Assembly (NCBI RefSeq): GCF_003590875.1 | Contig: NZ_QYUN01000002.1 | Span: forward strand, 186,001 to 250,000 | Direction of reading: 5' to 3' | Length of the DNA stretch: 64,000 nucleotides | From: Noviherbaspirillum cavernae | GTDB taxonomy: Bacteria > Pseudomonadota > Gammaproteobacteria > Burkholderiales > Burkholderiaceae_D | Shown: positions 1 through 64,000 of the stretch, one piece after another | How positions within the stretch are numbered: the stretch's first letter is position 1 | Layout of the letters: every line of letters starts with the position of its first letter | Notes under the pieces: model-generated | What the model saw: only the letters and a program-made list of their open reading frames with translations | What the model was told of the DNA's origin: nothing | Database searches by the model: none | Program-made: the position numbers and the translations under genes

Positions 1-47
1 GCCGACGCCGGCCGCATGTCGTTCCAATTCATCGAGGAGAGAAACTC

Positions 48-1214
48 ATGGCAAGTCGTTTCACACGCAACATCCGCCGCCTGCTGGTCACCGGCATGGC
101 CGTTGCGATGCCCCTGGCCTACGCTGATGACACGATCAAGATTGGCGTCATTGCCGAAATGTCCGGCCCCTTCGCCGAGTTCGGCAAACAGATGGAAGCC
201 GGCATCAAGATTTACCAGAAACAGTTCGGCGAATCGGTCGCCGGCAAGCGCGTGGAAGTGATCTACCGCGACGTTGGCGGCCCCAATCCTGACGTCGCCA
301 AGCGCCTCGCGCAGGAACTGCTGGTGCGCGACAAGGTGCAGGTGCTGGCCGGCTTCGGCTTCACGCCCAACGCCTTGTCGGTGGCACCGATCGCCACCCA
401 GGCCAAGGTGCCGATGGTGGTGATGAATGCCGCCGCCGCCGAGCTGACCGCGAAGTCGCCGTACATGGTGCGCACCTCGTTCACCTACCCCGACGTGGTG
501 CCGCCGATTGCGCAATGGGCCGTCAAGCAGGGCTCGAAGAAGGCCTACGTGATCGTGGCCGACTATGCGCCAGGCCATGATGCCGAAGCTGCCTTCCTCG
601 GCGCCTACAAGAAAGCCGGCGGCGAGATCGTCGGTAACGTGCGCGTGCCGATGGTGACCGTCGATTTTTCGCCCTACATCCAGCGCATCAAGGACGCCAA
701 GCCCGATGTCGTGTTCGCCTTCGTCAACGCCGGCAGCGTCGCGCCCGCCTTCATCAAGGAATTTCGCGAGAAGGGCCTGCCCGAAGCCGGCATCAAGCTG
801 ATCGGCACCGGCGACATCGTCGATGAAGCGATCATCGACGTGATCGGCGACCGCGCGCTCGACATCGTCACGGTTTATCCCTACTCCATGCACCACAAGT
901 CCGAGCTCAACGCGAAGTATGTGCGCGACTTCAAGACGCTGCGCGGCGCGAATGCGCGGCCGACCATCATGAGCGTGTCCGCCTACGACGGCATGGCCGC
1001 GATCTATGCGGCGCTGAAGAAGACCGGTGGCAAGGCCGACGGCAGCAGTCTGATCGAAGCCCTGAAGGGACTGCAGATCGAAAGCCCGCGCGGCATGATC
1101 GGCATCAGCGCACAGACGCGCGACATCGTGCAGGACGAGTACATCCGCCGCGTCGGCAAGGTGCAGGGCGTGCTTGCCAACGAGGAAATCGAAACCTGGA
1201 AGGCGGCGCACTGA
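48..1214 (+). CDS. Liv-type ABC transporter substrate-binding protein
   Basis: Periplasmic solute-binding protein of the leucine/isoleucine/valine (type I fold) family, 388 residues, the usual length. Residues 1 to about 26 form a signal peptide ending in PLAYA, and the mature protein opens with the family-typical strand IKIGVIAEMSGPFAEFG. A GAGGAGA ribosome site lies seven bases before the ATG, which fixes the start. The stop overlaps the amidase start (TGATG), so the two are one transcript with the amidotransferase. No permease or ATPase is seen downstream; they may lie before the window. Given the amidase partner, the ligand may be an amide or related nitrogen compound, but the sequence does not show this. 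Confidence 0.9.
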   Translation: MASRFTRNIRRLLVTGMAVAMPLAYADDTIKIGVIAEMSGPFAEFGKQMEAGIKIYQKQFGESVAGKRVEVIYRDVGGPNPDVAKRLAQELLVRDKVQVLAGFGFTPNALSVAPIATQAKVPMVVMNAAAAELTAKSPYMVRTSFTYPDVVPPIAQWAVKQGSKKAYVIVADYAPGHDAEAAFLGAYKKAGGEIVGNVRVPMVTVDFSPYIQRIKDAKPDVVFAFVNAGSVAPAFIKEFREKGLPEAGIKLIGTGDIVDEAIIDVIGDRALDIVTVYPYSMHHKSELNAKYVRDFKTLRGANARPTIMSVSAYDGMAAIYAALKKTGGKADGSSLIEALKGLQIESPRGMIGISAQTRDIVQDEYIRRVGKVQGVLANEEIETWKAAH

Positions 1215-2611
1215 TGGCAACGCGCTCACCGTCCGGCGGCGTGCTGGCAATGGACATCGCGCAGCTGGCCGATGCCTACCGGCATGGCCGCCTGTCGCCG
1301 GTGGAAGTGATGCAGACTTTGCTCGACGAGATAGCGCGCGATGCACATGACGCGCAGGGCATCAACGCCTTCTGCCATCTCGATCCAGAGGCCGCGCTGG
1401 CTGTGGCACGCGCATCGGAACAGCGCTATCTCAAGGGCCTGCCCTGCGGCCCGCTGGATGGCGTGCCGGTGTCGATCAAGGACCTGGTCAACGTGGCCGG
1501 CTGGCCCACACGGCGCGGCTCGCTGTCTTCGGCCTGCGATCCGCCTGCCGCGCAGGACTCGCCTTCGACCGCGCTGCTGCGCGCGGCCGGAGCGGTGATC
1601 TTCGGCAAGACCACCACCACCGAGTTCGGCTGGACCATCGTCTCCGACAATCCGCACAGCGGCATCACGCGCAATCCGCACGACGTCACGCGCTCGGCGG
1701 GCGGTTCCAGCAGCGGTGCCGCCGCACAAGTCGCGATGGGATGGGGACCGCTGGCGCTGGGCAGCGATGCCGGCGGTTCGGTACGCATACCCGCATCATA
1801 TTGCGGTGTGGTCGGCTTCAAGCCCACGTTCGGCGCGATTCCGCTCGCACCGCAAAGTGCCTTCGCCGAGTTCGCGCATCTGGGGCCGCTGACACGCAAT
1901 GTGGCGGATTGCATCGCCGCGATGTCGGTGCTGTCGCAGCCCGACGCGCGCGATCCGTCGTCGCTGTACCCGCGTGCCGCTTCAATCGAGGCGCGACCGC
2001 TGCGCATCGGCTGGACGATGCGGCTGGATTCTGCGATGCCGCTCGACGCCGAGATCGCCGCCGTCTTCCAACGCTTGCTGTCACGGCTCGAAAGCAGCGG
2101 CTATCAACTGGAAGAAATCTTGCTGGATGCCGAAGGCGCCGCCTCGTCCATGTGGCAAATCTGGTGCTCGCGAGTGCATGAATCCTTCGACTCCTGGTCT
2201 GCGGACAAGCGCGCGCAACTTGATCCTCGCCTGCAACAGGTTTATGAAGCCGGGGCGGCGCAGGATGTTGCGCTACTCGGGCGCAGCCGCGCCCGCCTGC
2301 GCGAACTCGGCACGCGCGTTGCGCAAACTTTCAGCCAGATCGATGTGCTGCTCACACCCGCCACGCCAACAGTCGCGCCACCATTGGGAAGACTCGTGCC
2401 GGACGGTTCGGAAGCCGCCTCCGACTGGTTCGCCGCAAACGGCTATGCCTATCCCTTCAATCTCACGCAGCAACCGGCCTTGAGTCTGCCGCTCGGATTC
2501 AACTCGCAAGGGCTGCCCTTCGGCCTGCAAATCGCCGGCCGCAAGTACCAAGACAACCAGGTGCTGGCATTCGGCCGCGAACTGGAAAGCCTGATCGGAA
2601 CGAGTCAATGA
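1214..2611 (+). CDS. Amidase signature family hydrolase
   Basis: Cytoplasmic amidase of the GatA/AtzF-like amidase-signature family, 465 residues. The Ser-cisSer-Lys triad is visible: Lys89 in PVSIKDLVN, cis-Ser in the glycine/serine-rich GGSSSG at about 163-168, and nucleophile Ser189 in GSDAGGSVRIPAS. The start overlaps the upstream stop (TGATG); Met13 is an alternative start. The end overlaps the next start by ATGA. Membership in GatCAB is unlikely because gatB and gatC are absent. The neighbours (binding protein before, glutamine amidotransferase-like after) suggest use of an imported amide as a nitrogen source; the substrate is unknown. Confidence 0.9.
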   Translation: MATRSPSGGVLAMDIAQLADAYRHGRLSPVEVMQTLLDEIARDAHDAQGINAFCHLDPEAALAVARASEQRYLKGLPCGPLDGVPVSIKDLVNVAGWPTRRGSLSSACDPPAAQDSPSTALLRAAGAVIFGKTTTTEFGWTIVSDNPHSGITRNPHDVTRSAGGSSSGAAAQVAMGWGPLALGSDAGGSVRIPASYCGVVGFKPTFGAIPLAPQSAFAEFAHLGPLTRNVADCIAAMSVLSQPDARDPSSLYPRAASIEARPLRIGWTMRLDSAMPLDAEIAAVFQRLLSRLESSGYQLEEILLDAEGAASSMWQIWCSRVHESFDSWSADKRAQLDPRLQQVYEAGAAQDVALLGRSRARLRELGTRVAQTFSQIDVLLTPATPTVAPPLGRLVPDGSEAASDWFAANGYAYPFNLTQQPALSLPLGFNSQGLPFGLQIAGRKYQDNQVLAFGRELESLIGTSQ

Positions 2612-3327
2612 AACCCATCGCCGTATTCCAGCACACCGAAGTCGGCGCACCCGGCTCCGTCATCTCCATCCTCGAATCGCTCGGCAAGCGTTGCCGGGTA
2701 ATCCGCATCGTCGACGGCGAGCCCGTGCCGGAGAACGCGGATGAATTCGGCGGCATGGTCTTCATGGGCGGCTACATGGGCGTGCACGACCCGCTGCCGT
2801 GGATCCCGCAGGAGCTTGCATTGATCCGCCAGGCCGATGCGCTCGACATCCCGGTCGCCGGCCACTGCCTCGGCAGTCAGCTGCTCGCACTCGCATTGGG
2901 CGGCTGCGTGCGCGCCAACCACCGCCGCGAAATCGGCTGGCAGCAGATCGTGACCGAAGACGGCGCACTCGCGGAAGAGTGGTGGGGCCAACCGTCCGGC
3001 ACCGCGCTGCTCACCTTCCAGTGGCACGGCGACACCTTCGAGCCGCCCGCCGGCGCAGTCCGCATCGCCACCAGTCCGTACTGTGCCAACCAGGCCTTTG
3101 TCGTGCGCGGCCTGCACCTCGGGATGCAATCGCATTTCGAAATGACGCCGGAACTGGTGACGTTATCGCTGCAACGGAACGGCGCGCAACTGGAACGCGA
3201 ATACGCGCAAGGCAATCCGGCGGTGACGTCGATGCAGGAAACACAGCGCGAGGTGCCGGCGCGCACGGCGCAGATGCGTACGGCGCTTGAACGGCTTTAC
3301 AAGCGATGGGTTAAGGGCTGCAAGTGA
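2608..3327 (+). CDS. Class I glutamine amidotransferase-like protein
   Basis: GATase1-domain protein of 239 residues, related to stand-alone GMP-synthase-type amidotransferase domains. The catalytic triad is readable: Cys87 in the nucleophile elbow GHCLGSQ, and His176 and Glu178 in the QSHFE motif. It overlaps the amidase by four bases (ATGA), so translation is probably coupled. No synthetase partner domain is fused or adjacent, so it may hydrolyse gamma-glutamyl compounds or supply ammonia to an unknown partner. It is the last gene of the operon; the convergent aminotransferase operon follows. Confidence 0.85.
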   Translation: MKPIAVFQHTEVGAPGSVISILESLGKRCRVIRIVDGEPVPENADEFGGMVFMGGYMGVHDPLPWIPQELALIRQADALDIPVAGHCLGSQLLALALGGCVRANHRREIGWQQIVTEDGALAEEWWGQPSGTALLTFQWHGDTFEPPAGAVRIATSPYCANQAFVVRGLHLGMQSHFEMTPELVTLSLQRNGAQLEREYAQGNPAVTSMQETQREVPARTAQMRTALERLYKRWVKGCK

Positions 3328-3393
3328 GACGGGAGCCGGCGCATCGACGCCTTCGGTGACAGGGGAATGATTGCGTGCCGGCCGGCGCGCACA

Positions 3394-3564
3394 TCATGCG
3401 CCTTGACACTGCATCGCTTCGACTTCGTGGAAGTTGATGGTCGGCATCAGGCTGCGCGCATTGTTGTGTCCGCCAAGCCGGCGCTTCATTTCCTGATTGA
3501 TCGTGCGGTAATGCTCTGCTGACGATTCCCAACTCATGCCGCCGGTCAAGCCGATGGTTTCCAT
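3394..3564 (-). pseudogene. Remnant (N-terminus only) of an aspartate/glutamate racemase
   Basis: A 56-codon reading frame begins METIGLTGGMSWESSAEHY and continues with NQEMKRRLGG and FHEVEAMQCQG. This is the N-terminal quarter of the Asp/Glu racemase family (YgeA-like, about 230 residues), including the GGMSWES and RRLGG blocks. It stops at TGA after about 56 residues, and none of the remaining family motifs, including both catalytic cysteine regions, is found in any frame before the convergent amidotransferase gene. The start lies 20 bases after the aminotransferase stop, so it was probably the last gene of the MFS-aminotransferase operon, and its 3' end was removed by a deletion. Confidence 0.8.
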
Positions 3565-3584
3565 GGTTGGGCTCGATATGGCAT

Positions 3585-4760
3585 TCAGCGACTGCGCAGA
3601 AACTGCGTCAAACGCTGCACGCCCTCATCGAGCCGCTCCAGCGAGCTGGCGAAGCACCAGCGAACATAACCTTCCCCTTCCGGCCCGAAGGCGCTGCCGG
3701 GCGCGAGGCCGAGTTTGGCTTCCACGACCAGCTGCTTGCACAGCGCAAGCGTGTCTTCGGCACCAGCGACGCGGAAGAAGCAGTACATCGCGCCTTTCGG
3801 TTTGGGTGAGGTGACGCCGGGCAGGGCGTTCAATCGTTCGTACAGGAAATCGCGCGCGGCTTGATAGCGTTCCACCGTGTGCGCGATGATTTCATTGCCG
3901 CGTTCGACGGCGACGATGCCGGCGCGTTGCACGAAACCGGGCGCGCACGAGGTGTTGTATTCGATCAGCTTGCCGAGGTCGCTCATCAGCGGCTGCGGCG
4001 CGACGATCCAGCCGAGCCGCCAGCCTGTCATCAGCCACGACTTGGAAAAGCTGTTGGTGGAGACGATGCGGTCGTCCGGCGTGGCCAGGTCGAGGAAGGA
4101 CGGCGCGCAGGATGCCGTGCCGGGCTGCACGTCGTACACGAGGCGTTCGTACACATCGTCGGCCAGTATCCAGATGCCGTGCCTGCGGCAATGCGCGAGG
4201 ATGATCTCCTGCTGTTCGCGCGTGATGACCCAGCCGGTGGGGTTGTTGGGCGAGTTGAGGAACACCGCCCTGGTGTCCGGCGTGAGCGCGTCGAGCAACT
4301 GCTGCACATCCAGTTCCCATGTCTGGCCGAATTGCAGCGGCACCTGCACGACTTGCGCGCCCAGTATCTTCGGAATCTCCAGCAGGTTCGGCCACAGCGG
4401 CGTGACGGCAACCACACGGTCGCCCGGATTGACGATCAGTTGCGCCACCAGCATCAGCGCGGAGACGCCGGACGAGGTCACGCCGACGCGGTTGACATCG
4501 ACCGGACGATGCAATGCCGACACATACTGCGCAATCGCTTCGCGCAATGGCGAGATGCCGAGATTGGGCGTGTAGAACGTGTCGCCGCCATCGAGTGCTT
4601 CCTTCGCCGCATTGCGGATGAATTCCGGCGTGACTTCGTCCGGCTCGCCGAACCAGAAGGGCAGAACATCGGGCAGCCCGATGCCTGCATTGGCGACTTC
4701 GCGGATGCGCGATGCGCCGAGACTTTGCACGAGCGGACGGGCGGTCGGATTCAGAAGCAT
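3585..4760 (-). CDS. PLP-dependent aminotransferase, class I (AspC-like)
   Basis: Fold-type I aminotransferase of 391 residues, full length. The PLP lysine is Lys240 in TNSFSKSWLMTGWRLGW, with Asn173 in NSPNNPTG and Asp201/Tyr204 in LADDVYE holding the cofactor ring, as in aspartate and aromatic aminotransferases. Its ATG lies inside the 3' end of the 42-residue membrane protein (10-base overlap), indicating coupled translation. It shares an operon with an MFS importer and a broken Asp/Glu racemase. The context suggests catabolism or interconversion of an imported amino acid, possibly a D-amino acid; the substrate cannot be read from sequence. Confidence 0.9.
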   Translation of the reverse strand: MLLNPTARPLVQSLGASRIREVANAGIGLPDVLPFWFGEPDEVTPEFIRNAAKEALDGGDTFYTPNLGISPLREAIAQYVSALHRPVDVNRVGVTSSGVSALMLVAQLIVNPGDRVVAVTPLWPNLLEIPKILGAQVVQVPLQFGQTWELDVQQLLDALTPDTRAVFLNSPNNPTGWVITREQQEIILAHCRRHGIWILADDVYERLVYDVQPGTASCAPSFLDLATPDDRIVSTNSFSKSWLMTGWRLGWIVAPQPLMSDLGKLIEYNTSCAPGFVQRAGIVAVERGNEIIAHTVERYQAARDFLYERLNALPGVTSPKPKGAMYCFFRVAGAEDTLALCKQLVVEAKLGLAPGSAFGPEGEGYVRWCFASSLERLDEGVQRLTQFLRSR

Positions 4761-4879
4761 AGGACGATGCGGTTGGCGAGATCGACGATGAAGGAGGGGC
4801 GCAGGTAGCCGACAAACGCGAGCGCCAGTACCGCAACGAGCGCGGTACCCAGCAGCAGGCGAGTGATCAGTGGATGCAT
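4751..4879 (-). CDS. Small single-pass membrane protein
   Basis: A 42-residue frame, MHPLITRLLLGTALVAVLAL onward, with one strongly hydrophobic segment (about residues 5-25) followed by a short polar tail. It starts 13 bases after the MFS stop, and its last codons overlap the aminotransferase ATG. This packing between two operon genes and the membrane-like composition support it as real. No family is recognised. It could be a small partner of the transporter, or mainly serve to couple translation of the aminotransferase. An upstream in-frame start would overlap the MFS gene and is less likely. Confidence 0.55.
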   Translation of the reverse strand: MHPLITRLLLGTALVAVLALAFVGYLRPSFIVDLANRIVLCF

Positions 4880-4892
4880 GATGTCTTGAGTG

Positions 4893-6113
4893 TTATGCCA
4901 TCGCGGGCTGCGGCTGGCGCGCGATGGCCTTTTCATTGATCGGCAGGTTGACCAGCGCCGCGAAGATGCCGAGCGCGATCGTGATCATCCACACGGTGTT
5001 GTAGTTGCCCTGCTTTGTGAACAGGTAGCCGCCGAGCCACACGCCGAGGAAGCTGCCGACCTGGTGCGAAAAGAAGACGAAGCCCGACAGCATCGACAGA
5101 TACTTGACGCCGAAGATGCCGGCGATCACGCCGTTGGTGAGCGGCACGGTGGACAGCCACAGCAGACCGATCGCGCAGGCGAACACGTAGACCGACCAAG
5201 AGGTGAGCGGTGCGAGCAGGAACAGCGAGATGACGATGGCGCGCGTGAAGTAGATGCCGGAGAGCAGATATCGCTTTGGAAATTTGCCGCCGAGCTTGCC
5301 GGCGTAGTAGGAACCGAAGATGTTGAACAGGCCGATCAGCGCCAGCGCCATCACTGCCACGTTCGGATCCATGATGCCCTTGTCCTTCAGATAGGCCGGC
5401 ATGTGCACACCGATGAACACGACCTGGAAGCCGCACACGAAATAGCCGGCGACCAGCAGCAGGAAGGGGCGGTAGGCGAATGCCTCCCTGGTCGCTTCCC
5501 ACACGCTTTGCTGCGGGCCGCTTGCCTTCGCTGCGGGTTGCTCGCGCAAGCCGAATGCCATCGGAATCATCACTACCACGGCCAGCGCGGCGAGCACGTA
5601 AAACGCATTCTGCCAGCCTGTGTGCGAAATCAGTTGCTGCTCGACCGGCATCATCACGAACTGGCCGAGCGAGCTGGCAGCGGAGGAAATGCCGAACGCC
5701 CATGAGCGCTTCGCTTCCGGTGCGGTGCGCCCGATGATGCCGCTGACTGCGCCAAACGCGGTGCAGGCGAGAGCTGCGCCAATCAGTATGCCGGACCCGA
5801 CGACGAAGAGCGTGGGCTCGCTCACCAGTGCCATCCACAGCAATCCCGCCGCATACAGCAGTGCGCCGATGATCACGACGCGTGCCGTGCCGAAGCGGTC
5901 GGCGGCCATGCCGGCGAATGGTCCGAACGCGCCCCACATCAGATTCTGCAAGGCCATCGCGAGCGAGTAGGTTTCGCGTGTCCAGCCGTGCGCCTGCGAC
6001 ATCGGCTGCAGCCAGAAGCCGAAGCCGTGACGCACGCCCATGGCAATGGTGAGGACAAGACCGGCCGCGATCAGCACGGTTTTCAATTCGGGAGCGCGGG
6101 TAGCGGTGAGCAT
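4893..6113 (-). CDS. MFS transporter
   Basis: Major facilitator superfamily protein of 406 residues with about 12 hydrophobic segments in the inner membrane. A family-typical intracellular loop region near GPFAGMAADRFGTARVVI (after TM2) resembles the MFS GxxxDRxGRR motif. It is the first gene of the operon with the small membrane protein, aminotransferase and racemase remnant, so the cargo is probably an amino or keto acid (inference). No strong ribosome site is seen before the ATG. A 232-bp divergent promoter region separates it from the DUF1304 gene. Confidence 0.88.
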   Translation of the reverse strand: MLTATRAPELKTVLIAAGLVLTIAMGVRHGFGFWLQPMSQAHGWTRETYSLAMALQNLMWGAFGPFAGMAADRFGTARVVIIGALLYAAGLLWMALVSEPTLFVVGSGILIGAALACTAFGAVSGIIGRTAPEAKRSWAFGISSAASSLGQFVMMPVEQQLISHTGWQNAFYVLAALAVVVMIPMAFGLREQPAAKASGPQQSVWEATREAFAYRPFLLLVAGYFVCGFQVVFIGVHMPAYLKDKGIMDPNVAVMALALIGLFNIFGSYYAGKLGGKFPKRYLLSGIYFTRAIVISLFLLAPLTSWSVYVFACAIGLLWLSTVPLTNGVIAGIFGVKYLSMLSGFVFFSHQVGSFLGVWLGGYLFTKQGNYNTVWMITIALGIFAALVNLPINEKAIARQPQPAMA

Positions 6114-6182
6114 GACGGTAGCAACTTATTGTTAGAGGTAAGGGAAAACGAAAATCGAGTGTAGCGTAAAGCGAAAGAGCAT

Positions 6183-6206
6183 GTGGCCCGCCGGTTTGGC
6201 CGGGCC
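6183..6206. other. Hairpin in the divergent MFS/DUF1304 promoter region
   Basis: TGGCCCG and CGGGCCA form a 7-bp stem in the 232-bp region between the two divergent genes. No T run follows, so it is not an ordinary terminator. It may be an operator or a 5'-UTR structure. Confidence 0.3.
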
Positions 6207-6345
6207 AGTGACACTGATTCATTGTCATTTCCACCAAAGAAAACTATCTGCCGCCTCGTGGTTGCGGCACTTTGAAGTGCTCCAAATTGCATTTCCTATA
6301 TGCTTTGGAAAATCTGTTTATCGAGAAATACAAAAAGGAGGCGTC

Positions 6346-6705
6346 ATGCCAAATGCGGCAAAAATCCTGATCGGCCTCGTGCTGCTGATCCATGTATATA
6401 TCGTGTTGCTCGAAACGGTCTTGTTTCGAACACGCGGACGCAAGGTATTTGGATTGAAAGCTGAACAGGTCGAGACGATGGCGCCGGCCATGTCGAATCA
6501 GGGCTGCTACAACGGCTTTCTGGTGGCGGCGCTCGCGCTCGGGCTGTTCCACCCGACGCCGGCCATTGCCAAGGCATTCACGCTGTTCGGCCTGATTTGC
6601 GTGGCGGTGGCGGGAATCTGGGGCGCGATCACCGTGCAGGCCAGAATACTGTTCGTGCAAACGGTGCCGGCAGTGCTGGCTCTGGTTGCGGTGTATCTGG
6701 CGTAG
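6346..6705 (+). CDS. DUF1304-family membrane protein
   Basis: A 119-residue integral membrane protein with four hydrophobic segments and the family-typical charged middle ETVLFRTRGRKVFGL, followed by QGCYNGFLVA near residue 50. The start is set by an AAAGGAG site seven bases before the ATG at 6346; an upstream in-frame extension has no coding character. DUF1304 proteins have no established biochemical role. It stands alone between divergent MFS and convergent hydrolase genes. Confidence 0.85.
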   Translation: MPNAAKILIGLVLLIHVYIVLLETVLFRTRGRKVFGLKAEQVETMAPAMSNQGCYNGFLVAALALGLFHPTPAIAKAFTLFGLICVAVAGIWGAITVQARILFVQTVPAVLALVAVYLA

Positions 6706-6726
6706 CAGGGAAGCGCCAGGCAGCCG

Positions 6727-7563
6727 CTACCGCGCCAGAAATGCCCGCACCAATTCAATCTGCGCCGGCACGTTCAAGGCCGGCGCATGGCCGCAGCCCG
6801 GGATCACGGCCAGCTGCGCCTTCGGCCCGCGCCGCGTCATTTCCTCCGTCGTCTCCTGCAGCAACAGATCGGAGTCCACGCCGCGCAGCACCAGCGTCGG
6901 CATGTCGAGCGCGTCGTACTCATCCCACAGGTCGTAATCGTTCGGATGCACGATGAACTGGCGCACCATCGCCGGATCGTAGTGCGGCGTGACCTTGCCG
7001 TTCGGCATGCGTCGCATCGAAGTCTCGGCCATGCGCCGCCATTGCGTATCGCTTTGCCAACCGTAGGGTTTGTACACGGTGCGCAGGAAGGCTTCGAGTT
7101 CGGTCACGGTGTCGAATTGCGGCGGGTTGCCGGCGTAGCTCTTGATGCGCTCGATCGCGACCGAAGCCAGCGACGGACCGTTGTCGTTGAGCACCAGATG
7201 GCTGATCCTTCCCTTGAGCGTGGTCGCGCCGGCCACGGTGCCGATCGCGCCACCCATCGAGGTGCCGACCCAGCGCATGCGCGTGATGCCGAGTTGATCG
7301 ACCAGCGTCTGCGCGAGGCGCGCATAGAACGCGAGGCAGTATTCGCTGTCGGGATCGGGGCTCCATTGCGACAGGCCGCGTCCGATGGTGTCGGGGCAGA
7401 TGATGCGGTAGCTGTCGGCCAGCGCGGCGGCGAGGTCGTCGAAATCGCGGCCGGTGCGCGCCAGCCCGTGCCACATGATCAGCGGCGGCGCATCCTTGTC
7501 GCCCCATTCGACGAAATGGATTTCGCGCTCGCAGCAGCGCAGGTAGTGCGAAGCGGGTGTCAT
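6727..7563 (-). CDS. Alpha/beta hydrolase
   Basis: Alpha/beta-hydrolase fold enzyme of 278 residues. The oxyanion/HG motif is MWHGLARTGRDF at 30-41, the nucleophile Ser102 sits in VGTSMGG, a candidate acid lies in RGVDSDLL, and the catalytic His is in GCGHAP near the C-terminus. Its ATG overlaps the livM stop by four bases (ATGA), making it the last gene of the first Liv operon. It probably acts on the imported compound, for example as an ester or amide hydrolase; the substrate is unknown. Confidence 0.88.
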   Translation of the reverse strand: MTPASHYLRCCEREIHFVEWGDKDAPPLIMWHGLARTGRDFDDLAAALADSYRIICPDTIGRGLSQWSPDPDSEYCLAFYARLAQTLVDQLGITRMRWVGTSMGGAIGTVAGATTLKGRISHLVLNDNGPSLASVAIERIKSYAGNPPQFDTVTELEAFLRTVYKPYGWQSDTQWRRMAETSMRRMPNGKVTPHYDPAMVRQFIVHPNDYDLWDEYDALDMPTLVLRGVDSDLLLQETTEEMTRRGPKAQLAVIPGCGHAPALNVPAQIELVRAFLAR

Positions 7564-8624
7564 CCTTGCCTCCATGTACGCAGCTTGCCGACGATGCCGG
7601 TCGGGAAGAAATAGACCGACAGCACGAACAGGATGCCGAGCCACAGCAGCCAGCGGTCCGGCGACAGGAATGCGGCGAGCAGCGGCACCGATTGCACCGC
7701 ATTCGCGCCGAGCGCCATCAGGTCCTGCAGATAGCTTTGCGCGAGCAGGAAGATGGTCGCGCCGCAGATCGCGCCGTACATCGTGCCCATGCCGCCGATC
7801 ACGACGATCAACAGGATGTCGACCATGATCTCGAACGACAACGAAGTGTCGGGTCCGTTGTAGCGCAGCCAGATCGCCAGCAGGCAGCCGGCCAGCGTCG
7901 CGAACACCGCTGCCAGCACGTTGGACAGCGTGCGGAACACGACGGTGCGATAGCCGATCGCTTCGGCGCGGAAATCGTTTTCGCGAATCGCCTGCAACAC
8001 CCGGCCGAAGGGCGAGTTGACGATGCGCAGCATGGCGAGGAACAGCAGCGCGGCGCAGGCGAACACGAGGTAGTAGGTGATGAACCTGCCGTCGAGCGAG
8101 GCGCCGAGGAAGGGCGTGTCGCTCAGCTGGAACGAGGGCGCGAGCAGTTCCGGCAGCTTGAAGCTCAAGCCGTCTTCGCCGCCGGTGATCTCGGACAGTT
8201 GCGAGGCCAGCGTCTGGAATGCGGATGCGACCGCGAGCGTGATCATGGCGTAGAAGATCGCCCGCACGCGCAGCGAGAACAGGCCGATCACCAGCGACAG
8301 CACTAGCGACAATGCCACCGCGCCCAGCGCGCCGGTCAGCAGACTGCTCCAGCCCGGTCCCATGCGCGTACTGGCGATGGCGACGCCGTACGCGCCGATG
8401 CCGAAGAACATCGTGTGCGCGAACGACACGATGCCGGTATAGCCGAGCAGCAAATCGTAGCTGGCGACCAGCACGATGAAGATCAGGATCTTCGCCGCGA
8501 CGTTGAGGGCTTTCGCGCCGGAAAACAGAAAGGGCGCAAAGGCGAGTCCGAGCACGATCACGGCGAGGATGAACGCGAGCACGCGGCTCTTCGGCAGGTC
8601 GTGGGAGAGGAGACGGGCGATCAT
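7560..8624 (-). CDS. livM: Liv-type ABC transporter permease (LivM-like), system 1
   Basis: Inner-membrane permease of 354 residues with about ten hydrophobic segments. LivM-type hallmarks are YDLLLGYTGIVSFAHTMFFG in the first third and VVIGGMGTMYGAICGA in the last third. The ATG at 8624 overlaps the LivH stop (ATGA); the same frame stays open upstream but without sensible protein there. It pairs with the adjacent LivH, LivG and LivF. The name follows family placement, not proof of branched-chain amino acid transport. Confidence 0.92.
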   Translation of the reverse strand: MIARLLSHDLPKSRVLAFILAVIVLGLAFAPFLFSGAKALNVAAKILIFIVLVASYDLLLGYTGIVSFAHTMFFGIGAYGVAIASTRMGPGWSSLLTGALGAVALSLVLSLVIGLFSLRVRAIFYAMITLAVASAFQTLASQLSEITGGEDGLSFKLPELLAPSFQLSDTPFLGASLDGRFITYYLVFACAALLFLAMLRIVNSPFGRVLQAIRENDFRAEAIGYRTVVFRTLSNVLAAVFATLAGCLLAIWLRYNGPDTSLSFEIMVDILLIVVIGGMGTMYGAICGATIFLLAQSYLQDLMALGANAVQSVPLLAAFLSPDRWLLWLGILFVLSVYFFPTGIVGKLRTWRQG

Positions 8625-9646
8625 CGATTGGTCACCGGATAGAGACCCTGCGGCCGCCACAACAGGATGGCGACCATCAGGAGGATGTTGGAAAAGAGCG
8701 CGATCTTGGGCGCAAGGAAGCCGGTGTAGTTCGCCAGCAAGCCGACCAGCAGCGCGCCGAGGAAGCAGCCGCCGGTGGAGCCGAGGCCGCCGATGATGAT
8801 GATGATGAAGATCAGCACATTGACCTGCGCCCCCATCTGCGGGATGACGTTCTGCTGATACAGTCCCCACATCACGCCGCCCAGCCCCGCCAGCGCGGAG
8901 CCGGCGATGAAGACGCCGATGAACAGGCGCCTGATGCGGTAGCCGAGGCTCTCCACCATCTCGCGATCCTGCACGCCGGCACGGATCAGCAGGCCGAGCT
9001 TGGTGCGGTTCAGGACCAGCACCAGCGCGGCGAACACGGCGAGGCCGACCACGACTGCCGCGAGCCGGTATTTCTCGATGCCGGCGTCGCCCAGCCAGAT
9101 CGAACCGCGCAAGGCCGTCGGCAGCGGCAGCGGGATTTGCTGCGGCCCCCACAGCACCTTGATCAATTCTTCGCCGATCACCATGCCGCCCATCGTGATC
9201 AGGATTTGTTTCAGATGCTGACCGTACACGACGCGCACCAGCACGCGTTCGAAGGCAAAGCCGAGCACGCCCGCAGCGAGCATCGCGGCGACCATGGCGA
9301 TGCCGATCGCGGAGAGATTCTGCGCGAGGCTGTCGGCGGCAGTCCAGTCCGGCATCGCGCCCAGCACCGACACCGCGATGAAGGCGCCGAGCGCGATGAA
9401 CACGCCGTGGCCGAAATTGAGCACGTCCATCAGGCCGAAGATCAATGTCAGTCCCGATGCGATGATGAACACGATCATGCCCATCGCCAGCCCGGCGGCG
9501 GTGAGCGTGACCCATGTGCCGGTGGAGCCGACGAAGGGCAGGGCGGCCAGTGCGAGCGCCGGCACCAGCAGGAGCGGCAGCCAGTCGATCTTCGGCAGCG
9601 CAAGCCTGGGCGCGGGTTGTGGCAGTGTGGTGGTCTGTTCCATCAT
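8621..9646 (-). CDS. livH: Liv-type ABC transporter permease (LivH-like), system 1
   Basis: Permease of 341 residues with the LivH-typical GLTLIFGLMDVLNFGHGVFI near residues 65-85 and the C-terminal IIIIGGLGSTGGCFLGA. It has a longer N-terminal part than minimal LivH (about 290 residues), adding one extra hydrophobic segment. The double ATG at 9646/9643 follows a weak GAGAG site. It overlaps livM by four bases and lies seven bases after livF. Confidence 0.92.
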   Translation of the reverse strand: MMEQTTTLPQPAPRLALPKIDWLPLLLVPALALAALPFVGSTGTWVTLTAAGLAMGMIVFIIASGLTLIFGLMDVLNFGHGVFIALGAFIAVSVLGAMPDWTAADSLAQNLSAIGIAMVAAMLAAGVLGFAFERVLVRVVYGQHLKQILITMGGMVIGEELIKVLWGPQQIPLPLPTALRGSIWLGDAGIEKYRLAAVVVGLAVFAALVLVLNRTKLGLLIRAGVQDREMVESLGYRIRRLFIGVFIAGSALAGLGGVMWGLYQQNVIPQMGAQVNVLIFIIIIIGGLGSTGGCFLGALLVGLLANYTGFLAPKIALFSNILLMVAILLWRPQGLYPVTNR

Positions 9647-9653
9647 TGGTCTC

Positions 9654-10400
9654 TCATTGGTGCGCGGTCAGGGACAGTCCGAGCAGACGTGTCTGCAGCG
9701 CCTCATCCTCGGCCAGTTCCGCCATCGATCCGCGATGGACTACCTTGCCGTCATCCATCACGGCAACCGTGTCGCCGAGTTGCCTGGCGAAGTTGAAGTT
9801 CTGTTCGACCAGCAGGATCGTGGTGTCGGTCTGTTTCAGTTCGCGGAAGGCCGCGATCATGTTCGCGATGATGGCCGGCGCAAGACCCTTGCTCGGCTCA
9901 TCGATCAGCAGCAGCTTGCGCGGCTCGACGATGGCGCGCGACACGGCCAGCATCTGCTTCTGGCCGCCCGACAGCTTGCCGGCGGGATGCAGCCAGAACT
10001 TCTTGATCGCGGGGAACAGCGAGAAGATCCATTCGAGTCGCGTGGTATCGATATCCTCGATGCGGCGCGCGGAGCGTGCGGCGAGCAGCATGTTTTCCTT
10101 CACCGACAGGTCAGCGAAGATGCCCATGTTCTCCGGCACGTAGGCGATGCCGAGCGCGGCGACATCCGGCGTGCTTTTGCCGGTGAGGTCCTGGCCGTCG
10201 AAGCTGACGCGGCCCTGCGATGCCTGCCACAGACCCATGATGGTGCGCAGCGTGGTGGTCTTGCCCGCGCCGTTGCGGCCGAGCAGCATGGTGAGCTGGC
10301 CGCGCGGCACGTCGAGATCGACGCCGTGCAGGATGTGATAGGCGCCGATGTGCGTGTGCACGTCTTCCAGCGAGAGTAAGGGCGACAGTGGTGCATTCAT
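9654..10400 (-). CDS. livF: Liv-type ABC transporter ATPase (LivF-like), system 1
   Basis: ABC ATPase of 248 residues. Walker A is GRNGAGKTT at about 42-50, the signature is LSGGQKQM, and Walker B is KLLLIDEPSKGLAP; the conserved His is in a VEQN-type switch region. Its start overlaps the livG stop by four bases. Together with LivG it forms the nucleotide-binding pair of the first system. Confidence 0.93.
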   Translation of the reverse strand: MNAPLSPLLSLEDVHTHIGAYHILHGVDLDVPRGQLTMLLGRNGAGKTTTLRTIMGLWQASQGRVSFDGQDLTGKSTPDVAALGIAYVPENMGIFADLSVKENMLLAARSARRIEDIDTTRLEWIFSLFPAIKKFWLHPAGKLSGGQKQMLAVSRAIVEPRKLLLIDEPSKGLAPAIIANMIAAFRELKQTDTTILLVEQNFNFARQLGDTVAVMDDGKVVHRGSMAELAEDEALQTRLLGLSLTAHQ

Positions 10401-11203
10401 GCGGCATCCTCCAGCGGAGCGAGGCCGAGATACGCCTGCTGCACGACGGGCGATGCGATCACCGTTTCGGGTTCGCCATCGGCCATCAATGTGCCGTTGT
10501 GCAAAACGATGATGCGATCGGCGAGTTCGCGCACCACATCCATCTTGTGCTCGACCAGCAGGATGGTCTTGTCGCGCCGCTGCTTGAGCGCGCGGATCAG
10601 GTCGAGGATTACCGGCACTTCATCGACGCTCATGCCGGCAGTCGGTTCGTCGAACATGTAGACCTCCGGGTCGAGCGCCATCAGTAGCGCCACTTCCAGC
10701 TTGCGCTGGTCGCCGTGCGGCAGCGCCGCCGCCTGCACATTGCTCTTGCCCGCGAGCGCGACGCTTTCCAGCAGTTCGACGCTGCGTTCGATCAAGGCGC
10801 GGTGATGGCTCCACACGTTCCACATGTCGAGTCCGACACGCTGCCGCGATTGCAATGCGAGGCGCACGTTTTCCATCACCGTCAGGTTCGGGAACAGGCT
10901 GGTCAGCTGGAAGGCGCGGCCCAGACCGGCATGCGTGCGCGCCGATGCGGGCAGCGCGGACAGGTCGCGGCCGTTCAGCAGCACCTGGCCTTCGCTTACC
11001 TTGAGTTGGCCGGAAATCAGGTTGAAATACGTGGTCTTGCCCGCGCCGTTCGGACCGACGATCGCGGTCAGCGTGCCGGGATGGAAGGCGCACGACACTG
11101 CATTGACGGCGACATGACCGCCGAAGCGGATCGTCAGGTCGCGGGTTTCAAGTGATGCGGCGCGAGTGGCATGGGGCGGCGCATCGGATTGTTGCAAGGG
11201 CAT
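10397..11203 (-). CDS. livG: Liv-type ABC transporter ATPase (LivG-like), system 1
   Basis: ABC ATPase of 268 residues. Walker A is GPNGAGKTT, the signature region is LPHGDQRKLE (a LivG-type variant of LSGGQ), and Walker B is VYMFDEPTAGM, followed by the extended LivG C-terminus. The ATG at 11203 has a GGAGA site seven bases upstream; a TTG six bases earlier is less likely. It is the first gene after the binding protein, from which it is separated by 315 bases holding a 114-bp repeat element. Confidence 0.93.
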   Translation of the reverse strand: MPLQQSDAPPHATRAASLETRDLTIRFGGHVAVNAVSCAFHPGTLTAIVGPNGAGKTTYFNLISGQLKVSEGQVLLNGRDLSALPASARTHAGLGRAFQLTSLFPNLTVMENVRLALQSRQRVGLDMWNVWSHHRALIERSVELLESVALAGKSNVQAAALPHGDQRKLEVALLMALDPEVYMFDEPTAGMSVDEVPVILDLIRALKQRRDKTILLVEHKMDVVRELADRIIVLHNGTLMADGEPETVIASPVVQQAYLGLAPLEDAA

Positions 11204-11224
11204 TGCCAATCTCCGCGATGGTGT

Positions 11225-11338
11225 AGAGCGTCTAACAAAATGATTCTGAGGGTGTTGCGCCGTCTTGCCGTACAGGTCGTACTGTCTGCGGCGACGCGTC
11301 TACTCAGAACCGCTTCGCTTCATTTTGTTAGACGCTCT
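11225..11338. repeat. 114-bp inverted-repeat element, copy 1
   Basis: The element is bounded by a perfect 19-bp inverted repeat, AGAGCGTCTAACAAAATGA at 11225-11243 and its complement at 11320-11338. A nested 7-bp repeat, TTCTGAG/CTCAGAA, lies at 11244-11250 and 11303-11309, and the interior can fold further (CGCCG with CGGCG, GTAC with GTAC). It has no coding capacity. A second copy at 18395 has the same length and differs at about four positions. The architecture is like a MITE or a large REP/REPIN-type element. No target-site duplication is clear. It sits between the binding protein gene and livG, in what should be transcribed sequence. Confidence 0.85.
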
Positions 11339-11452
11339 TAGGTGGTGTTCAGGTAAATGCATCTGACAAAATCACCGTTGCTGCCATTGCGAGCGCAGCA
11401 AGGAATGACATCTTGCAGAAACGCCAGGCGGGATGGCCGGGACCGTGAGCCG

Positions 11453-11490
11453 ACTCCCGTCATTCAGGCGTACGCTGGAATGACGGGAGT
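11453..11490. repeat. Intergenic palindrome (REP-like hairpin)
   Basis: ACTCCCGTCATTC at 11453-11465 and GAATGACGGGAGT at 11478-11490 are perfect 13-bp complements around a 12-base loop. It lies just beyond the stop of the binding protein gene on the minus strand. It resembles the dispersed CGTCATTC...GAATGACG palindromes of many proteobacteria. It could stop or protect the upstream mRNA, though no T run follows. Confidence 0.65.
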
Positions 11491-11518
11491 GGACGGATTC
11501 CCTGTCCAGAATCCGCGA

Positions 11519-12691
11519 TCAGCGTTTGTTGCGGACCGGGATGTTCATCTCGTCCATCTTGATCTCGCGCACCAGTTCCGGCACGCCCCACGGGAACGCC
11601 GGATCGACCTTGATCTTGAAGTGGTACATCGATTGCAGCGCCTGATGGTCTTCCTTGCGGAAGGTCATCTTGCCCTTCGGCGTCTCGAAGCTCATGCCTT
11701 CCATCGTCGAGATCAGCTTTTCGGTATTGGTGTCGCCGCCCGTTTTCTTGAGTGCCTCGACGAGCGCGATGCCGGCCGACATGCCGCCTGCGGTGAAGAA
11801 GTCAGGCGGCGATTTGTAGCGTTTGTAATGCTCGGTCACCAGCCAGTTGTTGGCCGGATTCTTCGGAATGCCGAAGTAGTAGTAGGCCGCGCCTTCCATG
11901 CCGGGGAAGTTCTTGAAGGCCGTCATCGCCGGCAGGATGTTGCCGCCGGTCGCGATCTCGATGCCGTGGCGTTTCGGATCGAGGTCGGCGATCTTGAACG
12001 GATTGCCCGCGCCGGCCCAGATGATGAAGATGACCTTGCGGCCCGGCTTGTTCTTCAATGCGTCGAACAGGCGTTGCGCGCCGGCGGTGAAGTCGGTGGT
12101 GTTGGTCGGCAGGTATTCCTCGTGCACGACCTTCGCCTTCTTCAGCGCGTCCTTGAATGCCTTCACGCCGTCGCGGCCGAACGCGTAATCCTGCGCCAGC
12201 GTCGCGATCGTCACGCCGTCCTTGTCGAGCGCGACCGCGTTCGAGATCGCATCCTGCGACGAATTGCGGCCGGTGCGGAAGATGTAGCGGTTCCACTTTT
12301 CACCGGTGATCGCGTCGGCCACGGCCGGTTCGACCAGCAGGATCTTCTTGTACTCTTCCGCGATCGGCAGCATCGCCAGCGCGACGCCGGAACCGGTCGG
12401 ACCGACCGCGATGTCGGCCTTGTCGTCGGCATACGCGGAGGCGAGCTGCGACTTCGCGACGTCGGGCTTGCCTTGCGTGTCCTTCTCGATCACGACCAGC
12501 TTGTTGCCGTTGACCTGCATCGTGCCGTTGGTCGCGTAATCGAGGCCCATCAGCAATCCGGCCTGGGTCTGCTTCGCATACGCTTCGAGCGCGCCGGTCT
12601 TGTCGTACACGTGCGCGATCTTGATGTCTTTGGCGTGGGCGCCAGCGGCGCAGCACAGGGCGGCGATCGCCGCCATCAGGTGGTGTCTCAT
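11519..12691 (-). CDS. Liv-type substrate-binding protein, system 1
   Basis: Periplasmic binding protein of 390 residues. Residues 1-20 (MRHHLMAAIAALCCAAGAHA) are a signal peptide; the mature protein starts KDIKIAHVYDKTGALEAYAK. A GAGGAGAG site precedes the ATG. Internal blocks such as VGPTGSGVALAMLPIAEEYK and TLAQDYAFGRDGVKAFK are type I periplasmic fold. It is probably the receptor for the downstream LivGFHM, although hairpin-forming repeats separate them and may lower downstream expression. Ligand unknown. Confidence 0.9.
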   Translation of the reverse strand: MRHHLMAAIAALCCAAGAHAKDIKIAHVYDKTGALEAYAKQTQAGLLMGLDYATNGTMQVNGNKLVVIEKDTQGKPDVAKSQLASAYADDKADIAVGPTGSGVALAMLPIAEEYKKILLVEPAVADAITGEKWNRYIFRTGRNSSQDAISNAVALDKDGVTIATLAQDYAFGRDGVKAFKDALKKAKVVHEEYLPTNTTDFTAGAQRLFDALKNKPGRKVIFIIWAGAGNPFKIADLDPKRHGIEIATGGNILPAMTAFKNFPGMEGAAYYYFGIPKNPANNWLVTEHYKRYKSPPDFFTAGGMSAGIALVEALKKTGGDTNTEKLISTMEGMSFETPKGKMTFRKEDHQALQSMYHFKIKVDPAFPWGVPELVREIKMDEMNIPVRNKR

Positions 12692-13060
12692 CTCGTCTCT
12701 CCTCGGTTGGATGGTTTTATTCTGAAACCCGTGCCCCTGTTCGACGCGTTGCGCAGAACGACATGGAGCGAGGCTCCATCCAGATTAACCGAACTGATGC
12801 GATTGAGAAAGTAGTAAAAATACTACTGAACGCCAGCACGAAAAGTTTCCATTCATGCATGATTTTTTGAGCCCCGAATCACATCCGAAAACGGCTCGAC
12901 GGACTGAGGGTTGGCGCAGTCAACACCAATGTGAGACCGCAAGCAGATGCGATCATCAATTGCACTGTGGGGGAGAATGTGCGGCGGCTGTTTCGCCGTG
13001 ACAAGCGATGAGGTACACGTATCGCTGTCCCGATGGCGTGCCGTTGCGAGCGGGTGACGT
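12692..13060. other. Non-coding gap upstream of binding protein 1
   Basis: This 369-bp stretch separates the start of the system 1 binding protein from the end of the system 2 operon. It holds the spaced palindrome at 12810-12827 and otherwise no frame with coding character, no tRNA and no clear terminator. Confidence 0.6.
12810..12827. promoter_or_regulatory. Candidate operator palindrome upstream of binding protein 1
   Basis: AGTAGTA-AAAA-TACTACT is a perfect 7-bp inverted repeat with a 4-base spacer, about 120 bases upstream of the binding protein start. Its position and symmetry fit a repressor or activator site. No cognate regulator lies next to it. Confidence 0.35.
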
Positions 13061-13717
13061 TCAGGCCTTTTCGGCGGCGGCCACGATTGCCATTTCCAGC
13101 AATTCCAGACGATCTTGCCCCCAAAACGGTTCGCCTTCGAAGATGTAGAAGGGCGCGCCAAAGACATTGCGTTGCAAGGCTTCGGCCGTCAGCGCCTGTT
13201 CCTTGTCGTGCAGGACCGGATCGGCAGCAGCTGCCAGCAAGCCTTTTCCGTTCAAACCGTTCTTCTCCGCCAAATGGATCAGCGTGGCTTCGTCTTCGAT
13301 ATTCAGTGCGTCGGCCCATACCGCCTTCAATGCGGAATGCACGAAACCGTGTATCGATTGTTCATCGACAGCAGGGTCGCTCAATGCTGCCAGCAACATG
13401 CGGTGACCGAGCGTCGGCTGCGCGGGGTAGTAGCGCGGCTCGTTGTTCAACGGGATCTTGCGCATTCTGCTCCAGCGGGCCATTTCCGCCAGCCGATACG
13501 CCTGCCGCGCGGGCGAGCGTTCCTTTGGCGGTTTTCCTCCGGTGGCCGCAAAGACTTGATACAAATCCATGGGTTTGTAAACCACGTCGATATTGCGACG
13601 GGCGATCAACTCTTGAAACGGAAGGCTGCCGATATAAGACCACAGGGATATGAAGCTGAAATAGAACTCGACACGTGGACGGGGTTGTCCGTTTTGCGTC
13701 TGGACGGGGGCAATCAC
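13061..13717 (-). CDS. 2-hydroxychromene-2-carboxylate isomerase-like protein (DsbA/GST-kappa fold)
   Basis: Protein of 218 residues in the thioredoxin-like HCCA isomerase/GST-kappa family. The N-terminal active-site strand is VEFYFSFISLWSYIGSLPF, with serines where DsbA has cysteines, and the C-terminal block FGAPFYIFEGEPFWGQDRL is typical. Family members isomerise 2-hydroxychromene-2-carboxylate in naphthalene and related aromatic degradation, using glutathione. It starts at GTG overlapping the livF stop (GTGA), so it is the last gene of the second Liv operon. This suggests, but does not prove, that the system imports an aromatic acid. Confidence 0.85.
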   Translation of the reverse strand: MIAPVQTQNGQPRPRVEFYFSFISLWSYIGSLPFQELIARRNIDVVYKPMDLYQVFAATGGKPPKERSPARQAYRLAEMARWSRMRKIPLNNEPRYYPAQPTLGHRMLLAALSDPAVDEQSIHGFVHSALKAVWADALNIEDEATLIHLAEKNGLNGKGLLAAAADPVLHDKEQALTAEALQRNVFGAPFYIFEGEPFWGQDRLELLEMAIVAAAEKA

Positions 13718-14445
13718 AATACTTCTCCCAGGTAAGCGGCATGGATAAGGGGATGCTGGCGCAAGCTGGACGACTCACCGCTCAGGCGTATGCTGCCCTG
13801 ATCGAGCACCAGGCCATGGCGCGCCAACGACAACGCCACTTCCACATCCTGTTCCACGACAAGCAAGGTCGTGCCGCGTGCATTGATGCGGTGCATGGCG
13901 GCAATCAGTTCATCGACCACGCGCGGTGCCAGTCCGAGCGATAGTTCGTCGATCAGCAAGAGGCGCGGATTGGCCATCAAGCCACGACCGATCGCGCACA
14001 TCTGCTGCTCGCCGCCGGAAAGCGTGGCTGCATCTTGATGGCGGCGTTCCGCCAGCCGAGGAAACAGCGAGTACACCTCGTCAATGGAACGCCGTATGGC
14101 GGCTTTGCCGTCGCGGCGCAAATAGGCACCGACCAGCAGGTTGTCCACGACGCTCAAGCCGGCGAACAGCCGCCGGCCTTCCGGAACATGAATCAAGCCT
14201 GCCGCGACGATGTGCTCGGGCGCGACTCCGCACAATTCCTCGCCATTGAATTGCACCTTGCCGACAGAGGGCTTGATTACCCCGGACAAGGTACGCAACA
14301 GTGTCGATTTGCCTGCTCCGTTGGAGCCGATGAGTGCGACCAGGTCGCCAACGTCAATGTCGAACGAGATGTCATTCAAAACCGCGATGTCGCCGTAGCC
14401 TGCGCCAAGGCCCTGCACGCTCAGTAACCTGGTTGCGCCGCTCAT
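13714..14445 (-). CDS. livF: Liv-type ABC transporter ATPase (LivF-like), system 2
   Basis: ABC ATPase of 243 residues with Walker A GSNGAGKST, signature LSGGEQQM and Walker B LLLIDELSLGLAP, where Leu replaces the usual Pro after the Asp-Glu pair. The start at 14445 overlaps the livG stop by four bases; the longer open frame upstream is read-through of livG sequence in another frame. It pairs with LivG of the same operon. Confidence 0.93.
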   Translation of the reverse strand: MSGATRLLSVQGLGAGYGDIAVLNDISFDIDVGDLVALIGSNGAGKSTLLRTLSGVIKPSVGKVQFNGEELCGVAPEHIVAAGLIHVPEGRRLFAGLSVVDNLLVGAYLRRDGKAAIRRSIDEVYSLFPRLAERRHQDAATLSGGEQQMCAIGRGLMANPRLLLIDELSLGLAPRVVDELIAAMHRINARGTTLLVVEQDVEVALSLARHGLVLDQGSIRLSGESSSLRQHPLIHAAYLGEVL

Positions 14446-15215
14446 GCCCCCTCCGTTGTCGTGCTGCCAGCATGGTTTGCTTTCATGGCATAGCGTTCGC
14501 CGAAATAGGCGGAGATCACGGCAGCATCGCGCACGACTTCGCCTGGAGTCGTGTCGGCGATCAGCTTGCCCTGATGCAGAACAATGATGCGCTGGCAAAC
14601 TTGCAGCACGAGCCGCATCAAATGTTCGGTCAGCAGGATCGTGACGCCGCGTGCCGCGATGGCGCGGATCAACGCGATGGCGCCATCCAGCTCATTTGGG
14701 TTAAGCCCGGCGTTGACTTCATCCAGCAGCAGCAGTTTTGGCTTCAACGCCAGCCCGCGCGCGAGTTCGAGGCGTTTGCGTCCGGCCAGCGAAAGTGTGC
14801 CGGCCGATTGCGCAGCCACCGCTTCCAGGCCGCAAAATTGCAAATGTTCGCGCGCCGCCTCGCGAGCGCTGGCGAAGGACGACGCGCCGCCGCCGAACAG
14901 TGCTGCGGCCGCCACGTTATCCAGTACCGACATGTGTGGAAACGGTTGCACAATCTGATAGGTCCGAGCGATGCCGGCGCGTGCGATGCGATGCGGCGGA
15001 AGACGCAGCAGATCTTTGCCTTCAAGGCGAATGCTGCCAGTCGTGGGACGCAGCACGCCGGTCATCAAATTGATCAGTGTTGTCTTGCCCGCGCCATTGG
15101 GGCCGATCAGACCGATCAGTTGTCCGGCCTTGATGTCGAGATTCAGCCCATCGATGGCGGTTACGCCGCCGAAATTGCGTGAGACGTTTTTCAGCTCCAG
15201 CAGGGAAGTGCTCAT
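14442..15215 (-). CDS. livG: Liv-type ABC transporter ATPase (LivG-like), system 2
   Basis: ABC ATPase of 257 residues. Walker A is GPNGAGKTT, Walker B is LLLLDEVNAGLNP, and the signature is the divergent LSLAGRKRLELARGLA in place of LSGGQ, as seen in some LivG proteins. The ATG at 15215 overlaps the livM stop (ATGA). It ends in an overlap with livF. Confidence 0.92.
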   Translation of the reverse strand: MSTSLLELKNVSRNFGGVTAIDGLNLDIKAGQLIGLIGPNGAGKTTLINLMTGVLRPTTGSIRLEGKDLLRLPPHRIARAGIARTYQIVQPFPHMSVLDNVAAAALFGGGASSFASAREAAREHLQFCGLEAVAAQSAGTLSLAGRKRLELARGLALKPKLLLLDEVNAGLNPNELDGAIALIRAIAARGVTILLTEHLMRLVLQVCQRIIVLHQGKLIADTTPGEVVRDAAVISAYFGERYAMKANHAGSTTTEGA

Positions 15216-16177
15216 TGCAGCCCCCCTTTCCTGCGATGCACGACTCCGTGCCAGATGCTGATCACGCCGCCGGGCAGCCAGATCACCAGCAACACAATCA
15301 AGACGCCCAGCATGCCGCTGTGGAAGTTCAGAAGATTGCGCCATACCACTTCCTCGACGGCGACGAAACTGAGCGCACCGAGAAGTGGTCCGGCTAAAGT
15401 GCCTGCGCCGCCGAGCAGCGCCATGATAATGGGCTTGACCGACAGTCCGATGTCGAACACATCGGTTGGATCGATATAGTTCACCCATGAGGCATAAATC
15501 GCCCCAGCGATACCAGGAAAGACGCTCGACAAGGTGAATGCAATCACCTTGAATTTGCGAGCATTGATGCCCAGTGTGGCCGCAGCGGCTTCGTTTTGCG
15601 CGATGCAGTTCAACGCAAAGCCGATACGGCTGCGCACGACCAATATATTGGTGGCAAATGCAGCGAAGGCGCAGACAGTCATTGCGCCGAAATACATCTG
15701 CGCCTGATCCAGCACCGAGCCTTGCAACAGCGGCAGATTCAATCCCATGCCGCCGCCCGTCACGTTCGGCGCATTCAAGATGATTTCGCGCAACACTTCC
15801 GCGATGACGACTGTGGCGATGGCAAAGTAATGCCCCCGCAGATGCAGCAGAATCAGCCCAAGCACAGCGGCGAACAAACCTGTTCCTGCGCCAGCCGCGA
15901 CTGCGGCGGACCCCAGCGACACTCCGGATATTTGCAGGATGCCGCCGATGTAGGCGCCCAGGCCAAAGAAAGCGGCGGTGGAAAAGGCGGGATAACCAGC
16001 AAGTCCACCGATCAAATTCCACGAATAGGCCAAGGCGACATACATCGCGAGCGTGGTCGCCAGGCGCAGGGAATAGGTGCTGCCATCACCGGTAATCAGA
16101 CCGGAAGCGACCAGAACTGCGGCAACGATCGCAAGCGGAAGCGAGGCGGTGCGGGTGTATTGGAAAAAGCGTTTCAT
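15212..16177 (-). CDS. livM: Liv-type ABC transporter permease (LivM-like), system 2
   Basis: Permease of 321 residues. It has the LivM motifs YSWNLIGGLAGYPAFSTAAF near residues 50-70 and ALLGGAGTLAGPLLGA in the C-terminal half, and about nine hydrophobic segments. It overlaps livH upstream and livG downstream by four bases each, so the operon is translationally coupled throughout. Confidence 0.92.
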   Translation of the reverse strand: MKRFFQYTRTASLPLAIVAAVLVASGLITGDGSTYSLRLATTLAMYVALAYSWNLIGGLAGYPAFSTAAFFGLGAYIGGILQISGVSLGSAAVAAGAGTGLFAAVLGLILLHLRGHYFAIATVVIAEVLREIILNAPNVTGGGMGLNLPLLQGSVLDQAQMYFGAMTVCAFAAFATNILVVRSRIGFALNCIAQNEAAAATLGINARKFKVIAFTLSSVFPGIAGAIYASWVNYIDPTDVFDIGLSVKPIIMALLGGAGTLAGPLLGALSFVAVEEVVWRNLLNFHSGMLGVLIVLLVIWLPGGVISIWHGVVHRRKGGLQ

Positions 16178-17037
16178 TCGAATCCTCGCTTGCCGAACAT
16201 GCCGTTCGGCTTGAAGTACAACAGCGCAAGCAGGACGCAGAACGACACGGTGACCATGTATTGCGGACCAAACCAGGCAGATGCCAGACTTTCGATGAGT
16301 CCAAGTGCCAATCCTCCAGCGATGGCACCCGGCAAATTTCCCAAGCCTCCAAAGACGCAGATTGCAAACGATTTGCTGAGATAACCACCTGCCATCAGTG
16401 GCGAGATGGGAAAGATCGCTGCCAGCAGCGCGCCCGATATGCCTGCCAATGCCGCCGCGATGGCGAAGCTCAGGGCGTAGACATCATGGACACGAATTCC
16501 CATCAACGGTGCAGTGGCGATATCCGCCCGTACTGCGATGATGGCCCGCCCAAGGCGGGTCGATCGCAACAATATCCAGATCACGACAACGCACGCCAGC
16601 GAGATTGCCGTGGCGATCAATCGGTCGACGGGAATCAGCACCGATCCGATCTCGATAATCGGTAACGGCGGATCGAACGAGATTTTTCGGTAGTCGGCTT
16701 GAAACAGCGAAATCATGCTGTCGTTGAGAATCAGGTCCAGACCGAAGGTCAGCGATAACGTGATGAGCACGGGCTTGCCGATCACGCGATTGATCGACAC
16801 TCTTTGTATGACATAGCCAAACACGAAAGTCGCAAGCCCGACAGGGACCGCTATCACGAAAGGATTCAGGCCGTACTGTGCATGGGCGAAGTACGCCAGA
16901 TAAGCGCCCAACACGATGAGCGAGCCATGCAGGATGTTGATGATGTTAAGCACGCCCCAGACCAGTGAAAAGCCGGCGGCGATGCAGCTATAAAGCCCCC
17001 CGAGCAGGAGGCCGTTTGTGATGATTTGCCAGTACAT
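16174..17037 (-). CDS. livH: Liv-type ABC transporter permease (LivH-like), system 2
   Basis: Permease of 287 residues from the ATG at 17037. A TTG at 17046, which would overlap the binding protein stop as TTGA, is an equally plausible start. It carries the LivH blocks GFSLVWGVLNIINILHGSLI near the N-terminus and CVFGGLGNLPGAIAGG near the C-terminus. Membrane partner of LivM in system 2. Confidence 0.91.
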   Translation of the reverse strand: MYWQIITNGLLLGGLYSCIAAGFSLVWGVLNIINILHGSLIVLGAYLAYFAHAQYGLNPFVIAVPVGLATFVFGYVIQRVSINRVIGKPVLITLSLTFGLDLILNDSMISLFQADYRKISFDPPLPIIEIGSVLIPVDRLIATAISLACVVVIWILLRSTRLGRAIIAVRADIATAPLMGIRVHDVYALSFAIAAALAGISGALLAAIFPISPLMAGGYLSKSFAICVFGGLGNLPGAIAGGLALGLIESLASAWFGPQYMVTVSFCVLLALLYFKPNGMFGKRGFE

Positions 17038-17042
17038 GCTGC

Positions 17043-18296
17043 TCAACGCGTACCGAGTTGGAAATCGGCAGTCTTCACCTCAGAGGGATACACCACGGCG
17101 ACCTTGCGATTCTGGATCTGGAATACCGGCGGCGTGTAAGAGTTGGCAATTCCCGTTGCGTCGAAACTGAGCGGGCCGAAGAAGGTGGCAAAGTTGCCTT
17201 GCCTTAATGCAGCGCGTACTTTTTCATGATCGATGCTGCCGGCGCGCTCGATGGCGAGTTGAAGCAACACGCCAACGCCGGCGCCGGATGCTTGCGTGAA
17301 ATCCGGATCGGCTTTGTATTTGTCGCGGAACAGTTTGACGAAGCGTTCCGTCGAACCGAAGAGATCATTGGATTTGTAACGCAACACGGAATGGAACCAG
17401 CTTGCGGTAGTCACGTTTTCTGCGAGGTCGCCCGATGCCGCTGCCCATTCCTGATAGGCCGGACCATTGATCATCGTGAGCGCCGGCGTCGTTACCTTCT
17501 GATCGGCGAGCTGCTTGCGTACGAGAATCAGGTCGTTGATATAGCCGGTCACGATGACCCAATCAGGCTTGCTGTTGCGAAGTTGGCTGATGGCTGCTGC
17601 GTGATCCAGCGTGCCGATTGGGTAGCGTTCGAAATAGACGACTTCGAAGCCGCGTTTCCTGGCTGACTTTTCGAATTCATTGGCCAGCGACAGCGGATAT
17701 AAATCGTTGCGCGCCAGGATGGCAACGCGGCGAATTTGCGGACCTTTCGCGCGCACCAAGGTGGCGATCGGTTCGCTGAGCGTGCTGTTGTCGGTGTAAA
17801 TGCCGAACAGATTCTTGTAGCCCTGATTGAATACCTCATTCGAGGATGCCGACGATGCAATCATCGGTGTACCGTATTTTTCGGCAACCGAGCTGACTGC
17901 CTTCGTCGCTCCGGAGCCGAATGGCGAGAAGAGAAAATTGACCTTGTCTTCGACGATCATTTTCTCTGCCAATTGCACGGCACGCGGCGTGTTGGATTGG
18001 TAGTCGCCGAATACGAGTTCAACCTTGCGGCGCTGATTGCCGACCTTGATGCCGCCGTGGGCATTCACTTGTTCCAGCCACAAGTCGTAGCCCTGTCGCA
18101 GCTTGGTTCCTTCCGGCGACAAAGCGCCTGTTACCGGAAGCGGCGCGCCGATGCGAATCACATCGTCCGCAGCAGAAGCCGCACCTTGATGGCCCGTTAG
18201 TGTGGCGGTAATAAGGAAAGCGCCAGAGGCTTTCAGCAGAGTACGGCGCGAAAGAGATAGAAGAGGGAGAGGTGCGATGGTTTTCATTGCATTCAT
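17043..18296 (-). CDS. Liv-type substrate-binding protein, system 2
   Basis: Binding protein of 417 residues. The N-terminus SRRTLLKASGAFLITATL resembles a twin-arginine signal, ending near ASAADDV, so export may be by Tat rather than Sec. The mature part starts VIRIGAPLPVTGALSPEG, typical of type I periplasmic binding proteins. It is the first gene of the second Liv operon and runs directly into livH. A second Met at residue 4 is an alternative start; no good ribosome site is visible. The isomerase at the operon end hints at an aromatic ligand. Confidence 0.88.
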   Translation of the reverse strand: MNAMKTIAPLPLLSLSRRTLLKASGAFLITATLTGHQGAASAADDVIRIGAPLPVTGALSPEGTKLRQGYDLWLEQVNAHGGIKVGNQRRKVELVFGDYQSNTPRAVQLAEKMIVEDKVNFLFSPFGSGATKAVSSVAEKYGTPMIASSASSNEVFNQGYKNLFGIYTDNSTLSEPIATLVRAKGPQIRRVAILARNDLYPLSLANEFEKSARKRGFEVVYFERYPIGTLDHAAAISQLRNSKPDWVIVTGYINDLILVRKQLADQKVTTPALTMINGPAYQEWAAASGDLAENVTTASWFHSVLRYKSNDLFGSTERFVKLFRDKYKADPDFTQASGAGVGVLLQLAIERAGSIDHEKVRAALRQGNFATFFGPLSFDATGIANSYTPPVFQIQNRKVAVVYPSEVKTADFQLGTR

Positions 18297-18617
18297 GGGA
18301 GAGATGAAGAATCTCGCATTGTTTCAAAGCCATGTCGCAAGGGAAACGAAGCTTTTTAACTTAACTTATCCACTTTTTGAATGCCGTTGTCTTTAGAGCG
18401 CCTAACAAAATGATTCTGAGGGTGTTGCGCCGCCTTGCCGTACAAGTCGTACTGTCTGCGGCGACGCGCCTACTCAGAACCGCTTCGCTTCATTTTGTTA
18501 GACGCTCTAAGTGAAAATCTTGCATCGTGTTTGTACCAATCAACTGGATATTCGGGGAAGAATTCTCATGTCCGAAAATGGCTAGACGGGCTTGGGGCTG
18601 GCGCGTATAAAGAAAGC
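18297..18617. other. Divergent promoter gap with repeat element
   Basis: This 321-bp region lies between the system 2 binding protein and the glycosylase gene. Copy 2 of the 114-bp element occupies 18395-18508. The rest is AT-richer and probably holds the two promoters; no -10/-35 pair was convincing. Confidence 0.6.
18395..18508. repeat. 114-bp inverted-repeat element, copy 2
   Basis: Same length, order and nested repeats as copy 1 at 11225. The terminal inverted repeats are 18395-18413 and 18490-18508, with one mismatch (AGAGCGCCTAAC against AGAGCGTCTAAC). It differs from copy 1 at about four positions. It lies in the same orientation as copy 1, so the two form direct copies about 7.2 kb apart. 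Confidence 0.85.
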
Positions 18618-20105
18618 ATGGAAGATCTCTCACATCTCGCGTACGACGGCGCATCGCCTTTAAGCAGAGAAAGCTGCTACCGCGCGCTCGCCGCCAAGGA
18701 CACGCGCTTTGACGGCGTGTTCTTCACCGGCGTGAAGACGACGGGCATTTACTGCCGTCCGGTCTGCACGGTCAAGACGCCGCGCGAATCCTCATGCACC
18801 TTCTTCGCGTCGGCGGCTGCGGCGGAGGCGGCGGGCTTTCGCCCCTGCCTGCGTTGCCGGCCCGAACTCGCACCGTATGCATTGCAGCAGAACCTCGCGC
18901 ACGCGGTCTGGCAGCGCATTGCGGCCGGTGCGTTGAACGATGGCGATATCGAGCGCCTTGCCGGTGAAGTCGGCTTGTCGTCGCGCCAGTTGCGCCGCGT
19001 ATTGCTGCAGCATTTCGGCGTCACGCCGGTCGAGCTGGCGCAGACGCAGCGCCTGCTGTTTGCGAAGAAGCTGCTGCAAGAAACGCGCATGCCGATGGCC
19101 GACGTCGCGTATGCGGCGGGATTCGGCAGCGTGCGGCGTTTCAATTCGCTGTTTGCCGAACGCTACGGCATCGCGCCGGGCGACATCCGCCGCGCCACGC
19201 CGCAGGACGATGCGGTTGCGCAGGATGCATTGACCTTGCGGCTCGCATATCGGCCGCCGTTCAACTGGGCGCACATCCTGCGCTATCTGGCCGGGCGCGC
19301 GATAGGCGGCGTGGAAGCGGTGCAGCAGGAGCGGGGCGTATACCTGCGCAGCGTGCGCATCGGCGAGGTGACGGGATGGATGCAGGTGACGCATCTTCAG
19401 GCAAGGCACTTTCTGGAATTGCAGGTCGCGCCTTCGCTCGCACCGGTGCTGATGCCATTGCTGGCGCAGGTGCGCGCGCAGTTCGATCTCGACGCGAATC
19501 CCGCCGTGATCGAGGCGCATCTGCAAGGCGATCCGTTGCTGGGCACGCACATCCGAACCACGCCCGGCTTGCGCGTACCCGGTGCGTTCGATGCGTTCGA
19601 ACTGGCGGTGCGCGCAGTGCTGGGCCAACAGGTCAGCGTGGCCGGCGCCACCACTCTGTCGGGGCGGCTGGTCGCGCGCTTCGGCGAGCCGGGCGACACG
19701 CCTTTTGCGAATGTCACGCACCACTTTCCGCGGGCCGGGAAATTGGCCGCAACCGACATTGCGGCAATCGCGCAGATCGGACTGCCGCAATCGCGGGCGC
19801 AAACGATCCGGCATCTGGCGCAATTTGCCGCAGCAGGCGGCTTGAACATGCGACCCGGCATGACGCTGGAAGAAGCAGTGGCGCATCTGAAAACGGTGCG
19901 CGGCATCGGCGACTGGACCGCGCACTACATCGCGCTGCGCGCATTGCGCTTTTCCGACGCCTTTCCTGTCGGTGATCTCGGATTGCAGAAAGCCGCCGCC
20001 GAAGACGAACCTTCCGGCCGGCTCACCGAAAAACAGCTTGCCGCGCGCGCGGCAGCGTGGACCCCGTGGCGCGGCTATGCGGCGCTCATTCTATGGACGA
20101 CATGA
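18618..20105 (+). CDS. alkA: Ada-type/AlkA DNA-3-methyladenine glycosylase 2
   Basis: Protein of 495 residues with three parts. An Ada metal-binding domain has zinc cysteines 46, 50, 77 and 80, the same spacing as Ada Cys38/42/69/72. An AraC-type helix-turn-helix lies at about 90-190. A C-terminal AlkA glycosylase has HhH motif VRGIGDWTAHYIALRAL and catalytic Asp453 in FPVGDLGL. It lacks the O6-methylguanine transferase domain, which is supplied by the next gene. The family excises alkylated bases and may regulate its own operon after phosphotriester methylation. The start is the ATG at 18618; the frame upstream runs through the repeat element. Confidence 0.92.
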   Translation: MEDLSHLAYDGASPLSRESCYRALAAKDTRFDGVFFTGVKTTGIYCRPVCTVKTPRESSCTFFASAAAAEAAGFRPCLRCRPELAPYALQQNLAHAVWQRIAAGALNDGDIERLAGEVGLSSRQLRRVLLQHFGVTPVELAQTQRLLFAKKLLQETRMPMADVAYAAGFGSVRRFNSLFAERYGIAPGDIRRATPQDDAVAQDALTLRLAYRPPFNWAHILRYLAGRAIGGVEAVQQERGVYLRSVRIGEVTGWMQVTHLQARHFLELQVAPSLAPVLMPLLAQVRAQFDLDANPAVIEAHLQGDPLLGTHIRTTPGLRVPGAFDAFELAVRAVLGQQVSVAGATTLSGRLVARFGEPGDTPFANVTHHFPRAGKLAATDIAAIAQIGLPQSRAQTIRHLAQFAAAGGLNMRPGMTLEEAVAHLKTVRGIGDWTAHYIALRALRFSDAFPVGDLGLQKAAAEDEPSGRLTEKQLAARAAAWTPWRGYAALILWTT

Positions 20106-20108
20106 ACC

Positions 20109-20663
20109 ATGATCTCTTACAGCGAATACTCCAGCCCGCTCGGCACCCTGTTGCTTGCAGCGAGCGAACAAGGATTGTGCGGTGTGTATTTCGAGGAGCA
20201 CAAACACTTCAAGGGCCCGCAAGGATGGGAACGAAGTCATGACCATCCGCACTTGCAGGCGGCGATGGTGCAGCTCAACGAATATTTCGAGGGGCGGCGT
20301 ACTGCCTTTGATTTGCGTCTGGATTTGCGCGGTACCGAATTCCAGCAAGCCGTTTGGCGTGAACTGCTGTCACTTCCTTTCGGGCATATCTCGAGCTACC
20401 AATCGATTGCACAATGCATCGGCAGGCCGAAAGCGATCCGTGCCGCAGGCACCGCGATTGGGCGCAACCCGGTCTCCATCATCGTCCCCTGTCATCGCGT
20501 GCTGGGCACATCGGGGGCCTTGGCAGGATATGCGGGAGGATTGGAGCGCAAGCGTCATCTACTCGCATTCGAACGCGAACGCAGTGAAGACGTAACCGGG
20601 ACGCAGAAACGACAGAAGATGCACGATCCGGTCGCACCGGACCATGCATCTCTAGTTGTCTAG
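20109..20663 (+). CDS. ogt: Methylated-DNA--[protein]-cysteine S-methyltransferase
   Basis: O6-alkylguanine-DNA alkyltransferase of 184 residues. Acceptor Cys128 lies in the IIVPCHRV motif, and the DNA-binding helix includes GRPKAIRAAGTAIGRNP. It starts three bases after the glycosylase stop, so the pair recreates the functions of Ada in two proteins. The last 25 or so residues extend beyond the usual end (KRHLLAFE) and are encoded across a palindrome at 20618-20650. Confidence 0.93.
   Translation: MISYSEYSSPLGTLLLAASEQGLCGVYFEEHKHFKGPQGWERSHDHPHLQAAMVQLNEYFEGRRTAFDLRLDLRGTEFQQAVWRELLSLPFGHISSYQSIAQCIGRPKAIRAAGTAIGRNPVSIIVPCHRVLGTSGALAGYAGGLERKRHLLAFERERSEDVTGTQKRQKMHDPVAPDHASLVV
20618..20650. 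other. Hairpin at the 3' end of ogt
   Basis: GATGCA/TGCATC and TCCGGT/ACCGGA pair as two stacked 6-bp stems with a small internal loop. The hairpin is inside the ogt C-terminal extension. No T run follows, so it is at most a weak terminator. Confidence 0.4.
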
Positions 20664-20711
20664 CGGGAGATGGAAAACCGCAGTGTGCCGCGCAGCATAC
20701 TGTTCGGGTGA

Positions 20712-21014
20712 TCAGCGTGAAGTACCGGTGCCACCAGTGCCGGAAGTGCCGGCTCCTCCCGATGTGCCTGCGCCTGAAGTGCCAGCGCCGCCTGTCCCGC
20801 TCATGCCGCCGCTGTCCGAACCCCCAGACGGGCCGCCATAAGTTGATGCGCCGCCGCTCGGGGTGGTGGTGGGAGATTTGCTTGAGGGACTGGAAGCGGA
20901 GGTGCCAGGCGCAGTCGACGCACCTGAAGTGCCGGAGGTCGTTCCGGTGCGAGTTGTTCCGCATGCGGCAAGCACTAATGCACACGCCAGGGGAATGGTC
21001 CATTTCATCATCAT
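20712..21014 (-). CDS. Low-complexity Gly/Ser/Thr-rich lipoprotein
   Basis: A 100-residue protein. The N-terminus MMMKWTIPLACALVLAACG is a lipoprotein signal with lipobox LAAC and lipidated Cys18. The mature part is almost wholly G, S, T, A and P, with repeats such as GTSGAGTSGGAGTSGTGG. A GGAGA site precedes the three tandem Met codons. Such chains are disordered and probably surface or periplasmic; no family or function is recognised. It converges on ogt. Confidence 0.7.
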   Translation of the reverse strand: MMMKWTIPLACALVLAACGTTRTGTTSGTSGASTAPGTSASSPSSKSPTTTPSGGASTYGGPSGGSDSGGMSGTGGAGTSGAGTSGGAGTSGTGGTGTSR

Positions 21015-21275
21015 GAGATTCTCCAAAAAACAAGGGGCGATGTGGCATGACAAGTTGTCATGCCAATATTGCACGTCTGCTTTTAGTAGAAGCCATGGGT
21101 CATTGGAAGTTCCATTCGGTCGTCAGGCAATCATCCGTTGCATGAGTGAATTCGTGCAGCGGATAAATGCCATCGCATGCTTGCATTGCCGGCGTGTTTC
21201 ACAGTACGCACCGCTGCATTACACGAACCACATGCACGGATATGCTGCGTCTGTAATACATCCTTCAACGAGACG

Positions 21276-21494
21276 CTATTTCTTCTTGCTCACTTCATTG
21301 CCGATCAGGCCGCCAGCCGCTGCGCCGCCCACCGTGCCTAGCGTGCTGCCGCCGGTGATGGCATGTCCTGCCACGCCGCCCACCACAGCGCCGGTCCCGA
21401 TGCCCACCTGCTGCCGGCTCGGCGTACCGCAGCCCGCCAATGCCGAAGCCAGCGCGACCGCACCGATGATCGATATCATGCTCCGCGTAATCAT
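21276..21494 (-). CDS. Glycine-zipper lipoprotein (OsmB-like)
   Basis: A 72-residue lipoprotein with signal and lipobox ALAGC near residue 22. It is followed by two glycine-zipper stretches, GTGAVVGGVAGHAITGG and GTVGGAAAGGLIGNEV, and ends in a KKK tail. A GGAGG site precedes the ATG. It resembles OsmB and other glycine-zipper 2TM outer-membrane lipoproteins, whose role is poorly defined. Confidence 0.8.
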   Translation of the reverse strand: MITRSMISIIGAVALASALAGCGTPSRQQVGIGTGAVVGGVAGHAITGGSTLGTVGGAAAGGLIGNEVSKKK

Positions 21495-21670
21495 AGGGCC
21501 TCCGAATCAATCAATGGCATCGTTGTTGCGTGACTGACTCCAATGCGATGCCTTCAATCATGTAAATTGGACTCTGCGATCACCGTTTTGTTCAGCAGCA
21601 GGTTTTCTGAATGAAACAAAATGCGCATATGTATGCGGACAATTTCGACCATGAGCATGGGGGAAACACA

Positions 21671-22078
21671 ATGATCCACGGAAGCTGTCTATGCGGCGGC
21701 GTGCAATACGACTATGCAGGGGAATTCGGCACCATCACGGTTTGTCATTGCAGCGATTGCCGCAAGGCGCAGGGCACAAGCACGGTCGTTGCCGCGCCGG
21801 TGAACGCCGCGCAATTCCGCTGGCGGAAAGGCTCGGAGCTGATTGCCGAATACGAATCATCGCCCGGCAAGAAACGCGCATTTTGCCGCCGTTGCGGCGC
21901 GCCGCTGTACTCGCGCCGCGATGATGCGCCCGAGGTGCTGCGGCTGCGCATGGGGACCATCGACAATGCGGTGGATGCGACGCCGGTCGCCCATATCTTC
22001 ACGGCGAACGTGCCGGCGTGGGCAGCCATGGACGACGAATTGCCGCGTTACGACGGGCAAGAGCCCGGGCGCGGCTGA
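21671..22078 (+). CDS. GFA (CENP-V/GFA) family zinc protein
   Basis: A 135-residue protein with the family's zinc cysteines: SCLCGGVQY near residue 6, CHCSDCRK near 29-36 and FCRRCGAPLY near 74-83. The family was named for glutathione-dependent formaldehyde activation, but most members have no proven activity. The start at 21671 has a GGGGGA site; an upstream ATG at 21611 has no such site. Confidence 0.88.
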   Translation: MIHGSCLCGGVQYDYAGEFGTITVCHCSDCRKAQGTSTVVAAPVNAAQFRWRKGSELIAEYESSPGKKRAFCRRCGAPLYSRRDDAPEVLRLRMGTIDNAVDATPVAHIFTANVPAWAAMDDELPRYDGQEPGRG

Positions 22079-22142
22079 TGTCAGGAACGAGTGAGGTAGA
22101 GAATGTGGCACACGCGGACGCATGCCATGTCGCGGCGGACGA

Positions 22143-22487
22143 TCAGCGCACCAGGCGCAGGATGAAGGGATAGCGGTACGCCTTGCCCTTCGATGCCGCG
22201 ATTGCAGCGACCAGGCTGAGGACGAAGTTGGCGATGAAAACGAGCGGTATCAGCAGCAGGCCGATCAGGATCACCTTGAGCAGGATGGACGCGACAAACG
22301 CGATCGCGAGCGTGATCTGGAAGTTCAGCGCCTCTTTCGCTTCCTGCGCGGCGAACCCGCCGTCATCCTTCCTGACCAGCCACAGCACCAGCGCACCGAC
22401 AAAGCCGGTGAAGATGCCGAGCAGGTGCGCCAGCATGGCGAGATTGCATTCATCCTTGGTCGGGTCGGTCTCGATGATCTCATTCAT
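22143..22487 (-). CDS. DUF4870 (TIC20-like) membrane protein
   Basis: A 114-residue inner-membrane protein with three hydrophobic segments and the family core AHLLGIFTGFVGALVLWLV, then KEALNFQITLAI. An AGAGGAA site precedes the ATG. Function is unknown. The topB terminator lies between this gene and topB, so it is probably transcribed from its own promoter. Confidence 0.87.
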   Translation of the reverse strand: MNEIIETDPTKDECNLAMLAHLLGIFTGFVGALVLWLVRKDDGGFAAQEAKEALNFQITLAIAFVASILLKVILIGLLLIPLVFIANFVLSLVAAIAASKGKAYRYPFILRLVR

Positions 22488-22514
22488 GGAATATTCCTCT
22501 CAATCGACTGCGTG

Positions 22515-22557
22515 CAAAAAAGCCGCTGCACACTCGCTTGTTGAGCATGGCAGCGGC
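22515..22557 (-). terminator. Rho-independent terminator of topB
   Basis: GCAGCGGC (22550-22557) and GCCGCTGC (22522-22529) form an 8-bp stem. Read on the minus strand the stem is followed by a run of six T. It lies 35 bases past the topB stop. Confidence 0.8.
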
Positions 22558-22591
22558 CTTCGGCGTGGAAAGACGCGCGTCGTCGCGGCGA

Positions 22592-25231
22592 TCAGGCCGC
22601 GACTTTGCGCGCCGTCGTTTTTTTCGCGACAGCCTTCTTTGCGGCGGTCTTGGTTGCGGGCTTTGCCGCCGTCTTCTTCGCCGCCGTCTTCGCAGGCGCG
22701 GCCGTGCCTTCGTCGGCGTCCTTGGCGGCTGCCTTGCCCTTGGCCGGCGCCTTCGCCTTGCGCTCCTCGAACTCGAAGCCTATCTTGCCGTCCTTGCCCT
22801 TGGCGAGATAGGCCTTGAACGGCCGGCGCGTGCGCTGCGAAACGAAGCCGGGCAGCAGGTCGGTCTTGCCGTCGTTGAGCAGCTTCGCCATCTGCTCCGG
22901 CAGGATTTCCTGCTGCAGGATGATCCGGCCGCTGCGGAAGTCGCAGGCCTTGGGCTTGGCGACAGTCTTCTCGCACACGTAGGCCAGGCCCATTTCATAC
23001 ACGCCGCTGCCGCATTTCGGGCAGGCGCCGAGCGGCGTCTGGCCGGTGAAATCGACGCCTTCGCCATCCTCGCCCTCATCCTGGTTCTGGCCGAAGTCGA
23101 ATTCCAGCTTGAAGTTGTTGTTGTCTTCGTCGCGCGCGATCTTCAGGATCGCGGCGAACGGGCGGCCCATCTTCGAGCGGAATCCCTGCAGCGGCCCGAT
23201 CTCGCGCTTCTGCAGCAGTTCTTCCACCTCCGCCACCTCGAACTGGCGGCTGCCCGGCGTCTTCGACATCGAGAACTCGCAGTTCGTGCAGGCGAAGCGG
23301 CGGTAGTTTTCCTTCACCACGCCGCCGCAGTTCGGGCACGGCGTCTTCAGCGTCGCGTAGTCGCCGGGAATCGTGTCGTTGTTGTATTCCTTGGCGCGCT
23401 TGACGATGACTTGCGTCATCTGCGCGATCTCGCGCATGAATTCTTCGCGGCTGATCTTGCCGCGTTCCATCTGCGCCAGCTTGTATTCCCATTCGCCGGT
23501 CAGTTCCGGCGCGGTCAATTCATCCACGCCGAGTCCGCGCAACAGCGTCATCAGCTGGAACGCCTTCGCGGTCGGGATCAGTTCGCGCCCTTCGCGCAGC
23601 AGGTATTTCTCGTTCAACAGACCTTCGATGATCGCCGCGCGCGTGGCCGGCGTGCCGAGTCCCTTGCCGGCCATCGCCTCGCGCAAGTCCTCGTCATCGA
23701 CCAGTTTGCCCGCGCCTTCCATCGCCGACAGCAGCGTCGCTTCCGAATAGCGTGCGGGCGGTTTGGTGACGAGGCCGTTGGCGGAGATCTTCTCGGTCCT
23801 GACCTTTTCGTCTTTCGCCACCGGCACCAGCGTGCCCGCGTTCTCCTCGTCCTTGTCGCTGGCGGCTTCCTTGCCGTAGATCGCCAGCCAGCCGGGATTG
23901 ATCATCACCTTGCCCTCGGTCTTGAACTGATGACCGGACACTTCGGTGTAGCGCGTGGTGACCTGGAATTCCGCCACGGGGAAGAACACCGCCATGAAGC
24001 GGCGCGTCACGAGGTCGTACAGCTTCTGCTCGGGCTCGGTCAGATGCTTCGGCGCCTGCGTGGTCGGAATGATCGCGAAGTGATCGCTGATCTTGGCGTT
24101 GTCGAAGATGCGCTTGTTCGGCTTGACCCAGTTGTTCTTCAGGATCTGCGACGCGAACTGGTGATAGTTGTTGCTCTCGGCAACTACGTCGAGCGTCTGC
24201 CTGACGGTGTCGAGATAGTCTTCCGGCAAGTGGCGCGAATCGGTACGCGGATAGGTCAGCACCTTGTGCTTTTCATACAGCGCCTGGGCGAGACCGAGCG
24301 TGTTCTTCGCCGAGAAACCGAAGCGCGCATTCGCCTCGCGCTGCAGGCTGGTCAGGTCGAACAGCGCCGGCGCGATTTGCGTGGCGGGTTTCGATTCCTC
24401 CGTGACCGTGCCCTGCTTGCCGCGACAGGCAGCGACGATGGATTCGGCAGCGGCCTTGCTCCACAGGCGTTCGGCCTTCTTCTCCGGGTCGGTTTCGTCC
24501 TTCTTGAATTTGGTGTCGAGCCAGCGGCCTTCATAGATGCCGGCGGCGCAGATGAATTCGGCGCGCACTTCCCAGAAGTCGCGCGACACGAAGTTCTTGA
24601 TCTTCTCCTCGCGCTCGACCACGATCGACAGCGTCGGTGTCTGCACGCGGCCGACGGTGGTGAGGTAGAAGCCGCCTTCCTTCGAATTGAACGCGGTCAT
24701 GGCACGCGTGCCGTTGATGCCGATCAGCCAGTCGGCTTCGCTGCGGCAGCGCGCGGCGTCGGCCAGCGGCAGCATTTCCCCGTCGTCGCGCAAGTGCCTG
24801 AAGCCGTCGCGGATCGCGCCCGGCGTCATCGATTGCAGCCACAGCCGCTTGATCGGCTGCTTCGCCTTCGCGTACTGCGCGATCAGGCGGAAGATCAGTT
24901 CACCCTCGCGGCCCGCGTCACAGGCGTTGATCAGGGAGGTGACATCCTTGCGCTTGATGAGCTTGTTGAGTACCTTGAGGCGCGACTCGGTCTTGGCGAT
25001 CGGGTTCAGCGCGAAATGCGGCGGGATCATCGGCAAATGCGTGAAAGTCCACTTGCCGCGCTTGACGTCGTACTCCTCCGGCACCGCGATTTCGACCAGA
25101 TGGCCGACGGCGGAAGACAGCACGTATTCGTCGGATTCAAAGTACTCATCGTGCTTGGTGAAGCCGCCCAGCGTCTTCGCGATATCGTTCGCGACGGAGG
25201 GCTTCTCGGCGATGATGAGGGTCTTGGTCAT
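22592..25231 (-). CDS. topB: DNA topoisomerase III (type IA)
   Basis: Type IA topoisomerase of 879 residues. It starts with the Toprim strand MTKTLIIAEKPSVANDIAKT, has the acidic Toprim block CDAGREGELIF, and the active-site Tyr in KVLTYPRTDSRHLP. Two C-terminal zinc-ribbon segments are visible (CPNCGG...CTNC and CPKCGS...C). It ends in a 60-residue Lys/Ala-rich tail (AAKKTAAKPATKTAAKK) like histone H1-type tails, probably a DNA-binding extension. Decatenates single-stranded gaps during replication and repair. It follows smg and dprA, an arrangement common in this order. Confidence 0.95.
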   Translation of the reverse strand: MTKTLIIAEKPSVANDIAKTLGGFTKHDEYFESDEYVLSSAVGHLVEIAVPEEYDVKRGKWTFTHLPMIPPHFALNPIAKTESRLKVLNKLIKRKDVTSLINACDAGREGELIFRLIAQYAKAKQPIKRLWLQSMTPGAIRDGFRHLRDDGEMLPLADAARCRSEADWLIGINGTRAMTAFNSKEGGFYLTTVGRVQTPTLSIVVEREEKIKNFVSRDFWEVRAEFICAAGIYEGRWLDTKFKKDETDPEKKAERLWSKAAAESIVAACRGKQGTVTEESKPATQIAPALFDLTSLQREANARFGFSAKNTLGLAQALYEKHKVLTYPRTDSRHLPEDYLDTVRQTLDVVAESNNYHQFASQILKNNWVKPNKRIFDNAKISDHFAIIPTTQAPKHLTEPEQKLYDLVTRRFMAVFFPVAEFQVTTRYTEVSGHQFKTEGKVMINPGWLAIYGKEAASDKDEENAGTLVPVAKDEKVRTEKISANGLVTKPPARYSEATLLSAMEGAGKLVDDEDLREAMAGKGLGTPATRAAIIEGLLNEKYLLREGRELIPTAKAFQLMTLLRGLGVDELTAPELTGEWEYKLAQMERGKISREEFMREIAQMTQVIVKRAKEYNNDTIPGDYATLKTPCPNCGGVVKENYRRFACTNCEFSMSKTPGSRQFEVAEVEELLQKREIGPLQGFRSKMGRPFAAILKIARDEDNNNFKLEFDFGQNQDEGEDGEGVDFTGQTPLGACPKCGSGVYEMGLAYVCEKTVAKPKACDFRSGRIILQQEILPEQMAKLLNDGKTDLLPGFVSQRTRRPFKAYLAKGKDGKIGFEFEERKAKAPAKGKAAAKDADEGTAAPAKTAAKKTAAKPATKTAAKKAVAKKTTARKVAA

Positions 25232-25542
25232 AAATTGGGTCTCGAAATTGGCGCGGAAAGTGCGCGAAACAAGGCAAAGCCAAATGCAGCAAAGCCAGGG
25301 GCGGCATGCGATGCAGAGATTGCCATACAGGAACGGCTACTAATATAGCAAGCATCCGCAAATCATTTCAGAGACATCGGTCTTGATATTTATGAAATGA
25401 GCCGATCAAGCGGCCAATGATAAGCGGGTTGCGCGGAAAATCGCAAGCGAGGGAGTTTGTCAATTGCCGTTGAACAAAATCTGATCGGAAGGCAATCGTG
25501 CCGGTACGAAAGTGCAATCCGTGCGCCGGCGCGGCGATGTCA
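25232..25542. other. Non-coding gap between smg and topB
   Basis: A 311-bp stretch between two minus-strand genes. I see no coding frame, tRNA, clear terminator or strong palindrome. It probably holds a topB promoter. Confidence 0.5.
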
Positions 25543-26019
25543 TTAATGCAAAAGACGAGGTTCGGCGTCTTCGTCGTCCGAAAACAGTTCGTCGAAAATG
25601 AGGCCATCCGGCTCCTTGCCTTGGCTCCACAGCACCATCAACACAATGACCTTGAGCTTGTCGAGCGAGATTTGCGGTTCGCTGACGGCCAGCGCGCGCT
25701 CGATGATGATTTCGCGCTGAACGGGGTTGATCACTTTCGCCGACTCCAGGAACTGGATGAAGCCGACCGCTTCGGTTCCGAGCACGTCCATTTCTTGCTG
25801 CGCATAAATGCGGAAGCCGAATGAAAAGGCAGTCTGCTGCGGATAATTATCGGAAAGTTCGTTGGTTGCTTCGGCCAGATCGGTCAGCCAGCCGAGCGCT
25901 TTCGAAATCTCATCTTCCTCGAAGCCGATGGCCGACAGCTTCTTTACCAGCGCCTCCGAATCGGGGCAGGCGTCCGGTCGGTAGTAGGTTTCGTAGAGAT
26001 AAACAAGGACGTCAAACAT
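25543..26019 (-). CDS. smg: Smg family protein (DUF494)
   Basis: A 158-residue acidic, helical protein that opens [20 protein letters not shown] and ends in a DDED-rich tail, typical of Smg/DUF494. The family is usually encoded beside dprA, as here, and has no firm molecular function. A 230-bp gap separates it from dprA, so it may have its own promoter. Confidence 0.92.
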
Positions 26020-26249
26020 GGTTCTACTCTAGCGTTAAGGTCGTTGTGACACAAGTCCCAAATATCGGGTTGCAGATAAATGACACTGAAATGACACTGT
26101 CACGACTTGAATTTCCACTGCTTTTTCATGATGACACAGAAAGGCGCGTCAGGCAGTGCGAGCCAGCGAGTAGCGTGCCTTGCAGGATAACGTAAAAGGA
26201 AGAATGGCTGAAGCGCCGCCGCCGTTTTGATGAGGATGCAACAAGCGCA

Positions 26250-27359
26250 TTACACGAGGCGTCGATACATTCCGCCCGGAAGGTTTTCGACCGAGCCTTC
26301 CAGCTCCAGCGTGAGCAGTTGCGCATTGATCGATGCAGCGTCGAGTGCGCAACGCGCGGCAAGCGTGTCGATATCCACCGGGTCGAATCCCATGGCGCGT
26401 AGGAGCGGATCGTCGAGAGCGATAGCGGTGCCGGCTTCGTTCATGGCAGCGGCGTGCGCCGGCGTTTCGTACTCGCCAAGCTCTTCGAGAATGTCTTGCG
26501 CCGATTCCACCAGCTTCGCGCCTTGCTTGATGAGTTGATGGCAGCCTTTGGAGAGCGGCGAGTGGATCGAGCCGGGAATTGCAAACACGTCGCGGCCCTG
26601 TTCGCCTGCCATGCGCGCCGTGATCAGCGAGCCGGATTGCGCCGCGGCCTCGATCACCAGTACGCCGCGCGCGAGGCCGGAGATGATGCGATTGCGGCGC
26701 GGGAAATTGGCGGCGATGGCAGGCATCCCGAGCGGATATTCGCTGATGATGCAGCCTTCGGCGGCGATCCGGTGCGCCAGCCCGCGATTGCGTGCCGGGT
26801 AGACGATGTCCGCGCCGGTGCCGATCACGGCGACTGTCGAGCCCATGCCGCGCAGGCTGCCCTCATGTGCCGCGGTATCGATGCCGAGCGCCATGCCGGA
26901 GATGATCGTCAGGCCCGCGTGGCTCAACACTTCCGAAAATTTTTCCGCGTTGACAATGCCTTGCGCGGTCGCGTTGCGGCTGCCGACCACGGCCAGTGAC
27001 GGACTGGACAGCAATTCGACGCGGCCCTTGGCGTACAGAATCGAAGGCGGATCGGCGATGTCGAGCAGTGCTTGCGGATAGCCTGCATCGGCCAGCGTCA
27101 ACACGAAATTGCCCGGCTGTTCCGCCCACGCGATCGTCTTGTCGATTTGCGCCCGCATCTCGGCGGACTCTGGCGCGGTGAGCGCGGCGGTGACGCGCTC
27201 GGAAACGACCTGCCTCAGCGCCGCGAAGCCGGCGGCAAAGACCTTCTCCGGCAGGCCGAACGCGCTCAGCAGCTTGCGCGCGGTTTCAGGGCCGACGCCT
27301 GGCGTTTGCTCCAGTCGAATCCAGTGTGCGAGCTCTTCGGCTCGCTTCGCATGTGTCAT
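26250..27359 (-). CDS. dprA: DNA-processing protein DprA (Smf)
   Basis: A 369-residue DprA. It has an N-terminal SAM/HhH-like region, a Rossmann-type core with VVGSRNATAQG and SGMALGIDTAAHEG, VLVIEAAAQSGSLITA further on, and a C-terminal winged-helix DML1-like domain (about 300-369). DprA loads RecA on incoming single strands during natural transformation. It starts 18 bases after the LysM-protein stop. With the YifB/ComM protein at the other end of the window, two competence-linked proteins are present, which does not by itself prove competence. Confidence 0.95.
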   Translation of the reverse strand: MTHAKRAEELAHWIRLEQTPGVGPETARKLLSAFGLPEKVFAAGFAALRQVVSERVTAALTAPESAEMRAQIDKTIAWAEQPGNFVLTLADAGYPQALLDIADPPSILYAKGRVELLSSPSLAVVGSRNATAQGIVNAEKFSEVLSHAGLTIISGMALGIDTAAHEGSLRGMGSTVAVIGTGADIVYPARNRGLAHRIAAEGCIISEYPLGMPAIAANFPRRNRIISGLARGVLVIEAAAQSGSLITARMAGEQGRDVFAIPGSIHSPLSKGCHQLIKQGAKLVESAQDILEELGEYETPAHAAAMNEAGTAIALDDPLLRAMGFDPVDIDTLAARCALDAASINAQLLTLELEGSVENLPGGMYRRLV

Positions 27360-27377
27360 CGTTGTGCGGAGCGTCGT

Positions 27378-28478
27378 TTATTCGGGCGACTTGGCGACGT
27401 CGCCGACCTTCACCGTATCGGTGACCTGCATGATCAGGCCGTACGAGATGTTATTGAATACGCGGAAGATGAACAGGTTCCCGTACTGCTGGTCCGGCAG
27501 CTTGACCCGATTCGCGCTTCTGGACCAATAACTGCTGCCTTGCGTCGGGTCAGTGATGATCGGACCGTAACGATAGAGCTCCAGCACCGTGCCGACGTCG
27601 ATGCCCTGGTTGCGGCCGCGATTGATCGTGACGATCTGGTTCTGCCCGGCGTGCGTGACGCCGCCGTAGATCGATACGATGCTGGCATCGACCGGCTGCT
27701 CGGGCGGATGCGGTACATAGTTGATGATCGGCGTCGGCGGCATCGGCAACAAGCGGTCGTTGGCGCCCATTTCCTGCTTGATGCTGACGACGGTGAAGAC
27801 GTGCGCTTCGTCGTTCGTGCGCGCGGCGCGCTGCAGCTTGACGGAGCCCAGATAGGCCGATTCGTAGCCGATGATTTTCTGCGTGATCGGGTCTTTCAGC
27901 GGGCTGCCGGGACGGAACACCTGGAACGCGGTGCCGGCCTGCAGATCGCCGCGCACGTAGATCCGGTCGTCCTTGCCGACATTGACCCGGCCTTCTTCTG
28001 CCGCGATGATGCGCGGCGCGTTCTGCAGCTCGTGTTCCTCGACGATCAGCGGCTGCGACAGGAAGGGTTCGATGATCTGGGATGGAATGGAGCGGATTGC
28101 CTGTTGCCCGAGGCCTTCCGTGCGCACCTGCGGCGAGAGTCGGACGGTCGGCATGCCGCCCTTGTCGCCCACCGGTTTGCCCAGTCGCAGGCGGCCTGCG
28201 GCGCGGTCGAAATACACGATCTGGCCGGGATAGATCCAGTGCGGATTGCGGATTTCCTCGCGGTTCATGCCCCACACCTGCGGCCAGCACCACGGATGCT
28301 GCAGGAATTTTCCGGAAATGTCCCACAGCGTATCGCCGCGCACCACCTTGTGCTGATCCGGGGCGTTCGGCAGGAAGGCACAGCGCGCTGATCGGGCCGG
28401 GTCGGCGTCGCTTGCTGCGTGGACGTGCGAAGCGGCGGCAAAAGCGAGGACGAGGGCGACTGTGCTAAACTTTTTCAT
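27378..28478 (-). CDS. LysM peptidoglycan-binding domain protein
   Basis: A 366-residue secreted protein. The start at 28478 gives a clean signal peptide, MKKFSTVALVLAFAAASHVHA. One LysM domain follows at about 40-95 (VVRGDTLWDISGKFLQHPWC, then IYPGQIVYF). The rest is a beta-rich region of unknown fold. It is first in the dprA-smg-topB direction and divergent from def. It probably binds cell-wall glycan in the periplasm. Confidence 0.88.
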   Translation of the reverse strand: MKKFSTVALVLAFAAASHVHAASDADPARSARCAFLPNAPDQHKVVRGDTLWDISGKFLQHPWCWPQVWGMNREEIRNPHWIYPGQIVYFDRAAGRLRLGKPVGDKGGMPTVRLSPQVRTEGLGQQAIRSIPSQIIEPFLSQPLIVEEHELQNAPRIIAAEEGRVNVGKDDRIYVRGDLQAGTAFQVFRPGSPLKDPITQKIIGYESAYLGSVKLQRAARTNDEAHVFTVVSIKQEMGANDRLLPMPPTPIINYVPHPPEQPVDASIVSIYGGVTHAGQNQIVTINRGRNQGIDVGTVLELYRYGPIITDPTQGSSYWSRSANRVKLPDQQYGNLFIFRVFNNISYGLIMQVTDTVKVGDVAKSPE

Positions 28479-28670
28479 GGTTTGTCCAGTGAGTGTGGCG
28501 TCGGAATCAGGCACGGGATTGAGCTGCATGAGCAGCCGCATCAAGTTGTTTGTTGTGCAATAAGTTGCACTGCGGAAACTTGCCAAATTGAATCAAATTC
28601 TGCACATAAATCCTTGAACTAGCAAGAAAAACCGCGCTCTTAATGAGGCGCATTGTTGCGCAAAAGCCGT

Positions 28671-29207
28671 ATGTCTTTATTACCCATTCTTCGCTATCCA
28701 GACCCGCGTTTGCACAAGATTGCAAAGCCGGTAACCGTGTTCGACGAGCGCTTGAAAAAGCTTGCCGCCGACATGGCCGAAACCATGTACGACGCGCCAG
28801 GCGTCGGTCTTGCCGCGACCCAGGTCGATGTGCACGAACAGCTGGTCGTGATCGATACTTCCGAAACCCACGACGATTTGCGCGTGTTCATCAACCCGGA
28901 AATCACCTGGGCCAGCAACGAACGCCAGGTCTATGACGAAGGCTGCCTGTCGGTGCCCGGCATCTACGACGGCGTCGAGCGCCCGGCGCGCGTCAAGGTG
29001 CGCGCGCTGGACCTGGCAGGCAAGCCGTTCGAGCTGGAAGCCGACGGCTTGCTCGCAGTATGCATCCAGCACGAGATGGATCACCTGAAGGGCAAGGTGT
29101 TCGTCGAGTACCTGTCGCCCTTGAAGCGCAATCGCATCAAGACGAAACTGCTGAAGGAAGAGCGCGAACTGAACCGGGACCGGAGGCCCGTCGCGGCCAC
29201 CAGGTAG
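28671..29207 (+). CDS. def: Peptide deformylase
   Basis: Metalloenzyme of 178 residues that removes the formyl group from nascent proteins. All three motifs are present: [16 protein letters not shown] (metal Cys) and QHEMDHLKG (metal His pair and catalytic Glu). The start is the ATG at 28671 ([14 protein letters not shown]). It precedes fmt by about 100 bases, the usual def-fmt order. Confidence 0.96.
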
Positions 29208-29308
29208 GTCGCCATCCGCCGCCGCGGCAGTCTGCCGGACGCTGCGCGGCGATGCTTGTACGCTTCCCGGTTCCGCGCGCCGCTGGACAGCGTATACAAT
29301 CCAGGCCC

Positions 29309-30262
29309 ATGAAAATCATCTTCGCCGGCACTCCGGAATTCGCCGCAACGGCGCTTCAATCCCTGCATGATGCAGGCTTCGACATTCCCCTCGTACTGAC
29401 GCAGCCCGATCGTCCCGCCGGACGCGGCATGCAGCTGCAGGCTTCCCCGGTCAAGCAGTATGCCTTGGCGCACGGCATGCCGGTTGCGCAGCCGGTCTCG
29501 TTGCGGCGCGACGGCAAATATCCCGAGATCGCGCGCGAAGCGCACGATCTGCTGCAAGCAACCGAACACGACGTGATGGTGGTGGCCGCCTACGGTTTGA
29601 TCCTGCCGCGCAGCGTGCTCGGCATTCCGAAGCACGGCTGCATCAACATCCACGCCTCGCTGCTGCCGCGCTGGCGCGGTGCGGCACCGATCCATCGCGC
29701 GATCGAAGCGGGCGATGCGGAAACCGGCGTGACCATCATGCAGATGGAGGAGGGGCTCGACACCGGGCCGATGCTGCTGATCGACCGTCTGCCGATCGCC
29801 GCCGACGAGACGACCGGCACGCTGCACGACAAGCTGGCGCACATGGGCGGCAGCTTGATTGTCGAGGCGCTGAAGAAGCTCGAACGCGGCGAGCTGGGCG
29901 CGACGCCGCAGCCGGAAGCTGGTGCGAACTACGCGGCGAAGATCACGAAAGAGGAAGCGCTGCTGGATTTTTCGCAACCGGCGGCAAGCCTGGCGCGCAA
30001 GATTCGCGCCTTCAATCCCTTTCCCGGCGCGTCGGCCTCGTTCGGCGGTGCCTCCGTCAAGCTGTGGCGCGCCGAAGTACTGTCCGCAACGAACGGTGCG
30101 ACATCCGGCCAGGTGCTGGAAGCCGGTCCGCAGTCCGGCGTCGTCGTCGCCTGCGGCGACGGTGCGTTGCGCTTGACGGAACTGCAGAAGCCGGGCGGCA
30201 AGCGCCTGCCGGCGGCGGAATTCCTGAAGGGCTTCAAGATGGAAGGCGGGCGCTTCGATTGA
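29309..30262 (+). CDS. fmt: Methionyl-tRNA formyltransferase
   Basis: Formyltransferase of 317 residues, full length. It opens [13 protein letters not shown], has the signature [20 protein letters not shown] with catalytic Asn and His, the Asp in [10 protein letters not shown], and a C-terminal beta-barrel domain ([11 protein letters not shown] onward). Formylates initiator Met-tRNA; def removes the formyl group later. An upstream open frame is 3' def sequence read in another frame. Confidence 0.96.
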
Positions 30263-30398
30263 TGCGGCGTGAATGACTGCCCTTCAAAAACTATTCGGGC
30301 ATTTTCTTGTCATTCCGAGCGGGGCGAGGAATCCCGACGCAGCATGATTTGGCGTCGTTCCCTCGACTCGCTCGGAGGCGTTATCGGACACTCTCCGC
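30262..30398. other. Convergent gap with dispersed-repeat fragment
   Basis: The 136 bases between fmt and the tautomerase contain GTCATTCCGAGCGGGGCGAG near 30311, a form of the widespread CATTCCGAGCG...GAGGAATC intergenic repeat. A partial relative occurs near 11378. No terminator with a T run is seen. Confidence 0.4.
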
Positions 30399-30782
30399 TC
30401 AAACGTGCAGCAATCTGCCGCCGCCGAACGACCAGTTTTCCCACGACGTTTCCTTGAAGCAGATCATCACGTTTTCCGGATCAAGCCCCGGTGCCTGCGA
30501 TACTGCGCCGATGATGTCGGCGAGAATTTTCTTCTTCACCTTCACGCTGCGCCCGACTGACAGCAGGATTTCGATCAACACGAAATCGTCGGTTCGATTG
30601 CTCGTCAGGTCCGGATAGGCGGGATCAAAGCGGAAATCGTCCGCATCCAGTTCTAGCACGCGCTGAAAACGGTCTGTCGCCGGCACGCCGGATGCGACCA
30701 GCGCGTTGTGGGCGGCCTCCAGTACCTGTGTCTTGAACTCGCGGGACTTGCCTTTGCGAAGGGTTACGGTCACCAGCGGCAT
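30399..30782 (-). CDS. Tautomerase-family protein
   Basis: A 127-residue protein of the tautomerase superfamily. Pro2, exposed after Met removal (MPLVTVTLRKGKS), is the expected catalytic base. The protein is two beta-alpha-beta units long, about twice the size of 4-oxalocrotonate tautomerase, as in the fused, MIF-like branches. An AAGGAG site precedes the ATG. It follows the Lrp-type gene by 33 bases on the same strand and may be cotranscribed. Substrate unknown. Confidence 0.85.
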   Translation of the reverse strand: MPLVTVTLRKGKSREFKTQVLEAAHNALVASGVPATDRFQRVLELDADDFRFDPAYPDLTSNRTDDFVLIEILLSVGRSVKVKKKILADIIGAVSQAPGLDPENVMICFKETSWENWSFGGGRLLHV

Positions 30783-30815
30783 TGCTTCTCCTTTTTGGTT
30801 GTGAAAAAAATGGAA

Positions 30816-31289
30816 TCAACCCGCCTTGTCCAGCGGCAGCGGACTGGCGGGCTTGATCTCTTCCAGGCAGACCATCGAGCGTACACCGGATACGCCCGGC
30901 ACCTGCATCAGGCGATCGGTCAGGAAGTTTGACAGCGATTTCAGATCGGCCGACGCGACTTTCAGAAGGTAATCGAAATCGCCGGAAATCGTGTAGCACT
31001 CGAGAATTTCCGGGAACTGGCGGATCGCTTTTTCCAGCGCGCGCACCTGCTTGAATTGCTCGCGGTCGATGTTCAGATTGACGAAGGCGACCACGCCCAG
31101 GCCGATGGTCGCCGGATCGACCTGTGCCATGTAGCCGCGAATGATGCCTTCGCTTTCCATGCGCCGCACGCGGCGGTAGCACTGCGGCGCGGACAGGTTG
31201 GCCTTGTCCGACAGTTCGACGTTGGAGGCGCGGCCGTTCGCCTGCAGCGTTTGCAGAATGATGCGGTCGTAGCGATCGAGTTTTTCCAT
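30816..31289 (-). CDS. Lrp/AsnC family transcriptional regulator
   Basis: A 157-residue regulator. The N-terminal winged helix-turn-helix (about 1-60) includes DRYDRIILQTLQANGRAS and LSAPQCYRRVRRME. The C-terminal RAM ligand domain includes CYTISGDFDYLLKV. The ATG at 31289 starts the standard MEKLDRYDRI. It faces the ornithine aminotransferase/dihydrolase operon across 139 bases, which points to arginine- or ornithine-responsive control of that operon (inference from layout). Confidence 0.92.
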   Translation of the reverse strand: MEKLDRYDRIILQTLQANGRASNVELSDKANLSAPQCYRRVRRMESEGIIRGYMAQVDPATIGLGVVAFVNLNIDREQFKQVRALEKAIRQFPEILECYTISGDFDYLLKVASADLKSLSNFLTDRLMQVPGVSGVRSMVCLEEIKPASPLPLDKAG

Positions 31290-31310
31290 GATCTGCGCCC
31301 CGGAAATGCG

Positions 31311-31327
31311 GAATCGATGAACGATTC
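31311..31327. promoter_or_regulatory. Candidate Lrp-type operator
   Basis: GAATCG-ATGAA-CGATTC is a perfect 6-bp inverted repeat in the divergent region, 22 bases from the regulator start. It is followed by the short direct repeat TTTCATGCATTTCATG. The location suits autoregulation and control of the arginine operon. Confidence 0.4.
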
Positions 31328-31428
31328 TTTCATATTTCATGCATTTCATGCTCGATAACGCAAAAAAGTTTCTCGCATTCTTCACTATCATTGAATCACC
31401 CCGAGCAACACAGCAAGCGAGGAATGCC

Positions 31429-32673
31429 ATGCATGAATTCATCGAACTGGAAAGCCGCTACAGCGCGCACAACTACCACCCGCTGCCTGTGGTGCTGACG
31501 CGCGGCAAGGGCGTGTGGCTGTGGGACGTCGATGGCAAACGCTATCTCGATATGATGTCGGCCTATTCTGCGGTCAGCTTCGGCCACAGCCATCCGGTGC
31601 TGGTCGCGGCGCTGACGCGGCAGGCGGAGCAGCTCGCCGTCACTTCGCGCGCATTCCACACCGACCGCCTGGGACCGTTCCTGCAAACGCTGTGCGAAAT
31701 GACGGGCATGGATCGTGCGCTGCCGATGAACACCGGCGCCGAAGCGGTTGAAACGGCGCTGAAGGCGGCACGCAAGTGGGGCTACAAGGTCAAGGGCATT
31801 GCCGACAATCGTGCGGAAATCATTGTCTGCCACGGCAACTTCGCGGGCCGCACCACTACCATCGTCGGCTTCTCGTCGGAGCCGCAATACCGTGACGGCT
31901 TCGGCCCGTTCGCGCCGGGATTCGTCGCGGTGCCGTTCGGCGATGCTGCTGCGCTGGAAGCCGCGATCACGCCGCGCACGGCGGCATTTCTCGTCGAGCC
32001 GGTGCAGGGCGAGGGCGGCATCATCGTGCCGCCGGCCGGCTATCTCGCCGCCTGCCGCGAGATTTGCACGCGTCACAACGTGCTGCTGATCTGCGATGAA
32101 GTGCAGACCGGTCTCGGCCGCACCGGCCGCCTGCTCGCCTGTGAACATGAGGCGGTAAAGCCCGACGGTCTCGTGCTCGGCAAGGCGCTGGGCGGCGGCC
32201 TGCTGCCGGTGTCGGCATTCCTCGCGCGCGAGGAAGTGATGCGCGTCTTCAAGCCGGGCGATCATGGCAGCACTTTCGGCGGCAACCCGCTGGCGGCGGC
32301 GGTCGGCTTGGCGGCGCTGCGCTTGCTGCAGGAAGAGCGCCTGTCAGAACACGCGCATGAAACGGGAGCGCGCTTGATTGCGGGATTGCGCGCCATCCGC
32401 CATCCGGCGATACGCGAAGTGCGCGGCAAGGGTTTGTTGATCGGCATGGAGCTTGATCCGGCATGGATGTCGGCGCGCGCTTTTTGCGAGGCATTGATGC
32501 GCAAAGGCATCCTGTCGAAGGAAACCCACGACACTGTTGTGCGCTTCGCGCCGCCGCTCATCATCTCGGAAGCGGAACTGGACGAGGCACTGGTCGTCAT
32601 ACGTGCCACCTTCGAGGAGTTGCTGCCCGCAGCCGAAGCAAGGCGGCGTACTGGTGAAAGCTTTTTTGTCTGA
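31429..32673 (+). CDS. rocD: Ornithine aminotransferase
   Basis: Class III aminotransferase of 414 residues, close to bacterial/eukaryotic ornithine--oxo-acid aminotransferase. Marks are ESRYSAHNYHPLPVVL at the start, MNTGAEAVETALKAARKWGY, LICDEVQTGLGRTG and the PLP lysine in LVLGKALGGGLLPVSAF. It transfers the delta-amino group of ornithine to 2-oxoglutarate, giving glutamate semialdehyde. It is followed after 25 bases by the ArgZ-like hydrolase, so both steps from arginine can be made from one mRNA. Confidence 0.92.
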   Translation: MHEFIELESRYSAHNYHPLPVVLTRGKGVWLWDVDGKRYLDMMSAYSAVSFGHSHPVLVAALTRQAEQLAVTSRAFHTDRLGPFLQTLCEMTGMDRALPMNTGAEAVETALKAARKWGYKVKGIADNRAEIIVCHGNFAGRTTTIVGFSSEPQYRDGFGPFAPGFVAVPFGDAAALEAAITPRTAAFLVEPVQGEGGIIVPPAGYLAACREICTRHNVLLICDEVQTGLGRTGRLLACEHEAVKPDGLVLGKALGGGLLPVSAFLAREEVMRVFKPGDHGSTFGGNPLAAAVGLAALRLLQEERLSEHAHETGARLIAGLRAIRHPAIREVRGKGLLIGMELDPAWMSARAFCEALMRKGILSKETHDTVVRFAPPLIISEAELDEALVVIRATFEELLPAAEARRRTGESFFV

Positions 32674-32698
32674 TGGCATTGTTATCAAGGAGTTACGC

Positions 32699-33535
32699 AT
32701 GGCCGACCGTTTCCTGATGTGCGCGCCCCACCATTTCGAAGTGGCCTACGTCATCAACCCATGGATGGAGGGCAACATCGCGCGCTGCCGCAGCGACGCA
32801 GCGACGACCCAGTGGAACGCACTGGCCGCGATGATCGGCGAGGTTGCACACGTCGAAACCATCGCGCCTGCAGCCGGCGTGCCGGATCTGGTGTTCACCG
32901 CAAACGCCGGACTGGTGCTGGGCGACCGATTCGTGCTGTCCCGTTTTCGTCATCCCGAGCGGCAGAAGGAAGAACCGCATTTCGCCAGGTGGTTCGACGA
33001 GCATGGCTTCAAGGTGCTGACCCTGCCACCCGAGATGTCATTCGAAGGCGCGGGCGATGCGCTGCTCGACCGTCAGCGGCCGCTTCTGTGGATGGGCCAC
33101 GGGCATCGCACGCATGCAAGCTGCGAGCCGCTGCTGGAGCAATTCCTCGATATCGAGGTTGAACCGCTGCAGCTCGTCAATGATCGCTTCTATCACCTGG
33201 ATACGTGCTTTTGCCCGCTCGAAGGCGGCTACCTGATGTATTACCCGGCGGCCTTCGACGCTGCATCGCAAGCGCGCATTGCGGCCCATGTGCCGGTGGC
33301 GCGGCGCATTGCGGTGGCGGATGAGGATGCGTTTGATTTCGCTTGCAATGCCGTCAACAGCGGCCGCAACGTGTTTCTCAATCGCGCTTCCGACGCGCTA
33401 GTCGGGGAGTTGCAATTGCGCGGTTTCGTCGTGCGACAGACCGGCTTGAGCGAATTCATGAAGGCAGGCGGCTCGGCGAAATGCCTGACCTTGAAACTGA
33501 ACGAGGAACGCTGGCCCTTGCGGCAGGTGGCTTGA
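32699..33535 (+). CDS. ArgZ-type arginine dihydrolase / dimethylargininase-family amidinohydrolase
   Basis: Guanidine-modifying hydrolase of 278 residues. It matches the ArgZ/DDAH-like group: RFLMCAPHHFEVAYVINPWM at the start, DLVFTANAGLVLG with Asn69, RFRHPERQKEEPHF, SFEGAGDAL, and nucleophile Cys in GGSAKCLTL near the C-terminus. The cyanobacterial ArgZ/AgrE enzymes convert arginine to ornithine, CO2 and two ammonia; an Asn in the FTANAG block is reported to matter for the second step. An AAGGAG site precedes the ATG. Pairing with ornithine aminotransferase favours arginine dihydrolase over dimethylargininase. Confidence 0.82.
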   Translation: MADRFLMCAPHHFEVAYVINPWMEGNIARCRSDAATTQWNALAAMIGEVAHVETIAPAAGVPDLVFTANAGLVLGDRFVLSRFRHPERQKEEPHFARWFDEHGFKVLTLPPEMSFEGAGDALLDRQRPLLWMGHGHRTHASCEPLLEQFLDIEVEPLQLVNDRFYHLDTCFCPLEGGYLMYYPAAFDAASQARIAAHVPVARRIAVADEDAFDFACNAVNSGRNVFLNRASDALVGELQLRGFVVRQTGLSEFMKAGGSAKCLTLKLNEERWPLRQVA

Positions 33536-33546
33536 GCAGCGAGGAG

Positions 33547-33572
33547 CGGAAGCGCCCAAAGGGCGCGTTCCG
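33547..33572. terminator. Hairpin between convergent argZ-like and PEP-CTERM genes
   Basis: GCGCCC (33552-33557) and GGGCGC (33561-33566) pair across an AAA loop, extended by CGGAA/TTCCG with one bulged G. It lies between two converging stops. There is no long T run, so termination is likely but not certain. Confidence 0.5.
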
Positions 33573-33595
33573 TGTATGGATGACGAGAGCAGCCG

Positions 33596-34192
33596 TTATT
33601 TGGTGCGGCGCGTACGCAGACCCAACATGCCCAAGCCGAGTGCCGTCAGCAACATGGTGGCCGGTTCTGGTACTTGCGAGTTGACGTTGGAGAACACGAA
33701 AGTTTCGTCGTTGTAGTTCAGGTCGCCGCCCTGGGGAATATCTTCAAAGGCCACAAAAGTGCCGACAGGAATGTAAGCATCGCCGCCGAAGTTGGTGGAA
33801 TACACGTGATTGACACCATCGTAATTCAGCGACTTGTCCGAATACCACGGGCCGACATTGCCCGGCGCAAGGTTGATCATCTTGAACACCAGGGTGTCGC
33901 CGGCATTGGCGTGACCGAGGACGAGTGATTGTCCGTACACGGAGGTGTAGTTGTTCAAGCCTTGAATACCGGTTGCCACGCCATTGATCAACAAGGTTAA
34001 TTCGTTGCTGTATTGGGCGGTGGAGCCGAAGAAATAGGCGGTCACGTCGCCGGTGCTTGCCGCGGTAAAGGTGTACTGCGCGGCGTTTTGAACGCCGGGA
34101 TTCGGATACGGGATCGGACCGGCTTGTGCGACGCCTGCAAAACCGATGGCTGCTGCCATCAGCGTGGCCAAACCTATGCTTCTGAGTTTCAT
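33596..34192 (-). CDS. PEP-CTERM sorted exported protein
   Basis: A 198-residue exported protein. Residues 1-25 are a signal peptide (MKLRSIGLATLMAAAIGFAG...AQA). The C-terminus is a textbook PEP-CTERM sorting tail: VPEPATMLLTALGLGMLGLR followed by Arg residues. The passenger ends with GGDLNYNDETFVFSNV, like the DUF4114 calcium-binding-type loop. PEP-CTERM proteins are cut by exosortase and usually linked to exopolysaccharide and biofilm; no exosortase is in this window. A GGAG site precedes the ATG. A sigma-54 promoter lies about 100 bases upstream. Confidence 0.9.
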   Translation of the reverse strand: MKLRSIGLATLMAAAIGFAGVAQAGPIPYPNPGVQNAAQYTFTAASTGDVTAYFFGSTAQYSNELTLLINGVATGIQGLNNYTSVYGQSLVLGHANAGDTLVFKMINLAPGNVGPWYSDKSLNYDGVNHVYSTNFGGDAYIPVGTFVAFEDIPQGGDLNYNDETFVFSNVNSQVPEPATMLLTALGLGMLGLRTRRTK

Positions 34193-34292
34193 GTTGCGTT
34201 TCTCCTGCGAGATGATAGACGTTGAAAATTGGAAATATTTTTTGTGCTGCTGATGCCATTCAGACAAAAATAAAATGGACAGAGGCGTATTG

Positions 34293-34308
34293 AGCAATTC
34301 ATATGCCA
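34293..34308 (-). promoter_or_regulatory. Sigma-54 (-24/-12) promoter of the PEP-CTERM gene
   Basis: On the minus strand TGGCAT-ATGAA-TTGCT matches the RpoN consensus TGGCAC-N5-TTGC(A/T) with exact GG/GC spacing. The expected start of transcription is near 34282, giving a leader of about 90 bases. The flanks are AT-rich. PEP-CTERM genes in related organisms are known to use sigma-54 with PrsR-type regulators. Confidence 0.7.
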
Positions 34309-34489
34309 AAAAGAAATATTTTTTATAATCAAACACTTATCTTCAAGATCAAGAGGCAGATCACTACTGATTGTTAATTATTTCGACAGACTGATAGTTT
34401 GCGTGCGCTCCCCTTCATTCCTGCCGGCTAGCGCTACTTTTCGACGTTGGCGGGCGCCCCGCTGGCGTATGCAAACCCTTGATTCAACG

Positions 34490-34495
34490 TATAAT
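34490..34495 (+). promoter_or_regulatory. Probable -10 box for metH
   Basis: A perfect TATAAT lies five bases before the riboswitch-like leader, placing transcription start at about 34501-34503. No good -35 hexamer is seen at 17 bases. Confidence 0.5.
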
Positions 34496-34500
34496 TTCGC

Positions 34501-34568
34501 GTGCGCCGATTTGATTTGTACAAGTCAAAACCAGCTTGCGGGCGCTTACACAAATACAGCTAAAGCGG
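34501..34568 (+). promoter_or_regulatory. SAM-II riboswitch (metH leader)
   Basis: The leader folds as a SAM-II H-type pseudoknot. P1 is GCGCC (34503-34507) with GGCGC (34541-34545). The loop opens with GATTTGA and contains an extra small hairpin (TTTGATTTGTACAAGTCAAA). The 3' tail, ACAAATACAGCTAAAGCGG, matches the conserved SAM-II tail (AUAAAUGUAGCUAAAAAGGG). P2 forms between CC-A-GCTT-GC (34531-34539) and GC-TA-AAGC-GG (34559-34568), leaving the TA bulge. SAM-II RNAs respond to S-adenosylmethionine and turn off methionine genes, which fits metH downstream. Confidence 0.82.
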
Positions 34569-34618
34569 ACATGGACTGACCCGGCCCCGCTTGCTATACG
34601 CACAGGCCGGGTTTTTTA
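34563..34618 (+). terminator. Attenuator: antiterminator and intrinsic terminator of metH
   Basis: ACCCGGCC (34579-34586) and GGCCGGGT (34605-34612) form an 8-bp stem followed by six T, an intrinsic terminator 17 bases before the metH start. AAGCGG (34563-34568), the 3' strand of the SAM-II P2 helix, can instead pair with CCGCTT (34587-34592) in the terminator loop. That pairing encloses the 5' arm and would interfere with the terminator. High SAM should favour P2 and termination; low SAM should favour read-through. Confidence 0.72.
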
Positions 34619-34634
34619 TTTCTCGAGATCAAAA

Positions 34635-37600
34635 ATGAAACGCGACGCCATTTCCTCTACCGAATCCATCCTGCGCGACCTGCTCGCCCAACGCATCCTG
34701 ATCCTGGACGGTGCGATGGGGACGATGATCCAGCAATACAAGCTGACGGAAGAGGATTATCGCGGCGCGCGCTTCGTCGATTTTGCGCCAACCACAACCT
34801 TGGGCAAGGAATTGTTCGTCAAGGGCAACAATGAATTGCTGACGCTGACGCAGCCGCAGATCATCAGCGAAATCCACGGGCAATATCTTGCCGCCGGTGC
34901 CGACCTGATCGAGACCAATACTTTCGGCGCCACCAGCGTTGCGCAGGACGATTACCACATGGCGCACCTGGCGTACGAGATGAACGTGCAATCCGCCAGG
35001 CTGGCGCGCGCCGCATGCGACAAGTACTCGACGCCGGACAAGCCGCGTTTCGTCGCTGGCGCCTTGGGGCCGACGCCGAAGACCGCCTCGATCTCGCCCG
35101 ATGTGAACGATCCCGCCGCGCGCAACGTCACCTTCGACCAGCTGGTCACGGCCTACCTGGAGCAGACGCGCGCCCTGGTCGAGGGCGGCGCCGACGTGCT
35201 GCTGGTCGAGACGATCTTCGATACCTTGAACTGCAAGGCCGCGCTGTTCGCCATCGACACCTTCTTCGAGGAAACCGGCACGCGTTTGCCGATCATGATT
35301 TCCGGCACCGTGACCGATGCATCCGGCCGCATCCTGTCGGGCCAGACCGTGCCGGCGTTCTGGCATTCGGTGCGGCACGCCAAGCCGCTCACGGTCGGCT
35401 TGAATTGCGCACTCGGCGCGGCCCTGATGCGCCCCTATGCGGAAGAGCTGTCGAAGATCGCCGATACCTTCGTCTGCATCTATCCGAACGCCGGTCTGCC
35501 CAACCCGATGTCGGACACCGGCTTCGATGAAACGCCGGATGTCACGTCCTCGCTACTGAAGGATTTTGCCGAGAGCGGCTTCGTCAACATCGCCGGCGGC
35601 TGCTGCGGCACGACGCCGGATCACATCAAGGCGATTGCTGACACCGTGAAGAGCATCGCGCCGCGCCGGATTCCCGAATCGACGCCGACGATGAAGCTGT
35701 CGGGCCTGGAGCCTTTCATCATCGACGACAGCTCGCTGTTCGTGAACGTCGGCGAGCGCACCAACGTCACCGGCTCGAAGGCGTTCGCGCGCATGATCCT
35801 GAACGAGCAATACGACGAGGCGCTGTCGGTCGCACGGCAGCAGGTCGAGAACGGCGCGCAGATCATCGACATCAACATGGACGAAGCGATGCTGGATTCG
35901 GTGGCGGCGATGACGCGCTTCCTGAACCTGATCGCGTCCGAGCCGGACATCGCGCGCGTGCCGATCATGGTCGACTCGTCGAAGTGGTCGGTGATTGAAG
36001 CGGGCTTGAAATGCGTGCAAGGCAAGGCGGTCGTCAACTCGATTTCGATGAAGGAAGGCGAGGAAGAATTCCTGCGTCAGGCGACGCTGTGCCACCGCTA
36101 CGGCGCGGCAGTGATCGTGATGGCCTTCGATGAAACCGGGCAGGCCGATACCTTCGCCCGCAAGATCGAAATCTGCGAGCGCGCCTACAAGTTGCTGACG
36201 GAGAAAGTCGGCTTCCCGCCGGAAGACATCATCTTCGACCCGAACATCTTCGCGGTCGCGACCGGCATCGAGGAACACAACAACTACGCGGTGGATTTCA
36301 TCAACGCCACGCGCTGGATACACGAAAACCTGCCGCACGCGAAGATCAGCGGTGGCGTGTCGAACGTCAGTTTCTCCTTCCGCGGCAACGATCCGGCACG
36401 CGAGGCGATCCACACTGTCTTCTTGTACCACGCGATCAAGGCCGGCATGACCATGGGCATCGTCAACGCCGGCATGGTCGGCGTGTATGACGATCTCGAT
36501 CCCGAGCTGCGCGAGCGCGTCGAAGATGTCGTTCTCAATCGGCGCGATGATGCGACCGAGCGCATGATCGAATTTGCCGGCACGCTGAAAGCCGGTGGCA
36601 AGAAGGAAGAACAGAGCCTCGAATGGCGCAATGCTCCGGTCGAGAAGCGCCTCGCGCATGCGCTGGTGCACGGCATCACGCAGTGGATCGTGGAGGACAC
36701 CGAAGAAGCGCGTGTGCAAGTGCTCAACAGCGGCGGTCGTCCGATCCATGTGATCGAAGGGCCGCTGATGGACGGCATGAATGTCGTCGGCGACCTGTTT
36801 GGACAGGGCAAGATGTTCTTGCCGCAGGTGGTCAAGTCGGCGCGTGTGATGAAGCAGGCTGTTGCGCATCTGATTCCCTACATCGAGGAAGAAAAGCTGC
36901 GCGAAGAGCAGCGCACCGGCATCGCCAGCAAGGCGAAAGGCAAGATCGTGATCGCCACGGTCAAGGGCGACGTGCATGACATCGGCAAGAACATCGTGTC
37001 GGTCGTCCTTCAGTGCAACAACTTCGAAGTGATCAACATGGGCGTGATGGTGCCATGTTCGGAAATCCTCGCGAAAGCGAAGGCGGAGAACGCCGACATC
37101 ATCGGCTTGTCCGGCCTGATCACGCCTTCGCTGGAAGAAATGGCCTACGTCGCGAAGGAGATGCAGCGCGACGAGCACTTCCGCATGCTGAAGATTCCGC
37201 TCATGATTGGTGGCGCGACCACCAGCCGCGCGCATACCGCCGTCAAGATCGCGCCGAACTACGAAGGGCCGGTGATCTACGTGCCGGACGCTTCGCGCTC
37301 GGTGTCGGTGGCGCAATCCCTGCTGACGCCGGAACAACGCGCGCAGTACGTCGAAGAAATCGCGACCGACTACGAACGCATCCGCGAGCAGCATGCGAAC
37401 AAGAAGGTGGCGCCGACCATCCCGCTGGCGCAAGCGCGTGCGAACAAGATGAAGCTCGATTTCACCGGTGCGATGGCGCCCGTGAAGCCGAAGTTCATCG
37501 GCCGCCGCGTCTTCAAGAACTACGATCTCGCCACCTTGGCGGAGTACATCGACTGGGGTCCGTTCTTCCAGACCTGGGACTTGGCCGGGCCGTTTCCCGC

Positions 37601-38402
37601 GATCCTGAAGGACGAGGTCGTCGGCGAGCAGGCAAGCAAGGTCTACGAAGAAGGTCGCGCTCTGCTGAAGAAACTGATCGATGGCCGCTGGCTGACGGCC
37701 AACGGCGTGGTCGCGCTGCTGCCGGCCAACAGTGTCAACGATGACGATATCGAGATCTACACCGACGAGACACGCAGCGAAGTGGCGTTCACCTATTACG
37801 GCGTGCGCCAGCAAACGGCCAAGCCGGTGATCGATGGCGTGGCGCGGCCGAACCAGTGTCTGGCGGACTTCATCGCGCCGAAGTCATCCGGCGTCGTCGA
37901 TTACATCGGCCTGTTCGCCGTCACCGCCGGCATCGGCATCGAGAAGCATGAAAAACGCTTCGAAGATGCGCACGACGATTACAGCAGCATCATGCTGAAG
38001 TCCTTGGCGGATCGCCTGGCCGAAGCCTTCGCCGAGCATTTGCACGAGCGCGTGCGCAAGGATCTGTGGGGCTTTGCACCGGATGAAGCATTGAGCAACG
38101 ACGAGCTGATCAAAGAAGCTTACAGCGGCATCCGTCCGGCGTCCGGCTACCCCGCGTGCCCGGAACACACGGTCAAGGTCGACGCGTTCAAACTGATGCA
38201 ATGCGAAGAGATCGGCATGCAGGTGACGGAATCCTTCGCCATGTTCCCCGGGGCGTCGGTGTCCGGCTTCTACCTCGCACACCCGGAATCGAAGTACTTC
38301 GTGGTCGGCAAGATCGGTGAGGATCAGGTTACCGACATGGCTGAGCGGCGTGGCGTGAGCAAGGAAGATGTGGAGCGCTGGCTGGCGCCTAATCTGTCGT
38401 GA
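34635..38402 (+). CDS. metH: Cobalamin-dependent methionine synthase
   Basis: Full-length single-chain MetH of 1255 residues. Domain order: homocysteine-binding barrel with zinc Cys258 and Cys323/Cys324 (GGCCGTTP); folate-binding barrel ([18 protein letters not shown]); B12 cap and Rossmann domain with axial His781 in [10 protein letters not shown]; and the SAM-binding activation domain ([12 protein letters not shown]). It methylates homocysteine with 5-methyltetrahydrofolate. The start at 34635 follows the riboswitch and attenuator; the frame upstream is leader sequence. The SAM-sensing leader and the SAM-dependent reactivation domain both link it to SAM supply. Confidence 0.97.
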
Positions 38403-38408
38403 GAGAAC

Positions 38409-38433
38409 GTGCGCATCGCAGCGGGATGCGCAC
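38409..38433. terminator. Hairpin after metH
   Basis: GTGCGCATC (38409-38417) and GATGCGCAC (38425-38433) form a perfect 9-bp stem just past the metH stop, between convergent genes. It lacks a T run. Confidence 0.5.
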
Positions 38434-38459
38434 GGTTCATCTGAATACTGCTTGAATCA

Positions 38460-39230
38460 TCAGAGCGCCGTCGGCGCTCCTTCCACGAATACCTTCAATT
38501 CGCCCGGCGCAAACTGCGTCCAGGTTTCATTGTCAGTCAAAGGCTGCGTGACGATGACGGCGACCCGGTCGTTGGGCGTTGTGACTTCCGAAAAGTCCAC
38601 CATCATGTCTTCATCGGAAAGCTTCGCCTGCGCAAACGGGTACTGCCGCACGATGTAGTGCAGGTTGGTCGAGCAGTGTGCGAACAGTGCGGTGCCGTCC
38701 GACAGCATCATGTTGAAGGTGCCGTGTTTCGCAATCTCGCCGGTCAATTCGCGCAGCGTTGCCGCCAGTGCGGGCAACTCGGGCGGTGTGTCGCCGAAGC
38801 GGCGGCGCAGTTCCTGCAGGATGTAGCAGAACGCCAGTTCGCTGTCGGTGTTGCCGACGCAGCGGAACGCGCCGTTCAAGACGGGCGCGAATTCCTTCAG
38901 GTCGCCGTTGTGCGCAAACACCCAGTAGCGGCCCCACAGTTCGCGCACGAAGGGATGGCAGTTTTCCAGAACGACCCGTCCCTGCGTCGCCTTGCGGATA
39001 TGGGCGATGACGTTCTTGGACTTGATCGGGCAGCGCTTGATCAGGTCGGCGATCGGCGATTCGATGGCGGACTGGTAATCGACGAAATGGCGCACGCCGG
39101 CACCTTCGAAAAACGCGATGCCCCATCCATCGTTATGTGTATCGGTGCGGCCGCCCCTGGTGGCAAAGCCGGTGAAGCTGAAGACGATGTCGGTCGGGAC
39201 GTTGCAGTTCATCCCAAGTAGCTGGCACAT
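38460..39230 (-). CDS. Class II glutamine amidotransferase (YafJ-like)
   Basis: Ntn-hydrolase of 256 residues. The ATG at 39230 puts Cys at position 2 (MCQLLGMN), the N-terminal nucleophile exposed after Met removal; an upstream Met would bury it. Family blocks are HNDGWGIAFF, AHIRKATQG, NCHPFVRELWGRYWVFAHNG and GNTDSELAF. The YafJ/EgtC-type group lacks a synthetase domain; its physiological substrate is uncertain. It follows the LysR gene by 45 bases on the same strand. Confidence 0.9.
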   Translation of the reverse strand: MCQLLGMNCNVPTDIVFSFTGFATRGGRTDTHNDGWGIAFFEGAGVRHFVDYQSAIESPIADLIKRCPIKSKNVIAHIRKATQGRVVLENCHPFVRELWGRYWVFAHNGDLKEFAPVLNGAFRCVGNTDSELAFCYILQELRRRFGDTPPELPALAATLRELTGEIAKHGTFNMMLSDGTALFAHCSTNLHYIVRQYPFAQAKLSDEDMMVDFSEVTTPNDRVAVIVTQPLTDNETWTQFAPGELKVFVEGAPTAL

Positions 39231-39275
39231 GGCGGATTCCACGCGTAGGAAAAAACGGATTGTGTCGATACGGTA

Positions 39276-40238
39276 TCACGTACGTGACTTCGCCTGGGTG
39301 ATTGCAAGGCTTGAGCCGGCGGGGTGTTCGAGCCACGGATCCCTTTCCGGATGCGGGAACTTGCCGATCATGAAGTCGACGAAGCTGCGCACCTTGGCTG
39401 ACAGCAGGCGGCGGCTGGGATAGACCATGGTCACGGATAGCTGTCCGAGATGATGGTGCGGCAACAGGCGCACCAGGCGGCCGCTGCTCAGGTCGTCGTC
39501 AAGCGAGAACGAAGGCCGGATCATGATGCCCATCCCGGCCAGCGCGGATTGACGCAGCAACTCGCCGTTGTTGGAAACCAGTCGACTGTTGATCGGAATG
39601 TTGATGACGCTGTTGTCCGGCCTCGCCAGCGGCCAGGAATGGCGCAACTGTTCGAATGAAAAATTCAGGCATGCATGCCTGGAGATATCCTCCGGTTTTC
39701 CCGGCGTGCCATGTCGCTTCACATAGTCGGGCGACGCGCACAATATCGTTTCGGCTTGCGCCAGCTGACGCGCCACCATGCTGGCGTCGAACTTCTGGAT
39801 GCCGATGAAGATGCCGACGTCGAAACCATCCTCCACCAGGTCCGCGGTCCGATGCGACAGCGTCACCTCCGGCAGTACCTCGGGATACAGCCGGGAGTAT
39901 TCCGGCAACAGCTTCGCCAGGTGTAGCTGGCCAAAGCCGAGGTGGGAATAGATGCGCAGCGTGCCGGTCGGCTTTTTCGAATGGGACGATGCGATCGCTT
40001 CGGCGTCATCCACTTCCTGCAGGATTTGCACCACGCGTTCCAGATAGGAGTGGCCGGTTTCGGTCAGCGACAGCTTGCGCGTCGTGCGGTTCAGGAGCCG
40101 TGTGCTGAGATGGCTTTCCAGGTCGGCGACGTGGCGGGTAACCACCGCATTCGACATGTCCAGTGCCTGTGCCGCGCGCGCGAAGCTGCCTTGCTCGACG
40201 ACTTTGGCGAATACCCGCATTGATTGGAGGCGATCCAT
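39276..40238 (-). CDS. LysR family transcriptional regulator
   Basis: A 320-residue LysR regulator. The N-terminal helix-turn-helix is MRVFAKVVEQGSFARAAQAL with SNAVVTRHVADLE, and a periplasmic-binding-like effector domain follows from about residue 90 (LRIYSHLGFGQLHLAKLLPE). It is divergent from the DUF4148 gene across about 200 bases and may also read into the YafJ-like gene. Effector unknown. Confidence 0.93.
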   Translation of the reverse strand: MDRLQSMRVFAKVVEQGSFARAAQALDMSNAVVTRHVADLESHLSTRLLNRTTRKLSLTETGHSYLERVVQILQEVDDAEAIASSHSKKPTGTLRIYSHLGFGQLHLAKLLPEYSRLYPEVLPEVTLSHRTADLVEDGFDVGIFIGIQKFDASMVARQLAQAETILCASPDYVKRHGTPGKPEDISRHACLNFSFEQLRHSWPLARPDNSVINIPINSRLVSNNGELLRQSALAGMGIMIRPSFSLDDDLSSGRLVRLLPHHHLGQLSVTMVYPSRRLLSAKVRSFVDFMIGKFPHPERDPWLEHPAGSSLAITQAKSRT

Positions 40239-40434
40239 CGTGTTGATTTATTGTTTCTAAAAATGAAATAGAATATTGTTATTATCCGTCTTTTTTGCTG
40301 AATCCGCAATGTATAGACTGTGCTTCATCGATGAGCACAAGGAAGTGACTCACCGAGGCAGGACCCGACGGGCAGTAAACGTTGCCTGAACCGCCGAGCC
40401 CGGAATCATTCACTTAATTTGCAGGAGTAGAAAA

Positions 40435-40833
40435 ATGAATACGAAACAAATCGTCGCTGCTGTTGCCGTGTTGTTCGCCGCCGGTTCAGCCTTGGCTGCC
40501 AATGATGCCTATGTCGACCATAGCGACTTCACCTCGACCAGGAGCCGCGCCGAAGTCCGCGCCGAACTCGACCAGGCTTACCGGCAGGGCCAGGTTGCCG
40601 CACTGCAGAACACCGAACTTGTCGCGCAACCGAAGCTGGCATCCGGCAAGAGCCGTGCGGATGTGCGCGCGGAACTCGACCGGGCGTACAAGAGCGACGA
40701 GCTGGCAAGGACCGGCGGGTATGTCGAGTATCCGCAGGTTGCCTCGATCAGAACGCGTGAAGATGTGCGTCAGGAAGCGCTCCAGGCCGCCAGGAACAGT
40801 CGCAATGCCGAAGTCCATGCAGGCGGCAACTGA
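40435..40833 (+). CDS. DUF4148 exported small protein
   Basis: A 132-residue secreted protein. Residues 1-21 are a signal peptide (MNTKQIVAAVAVLFAAGSALA). The mature part has three degenerate copies of one motif: SRAEVRAELDQAYRQG, SRADVRAELDRAYKSD and TREDVRQEALQAARNS. DUF4148 proteins are abundant in Burkholderiales and of unknown role. A GCAGGAG site precedes the ATG and an intrinsic terminator follows the stop. Confidence 0.9.
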   Translation: MNTKQIVAAVAVLFAAGSALAANDAYVDHSDFTSTRSRAEVRAELDQAYRQGQVAALQNTELVAQPKLASGKSRADVRAELDRAYKSDELARTGGYVEYPQVASIRTREDVRQEALQAARNSRNAEVHAGGN

Positions 40834-40854
40834 TCGGTCCCGACTTGCATGACA

Positions 40855-40884
40855 AAAAACGCCGCTTTCAAAGCGGCGTTTTTC
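40855..40884 (+). terminator. Intrinsic terminator of the DUF4148 gene
   Basis: AAAACGCCGCTTT and AAAGCGGCGTTTT form a near-perfect palindrome with a GCCGC core and a run of five T. Being symmetric with A and T runs, it can work in both directions. Confidence 0.9.
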
Positions 40885-41411
40885 ATGTCGGCGCGCCATG
40901 ACGTCGTGCATGCATCGCATGCCGCAATGGCATGCGCGTTCGCGCGCAGATGCATGCGAGCGATGAGAGCGTTCCGGTATTTGCCCGAGCCGACGCATTC
41001 GGGTGCGTTCATCTGTCGCTTTTGTTCCAACACATTACAAATGCGGACGGCGTAGTAACGCTGCCATAAAGAAAATATTGCGGCAAAAAGCTGACAGCAG
41101 GAAAAAATTCAGCCGTAATCCGACCGCGCACGCACGCGGCTCCCATGACAGACCCTCAAGCAATGCCGCAGTGCAGCGCGGATGATGATGAATTGTCGTC
41201 CTGCAACGTTCGTTTTTGATACGTCCGATGACAGCACGTACGCCGCTACCAATTCTTCAGGGAGCGCCGGCATGCCTGCATGAATTCGTCATGCACGCCC
41301 TCTTGCATGCAGGGCAGCCATGCATCGCTATTCGCACACCGCTGGACAAGAAATCGCGTAGCGCACCCTTCCCAATGCGCGCCTCGCAGGAGAATCAATG
41401 GGTTACGGCGA

Positions 41412-41427
41412 TGGCATGGCTTTTGCC
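41412..41427 (+). promoter_or_regulatory. Possible sigma-54 promoter
   Basis: TGGCAT-GGCTT-TTGCC has the GG/GC spacing of an RpoN promoter. It overlaps a CATGGC-TTTT-GCCATG palindrome, so the match may be by chance within this CATG-rich region. Confidence 0.35.
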
Positions 41428-41437
41428 ATGAACGGTC

Positions 41438-41595
41438 ATGCCATGCCGCTGCATACGATGCGCAGCTTGCCGCTGGCGATGGCAACGGCGCTTCGATCCA
41501 TTCCGCAGCATGCGTCGGAAGTCTGTGCACTTCCAACAATGTCTCTCTCCGGTTCCCGTCACTGCATGCTTTTGCATGTCAGTGGCGGGTTTTTT
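41438..41595 (+). ncRNA. Candidate small RNA
   Basis: About 12 bases after the sigma-54-like site a transcript of about 158 bases would end at the intrinsic terminator at 41555-41595. Just before the terminator it carries a C/U-rich single-stranded stretch, GTCTCTCTCCGGTTCCC, of the kind that pairs with ribosome sites. An AUG with a good GGAG site at 41398 opens a 91-codon frame, but that frame passes through the terminator and has odd composition. Family not recognised. Confidence 0.4.
41555..41595 (+). terminator. Intrinsic terminator in the gene-free region
   Basis: CCCGTCACTGCATGC (41555-41569) pairs with GCATGTCAGTGGCGGG (41574-41589) apart from two small irregularities; six T follow. 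It is well formed and oriented for plus-strand transcription although no gene lies upstream for 700 bases. Confidence 0.75.
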
Positions 41596-41657
41596 GTATC
41601 GGGATGCGGCATTGATGTGCCGCCCGGTACGGTGTGTCGGCGAACAACGCATACAAC

Positions 41658-41687
41658 GCATGACATTGCATGACATTGCATGCGCAT
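41658..41687. repeat. 10-bp tandem repeat GCATGACATT
   Basis: Two exact copies of GCATGACATT at 41658-41677 followed by a third, diverged unit GCATGCGCAT. Confidence 0.7.
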
Positions 41688-41953
41688 GTTGCAGATGCAT
41701 TGCGACGAGATCGATACATCGGCGGACAAGATACATCAGCAGATTCGATCGGTCCCGGAAAAACATCAAGCAAATCAATGCATTGCCGCGATGGCGCATG
41801 TCTTGCTATGACTCATTCCATTCCACAAGCCGGATGCCGCACGGGAAGAGGAAGTCATGCCAGCAGCACTTCCTTCATGCAGTGGACGGCCAGGCCGGTT
41901 TGCTGCGCGGTGCGGCCGACAATGCCGGTGCAATGATCACGGAGGACAACAAC

Positions 41954-42961
41954 ATGCAGCAAACCAAAAGCCAGCTTGTGAAGCCGTCGCTGTCCGCTCC
42001 CGGCCGCCACATGACTTACCAGTCAAGGCCGCATGATGTGCAGAATCTCTATGTGAGCCTGAAACAGTGGCGCATCCTGCATGCGGTGGTCGATTGCGGC
42101 GGCTTTGCGGAAGCGGCGAAATACCTGCATCTGAGCCAGTCCGCCGTCAGCTATACCGTGGCCAAGCTGCAGGAGCAGCTGGGCATCTCGGTGTTGCAGA
42201 TCGAAGGCCGCAAGGCGCAGCTGACGGCAGCCGGGCGGGCGCTCCTGGACCGTTCGCGCCATGTGCTGAAGGAGGCGGTCGAACTGGAGATGTTTGCCAG
42301 GAATCTCGGGCAGGGCTGGGGATCGGAGGTGCGGCTGGTGGTCGATCATCATTTCCCGAACCAGTTGTTGATGCGCGCGCTGCGCGAATTCGCCGAGATC
42401 GGACATGACACGCATGTGCGCCTGAGCGAAGTCGCGATGCCGCGCGCCGAGGAAGTGTTGCGCGACCTTGCGGTCGATCTGGCGATCGGTGCGCGCGTTC
42501 CACTCGGCTTCCTCGGCGAACCGCTGATCGAAATAGAACATGTGGCGGTGGCGCATCCGGATCATCCGCTGCTTCAGCTCGGCCGTGACGTCACGACATC
42601 CGATCTCGCGCGGCAGGTGCAGATCGGCATCGGGAATTCACTCGAACCGGACAGGGAGGGCGGCGACGGCATCCACTACATGCAGCGCTGGAATGTGAAC
42701 AGTCTCGATACCGCGGTGGAGGCCGTGTGCCAGCGCCTCGGCTATGCCTGGCTGCCTGCGCACCGCATCGGCAATTTGCTGGATCAGGGCACACTGGCTG
42801 CGCTGCCGATGCGCGAAGGGAGTACCTACAAGACGATGCTGTACCTGATACACGGGCGGCCGTGGCCCGCCTTTCACGCGGCGAGCCGGCTTGCGGAGTT
42901 GCTGCGCTACCTGGCCGCCGGAGAGCTGGTTGCGCATGAGTTGCCGGATGCAAATCCGTGA
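41954..42961 (+). CDS. LysR family transcriptional regulator with N-terminal extension
   Basis: A 335-residue LysR-type protein. The helix-turn-helix (LKQWRILHAVVDCGGFAEAA, then LSQSAVSYTVAKLQEQLG) begins only at about residue 36, so there is a 35-residue basic extension. The ATG at 41954 has a GGAGGA site seven bases upstream; Met20 (MTYQSRPHD) is an alternative start. The effector domain includes VVDHHFPNQLLMRALREFAE. It follows the GCATGC-rich region. Target genes are unknown. Confidence 0.85.
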   Translation: MQQTKSQLVKPSLSAPGRHMTYQSRPHDVQNLYVSLKQWRILHAVVDCGGFAEAAKYLHLSQSAVSYTVAKLQEQLGISVLQIEGRKAQLTAAGRALLDRSRHVLKEAVELEMFARNLGQGWGSEVRLVVDHHFPNQLLMRALREFAEIGHDTHVRLSEVAMPRAEEVLRDLAVDLAIGARVPLGFLGEPLIEIEHVAVAHPDHPLLQLGRDVTTSDLARQVQIGIGNSLEPDREGGDGIHYMQRWNVNSLDTAVEAVCQRLGYAWLPAHRIGNLLDQGTLAALPMREGSTYKTMLYLIHGRPWPAFHAASRLAELLRYLAAGELVAHELPDANP

Positions 42962-43000
42962 CAATAATCCGTGACAATCCATGACGGCTGCGAAATCAAC

Positions 43001-43768
43001 TCATGCGATGGTATCGACCACGCCGCCATCCACCCTGAGTGCGGCACCGGTAGTGGCGGATGCCTGCATGGAGCAGACGTAGACCACCATGTTCGCGACT
43101 TCCTCCGGCGTTGCCATGCGGCCGATGATCGAGCTGGGCCGGTGTTCGCGCACGAAGGCGGTTCCCGCTGCTGCCATCGATTGCCCCGACTTGTTCGCCG
43201 TGTCCTTCAGCATGGCCTCGACGCCTTCCGACAAGGTGGGGCCGGGCAGCACGGCATTCACCGTCACGCCCGTGCCGGCGACTCGCTTGGCAAGGCCGCG
43301 CGAAATCGACAGAGCCGCCGTCTTGGTAAAGCCGTAATGGATCATGTCGGAGGGAATGTTCAGCGCCGATTCGGATGACAGGAACACGACGCGTCCCCAG
43401 TTTTTTCGCATCATGCCGGGCAGATAGGAGCGCGACAAACGCACGCCCGACATGACGTTCACGTCGAAAAAACGGGTCCATTCCTCGTCCGGTGTTTCAA
43501 AGAAATCCTGCGGTCCGTAGATGCCGATGTTGTTGACCAGGATGTCTGCATGCGGCTCGGCTTTCGCCAGTGCGGCACAAGCTTCGGCCGTTCCCAGGTC
43601 GGCCGCCACGCCGCGCAGCGTCGCGTCCGGCACGGCGTTCTTCAATGCGGCGATCGCCTTGTCGACAGCGGCCGGGCTGCGCCCATTGAGGACAACGATG
43701 GCGCCTGACGCTGCCAGTCCCTTCGCAATGGCGAAGCCGATTCCGCATGCACCGTTCGTCGGAATAAT
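43001..43768 (-). pseudogene. 5'-truncated short-chain dehydrogenase/reductase
   Basis: The reading frame encodes 255 residues of a classical SDR but begins inside the cofactor loop, ...TNGACGIGFAIAKGLAASG, preceded by an in-frame TGA at 43769-43771. The start codon, first beta strand and the start of the TGxxxGIG loop are missing. The rest is intact: DILVNNIGIYG, the Ser in SSESA, YGFTK catalytic Tyr/Lys, and the C-terminus LRVDGGVVDT. A TTG at 43645 could give a shorter product, but it would lack the NAD(P) motif. It lies 38 bases past the SGNH hydrolase stop, with which it was probably cotranscribed. Confidence 0.75.
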
Positions 43769-43806
43769 TCAGGTCATACAAGCCGACAGGCATGATGCAA
43801 CGTCGT

Positions 43807-45060
43807 TCAATCGTGTCCGAACAACACATCGAGGTCGATCGCATCGGCCACCGCCTTGTTGCCCGCATCGCCCAGGTGCAAGTGATCGCCGGAATCGAAT
43901 GCGGGCAGGAGTCGTGCCGGATGCTTCGGGTCCCGTGTGACGACATCGAAATCGACCACCGCATCGAATTCGCCGCTGCTGCGTATCCATTGGTTGATGG
44001 TCTGCCGCAGGCGCTCCTTGTCTGTGGTGTGATAGCGCGTGATGGGAGAACCTTCAAGCGCGCCCTCAAAGGGTGTCAATGTTGCGCCGATGATGCGCAC
44101 ATTGTGCGCACGGGCGCGTGCGATCAATTGCCTGTAGCCGGCAATGATCTCGTTCGCCGATGGCATGGGATCGTGTGGCGCAAAGACAGTTCCGGGCCAG
44201 CTGATGTCATTGATTCCCATCAATACGATGACCGTCTTTGCATGCGGCTGACTCAGCACATCGCGTTCGAAGCGGGCCAGCGCATTGACGCCCATCCCGT
44301 CTTTCAGCAGGCGCGCGCCTGAAATGCCGGCATTGAGCACCGCGACCTGTTTGCCTGCCAGCCGCTTCGCAAGATAGTCGGGCCAGCGGCGATTCGCATC
44401 CACGCTTGAATTGTTCCCGTCCGTAATGGAGTCGCCGAATGCGATGACTGCGCGGGTATCGGATGGCGCATCGACCAGGATGCCGCTCAGGAACAGGCGC
44501 GCCACCACCTTGTCCGCTGTGTCGAAGCCTTGCGCGCCTACGCGATTCCCCGCTGCGATCCAGGCGGTCTGCAAACCATCCCAGTGAAAAGTCGACAGCG
44601 GCGTTGCCTCGGGCAGATACAGGCTCACCGCGACATTGTCGAGCGGCGCCACGCTGAGGTCTACGGGATCGCTGATGACTGGCGCGCCCGGTGGAATGGT
44701 GACCGCGTGCTGACCGCCGAATGTCAGCGTCCGGTCCGAACCCGCAGCGATGCGCGATGTCGTGGCGGCAAGCGCGATGTGCGCCGCGCCGATGGTCACG
44801 GGATGCGTGCCGTATTCGTTGGACAGCACGATGCGCACCCGATTTCCGCCAAGACTGACGCCTGCGGTCTGTCGAATCGTCTGCTTCGATAGCGAGACCG
44901 GTATGTTCGTCGGTAATGCAAAGCCCGCGTCCCAAACCGGCTGCGGACTCGCGGTCCAGGTGCCGACCCAGTTGCCTGCATTCGCCACCTCGGCTCCCGC
45001 CACGGATGTCAGGAACAGACTGGCCAATGCCAGCAATGCCGGGAATTTCAAACGCTTCAT
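43807..45060 (-). CDS. SGNH/GDSL-family secreted esterase
   Basis: A 417-residue exported protein. Signal peptide MKRLKFPALLALASLFLTSV...AGA; an N-terminal beta domain with GNWVGTWTASPQPVWDAGF; then an SGNH hydrolase with nucleophile Ser in IAFGDSITDGNN, Gly in NAGISGARLL, Asn in VLMGINDISWPG, and the Asp-x-x-His in SGDHLHLGDAG. An AAAGGAG site precedes the ATG. Family members deacylate sugars or polysaccharides. It is divergent from a LysR gene, which probably controls it. Confidence 0.9.
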   Translation of the reverse strand: MKRLKFPALLALASLFLTSVAGAEVANAGNWVGTWTASPQPVWDAGFALPTNIPVSLSKQTIRQTAGVSLGGNRVRIVLSNEYGTHPVTIGAAHIALAATTSRIAAGSDRTLTFGGQHAVTIPPGAPVISDPVDLSVAPLDNVAVSLYLPEATPLSTFHWDGLQTAWIAAGNRVGAQGFDTADKVVARLFLSGILVDAPSDTRAVIAFGDSITDGNNSSVDANRRWPDYLAKRLAGKQVAVLNAGISGARLLKDGMGVNALARFERDVLSQPHAKTVIVLMGINDISWPGTVFAPHDPMPSANEIIAGYRQLIARARAHNVRIIGATLTPFEGALEGSPITRYHTTDKERLRQTINQWIRSSGEFDAVVDFDVVTRDPKHPARLLPAFDSGDHLHLGDAGNKAVADAIDLDVLFGHD

Positions 45061-45150
45061 GTACGTCTCCTTTGTTGATCGAGAATGCGATGACGTGCAC
45101 GATATCTTCTTCCGACATTGCGAGGTAGAAGGCATAATTGAAGATCACTT

Positions 45151-45165
45151 ATTCCAAAATGGAAT
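45151..45165. promoter_or_regulatory. Candidate LysR operator
   Basis: ATTCC-AAAAT-GGAAT is a perfect 5-bp inverted repeat with a T-N11-A core, ending three bases before the LysR start codon. Binding there would block translation initiation or transcription of the regulator and sits in the divergent promoter of the SGNH gene. Confidence 0.45.
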
Positions 45166-45168
45166 CAT

Positions 45169-46107
45169 ATGGACGCAATCAGAGGCATGCGAACTTTCGT
45201 GCGAGCGGTCGAGTTGGGCAGCCTTTCGGCTGTGGCGCGCGAGCAGCAAACCACGCAGCCGACAGTCAGCAAAGTGATGGCATCGCTGGAAAAAGAGCTG
45301 GGCGTACGTCTGCTGGAACGCAGCACGACCAGCCTCACGCCGACCGAACAAGGCAAGCGATTTTATGAACGCGCGAAGCGCGTGCTGGAGGAATTCGGCG
45401 AAGCGGTCGCCGATGTGCGCGGCTTGACTGAGAGGCCCGCCGGCTTTTTGCGTGTCAATGCGCCCGTGTCGTTGGGACAGCTCAGGTTGAACAAGCTGGT
45501 GCTCGAATTCCTGGTGCGGTATCCGGACATCGAGATCGAGCTCATTCTCAACGACCGTTTCATCGACTTGGTGGAAGAGGGCGTCGATATTGCCGTGCGT
45601 CTCGGAACGACATTGCCGCCGAACGTGGTCGCCCGCAAGATCGCCGTGTCGTCACGTTGTCTGGTCGCGTCGCCGGCCTATCTGCAAAGCCGTCCCGCGA
45701 TCGGGCAGCTGCACGATCTGGCGCAGCATCAGTACATCCGGTTTGCGTGGTTGCCCGATGGCGATGCGATTGAACTACACGGTCCGGAAGGCAAGGTCGA
45801 TCTCCTTACCAAGGGCCGATATCGGGTCAACAATGCGCTGGCGATTCGGGAAAGCTTTCTCGCGGGAGCGGGCCTTGGCATGGCGCCCGCCTGGCTGGTG
45901 CAGGATCTGCTCGACTCGGGGCAACTGGTAAAGGTGTTGCCGAAGTACAGCGCGCCGGCGCAGGAATTGTTCTTGTTGTATCCGTCGCGTCGCTATCAGT
46001 CGCTGCGCGCACGGCTATTCATGCAATTCCTGAATGAGAGGGTTGCGCAGCTTCCCGGCTTTGAAGGAGCTGGCGCGACTTTTGACAGCCGCGAGGGCGA
46101 CGGTTGA
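45169..46107 (+). CDS. LysR family transcriptional regulator
   Basis: A 312-residue LysR regulator of the CrgA-like branch. Helix-turn-helix: MDAIRGMRTFVRAVELGSLS then TTQPTVSKVMASLEKELG. Effector domain from about residue 90 (FLRVNAPVSLGQLRLNKLVL). It is transcribed away from the SGNH esterase and the SDR remnant across 108 bases with a palindrome in between. Confidence 0.93.
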   Translation: MDAIRGMRTFVRAVELGSLSAVAREQQTTQPTVSKVMASLEKELGVRLLERSTTSLTPTEQGKRFYERAKRVLEEFGEAVADVRGLTERPAGFLRVNAPVSLGQLRLNKLVLEFLVRYPDIEIELILNDRFIDLVEEGVDIAVRLGTTLPPNVVARKIAVSSRCLVASPAYLQSRPAIGQLHDLAQHQYIRFAWLPDGDAIELHGPEGKVDLLTKGRYRVNNALAIRESFLAGAGLGMAPAWLVQDLLDSGQLVKVLPKYSAPAQELFLLYPSRRYQSLRARLFMQFLNERVAQLPGFEGAGATFDSREGDG

Positions 46108-46183
46108 AAGACTGCTGCGTGTCCTGATCTTCGATCTTGATGCGCGTCACATCGCTCGCACGCACTCGTAAGTCTTGGAGGCG

Positions 46184-47626
46184 TTATTTGCAAGCTTCGC
46201 GTTCCGGCTTCTCGCCATTGAACAACTCGGGCGGAGCGGGAGGCATGACGTCCGCGCGAATATTGTACTTGTCGATCAGGCGGTACAGCGTCACGCGCGA
46301 CACGCCGAGCAATGCGGCCGCGCGCGAAATCTGGTTGCGCGACTGCGACAGCGCGCGCCGGATCACCATGCTCTCGGCAGCCGCGCGTGCGTCTTCGAGC
46401 GACATCACCTGGGTCTGCGCCATCTGACGGTCGAAGCCGAGATCCTCGGGCTGGATGAAGCGCCCCTCCGCCATCACCGTCGCACGCTGCACGCGGTTCA
46501 CGAGTTCGCGCACATTGCCGGGCCATTGGTGCGCAAGCAGCGAATGCATGGCCGCCTTGGAGAAGCCGCGCAGGCTGCGATTGTGCAGGCTGGCGAACCT
46601 GGAAAAATAATGTCTCGCGATGTCCTCGATATCCTGGCCGCGGTCGGCGAGTTGCGGGATTTCGATGCAAACCACGTTGATGCGGTAATACAGGTCTTCG
46701 CGGAAGCGTCCTTGCCTGACTGCCTCGGCCAGATCGATGTGGGTCGCGGCGATGATCCGCACGTCGATCTCGATCGATTCGGTGCCGCCGACGCGTTCGA
46801 TGGTTTTTTGCTGCAGGAAGCGCAGCAGGTTGACCTGCATGTCGAAGGGCATGTCGCCGATCTCGTCGAGAAACAGCGTGCCACCCTGGGCGGCCTCGAT
46901 GCGGCCGATCTTGCGCTGATTGGCACCGGTGAACGCGCCTTTCTCGTGGCCGAACAATTCGGACTGGAACAACTGCGGCGCGATTGCGCCGCAATTGACG
47001 GCGACGAAAGGCGCATTCCTGCGCGCCGACTGCCGGTGGATCGACAGCGCAGCAATTTCCTTGCCGGTGCCGGACGGACCGGTGACGAGGACCGAGGCGT
47101 CGGTCCGCGCCACCTTGTGGATCTGGCTGAACAGGTGGCGCATCTGCGTCGAATTGCCGACCATCGTCGCATCGGCCTCCGCCGCCTGCGGATCGGGCTG
47201 CGGCTTGCCCTGCACCTCGCGCATGAAGGACATGCCCCACGCGTGGCGCAGCGTCAGGATGATGTGGTCGAGCTCGGCGGGAATGGTGATGAAGTTGAAC
47301 AGATGCTCGCCGATGAATTCGCGCATGCGCGGCGTGGCAATCAGTTCCTGCGCCACCAGCCCGACCCATGCGATCTGATTGTTGCTGACAAAGGGTTCGC
47401 ATTTGTCGAGCTGCGACAGTTCTGCTTCGCGCGTGACGATCAGCAGGCCGACGCGGCAGCCGTCATGCATCGCATTCCAGGCGGCTTCCAGGGTAGGACA
47501 TTCAATCAGGTTCAGTCCGCGGCTCTTGAGCGTTTCCGAGTACTGGCAGGATGTGACTGCGCGGCTGGATGGGCGCAGCACCATGACGGTCTGGTTCGTC
47601 TGCGCCGAATTTGAGACGTTGAGCAT
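46184..47626 (-). CDS. Sigma-54-dependent Fis-type regulator (VpsR-like)
   Basis: A 480-residue bacterial enhancer-binding protein. The N-terminal about 130 residues look like a receiver-type fold without an obvious phospho-Asp site. The AAA+ domain has Walker A GPSGTGKE, Walker B GGTLFLDEIGDM and the sigma-54-contact loop GAFTGA. A Fis helix-turn-helix closes it (ISRAAALLGVSRVTLYRLID). It resembles VpsR/FleQ-type regulators of exopolysaccharide. It could in principle drive the RpoN-type promoters seen at 34293 and 41412, but nothing in the sequence shows the pairing. Confidence 0.88.
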   Translation of the reverse strand: MLNVSNSAQTNQTVMVLRPSSRAVTSCQYSETLKSRGLNLIECPTLEAAWNAMHDGCRVGLLIVTREAELSQLDKCEPFVSNNQIAWVGLVAQELIATPRMREFIGEHLFNFITIPAELDHIILTLRHAWGMSFMREVQGKPQPDPQAAEADATMVGNSTQMRHLFSQIHKVARTDASVLVTGPSGTGKEIAALSIHRQSARRNAPFVAVNCGAIAPQLFQSELFGHEKGAFTGANQRKIGRIEAAQGGTLFLDEIGDMPFDMQVNLLRFLQQKTIERVGGTESIEIDVRIIAATHIDLAEAVRQGRFREDLYYRINVVCIEIPQLADRGQDIEDIARHYFSRFASLHNRSLRGFSKAAMHSLLAHQWPGNVRELVNRVQRATVMAEGRFIQPEDLGFDRQMAQTQVMSLEDARAAAESMVIRRALSQSRNQISRAAALLGVSRVTLYRLIDKYNIRADVMPPAPPELFNGEKPEREACK

Positions 47627-47912
47627 TCCCCGTTACCCCTTCGTATTATTGTTACGCGCCGAGATCCCGGGAAAATGGCGTTCGGTGCCTGGCGGCAGCG
47701 ACGGCCATTCGTCTGCGTCGTTACTTGTTCGTTGCTGGGGCGCTCGTCGTGGACCGGTTGGTCCGGCAGTGTCAAGTCTTGAGCTTACTGGCTTTTATTT
47801 GGCGTCACAATGCCATAAATTGGGGAGGGCGGAACAACGGGAATTGTGCTTGTGATATGTCAAATGCGGGTGTTGCGGCCTGTCCGGCGGCGGGGTTTCC
47901 GTGCGATGGGCC

Positions 47913-48602
47913 TTAGAGCAAGTGTGGTGCCCGAGCCGGCAGGCGCGACCGGCAACGCCACAACGTGTGACCGGAGGCAAGGTATTTCTGTTCGAACGGC
48001 GTGATCGGCGCGGCCGGCGCATATGGCTCGCATTGCACCGGGCTCGCGGTCAGCTGCGACACGGACATCGCAAATTCTTCAATGTAGATTCGCCAGTTGC
48101 TGCGGCATTCCAGTTCGCCGCCGAGCGCCACGATGGTCGGGAATACGGCATGGCCATGCCAGCGCCGCGCCAGTTGGCCGATCTTCGGCCACGGGTTGGG
48201 ATAGAGCACGAAATGGCGCGCCGGCCGCACTCCATCGGCCTGCATCAGGCGCCAGTAATCGACCAGGTCGGCGCGCACGCAGATGAGGTTCGACGGCAAT
48301 GGCCGCTCCCACACCTTGTTGCGCGCGAGCCGGTCGGCGGATTGGTCGACGCCGATGACGAAGTGGTCGGGAAACTGCGCTGCCAGATTCAAGCTGGACA
48401 AGCCGACGCCGCAACCGGCATCGAGGATCAGCGGCAGCTCGCCGGCGGCGCGCCACGCTGACATGGATCGATCGAACGCGGCTCGGTTGTAGTCGGCAAT
48501 CGGCTTGCGGAACTCGGTGGCGGCATGGCGCGCGACGAGTGCGGCGAGGTGCTCGTGAATGCCGCTCTGGCCACTGGTAATGGAACGGGAATTGCCGTGC
48601 AT
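47913..48602 (-). CDS. TrmB-superfamily methyltransferase-like protein
   Basis: A SAM-dependent methyltransferase-like protein of 229 residues from the ATG at 48602; an ATG at 48701 would add 33 poorly conserved residues. Motif I is LILDAGCGVGLSSLNLA, then VIGVDQSADRLARN, RADLVDYWRLM and the TrmB-type FVLYPNPWPK followed by NWRIYIEEF. TrmB methylates G46 of tRNA, but here the usual PDPWPKKRHHKRR run is altered, so it may be a paralogue with another target. About 260 bases without a recognised gene follow upstream, up to DUF3567. Confidence 0.75.
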   Translation of the reverse strand: MHGNSRSITSGQSGIHEHLAALVARHAATEFRKPIADYNRAAFDRSMSAWRAAGELPLILDAGCGVGLSSLNLAAQFPDHFVIGVDQSADRLARNKVWERPLPSNLICVRADLVDYWRLMQADGVRPARHFVLYPNPWPKIGQLARRWHGHAVFPTIVALGGELECRSNWRIYIEEFAMSVSQLTASPVQCEPYAPAAPITPFEQKYLASGHTLWRCRSRLPARAPHLL

Positions 48603-48824
48603 GATGTGCAAACTGCCTGTTGCCTGGGGAGTGTTGATGCGGCCGTCATCATGCCACAGCGTGGCGGACCGCGTGAGCGACAGTGTGTTGCTCAAGCTCA
48701 AGCCGGGATTGCAAACCGCATGCTGCGGTTGCTGATTTGTTCAATGCGCCTGCCGATCTGTTTTCTCAAAGCTGACACATCAGGAAAGTGTCGGATTCTT
48801 GCAGGCCATGTAATAAATTCAGAA

Positions 48825-48848
48825 GGCCCTTGCGTTCGGCGGCAAGGG
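48825..48848 (-). terminator. Hairpin downstream of the DUF3567 gene
   Basis: GCCCTTGC and GCAAGGGC pair perfectly over 8 bp across an 8-base loop, 15 bases past the DUF3567 stop. The T run is weak. Confidence 0.5.
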
Positions 48849-48862
48849 CGTGGGAATCGACG

Positions 48863-49120
48863 TTAGTGCAGAGTCATCGGCTGGCCCATCAGCGCATCGT
48901 ATTTACCCAAATAGGCGTCGATCTCTTCAACCGTCGGTTCTGTTGCGATCAGGCTTTCCACTTCTTCCCGGAAAGACCGTGCCATGTCGCCGCCGATGAA
49001 GATTTCGCGCTTGCCGGATTTGTCCATGATCTCGTAACCGCCAAAGCGCAAGGCTTCGCGATCATCATCCGCGCCGAATTCCACCACGCTGTACTGGTCG
49101 CTGTTGTAGATCAAGTTCAT
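48863..49120 (-). CDS. DUF3567 family protein
   Basis: An 85-residue acidic protein beginning MNLIYNSDQYSVVEFGADDD, typical of the small Burkholderiales family DUF3567, of unknown function. The strong AAGGAGG site just before 49120 fixes the start and suggests high expression. Confidence 0.9.
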   Translation of the reverse strand: MNLIYNSDQYSVVEFGADDDREALRFGGYEIMDKSGKREIFIGGDMARSFREEVESLIATEPTVEEIDAYLGKYDALMGQPMTLH

Positions 49121-49268
49121 GTTGCCTCCTTGTGCTCCGATTGAATGCCGAGAATCCATCTTCTCTAATGCAAAAATGGGGCCTGCGCGAAGGGTTTCAA
49201 GCCAGTGGAGGTGTGGCGCTTTCCGTCCGGAATGCGAACATCGGCACCATGTATCTATATCAACGGTA

Positions 49269-49661
49269 TTACGCGTGAAGATCTTGAGTCAGCTCAAGCA
49301 ATCCGTCGTACGGCGGCTGGCAGAGGAAGGTGCGGATGTTGTCGAGATGCCCCGCAGTCGCCAGGCTGATATACAGGCGCGCGGGCGGGCGACGCAGAAT
49401 GCGGTTGAGCGTGACGCGCATGGTGAGGTTACCCGTGCAGCACAGACAGCCGGGGGCGATGCGCGCAATGTGCGGCGCGGCTTGTGCAATGAGCGGATCG
49501 GTGAATGCATCGAGCGGGCTTGCGCCGCCGGGCAGGCCTTCGAGTATCAGGGCCGTGGCGCGGATTGCATCGGTGTCTGCATCGAGTGCGGCGGCGATCG
49601 CTGTCTCGCGTGCGGCGGCGGTCGCGCCGGTGACGAGCGTGGTGAGTGTGGCTGGCGGCAT
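49269..49661 (-). CDS. CobW/G3E-like protein lacking a P-loop
   Basis: A 130-residue protein with the metal-binding CxCC motif of CobW/G3E GTPases (IAPGCLCCTGNLTMRVTLNR) and a LYISLATAGHLDNI strand, but the N-terminal segment TLVTGATAAARETAIAAAL has lost the GxxxxGKT/S Walker A. It is one third of the normal length. It may be a degenerate metallochaperone domain or a specialised regulatory protein. It is read in the same direction as ntrX and lies 38 bases past it. Confidence 0.65.
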   Translation of the reverse strand: MPPATLTTLVTGATAAARETAIAAALDADTDAIRATALILEGLPGGASPLDAFTDPLIAQAAPHIARIAPGCLCCTGNLTMRVTLNRILRRPPARLYISLATAGHLDNIRTFLCQPPYDGLLELTQDLHA

Positions 49662-49698
49662 TAGCGGCCGGTCGTTCCTTCGGTGCAGGCCGCTTGCA

Positions 49699-50400
49699 TC
49701 ATGTTTTTCTGCCGAGCTTGCCGGGTTCGACGCCGAGTTGCTTGAGCTTGCGGTACAGATGGGTTCGTTCGAGGCCGGTTTTTTCGGCGACGCGCGTCAT
49801 GCTGCCGCCCTCGCGCACCAGGTGGTGCTCGAAGTAGGCCCGCTCGAATGCATCGCGCGCTTCACGCAGGGGAAGGTCGAACGACAGGCCGATAACCTGG
49901 GTTTCCGTGCGCACGGAGGGAGCCGTTGCGGTCGGAAGGAGCGGGCTTGCGGCGGCGGCTTGAGACACGGCGGCGGGCTCTTCGGCCGCGACCGGTTGCG
50001 GCCGTGCCTGGTAGACCGCCGGGCGGATTGCCTCATGGCTGCGCGTCAGTCCTTGCTGCACGGCTTTCAACAGCTTCTGCAGCGCAATCGGTTTCTCGAG
50101 GAAATTCAGCGCGCCGATGCGCGTGGCTTCAACTGCCGTATCGATCGTTGCATGACCGGACATCATGATGACAGGCATCGTGAGCAGGCCGTCGCGTTGC
50201 CATTCCTTCAGCAGCGTCACGCCGTCCGTGTCCGGCATCCAGATATCGAGCAGGACGAGATCGGGTGTGCCGGCCGCGCGCAGTTCGCGCGCCTGCTGCG
50301 CGTTTTCCGCCGCGCTGACGACGTGTCCCTCGTCACCGAGAATTTCGGAGAGCAACTCGCGGATGCCCATCTCGTCATCGACTACCAGGATATTTGCCAT
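49699..50400 (-). CDS. ntrX: NtrX-like response regulator without AAA+ domain
   Basis: A 233-residue regulator. The receiver domain (about 1-120) has the phospho-Asp in LVLLDIWMPDTDG and Lys in LEKPI. A 50-residue Ala/Pro-rich linker follows, then a C-terminal Fis helix-turn-helix (MTRVAEKTGLERTHLYRKLK). Classical NtrX (about 450 residues) has a sigma-54 AAA+ domain in the middle; it is absent here, so this protein should not activate sigma-54 directly. It follows ntrY, its probable kinase. Confidence 0.88.
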   Translation of the reverse strand: MANILVVDDEMGIRELLSEILGDEGHVVSAAENAQQARELRAAGTPDLVLLDIWMPDTDGVTLLKEWQRDGLLTMPVIMMSGHATIDTAVEATRIGALNFLEKPIALQKLLKAVQQGLTRSHEAIRPAVYQARPQPVAAEEPAAVSQAAAASPLLPTATAPSVRTETQVIGLSFDLPLREARDAFERAYFEHHLVREGGSMTRVAEKTGLERTHLYRKLKQLGVEPGKLGRKT

Positions 50401-50489
50401 ATGTGTGCCTTGCCTTCTACGCGTGCATTGGTGCGTAATTCTAGTTTTGAAGACTCCGTGCGACTCGATGGAAATTGTGACGAATTATT

Positions 50490-52775
50490 TCAAAGCGCGG
50501 CTAACTTTAACAGCAAAATTGCCACTTTGGCACCATTTCCATCCGGCCGGTTTTGAATATCGATACGGCCGCCATGTTCGTCGACGATCTTTTTCACCAT
50601 CGCAAGTCCGAGGCCTGTGCCGCGCGGCTTGGTGGTGATGTAAGGCTCGAATGCGCGGTTCATGATCTTCGCCGTGAATCCGGGTCCATTGTCGGTGATG
50701 GTCAGGCGCACCGCAATGCCATCATTGCCATCTCCGTGCTGAAAGCGGATTGTCTCGGTTAATACATCGATGCGCGGCGCGCGGCCCGCACTTTCGGCAA
50801 CCGCATCCTGCGCATTCTGCAGCAGATTGTGTATGACCTGGCGCAGTTGCGTGGGGTCGCCCATCACCTGCGGCAGGCCGGGTGCCAGCGATGCATGGAT
50901 GGCATGACGGTCATCGCCGGCGACGTACAGATGCAGGATTTCCTCGACCAGCGCATTCAGGTTCAGCGGCGAGAGCACCGCCGGCGGCGTCTTCGCATAG
51001 TCGCGGAAATCGTCGACCATGCGCTTCATCGCCGACACCTGGTTGACGATGGTGGCCGTGCCCTTGTTCAGCATGGCGGCGTCCTGCGGCGCGAGCTTGT
51101 CCTCCAGCTTCATCTGCAGACGCTCGGCGGAGAGCTGGATCGGCGTCAGCGGATTCTTGATCTCGTGCGCCAGCCGGCGCGCCACTTCGCCCCATGCGAT
51201 CGAGCGCTGCGCCGAAATCACGTCCGAAATGTCGTCGAACACAACGATGTAGGCGGTCTTTCCCGCCACCGGCAGATGCGAGCCGCGTGCCAGCAGCGTG
51301 AGGTCCTGGTCGGCCGCGCCGCCGTCGATGCGGCGCGGCACCTCGATCTGGCGCTGCCAGTGCGATGCGTTCGTGCCGGAGCCGACTGACGCCGCGCTGG
51401 CGCTTTGTTCGGAAAACGCCTTGGTGATCGCATTGGCCAGCGGCTCCAGGCCGTCGATCGCGGTCAACGGCTGGCCGATCCAGGGATCGAATTCGCGCGA
51501 CAGGATGCGTTCGACCGACTCGTTGCAGGTGACGAGCCGGAACTGGCTGTCGAGCACCATCACGCCTGCCGACATGTTGGCCAGCACCGATTCGAGATAG
51601 GCTTTTGCGTTCTCCAGTTCGGCGCGGTTCTTCTCGACCGACGCGCGGGCGTCGGCTAGCTGGCGCGTCATGGTGTTGAACGATTGCGTCAACGTGCCGA
51701 GCTCGTCGGAGGTGGCGACGATGGGGCGCGGCGAGAGGTTGCCTTCGGCCACCGCCTTGGTGCCTTCGGCCAGCAGCAGCAGCGGCTTGGCGAGATCGCC
51801 GGCGATCAGAAACGCGCCGGCGATCGCGCCGAAGATCGCCAGCAGCAGGGTCAGCGTCAGCGTCACGATGTAGATCTTGCGCAGGCCGGTGCGCGCCAGC
51901 GATCGTTCCTGGTATTCGCTGTAGGCGGCGCGCAGCGCTTCCGCGTTCGTCGCCAGATGGGACGGCACCGGCTGCATCAATTGCAGATAGTAGGATTCGT
52001 TCTGCAGCGCGAAGCCGCTGCCGCTGGTCGGAATTGCGACCACCACACGCAGGCGCAAGCCGTTCTGCGCATTGGCCGACGCGGCGCTTGCCGTGCCCGG
52101 ATCGGCGGCGCTTTCGGGAAGGTCGATGTTGCTTTCGATGGCGGAAAAGCCGCGCGTCAGGCGCGCCTGACGCAGCATCGCCGCGCTCGGCAGTTCCGGC
52201 ACCAGTGTGGCGAGGCGGCCGCCGACGGTGGCGACCACCTGTCCACCGGACGTGACGATCGTCGCTTCCTGCTGCTGGCTGGCGTCGCGCAGGCGCGATA
52301 GTTGCGTCACCAGTGTCGATTCGGACAGTTCCGACAGCTCCAGCGCGATGCTGCGCGCCTTGGTGTGGAGATCGGCCAGCGAGGCGTCGAGCGCGGTGCG
52401 CCCGAGCGTCAGGCCGGATTCGAGCGCCGCTTCGACCCGCACGTTGAACCAGGACTCGATCGAGCGCGACACGAACTGCACCGACACGATATAGATCACC
52501 GCGCCCGGCAGGATGCCGATCAGCGCGAACAGCAGCACCAGTCGCGCCATCAGCTTCGAGCCGAACTCGCCGCGCTTGTGGCGCCGGTACAGGCGCGTCA
52601 GCAGCAGCACAACCAGCGCCAGCAGCGCGACCGCCATCAGGGCATTCAGGCCGAGCAGCCAGGGATAATGCTTGTCGAACAATGCCGAGTTTTCCGAGGC
52701 CGATGCCAGCAGGAACAGCAGGATGCTGACGACCGCACCGCCGACGACGAGGAAGTAACGCAGATACCGTGGCAC
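50490..52775 (-). CDS. ntrY: NtrY-like sensor histidine kinase
   Basis: A 761-residue membrane kinase. Two N-terminal transmembrane segments and a third near 290-320 frame a periplasmic sensor; then HAMP, PAS (about 390-470), HisKA with phospho-His in ARRLAHEIKNPLTPIQ, and the ATPase domain with LLQNAQDAV, ITDNGPGF and GTGLGLAMVKK. It starts at GTG, two bases after the DUF4390 stop. It pairs with the downstream NtrX-like regulator; related systems respond to nitrogen or redox status. Confidence 0.92.
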   Translation of the reverse strand: MPRYLRYFLVVGGAVVSILLFLLASASENSALFDKHYPWLLGLNALMAVALLALVVLLLTRLYRRHKRGEFGSKLMARLVLLFALIGILPGAVIYIVSVQFVSRSIESWFNVRVEAALESGLTLGRTALDASLADLHTKARSIALELSELSESTLVTQLSRLRDASQQQEATIVTSGGQVVATVGGRLATLVPELPSAAMLRQARLTRGFSAIESNIDLPESAADPGTASAASANAQNGLRLRVVVAIPTSGSGFALQNESYYLQLMQPVPSHLATNAEALRAAYSEYQERSLARTGLRKIYIVTLTLTLLLAIFGAIAGAFLIAGDLAKPLLLLAEGTKAVAEGNLSPRPIVATSDELGTLTQSFNTMTRQLADARASVEKNRAELENAKAYLESVLANMSAGVMVLDSQFRLVTCNESVERILSREFDPWIGQPLTAIDGLEPLANAITKAFSEQSASAASVGSGTNASHWQRQIEVPRRIDGGAADQDLTLLARGSHLPVAGKTAYIVVFDDISDVISAQRSIAWGEVARRLAHEIKNPLTPIQLSAERLQMKLEDKLAPQDAAMLNKGTATIVNQVSAMKRMVDDFRDYAKTPPAVLSPLNLNALVEEILHLYVAGDDRHAIHASLAPGLPQVMGDPTQLRQVIHNLLQNAQDAVAESAGRAPRIDVLTETIRFQHGDGNDGIAVRLTITDNGPGFTAKIMNRAFEPYITTKPRGTGLGLAMVKKIVDEHGGRIDIQNRPDGNGAKVAILLLKLAAL

Positions 52776-52777
52776 GA

Positions 52778-53359
52778 CTATTCCGCCCTGAAGGTGAAGG
52801 TTTTCCAGTCGGAGGAAAGGCGCCAGTCGCTGCTGTTGATGGCGTGTACCTGGAAGGGCTTGGGCAGACGGGCCACGTCCAGCCCCATGCGGACCGCGAC
52901 GTTGTAGACCTCGCCCGGCTTCAGTGCGCCCTTGTCGGCGATCAGCCAGCGGCTCGGCCGCCGGACCAGCGACAAGGCATCCTCCAGCGTGACGAAACTC
53001 TGCTGCAGCCGTCCGCTGGCGGAGGCGTGATACTGGCGCGTCAGCACGTCGTAGGAAATGCGGATCGTGCGCGAAGCGGAAATCGCCTTTTCATCGAACC
53101 AGTACCAGCGCGGCCGTGTCAGTTCGACTTCCGTCGTGAAGTACAGCGGGATGCCGCGCGTGATTACATCCTCCAGTCCGCGCGTCAGATCGAAGGAAAA
53201 TTTGGTCGCCAGGCGGTAGCCTTCTTCCGTGCTTTCGATATTCGCCGCCGTGATCTCGACCACTTCCGCGGCGCGAGCGGGCAATGGTGAAAAGGCTGCA
53301 GCCAGCAGCAACGCGCTCAGGAGCCAGCCGATTGCAAGAGGGAGAAGTCTGCGCGTCAC
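52778..53359 (-). CDS. DUF4390 exported protein
   Basis: A 193-residue protein with an N-terminal signal (MTRRLLPLAIGWLLSALLLA...ARA) and the DUF4390 core, including YFTTEVELTRPRWYWFDEKA and YDVLTRQYHAS. It starts at GTG. Function is unknown, but the gene is regularly found between rsmB and ntrY, as here. Confidence 0.9.
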   Translation of the reverse strand: MTRRLLPLAIGWLLSALLLAAAFSPLPARAAEVVEITAANIESTEEGYRLATKFSFDLTRGLEDVITRGIPLYFTTEVELTRPRWYWFDEKAISASRTIRISYDVLTRQYHASASGRLQQSFVTLEDALSLVRRPSRWLIADKGALKPGEVYNVAVRMGLDVARLPKPFQVHAINSSDWRLSSDWKTFTFRAE

Positions 53360-53425
53360 TCGTTTGTGGCGCGGACCGATGGGCGAGGCGCCACCGGTTC
53401 CGCCGAAAAAGTTTGAAGGATGCCG

Positions 53426-54742
53426 TCAGGCAGCGGTCTTTTGAAACAGTGCGTAATACAGGCCGTCGTGATCCTGTTCGGCCGACGCTGCGGGCAGCAA
53501 TTGTCCGGGCGCCTCCAGCCGTGTCGCGCGGTGGCGTGTTGCAAAATCGGCAGCCTGCATTTCCGATTCCTGCGGCCAGATGGAGCAGGTCACAAACAGC
53601 AATTTACCATCGGGCCGAAGCATCTGCCAAAGGTTGTCGAGAATTCGCGCCGAAACTGTTGCAAGCCTGGCAGCGTCGTCGCTGCGGCGCAGCCAGCGGA
53701 TGTCGGGATGCCGCCGCACGATGCCGGAGGCGGTGCAGGGCACGTCGGCCAGGATGCGGTCGAAGGGCTTGCCGTCCCACCAGCCGGTGCGGCCCGCATC
53801 GCCTGTCTTGAGCGTGGCGGCCAGTTGCAGGCGCTGCAGATTGTCGTCGACACGGGCGAGCCGCTTCGGATCGCTGTCGAGCGCTGTCAGATCGACATCG
53901 GCGCATTCGAGAATGTGGCCGCTCTTGCCGCCCGGCGCGGCGCAGGCATCGAGCACGCGCATGCCGTCGTGCAGGTCGAGCAGCGGCGCAGCCAGTTGCG
54001 CGGCGGCGTCCTGCACCGATGCCAGTCCTTCGGCGAAGCCGGGGATTTGCGCAACCGGTACAGGCCTGATCAGCCGCACGGCATCGGGGCCGACCTGTGC
54101 GGCATTCAGCTGATTCGCCGCCAGGGTGTTCATGTAATCCGTCACCGTGGTCTTGCGCCGGTTCACGCGCAGGGTCAGCGGCGGTGCCCCGTTGCCGATG
54201 CGCAGAATCGATTGCCAGTCGGCGGGGTAGGCGGCCTGCGTCGCATCGATCCACCACGCCGGATAGTTCCACTCGACTTCCGGCTGCCTCAATACCTGCG
54301 GCAACAGCGTGCCGCGCTCGCGCAGGAAGCGGCGCAGGACGGCGTTGACCATGCCTTTCGCGTGCGCGATCGCGCGCTCGGCGGCTGCCGCGTTCACCGC
54401 CTGATCGACCACGGTAAACGATTCGTAGGGCGTGTCGCCCGCATCGTCCTCGGGATCGGAAACGAGCGCCAACGCGCAGCACAGCAAGGCATGCAGCAGG
54501 ACCGGCGTCGGCGGCTTGCTCGTCAGGCGCGACACGAGCGCTTCCGCGCGCGCGAGCCGGCGCATGGTGCGATAGGCAATGTCCTGCATCGCGCCGCGTG
54601 CCTGCGGCGTCGCATGGGTTTGCGCGAATACGGTGGCAAGCGCCTGCGGCAGCGCGGTGCCTTCGCGCACCTGGGCGACCGCGCGCGCTGCGCCGAGCAG
54701 GCTGAAGGCGAGCGAATCTGTTTTCAATTGAGGTGTGGACAA
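53426..54742 (-). CDS. rsmB: 16S rRNA m5C967 methyltransferase
   Basis: A 438-residue enzyme. The N-terminal NusB-like RNA-binding domain (about 1-150) is followed by a Rossmann methyltransferase with SAM loop CAAPGGKSGHIL and the catalytic Cys in ADVPCTASGIVRRHPD; the second Cys motif is VTCSIWPQESE. It starts at TTG next to the LysE-type stop; no ATG lies nearby in frame. Confidence 0.94.
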   Translation of the reverse strand: MSTPQLKTDSLAFSLLGAARAVAQVREGTALPQALATVFAQTHATPQARGAMQDIAYRTMRRLARAEALVSRLTSKPPTPVLLHALLCCALALVSDPEDDAGDTPYESFTVVDQAVNAAAAERAIAHAKGMVNAVLRRFLRERGTLLPQVLRQPEVEWNYPAWWIDATQAAYPADWQSILRIGNGAPPLTLRVNRRKTTVTDYMNTLAANQLNAAQVGPDAVRLIRPVPVAQIPGFAEGLASVQDAAAQLAAPLLDLHDGMRVLDACAAPGGKSGHILECADVDLTALDSDPKRLARVDDNLQRLQLAATLKTGDAGRTGWWDGKPFDRILADVPCTASGIVRRHPDIRWLRRSDDAARLATVSARILDNLWQMLRPDGKLLFVTCSIWPQESEMQAADFATRHRATRLEAPGQLLPAASAEQDHDGLYYALFQKTAA

Positions 54743-54743
54743 A

Positions 54744-55382
54744 TCAGTTCTTGGTGAGTGCGAGTTTCAGGCCGAGCGCGACGAAGGCTGCGCCGACGCT
54801 GCGTTCGAGCCACAGCTTTGCCTGCGGATTGTTGCCTGCGCGTCGCGCCAGCGTGCCCGCGAGGAATGCGGTGCCGCTGTTCCAGCACATGCTGATGACG
54901 GCAAAGACGATGCCGAGCACGAGGAAGGCGAGCATCTTCTGCGACGAATCGCCGTGCACGAATTGCGGAATGAAGGCGAGGAAAAACAGGATGACTTTCG
55001 GGTTGAGCACATTGGTCACGACGGCCTGCCAGAAGATCGTGCGCAGCGGACGTTCCTCGCGCACCGCGATCGATGCCGACAGGTCGGCCGGTTTCGCCAG
55101 CAGCATGCGGATGCCGAGATACACCAGATACGCGCCGCCGGCCAGCTTGATCGCCATGAAGGCGGTGGCCGACGCCGCGAGAATCGCACTCAGGCCGAGC
55201 GCGGAAGCGATGGCATGCACGCAGCAGCCGACCGAAATGCCGAGTGCCGACATCAGCCCGGCGGCGCGGCCCTGCGCCACGCTTCTGCCGACGATGTAGG
55301 CGGTGTCGGGGCCGGGGGTGGCGTTGAGCAACAATACCGCCGCGCAAAACAGGCCGAAATCGGAAATGCCGAGAAAATTCAT
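54744..55382 (-). CDS. LysE/RhtB family amino-acid exporter
   Basis: A 212-residue inner-membrane protein with about six hydrophobic segments. LysE/RhtB marks are LLNATPGPDTAYIVGRSVAQG at about 18-38 and GLMSALGISVGCCVHA after it. It ends almost directly against rsmB. Typical members export amino acids or homoserine lactones. Confidence 0.92.
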   Translation of the reverse strand: MNFLGISDFGLFCAAVLLLNATPGPDTAYIVGRSVAQGRAAGLMSALGISVGCCVHAIASALGLSAILAASATAFMAIKLAGGAYLVYLGIRMLLAKPADLSASIAVREERPLRTIFWQAVVTNVLNPKVILFFLAFIPQFVHGDSSQKMLAFLVLGIVFAVISMCWNSGTAFLAGTLARRAGNNPQAKLWLERSVGAAFVALGLKLALTKN

Positions 55383-55449
55383 GATTCATTGCACCGCAGG
55401 CGGTGCTGCACAAAGGGGATGCCGGAATTGTAGCCGCTTGCGGCCTTCC

Positions 55450-56295
55450 TTATGCCACCCGTGATTCGACGCTCTCCATGCGGTTCAGCCATTGACGGAC
55501 ATCGTCGAAGACGTGCTGCGCTTCCAGCTCATTGAAGAGTTCGTGGTAGAAGCCGGGATAGCGGTGCATGGTGCCGACGCCCGGCGCAAGTCGTGCAAAG
55601 AATGCATGGCTGCCCGCCGGATCGACGAGTCGGTCGTCATCGGCGACCACCATCAATGTCGGTATGGCAAGTGTCGCCGCATGGGCATGTGCAAACGCGA
55701 TGGCTGCCAGCATGCTGCCCAGCAGGCGTGCGCTGATCTTCGGATGCACCAGCGGATCCTTTTCGTATGCGGCCACGACCGCTGAATCGTGCGACAGATA
55801 GCGCAATTGCAAGCCGTTCGGTATGCCGAATCCCGGCGCGACCGCGCGCATTGCCTTCAGCAGCAGCTTTTGCATTCCTGACATCGGCACGGCCAGCGCG
55901 GGCGAGGACAGGATCAGGCCGCGCAAGGGCGACAGTGCAGCGGTGGCGAAGCGCGCCGCGAACAATCCGCCCATGCTGTGACCGAGCAGCAGCGGTGGTT
56001 CGTCGAACTGCCGCGCAAAATCGTCCACCACCAGCTGCGCGTCGCGCAGGATTGTTTCCTCGTCCGGCACGTCGCCGCGCGCACCCTCCGACCGGCCATG
56101 GCCGCGATGGTCATAGCTGCGCACCGACCAGCCGCATTCGTTGAAGAAGCGCGCGATGTGCGCATAACGTCCGCAATGCTCGCCGAGTCCGTGCATCAGC
56201 ACGACGCCGCCTTGCGCGTTATCAACGGGCCAGTCGGCGATGAACAGGCGCGTGCCGTCGCTGGCGGACAACTGCCCGTCGCGCGGACCGCTCAT
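55450..56295 (-). CDS. Alpha/beta hydrolase, monoacylglycerol-lipase-like
   Basis: A 281-residue enzyme with MHGLGEHCGRYAHIA, the RSYDHRGHGRSEG block, nucleophile Ser in LLGHSMGG, Asp in VVADDDRLVDP and His in YPGFYHELFNE. These match bacterial monoglyceride lipases. Its ATG overlaps the DUF1840 stop (TGATG), so the two genes are translated together. Confidence 0.92.
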   Translation of the reverse strand: MSGPRDGQLSASDGTRLFIADWPVDNAQGGVVLMHGLGEHCGRYAHIARFFNECGWSVRSYDHRGHGRSEGARGDVPDEETILRDAQLVVDDFARQFDEPPLLLGHSMGGLFAARFATAALSPLRGLILSSPALAVPMSGMQKLLLKAMRAVAPGFGIPNGLQLRYLSHDSAVVAAYEKDPLVHPKISARLLGSMLAAIAFAHAHAATLAIPTLMVVADDDRLVDPAGSHAFFARLAPGVGTMHRYPGFYHELFNELEAQHVFDDVRQWLNRMESVESRVA

Positions 56296-56639
56296 CAAAC
56301 GCCCCACATCACGTCGCGATTGTCGCGTTGCGCGGCGCGCATCATTTCCAGCAACGGATAGGCGCGGGTGGAAAAGCTGACGGTCTTGGCCCGCTCTTGC
56401 TCGTTGTCGTCGTCGGCATCGCCGTCGCGCGTATCGCTATCGCGCTGTGTGGCTTCCAATTCCGGATGTTTTTTGCTTTCGGCAATTTCCGCTTCCAGCC
56501 GCGCAATGGCATCGGGCAATTCGGCGGCGGTGAGGATGCCCTTGCTGACGTCCTTGTGCAGCAGATCGAGGATGCGCTTGGCATGCTCTTCATACATCAG
56601 CACGTCGGCTGCGGCTTTCGACTTGAATGTGACCAACAT
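56295..56639 (-). CDS. DUF1840 family protein
   Basis: A 114-residue protein beginning MLVTFKSKAAADVLMYEEHA. It has an acidic middle (DSDTRDGDADDDNEQE) and ends in AYPLLEMMRAAQ. DUF1840 is restricted to betaproteobacteria and of unknown role. A GTGGAGG site precedes the ATG; the longer upstream frame is antisense-like noise over the MFS gene. Confidence 0.9.
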   Translation of the reverse strand: MLVTFKSKAAADVLMYEEHAKRILDLLHKDVSKGILTAAELPDAIARLEAEIAESKKHPELEATQRDSDTRDGDADDDNEQERAKTVSFSTRAYPLLEMMRAAQRDNRDVMWGV

Positions 56640-56719
56640 GAAGCCTCCACAGGTCGGGGAATTCGTTGAACATGAATCAACCTTAGCACGACTTCCCGGA
56701 TTCGCCATTGGCCAAAGTG

Positions 56720-57976
56720 TCATGTTTTTTGCGGCTGCGCGCGGTTCGCCAGAAAGGCGATGAAGGCTGCGAGCTGACAGGCGAGGCACAGCGCGAAGGC
56801 GGCGCGCATGGCATCGGCGGGCAATGCGCCACGGGCCTTGAATGCATCGATCAGCAGCCCGATGCCCCACTGCACGACGAATGCGCCGACGAAGAGCGTG
56901 AGGTTGTAGGCGCTGTTGGCGCGGCCGGCCAATGCCGAGGGGAAAGAAAGGCTGACGCTCGACTGGATGAGTGTCGTGACGGTAATGAAAAACGCAAACG
57001 CGATCCACAGCATCCACGCCCACGAGGTGGCAAGAAAGAGGATCGTGGCCTGCACCAGCAGCGATCCCAGCAGCATGAACGTGATGGCGCGCGTGGCCGG
57101 CCAGCCATGGCGACCATCGTGCGAAACGAAGCGCGGCATCCACCATGACGCGCCGAGATACGCCAGCATCAGGCAGAAATTGAACGCGAACAGGATTTCC
57201 GCCATGCGCTCCTTGCTCATGCCGAGCACCGTCGTCATCCACGGTCCGATCCACAGCGTTTGCAGCGCGATGAAGCTGCCGTGGCTGATGAAGCCGATCA
57301 CGGCGGCGCGGCGGAAATAGGGATTGCCGAAAATCTGCCGGTAACCGTGTTCCGCGCCTTGCGCATTGCCTGCGACGGCATGTCCGTGCGGCGTGGCGCA
57401 TGCGGCTTCCACATCCCGCAGCACGACATGGATCGCGGCGGCCGCCAGCACGATCATGCCGCTCATCACCCAGAACACGCCGCGCCAGCCTATCCATGGC
57501 AGCGCCGCATTGACCGGCACCGTGGCGGCCAGCGCGCCAGCGGTGCCGGCTACCAGCATCCAGCTCGCCAGCTGGCTTTGCCGTTCCGGCGCGAACCATA
57601 GTCGGTACGCCTTGTACGACGCCATCAGGCAGGCCGACACGCCGACTCCGATCAGCGCGCGCCCGAGCAGCAGGCCGGACAGCGTCGAACTCATCGCGAA
57701 GATCGCCGCGCCCGCTGCCGCAAACAGCAGCAGCGCCGCTTCGGTCCTGCGCGGCCCGTACTTGTCGAGCCAGATGCCGAGCGGCAGTTGCAAGGCGGAA
57801 AAGGTGAGGAAATACGTGGCCGACAACAGGCCGAGTCCGGAGTTCGTCAGACCCACGTCGTCGATCAATGCCGGCGCGATGACGGCATTGATCGAGCGAA
57901 ACGCATAGGACAGCAGATAGCCGAAGGCGAAGCACAGATACACCCGCACGGCCGCGGCGCCAGTCAGGCGGCGCAC
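56720..57976 (-). CDS. MFS transporter
   Basis: A 418-residue major facilitator protein of about 12 segments, with the loop motif GIWLDKYGPRRTEAALL between TM2 and TM3. It resembles the oxalate/formate or nitrate/sugar-acid branch only loosely. It starts at GTG, one base after the lipoprotein stop. Cargo unknown. Confidence 0.88.
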   Translation of the reverse strand: MRRLTGAAAVRVYLCFAFGYLLSYAFRSINAVIAPALIDDVGLTNSGLGLLSATYFLTFSALQLPLGIWLDKYGPRRTEAALLLFAAAGAAIFAMSSTLSGLLLGRALIGVGVSACLMASYKAYRLWFAPERQSQLASWMLVAGTAGALAATVPVNAALPWIGWRGVFWVMSGMIVLAAAAIHVVLRDVEAACATPHGHAVAGNAQGAEHGYRQIFGNPYFRRAAVIGFISHGSFIALQTLWIGPWMTTVLGMSKERMAEILFAFNFCLMLAYLGASWWMPRFVSHDGRHGWPATRAITFMLLGSLLVQATILFLATSWAWMLWIAFAFFITVTTLIQSSVSLSFPSALAGRANSAYNLTLFVGAFVVQWGIGLLIDAFKARGALPADAMRAAFALCLACQLAAFIAFLANRAQPQKT

Positions 57977-57977
57977 C

Positions 57978-58505
57978 TCAGTTGACCTTGAAGGAGCTGA
58001 AGAAGGTGTCGACCGCTTCCGGCGTCACGGACTTTTCCGGGCCGAGGATGATGGCCTGGTAGACCCATTTGCCCTTCGTGGTGAAGCGCGCGAACAGCAC
58101 GGTCGGCGGGTTGTCGGCGCTTGCCGCTTCGATGTCGATGGCATTGGGCGCGGTTGCCACGCCGCCCACTTTTTCTTTCCTGATCGTGCCCTTGATGTTG
58201 TTCACCATCGCGGTCTTCATCGCATTGAGCGCGTGCGGCGCCTGCGACGCATCCGCGAGTTCGGCGCTGCCGACGGCGTAGCTGACGTCATCGACTTCGG
58301 CGGCGGTCATGGTCATCGTCACCTGCAAGCCGTCGAGATTGACCGGCCGCGAAAACGAGGCGGGCTTGGCCGGCATCAGCACGCTGTACGGCGCATTGCT
58401 GCCTTGCACCTGACGCCAGTTGAGTGTCGGACTGCAGGCCGACAATGCGAGCGCGGCGGCGATGCAGGCCGCGCCCAAGAGAGGGGAAAGGGAAGATTTC
58501 TGCAT
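57978..58505 (-). CDS. Putative lipoprotein
   Basis: A 175-residue protein with a lipoprotein signal and lipobox ALSAC (Cys24). The mature domain is alpha/beta with no recognised family; it includes NAPYSVLMPAKPASFSRPV and ends SFKVN. It is packed directly against the MFS gene. Envelope-located; function unknown. Confidence 0.8.
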   Translation of the reverse strand: MQKSSLSPLLGAACIAAALALSACSPTLNWRQVQGSNAPYSVLMPAKPASFSRPVNLDGLQVTMTMTAAEVDDVSYAVGSAELADASQAPHALNAMKTAMVNNIKGTIRKEKVGGVATAPNAIDIEAASADNPPTVLFARFTTKGKWVYQAIILGPEKSVTPEAVDTFFSSFKVN

Positions 58506-58568
58506 GAGCGGAATGGTAGCAGGCGGCGCGTAATCAGGTTGCGCATCGTTCCTGCCCGCAGCTCCTCG

Positions 58569-59516
58569 TCAGGCAGTGCGAACGGCGCGGAAGGTGCGTA
58601 TCCCCAGCATGACGCCCATGCACAGCAGTGCGATGCCGACCAGAATCTGCATGTCCGGCATCTTGCCGCGCAGGATGAAGGCGTACAGCAAGGCGGACAG
58701 CGTTTCAAACACGATCAGCTGGCCCGCCAGCGAAGTCGGCAGATGCTGGCTGGCGCGATTCCACAGCAGGGTGCCTAGCCACGAGGCGCACAGGCCCAGC
58801 ACCAGCATCAGGCCGATGAAGGGCAGCGGGCGCGGGCCGAGCGGAAATGCATAATCGCTGCCGGAAAAATATACATACACGCCGTAGCCGATGAAGCCGA
58901 TCACGGCCAGCGGCAGCGTCGCCAGGCCTTGCGCGGTGGCCCAGGTCGAGGAACGGATGTGCGGATGCAACTTGAGGTGGCGCGCATTCATGATCGGATA
59001 CCAGGTCCATGCGGCGACCGCGCCGACGGTGATGATGCAGCCGAGCGCATAGTCGGACAGCGGCCGTCGGCCGTCGAGGTGCCGCAGTTCGCTCGCGTTC
59101 ACCAGCATCAGGCCCATGAAGATGATGATCAGAGAAGGCGCCAGCCGCTTCCATGCCACCGCTTCGGACGGATGGCCGGGCGACCAGTTGGAGCAGATCG
59201 AAATGACCACCGGCAGCGTGCCGATCAGCATCGCCGGCAGGGGCGCGTCGGCGAGCTGGATCGCGGTCGCCAGCGCGGCGTAATAGAGGATGTTGCCGAC
59301 CAGCGCGAGCTTGAAGGCGGCGCTCCAGTCGGCTCTTGTCAGCCTTGCAATGCGCTCGCGGTCGAAGAAGGCCGGGACCAGCGCGATCAGGCCGAAGCCG
59401 ACATAGCGTCCGAACGACAGCACGACACCGGGATAGTCGGCGAGCATCAGGGGCGCGACGAACACGAGGCCCCACATCAGGCCCGCGCCAAGTGCGCAGA
59501 GAAAACCGATCAGCAT
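58569..59516 (-). CDS. EamA/DMT-family transporter
   Basis: A 315-residue membrane protein with ten predicted segments in two EamA halves. It opens MLIGFLCALGAGLMWGLVFV. The start is the ATG at 59516, after which the upstream frame loses protein character. An AraC-type regulator precedes it by 35 bases on the same strand; such pairs usually export amino acids or metabolites (inference). Confidence 0.88.
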   Translation of the reverse strand: MLIGFLCALGAGLMWGLVFVAPLMLADYPGVVLSFGRYVGFGLIALVPAFFDRERIARLTRADWSAAFKLALVGNILYYAALATAIQLADAPLPAMLIGTLPVVISICSNWSPGHPSEAVAWKRLAPSLIIIFMGLMLVNASELRHLDGRRPLSDYALGCIITVGAVAAWTWYPIMNARHLKLHPHIRSSTWATAQGLATLPLAVIGFIGYGVYVYFSGSDYAFPLGPRPLPFIGLMLVLGLCASWLGTLLWNRASQHLPTSLAGQLIVFETLSALLYAFILRGKMPDMQILVGIALLCMGVMLGIRTFRAVRTA

Positions 59517-59551
59517 GGAATGGCGGAGACGAGGGTGAGCGATGGGACGGA

Positions 59552-60412
59552 TTATGCGCGCCTGCCGGCGACCGGTCTTGTACCGATTTGCTGTTGGTAC
59601 TGCGCCGGCGTGACGCCGTAGGCGCGCTTGAACCAGCGGTTCAGATGGCTCTGGTCGGTGAGGCCCACGGCCAGCGCCGTTTCCGATGGCGCGGCCTTTT
59701 GCGCCAGCAGCGACTTGGCGCGCGCGGCGCGGCGCGCCTGCACATACTGGTGCGGCGTGACGTGGAAGGCGGCGGAAAACGCGCGCACGAAATGGAACAT
59801 CGACAGCCCGGCCTCCGCTGCCAGCATGTCGATGTTCAGGGTCTGGTCCAGCTGCGCCTCGATGCAATCGAGCACGCGCTGCATCGAGGCCTTGCGCCGC
59901 ATCTGGTGTGCCGATTCCTGCGTTGGTTTCTGCTGCAGCGCCTTCGCATTGCGGCCGTAGCGCACCACCATCGCATCGATCAGCCGCGTGAAACCGGAGA
60001 CGAACGCGAGATCGTCCGGCGCGTGCCACAGCTTGCGGAAGGTCGCGTGATAGGCCGCCGCCAGCGCCGGATCGTGCACTGCCGCGTCAGGGAAGAAAGC
60101 TTCGCTGCCCGTCATCTCGCGCAGCGTGTCCGGCTCGATGTACAGCATCTGATAGGTCCAGCCGGCATCGACCTCGGCCTGCCCGGTGTGCAGCTCATCA
60201 GGGTTGAGCAGCACCAGCGTGCCGGCCGGCGCCAGATGTTCCGCGCCCCGGTAGCGGAAACGCTCGACGCCCGCCTCGATCGCGCCCAGTGAATAGCCGT
60301 CGTGCACGTGCGGCGCGAAGGCGTGATCCACCAGCCGCGCCGAATACAGCTCCACGCCCGGCAGATGCGGGCTGGACTTGAAGGTGACGAATTCGGAGGG
60401 GTGATGGAACAT
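59552..60412 (-). CDS. AraC family transcriptional regulator
   Basis: Regulator of 286 residues from the ATG at 60412; a GTG at 60442 would add ten residues and has an AAGGA stretch upstream. The N-terminal cupin sensor includes HVHDGYSLGAIEAGVERFRY. The C-terminal pair of helix-turn-helices includes LAAEAGLSMFHFVRAFSAAF and TDQSHLNRWFKRAYGVTP. It is upstream of the EamA transporter, which it probably controls. Confidence 0.9.
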   Translation of the reverse strand: MFHHPSEFVTFKSSPHLPGVELYSARLVDHAFAPHVHDGYSLGAIEAGVERFRYRGAEHLAPAGTLVLLNPDELHTGQAEVDAGWTYQMLYIEPDTLREMTGSEAFFPDAAVHDPALAAAYHATFRKLWHAPDDLAFVSGFTRLIDAMVVRYGRNAKALQQKPTQESAHQMRRKASMQRVLDCIEAQLDQTLNIDMLAAEAGLSMFHFVRAFSAAFHVTPHQYVQARRAARAKSLLAQKAAPSETALAVGLTDQSHLNRWFKRAYGVTPAQYQQQIGTRPVAGRRA

Positions 60413-60481
60413 GCGTCGTGCGTGATAGGGCGTCGGCTCCACGCCATCATAAATCCTTATCGCTGTCCGTGCGGCAGCGTG

Positions 60482-60823
60482 TCACGTTCGTTCGAGAAAA
60501 CGTTTGACGACGAGCTGTCTGGTCGCGGCGAGCACCGCGCGCAAGACCTGCGCCAACGAATGACGCCGGTAATGCTCACTGGCAAATGCCACTTCCGCGT
60601 CGGCGTGCGCCGCGATCGCGATCCAGCCGCTGTCGGCCATCAGATGCGCGCAACCCTCGTTCAGGAAAAAGCGCTGCTGCAGCAGTTGCTCGCCCAGCCA
60701 TGATGGCGCGGCGGCAATCGTCAGATCGCCGCGCATGGCGACAATGACAACACCGCGGCTGACATGCAGATGCAGCGACTGTCCGCTGCGTAAGCTTGTG
60801 GATGCAGGAATGCTGTGCGGCAT
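60482..60823 (-). CDS. DUF2917-like small protein
   Basis: A 113-residue protein. The ATG at 60823 is preceded by an AAGGGAAG site. The core LRSGQSLHLHVSRGVVIVAM onward resembles the small beta-rich DUF2917 family, of unknown role; the match is loose. It is divergent from the MocR gene across about 180 bases that hold a strong palindrome. Confidence 0.6.
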   Translation of the reverse strand: MPHSIPASTSLRSGQSLHLHVSRGVVIVAMRGDLTIAAAPSWLGEQLLQQRFFLNEGCAHLMADSGWIAIAAHADAEVAFASEHYRRHSLAQVLRAVLAATRQLVVKRFLERT

Positions 60824-60914
60824 GTTTCTTCCCTTTCGTGATGAATCAATCGTCATGACGAAATGGTAGGACTCGGGCGGCACAGGCAACAGGCACAGGA
60901 CGCGATCGACCGGA

Positions 60915-60947
60915 CCATAACAGATGGCGCACGGCGCATCTGTTATG
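60915..60947. promoter_or_regulatory. Spaced palindrome operator upstream of the MocR gene
   Basis: CCATAACAGATG (60915-60926) and CATCTGTTATGG (60937-60947 plus one base) are perfect 12-bp complements separated by ten GC-rich bases. It lies between the divergent DUF2917-like and MocR genes, about 60 bases before the MocR start, the expected place for autoregulation. Confidence 0.6.
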
Positions 60948-61005
60948 GTTCAATTTGCCGTCATCTATATCTGTTCCGCACTTCATGAATAAGCGATCAT
61001 GCGAC

Positions 61006-62454
61006 ATGGATTCGCAAACTCTCTACCGGCAGCTGGCAGACCACTATCTGGCCGCGATCAAGGCCGGCACGCTGGCGCAGGGCGAGCGCATGCCGTCCGT
61101 GCGTTCCCTTATGCGCAAGCATGCTGTCAGCCTGTCCACCGCACTGCAGTCCCTGCGCCAACTTGAAAGCGAAGGCTGGGTCGAGGCACGCCCGCGCTCC
61201 GGCTATTTCGTGCGCAGGCCGTGGAGCAAGACCATTCTGCCGCTCGAGGAACCGAGCGTCTCGCGGCCGCCCGATCCGGCGCAATACGTCGGCATCCATG
61301 CCCGCGTGTCGGAATTCATCGCGCAAGGACGCCGCCATCCGGTGAAGGTCAATCTGTCGGGGGCGCGTGCCGCACCCGAGCTGTATCCGGCGGAAGAACT
61401 CAAGAATGCCGCGATCCGCGCGTTGCGGCGCGAGCCCGGCATGCTGGTGCGCGGCACTTCGCCCGGCGGCAATGCGCACTTCAGAACGGTACTGGCCAGG
61501 CGCGCAATGGAAAGCGGCATGGTGCTGTCGCCGGACGACATCACGGTCACGCATGGCTGCAGCGAAGGACTCAATCTTGCGCTGCGGGCGGTGGCGCAGG
61601 CGGGGGATGTCATCGCGGTCGAGTCGCCCGCGTATTTCGGCCTGCTGCAGATCCTCGAAAGCCTCGGCCTGCGCGCGCTGGAAATCCCGACCAGCGCCAC
61701 CACCGGCCTGTCGCTCGATGCGCTGGAACTGGCCATGCGCACCTACGACAACATCAAGGCGGTGGTGGTGGTGCCGCATCTGCAGAATCCGCTGGGAAGT
61801 ATCATGCCCGACGAGCACAAGCGGCGCCTGGTGCAACTGTGCGAACGCCGCGCTGTCCCGCTGATCGAAGACGATTGCTATAGCGACCTCGTTGATGTCG
61901 CCGCGCCGCTCAATGCAGTGAAGTCCTGGGACCGCAGCGGCAACGTCATCCATTGCGCATCGCTCAGCAAGACCCTCGCGCCCGGCATGCGGCTCGGCTG
62001 GATGGTCGCTGGCCGCTGGCAGGCACGGGTGACGATGCTCAAGTATGCGCAGTCGCACGACAACGAGGAATGGTCGCAGCTTGCGGCGGCTGATTACATT
62101 GCCTCGCCCGCCTTCGAACGCCATCTGCGCCGTCTGCGCACCGCACTGCGGCAACAGCGCGAGCGCGTGGCCGAGGCGATCGCCACCGCCTTCCCGTCCG
62201 GCACGCGGTTGAACATGCCCGATGGCGGCCTTACGCTATGGCTCGAGCTGCCGAACAAATTGTCATCGGACAAGGTGTTCGAGGCAGCGATGCAGGAAGG
62301 GATACTCGTCGCGCCCGGCGCCATGTTCTCCAACTCCAGCCGCTTCGATCATTTCCTTCGCATCAGTTGCGGCTTCCCCCACACCCGGGATATTGAAGAA
62401 GCGATGCGCCGCCTCGGCGGAATCGTCGCCATGTTGTCGCGCAAGGCGGCCTGA
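61006..62454 (+). CDS. MocR-type GntR/aminotransferase regulator
   Basis: A 482-residue regulator. The N-terminal GntR winged helix (MDSQTLYRQLADHYLAAIKA, GERMPSVRSLMRKHAVSLST) is fused through a linker to a fold-type I aminotransferase domain with the PLP lysine in CASLSKTLAPGMRLGWMV and the HLQNPLGS block. MocR proteins sense amino acids or PLP itself. The start at 61006 gives the standard length; an upstream Met at 60985 is possible. It probably binds the palindrome at 60915. Confidence 0.93.
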   Translation: MDSQTLYRQLADHYLAAIKAGTLAQGERMPSVRSLMRKHAVSLSTALQSLRQLESEGWVEARPRSGYFVRRPWSKTILPLEEPSVSRPPDPAQYVGIHARVSEFIAQGRRHPVKVNLSGARAAPELYPAEELKNAAIRALRREPGMLVRGTSPGGNAHFRTVLARRAMESGMVLSPDDITVTHGCSEGLNLALRAVAQAGDVIAVESPAYFGLLQILESLGLRALEIPTSATTGLSLDALELAMRTYDNIKAVVVVPHLQNPLGSIMPDEHKRRLVQLCERRAVPLIEDDCYSDLVDVAAPLNAVKSWDRSGNVIHCASLSKTLAPGMRLGWMVAGRWQARVTMLKYAQSHDNEEWSQLAAADYIASPAFERHLRRLRTALRQQRERVAEAIATAFPSGTRLNMPDGGLTLWLELPNKLSSDKVFEAAMQEGILVAPGAMFSNSSRFDHFLRISCGFPHTRDIEEAMRRLGGIVAMLSRKAA

Positions 62455-62456
62455 GT

Positions 62457-63980
62457 CTATTGCTCGCGCAACGCGCGGCGGTACTGGATCGCCTCGGCGA
62501 CATGTGGCTGGCCTATCGTGGCCTGTCCCGCCAGATCGGCAATCGTGCGGGCGACCTTCAGCACGCGGTGGTAGGCGCGCGCCGACCAGTTCAGGCGCGT
62601 CATCGCGGTGCGCAGCAATTGCTCGCCTTGTGCATCCGGTTTGCAGTGCGCATCGATTTCCGTGGTCGACAGCGCGTGATTGCCCTTGCCCTGCCGTGCG
62701 ATCTGCGCCGCAAACGTGCGTTCCACGCGTGCCGCGATGGCGCTGGAAGGCTCGCCATCGGCCTGCTTCAGCAAATCCTCGTGCGGCAGCGCGCCGACCT
62801 GGATCTGCATGTCGATGCGGTCGAGCAGCGGGCCGGAAATCCGATCCTGGTAGCGCGCCACGTTGTCCGGCGTGCAGCGGCATTTGTTGGAACTATGACC
62901 GAGAAAACCGCAGGGGCACGGATTCATGGCAGCCACCAGCTGGAAGCGCGCCGGGAAGTCCGCCTGCCGCGCCGCGCGCGAGATCGTGATGTGGCCCGAC
63001 TCCAGCGGTTCGCGCAGCACTTCCAGCACTTTCCGGTCGAACTCGGGAAGTTCATCGAGAAACAGCACGCCGCGATGCGCCAGTGAAATCTCGCCCGGAC
63101 GCGGCGTGCCGCCACCGCCGACCAGCGCCACGCCCGATGCCGTGTGATGCGGCGCGCGGTACGGCCGCGCCTTCCAGCGCGCCACCGAAAAGCCGCCGTT
63201 GAGCGATTGCACTGCCGCTGATTCCAGCGCCTCCTCATCCGTCATCGGCGGCAGGATGCCGGGGAAACGCGCCGCCAGCATCGACTTGCCGGTGCCGGGC
63301 GGACCGACCATCAGCACGCTGTGACCGCCGGCTGCGGCCACTTCCAGCGCACGCTTGGCCTGCGCCTGCCCCTTGACCTCGGAAAAATCGGGATACGCCG
63401 CTCGCGCCGCCTCGGCCTGCGCCGTGTGACGCGCCAGCTGCGCATCGCCACCGAGCGCCGCGAAATGCGCGCACACATCCAGCAGCGAATCGGCGGGATG
63501 GATCGCCGCGTCCGCGACCAGTGCCGCTTCATCCGCATTCGCGCGCGGCAGGATGAATGCGCGCTGCCTGCCGCTGGCATCTCCCGCGCGATGCATCGCA
63601 TACGTCATCGCCAGCGCGCCCCGGATCGGCCGCAGTTCGCCCGACAGCGACAGCTCGCCGGCAAATTCATACTTGCCGAGTTCATCGGCAGGCATCTGCC
63701 CGGAGGCGGCGAGGATGCCGAGCGCGATCGGCAGATCGAAGCGGCCCGATTCCTTGGGCAGATCGGCCGGCGCCAGATTGACCGTGATGCGGCGCGCGGG
63801 AAACTCGAAGCGCGCATTCTGCAGCGCGGCGCGCACCCGGTCCTTCGATTCCTTGACCTCGGTTTCGGGCAGGCCGACGATGGTGAAGGAGGGAAGGCCG
63901 TTGGCGAGATGCACTTCGACCGTGACTTCGGGCGCGTCCATTCCGGCCAGCGCGCGGCTTTTCAAGACAGCGAGACTCAT
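62457..63980 (-). CDS. comM: YifB/ComM family Mg-chelatase-like AAA+ ATPase
   Basis: A 507-residue protein. The N-terminal Lon-like fold begins MSLAVLKSRALAGMDAPEV. The AAA+ core has Walker A VGPPGTGKSMLAARFPGILP, Walker B VLFLDELPEFDR, a PCPCGFLGH zinc-type insert and the C-terminal helical domain. ComM is a hexameric helicase that extends branch migration during natural transformation. It converges on the MocR gene with a 2-base gap. Confidence 0.93.
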   Translation of the reverse strand: MSLAVLKSRALAGMDAPEVTVEVHLANGLPSFTIVGLPETEVKESKDRVRAALQNARFEFPARRITVNLAPADLPKESGRFDLPIALGILAASGQMPADELGKYEFAGELSLSGELRPIRGALAMTYAMHRAGDASGRQRAFILPRANADEAALVADAAIHPADSLLDVCAHFAALGGDAQLARHTAQAEAARAAYPDFSEVKGQAQAKRALEVAAAGGHSVLMVGPPGTGKSMLAARFPGILPPMTDEEALESAAVQSLNGGFSVARWKARPYRAPHHTASGVALVGGGGTPRPGEISLAHRGVLFLDELPEFDRKVLEVLREPLESGHITISRAARQADFPARFQLVAAMNPCPCGFLGHSSNKCRCTPDNVARYQDRISGPLLDRIDMQIQVGALPHEDLLKQADGEPSSAIAARVERTFAAQIARQGKGNHALSTTEIDAHCKPDAQGEQLLRTAMTRLNWSARAYHRVLKVARTIADLAGQATIGQPHVAEAIQYRRALREQ

Positions 63981-64000
63981 TGATGTTGTTGTTGATATTG

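Follow-up and report, generated by a model that had tools for sequence, protein, structure and literature searches.

A proposed SAM-II riboswitch variant upstream of metH in Noviherbaspirillum cavernae and its relatives among the Burkholderiales

The leader of the methionine synthase gene metH in Noviherbaspirillum cavernae very probably harbours a variant of the SAM-II riboswitch, which, judged from its sequence, would shut metH off by premature transcription termination at high S-adenosylmethionine (SAM). The parts of the element, their conservation, the gene context, a terminator and a complementary antiterminator strand were established by sequence and comparison. The whole stretch of DNA analysed, 64 kb in length, is here called the window.

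The metH leader and its parts

Along the plus strand of the window the order is TATAAT, P1, GATTT, a hairpin in the P1 loop (L1), CCAGCTTGC, a linker, GCTAAAGCGG, the terminator and metH. The assigned features are as follows, with the basis of each assignment in brackets.

34490-34495, plus strand: TATAAT, likely −10 box (read in the sequence; just 5′ of P1 in 15 of 15 leaders of the genus)
34503-34507, plus strand: P1 5′ strand, GCGCC (sequence; P1 covariation in the wider family)
34508-34512, plus strand: GATTT, third strand of the SAM-II triplex, with U10-U12 at 34510-34512 (invariant in 37 of 37 rows of alignment A3)
34510-34529, plus strand: extra L1 hairpin of 8 bp, 34510-34517 with 34522-34529, pairing U10-U12 (fold and relatives)
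34531-34539, plus strand: 5′ strand of the P2 pseudoknot, CCAGCTTGC (sequence and alignments)
34541-34545, plus strand: P1 3′ strand, GGCGC (sequence)
34546-34558, plus strand: L3 linker with AAATAC, short in the window copy (sequence and leaders of the genus)
34559-34568, plus strand: P2 3′ strand and ligand-binding tail, GCTAAAGCGG, with U44 at 34561 (conserved U44 and A47 columns)
34578-34617, plus strand: intrinsic terminator, 9-bp stem 34578-34586/34605-34613 and T-run 34612-34617 (RNAfold)
34587-34595, plus strand: antiterminator 3′ strand, CCGCTTGCT, inside the apical part of the terminator and complementing the tail AAGCGG at 34563-34568
34635-38402, plus strand: metH, cobalamin-dependent methionine synthase, 1255 aa (Pfam PF02965, PF02574, PF00809, PF02607 and PF02310)

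An earlier note on this DNA had read the metH leader as a SAM-II-like pseudoknot and the genome as one of the Burkholderiales, and this was borne out. The nearest named MetH is that of Noviherbaspirillum humi (90% identity), whose genome falls within the same genus group. The 5-bp P1, the GATTT loop start, the SAM-II-like tail and the extra P1-loop hairpin were all found in place, the last with counterparts in long-loop relatives. The proposed end at 34568 stands, but the start is moved from 34501 to 34503, where the core begins. The P2 strands had also been read correctly, but not the TA bulge: by the SAM-II and SAM-V structures A45 and A46 pair with U21 and U20, which leaves U44 bulged, and the pairing with a TA bulge represents an alternative register. 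All pocket positions in the window copy (U10-U12, U20, U21, U44 and A45-A47) are those of SAM-II. The SAM-II position numbers, taken in part from PMC6061858, are presumed to correspond to the window bases given here.

An ordered signature, defined as GATTT preceded by a 5-nt strand, the exact complement of that strand after TTGC, and finally GCTAAA, occurred once in the window (both strands) and in none of 100 Markov shuffles. The L3 linker is longer in other leaders of the genus, with possible hairpins. Given the position of TATAAT, the 5′ end of the transcript would fall close to the first base of P1. A consensus promoter scanner reported no −35/−10 pair for the metH leader. TTGAT was seen shortly 5′ of TATAAT in 13 of the 15 metH leaders of the genus (34479-34495 in the window); in the window the spacing between TTGATT and TATAAT is 5 nt, less than a −35 box would need, and TTGATT may therefore be a regulator site. 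The terminator is absent from the output of the consensus scanner because the loop limit of that program is 8. An ORF with a TTG start at 34536 was rejected, as it prolongs the metH frame upstream across the leader; the 15 genus copies begin with ATGAA.CG, in agreement with a start at 34635. Upstream, an ORF on the minus strand (33596-34336), opposite in direction to metH, ends in VPEPATMLLTALGLGMLGLRTRRTK, by reading a PEP-CTERM-like sorting tail.

Distribution, gene context and relation to SAM-II

The element was found before metH in 15 of 15 Noviherbaspirillum genomes examined (the metH match came in two pieces in G141 and G197), and in all 15 leaders TATAAT lies just 5′ of it and a CCCGG..CCGGGTTTTTT terminator is present. 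A survey of metH leaders in Oxalobacteraceae, suggested by the earlier note, thus found the element in every genome of the genus examined but only patchily in the family. A model built from 37 leaders, R1, detected it before metH in 9 of the 80 nearest MetH loci (E ≤ 6.4e-18; two of the 80 lacked a metH start): those of N. humi, N. pedocola, two Undibacterium, Oxalicibacterium, a Herminiimonas MAG, an Oxalobacteraceae MAG, a MAG labelled Polynucleobacter and a Rhodocyclaceae MAG. Seven of these nine metH leaders belonged to the R1 training set, and two (L040 and L042) lay outside it. The other 71 loci, for example in Massilia, Janthinobacterium and Duganella, gave no R1 match near that level, so that control of metH by the element would be patchy even in Oxalobacteraceae. 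Beyond metH, R1 matched 293 of 399 genomes of the order, in 131 of 159 genera (E ≤ 0.01), and 174 of 369 genomes of the class (E ≤ 0.001). A second model, R3, matched a metK-type element in 291 of the 399 order genomes (E ≤ 0.01); the two models match each other's targets at lower scores, and their genome counts overlap.

The next assigned downstream ORF was MetX, MetH, MetK or a Cys/Met PLP enzyme in 44 of 60 loci (28 of 30 for R1, 16 of 30 for R3), as assigned by blastp against reference proteins of the window genome on the downstream side and the element strand only. The remaining 16 loci comprised eight without a parsed element and eight with an unassigned ORF. This context bears on the proposal that the functional transcript is the opposite strand, a small RNA of RF02424 (Bp2_287), which occupies the same site on the other strand and is filed as an sRNA (PMC3521395). 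RF02424 does match the minus strand of the window at 34521-34595 (14.2 bits, cut-off 70) and that of relatives with up to 37.7 bits. The tail, the terminator T-run and metH all lie on the plus strand, however, as does, in the 44 loci and on the one side and strand covered, the methionine-pathway ORF relative to the element; moreover, RF02424 looks like the reverse complement of the riboswitch, and PMC3521395 itself suggests a cis element upstream of methionine genes. We regard an antisense sRNA as scarcely credible, and the strand of RF02424 in Rfam may be wrong. Further minus-strand matches of RF02424 were recorded at L035 1465-1624 and L010 1478-1618.

Three R1 elements (L229, L230 and L231) precede an ABC ATPase gene. 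The ATPases of L229 and L230 carry a NIL domain and are metN-like, that of L230 scoring best against MetN below the cut-off (359 of 499.7); judged by sequence, these two elements possibly control a methionine importer in response to SAM.

No Rfam RNA family was detected in the 64-kb window at gathering cut-offs. In a permissive search, the full length of the SAM_alpha model (RF00521) could be aligned to 34493-34584; the score was 14.8 bits, where the cut-off is 36, and E was 1.87 for the genome as a whole. Since 14 of 14 control genomes also matched SAM_alpha at E ≤ 10, the window score is at chance level, and the Rfam score alone proves nothing. A score below threshold had been named beforehand, in the earlier note, as speaking against SAM-II, and the window copy did score below it; we do not accept this as a refutation, because relatives bridge the distance to the cut-off. 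The metH leader L087 reached 36.2 bits, and 8 of 20 non-metH sources, chosen from the top R1 matches, exceeded the cut-off (36.1-44.3 bits), as did none of 20 further metH loci. Judged by sequence, short-loop family members above the cut-off are a bridge from the window element to SAM-II. In the bacterial family RF00521 was above its cut-off in 2 of 195 genomes, scores of 25-36 bits being common among the matches listed; set beside the R1 matches in 293 of 399 order genomes, a different and overlapping set, this suggests that the Rfam cut-off misses most copies here. RF01726 (SAM-II long loops) and RF01826 (SAM-V) were ruled out as better homes, the former matching nothing at the window element and the latter nothing anywhere in the genome at E ≤ 10. 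Matches of RAGATH-13, mir-7371, Ysr209 and Flavo-1 in the window were at chance level (E 2.2-8.6). The traits by which SAM-II is recognised were found: P1 closed over a GAUUU strand, P2 formed between the P1 loop and the 3′ tail, the ligand-contact letters, and a site 5′ of methionine or SAM genes with a terminator or RBS platform.

Among the contact positions, all 109 rows of alignment A6 have U44 and all but one have A47; when A5 and A6, which share 17 elements, were pooled, U44 was present in 202 and A47 in 201 of 202 rows. In A5 (88 distinct rows) 97.4% of cells pair; the value was 92.0% for shuffled alignments and did not exceed 46% when the structure was slid. At the first pair of P1, A5 has CG in 37 rows, GC in 29, UA in 17, AU in 2, UG in 2 and other in 1; by this alignment P1 is covarying in the wider family. 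Pair 24-41 was GC in 51 rows, AU in 12, GU in 4 and other in 18, the last being GG and GA, as found in type-1 rows, in which C40 is an alternative partner for position 24. Covariation in P2 was confined to this 24-41 extension, in the metK type. The further pair types of A5 (9) were no better than shuffles, 269 of 500 of which reach 9. In A6 (109 rows, mostly type 1) 99.2% of cells pair, with 5 P1 cells changed on both sides and 2 unpaired; slides of +2 and +3 gave higher covariation scores (0.030 and 0.021) than the structure (0.017). The six core P2 pairs were 98.9% paired over the 109 rows, an almost frozen core, and pair 19-48 was CG in 103 rows and A.A in 5, among them both Undibacterium leaders. 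The aligned metH leaders (A1 and A3) show no variation in P1 and hardly any in the P2 core, with almost no covariation. The covariation that the earlier note had asked for was accordingly seen for P1 in the wider family but not in metH leaders, where an unvarying P1 can give no such signal. P1, but not P2, had been used in fitting the alignments, and since its core is nearly invariant in both wide sets (A5 and A6), P2 rests mainly on complementarity and conservation rather than on covariation.

These data also bear on the reading that the leader is a terminator-attenuator without a ligand, or is controlled by a protein or a leader peptide, its likeness to the pseudoknot being incidental. Such a reading would agree with the sub-threshold Rfam score and the downstream terminator, but we judge it highly improbable given that the SAM-II contacts are conserved family-wide, that P1 and pair 24-41 covary, and that sister copies exceed the Rfam cut-off.

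Expression platform and the L1 hairpin

A stable hairpin with T4 within 95 nt followed 93 of 108 R1-type rows, compared with 98 of 1090 random stretches from the same sources (one of the 109 A6 rows was dropped from the terminator and antiterminator counts). The 15 rows without a terminator include all nine second-of-tandem elements in the set. The longest complement of the tail before the T-run averaged 5.3 nt (3.6 nt when shuffled), and reached p ≤ 0.05 in 50 of 93 rows, among them the window (AAGCGG/CCGCTT, p = 0.025), and in 12 of the 15 leaders of the genus (L039 standing for the identical L122). The other 43 rows missed this level, including the metH leaders of Undibacterium, Oxalicibacterium and Herminiimonas and 3 of the 15 genus leaders; as the rows are related, these tests are not independent. 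An exact tail complement of 5-8 nt lies after the left arm of the terminator in all 15 metH leaders of the genus.

For a transcript through CCGCTT, the structure predicted by RNAfold (−25.3 kcal/mol) contains P1 and the L1 hairpin together with an antiterminator of 9 bp that has a UA bulge; with both P2 strands kept free, the energy was −13.9 kcal/mol. In the full-length fold the terminator forms and P1 does not; P1 is also absent from the unconstrained fold of a transcript ending at the tail, since the program cannot model pseudoknots, and this is at the same time a caution.

From these parts we infer that SAM is bound, in what order the steps follow, in which direction metH is controlled and what the L1 hairpin does. 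Transcription would start at or just 5′ of P1. Without SAM, the tail AGC-UA-AAGCGG would pair with the downstream CCGCUUGCU, which resembles the P2 5′ strand (..GCUUGC), and the antiterminator would hold the left arm of the terminator in its loop, so that metH is read. SAM would be bound in the major groove of P2, with contacts to U10-U12, U20-U21 and U44-A47; the tail would then be held in the pseudoknot, the terminator at 34578-34617 would form, and transcription would stop with metH off. In Sinorhizobium, the SAM-II leaders of metZ and metA are reported to give rising sRNAs and falling mRNAs at high SAM (PMC9373788).

The L1 hairpin, folded alone, has 7 bp (−3.5 kcal/mol), and 8 bp in the fold of the leader; the other metH leaders of the genus carry an equivalent hairpin of 7-8 bp. 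In long-loop elements (n = 23) the mean loop stem was 6.65 bp compared with 3.11 bp in shuffles, and in short-loop elements (n = 78) nothing was seen (1.9 and 2.0). In 21 of these 23 long-loop elements, all 15 of the genus included, U10 is the first base of the hairpin. The 20 long-loop metH rows of A6 have a hairpin of 5-8 bp, starting at U10 in 19 and one base later in L045; short-loop metH leaders (Undibacterium, L087 and others) are without it. According to the folds, the triplex-strand uridines U10-U12 would be paired in the free RNA of long-loop metH leaders. In SAM-V, which binds SAM in almost the same way, the corresponding uridines make hydrogen bonds to the U that contacts the ligand, lie beside the sulfonium or take part in a triple (PMC6061858). 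As the L1 hairpin pairs U10-U12, hairpin and ligand-bound triplex should be in competition, and a higher level of SAM should be needed.

The same pairing could instead mean that a SAM-II-like fold, with its pocket altered by the L1 hairpin or other changes, binds another ligand such as S-adenosylhomocysteine (SAH) or a SAM-related compound. In the metK sister type of this genome U10 is replaced by G, and metH is listed among the targets of the SAH riboswitch in Comamonadaceae (PMC4239095). Every pocket position of the window copy nevertheless matches SAM-II, which discriminates more than 1000-fold against SAH (PMC1273637), and the family precedes metX, sulfhydrylase-type genes and metH, a SAM-feedback set. 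Another ligand is therefore considered unlikely, and SAM remains the proposed effector.

Sister elements and known systems

The window genome contains four elements, before metX, metH, a gene of the cystathionine gamma-synthase family and metK. The three outside the metH leader are:

C2:259912: element before metX, RF00521 score 24 bits
Locus L006: element before the cystathionine gamma-synthase family gene
L004 1511-1567 (G000:C2:365351-365407): element before metK, predicted translational, SAM-II-like, U10 replaced by G

MetX was identified as the NCBIfam homoserine O-succinyltransferase MetX (690 bits, cut-off 560) and MetK as TIGR01034. The protein after the L006 element belongs to the cystathionine gamma-synthase family PRK05939 (733.8 bits, cut-off 555); its assignment as MetZ was rejected, the O-succinylhomoserine sulfhydrylase model scoring 302.6 of 522, and MetZ assignments behind our gene-context counts thus mean a Cys/Met PLP enzyme like that of L006.

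The 15 metK leaders of the genus (L136-L150) carry CCGCCGAGTTAA..GACAACTTGCGAGGCGG..AAATnTCGCTAAAGCGTCGCAGGC, and the stretch around the metK start codon (typically GAGCCTGCGATG) complements the last part, AAATnTCGCTAAAGCGTCGCAGGC, as an anti-Shine-Dalgarno stem. The stem measures 8-10 nt in the 12 of 15 leaders parsed by script and was found by eye in L142, L149 and L150, with one G-U pair in L150; no T5 run follows the metK elements in these 15 leaders. From sequence, the metK sister type would thus act by translational control. G was present at position 10 in 53 of 55 metK copies among type-2 rows of A5 and in 4 of 15 type-2 copies before an operon of a small ORF and a MATE gene, counts biased by a training set of mostly metK leaders of one genus (12 genus copies counted) and excluding a further metK row, L266 (GAGTT), outside the type-2 label. 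None of 20 metK-type loci reached any Rfam cut-off.

Tandem SAM-II elements, a terminator type followed by an RBS type, were observed in L161, L196, L199, L203, L206, L209, L259, L262, L263, L269 and L277, before an ORF of about 100 aa starting MYDC or MFDC. The next gene encodes a MATE efflux protein, by Pfam in L196, L199, L203 and L206 and by reading elsewhere where visible; the two small ORFs submitted to Pfam (L196 and L203) had no match. Another tandem (L031 1385-1442 and 1512-1565, minus strand) precedes cysK (TIGR01139 above cut-off) and then, by reading, a Cys/Met-metabolism-like ORF. Tandem pairs precede other genes in L193, L255 and L270, with an HD_4-domain protein downstream in L255. 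In L167 (plus strand) a SAM-II element at 1499-1571 lies before metK, and a SAH riboswitch at 2914-2992 (61.2 bits) lies a short way downstream, both above Rfam cut-offs. As 44 tandem SAM-II pairs, some of them terminator-then-RBS, are already reported (PMC9481103), the tandems found here are no new kind; a SAM-II/SAM-V tandem is described for Pelagibacter (PMC11508383, PMC5069961).

With SAM-II (RF00521, Corbino et al. 2005, PMC1273637) the window element shares the single P1, the P2 pseudoknot, the GAUUU strand, the GCUAAA tail, a promoter just upstream, a downstream terminator and the methionine genes. It differs from SAM-II as described there by the 8-bp P1-loop hairpin pairing U10-U12, its 14.8 of 36 bits, metH as target and a host in Oxalobacteraceae. 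As to the earlier view of SAM-II as mainly alphaproteobacterial, betaproteobacterial SAM-II is already mentioned (PMC2258182, PMC2704228), and the taxonomic surprise is smaller than had been thought. SAM-II long loops (RF01726, Weinberg et al. 2010, PMC2864571) is by name a long-loop SAM-II variant, but is listed there from Bacteroidetes and marine samples and has no match at the window element. SAM-V (RF01826, PMC6061858) is a pseudoknot triplex with an almost identical SAM pocket, and its translational control resembles that of the metK sister elements, whereas the window element uses a terminator and the SAM-V model matches nothing in the genome.

The closest described relative is the 'metXZ' element (Leyn et al. 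2014, PMC4239095), with betaproteobacterial hosts, metXW and metZ as targets, six conserved blocks, two pseudoknot pairings and a downstream terminator. In the text of that study available to us, SAM_alpha is confined to Rhizobiales and Rhodobacterales, metXZ is left without a ligand and its region 3 without a pairing partner, and no metH or metK target is named. We take region 3 as the P2 5′ strand. By hosts, genes, block layout and terminator, the metXZ element probably comprises short-loop members of the family described here. The 5′UTRs of metK, metX and metZ in Burkholderia thailandensis had been suspected to be regulatory, and PMC8814607 states that its authors confirmed this in unpublished data. 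PMC8632094 and PMC8386462 offered nothing relevant. Within the literature searched, no published SAM-II before metH, identification of metXZ as SAM-II, or metK type was found; the metH target, the loop hairpin pairing U10-U12 and the translational U10G metK type are new to that extent. The window element is thus considered a new variant with a new target, not a new class.

Tentatively, the four elements of this genome might form a graded SAM-II set (plain before metX, long-linker before the cystathionine gamma-synthase family gene, L1-locked before metH and translational with U10G before metK) with differently tuned pockets, in which the L1 hairpin would be a built-in competitor setting the SAM threshold of metH and the U10G metK type a subclass with shifted affinity or another ligand; we hold this whole scheme to be possible rather than likely. 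With four builds of one aptamer in one genome, a direct test of how aptamers are tuned to their genes becomes possible. The present analysis proposes SAM as the ligand, together with a mechanism, for the metXZ element of betaproteobacteria, where the 2014 study had left both open, and would add methionine synthase to the targets of that element.
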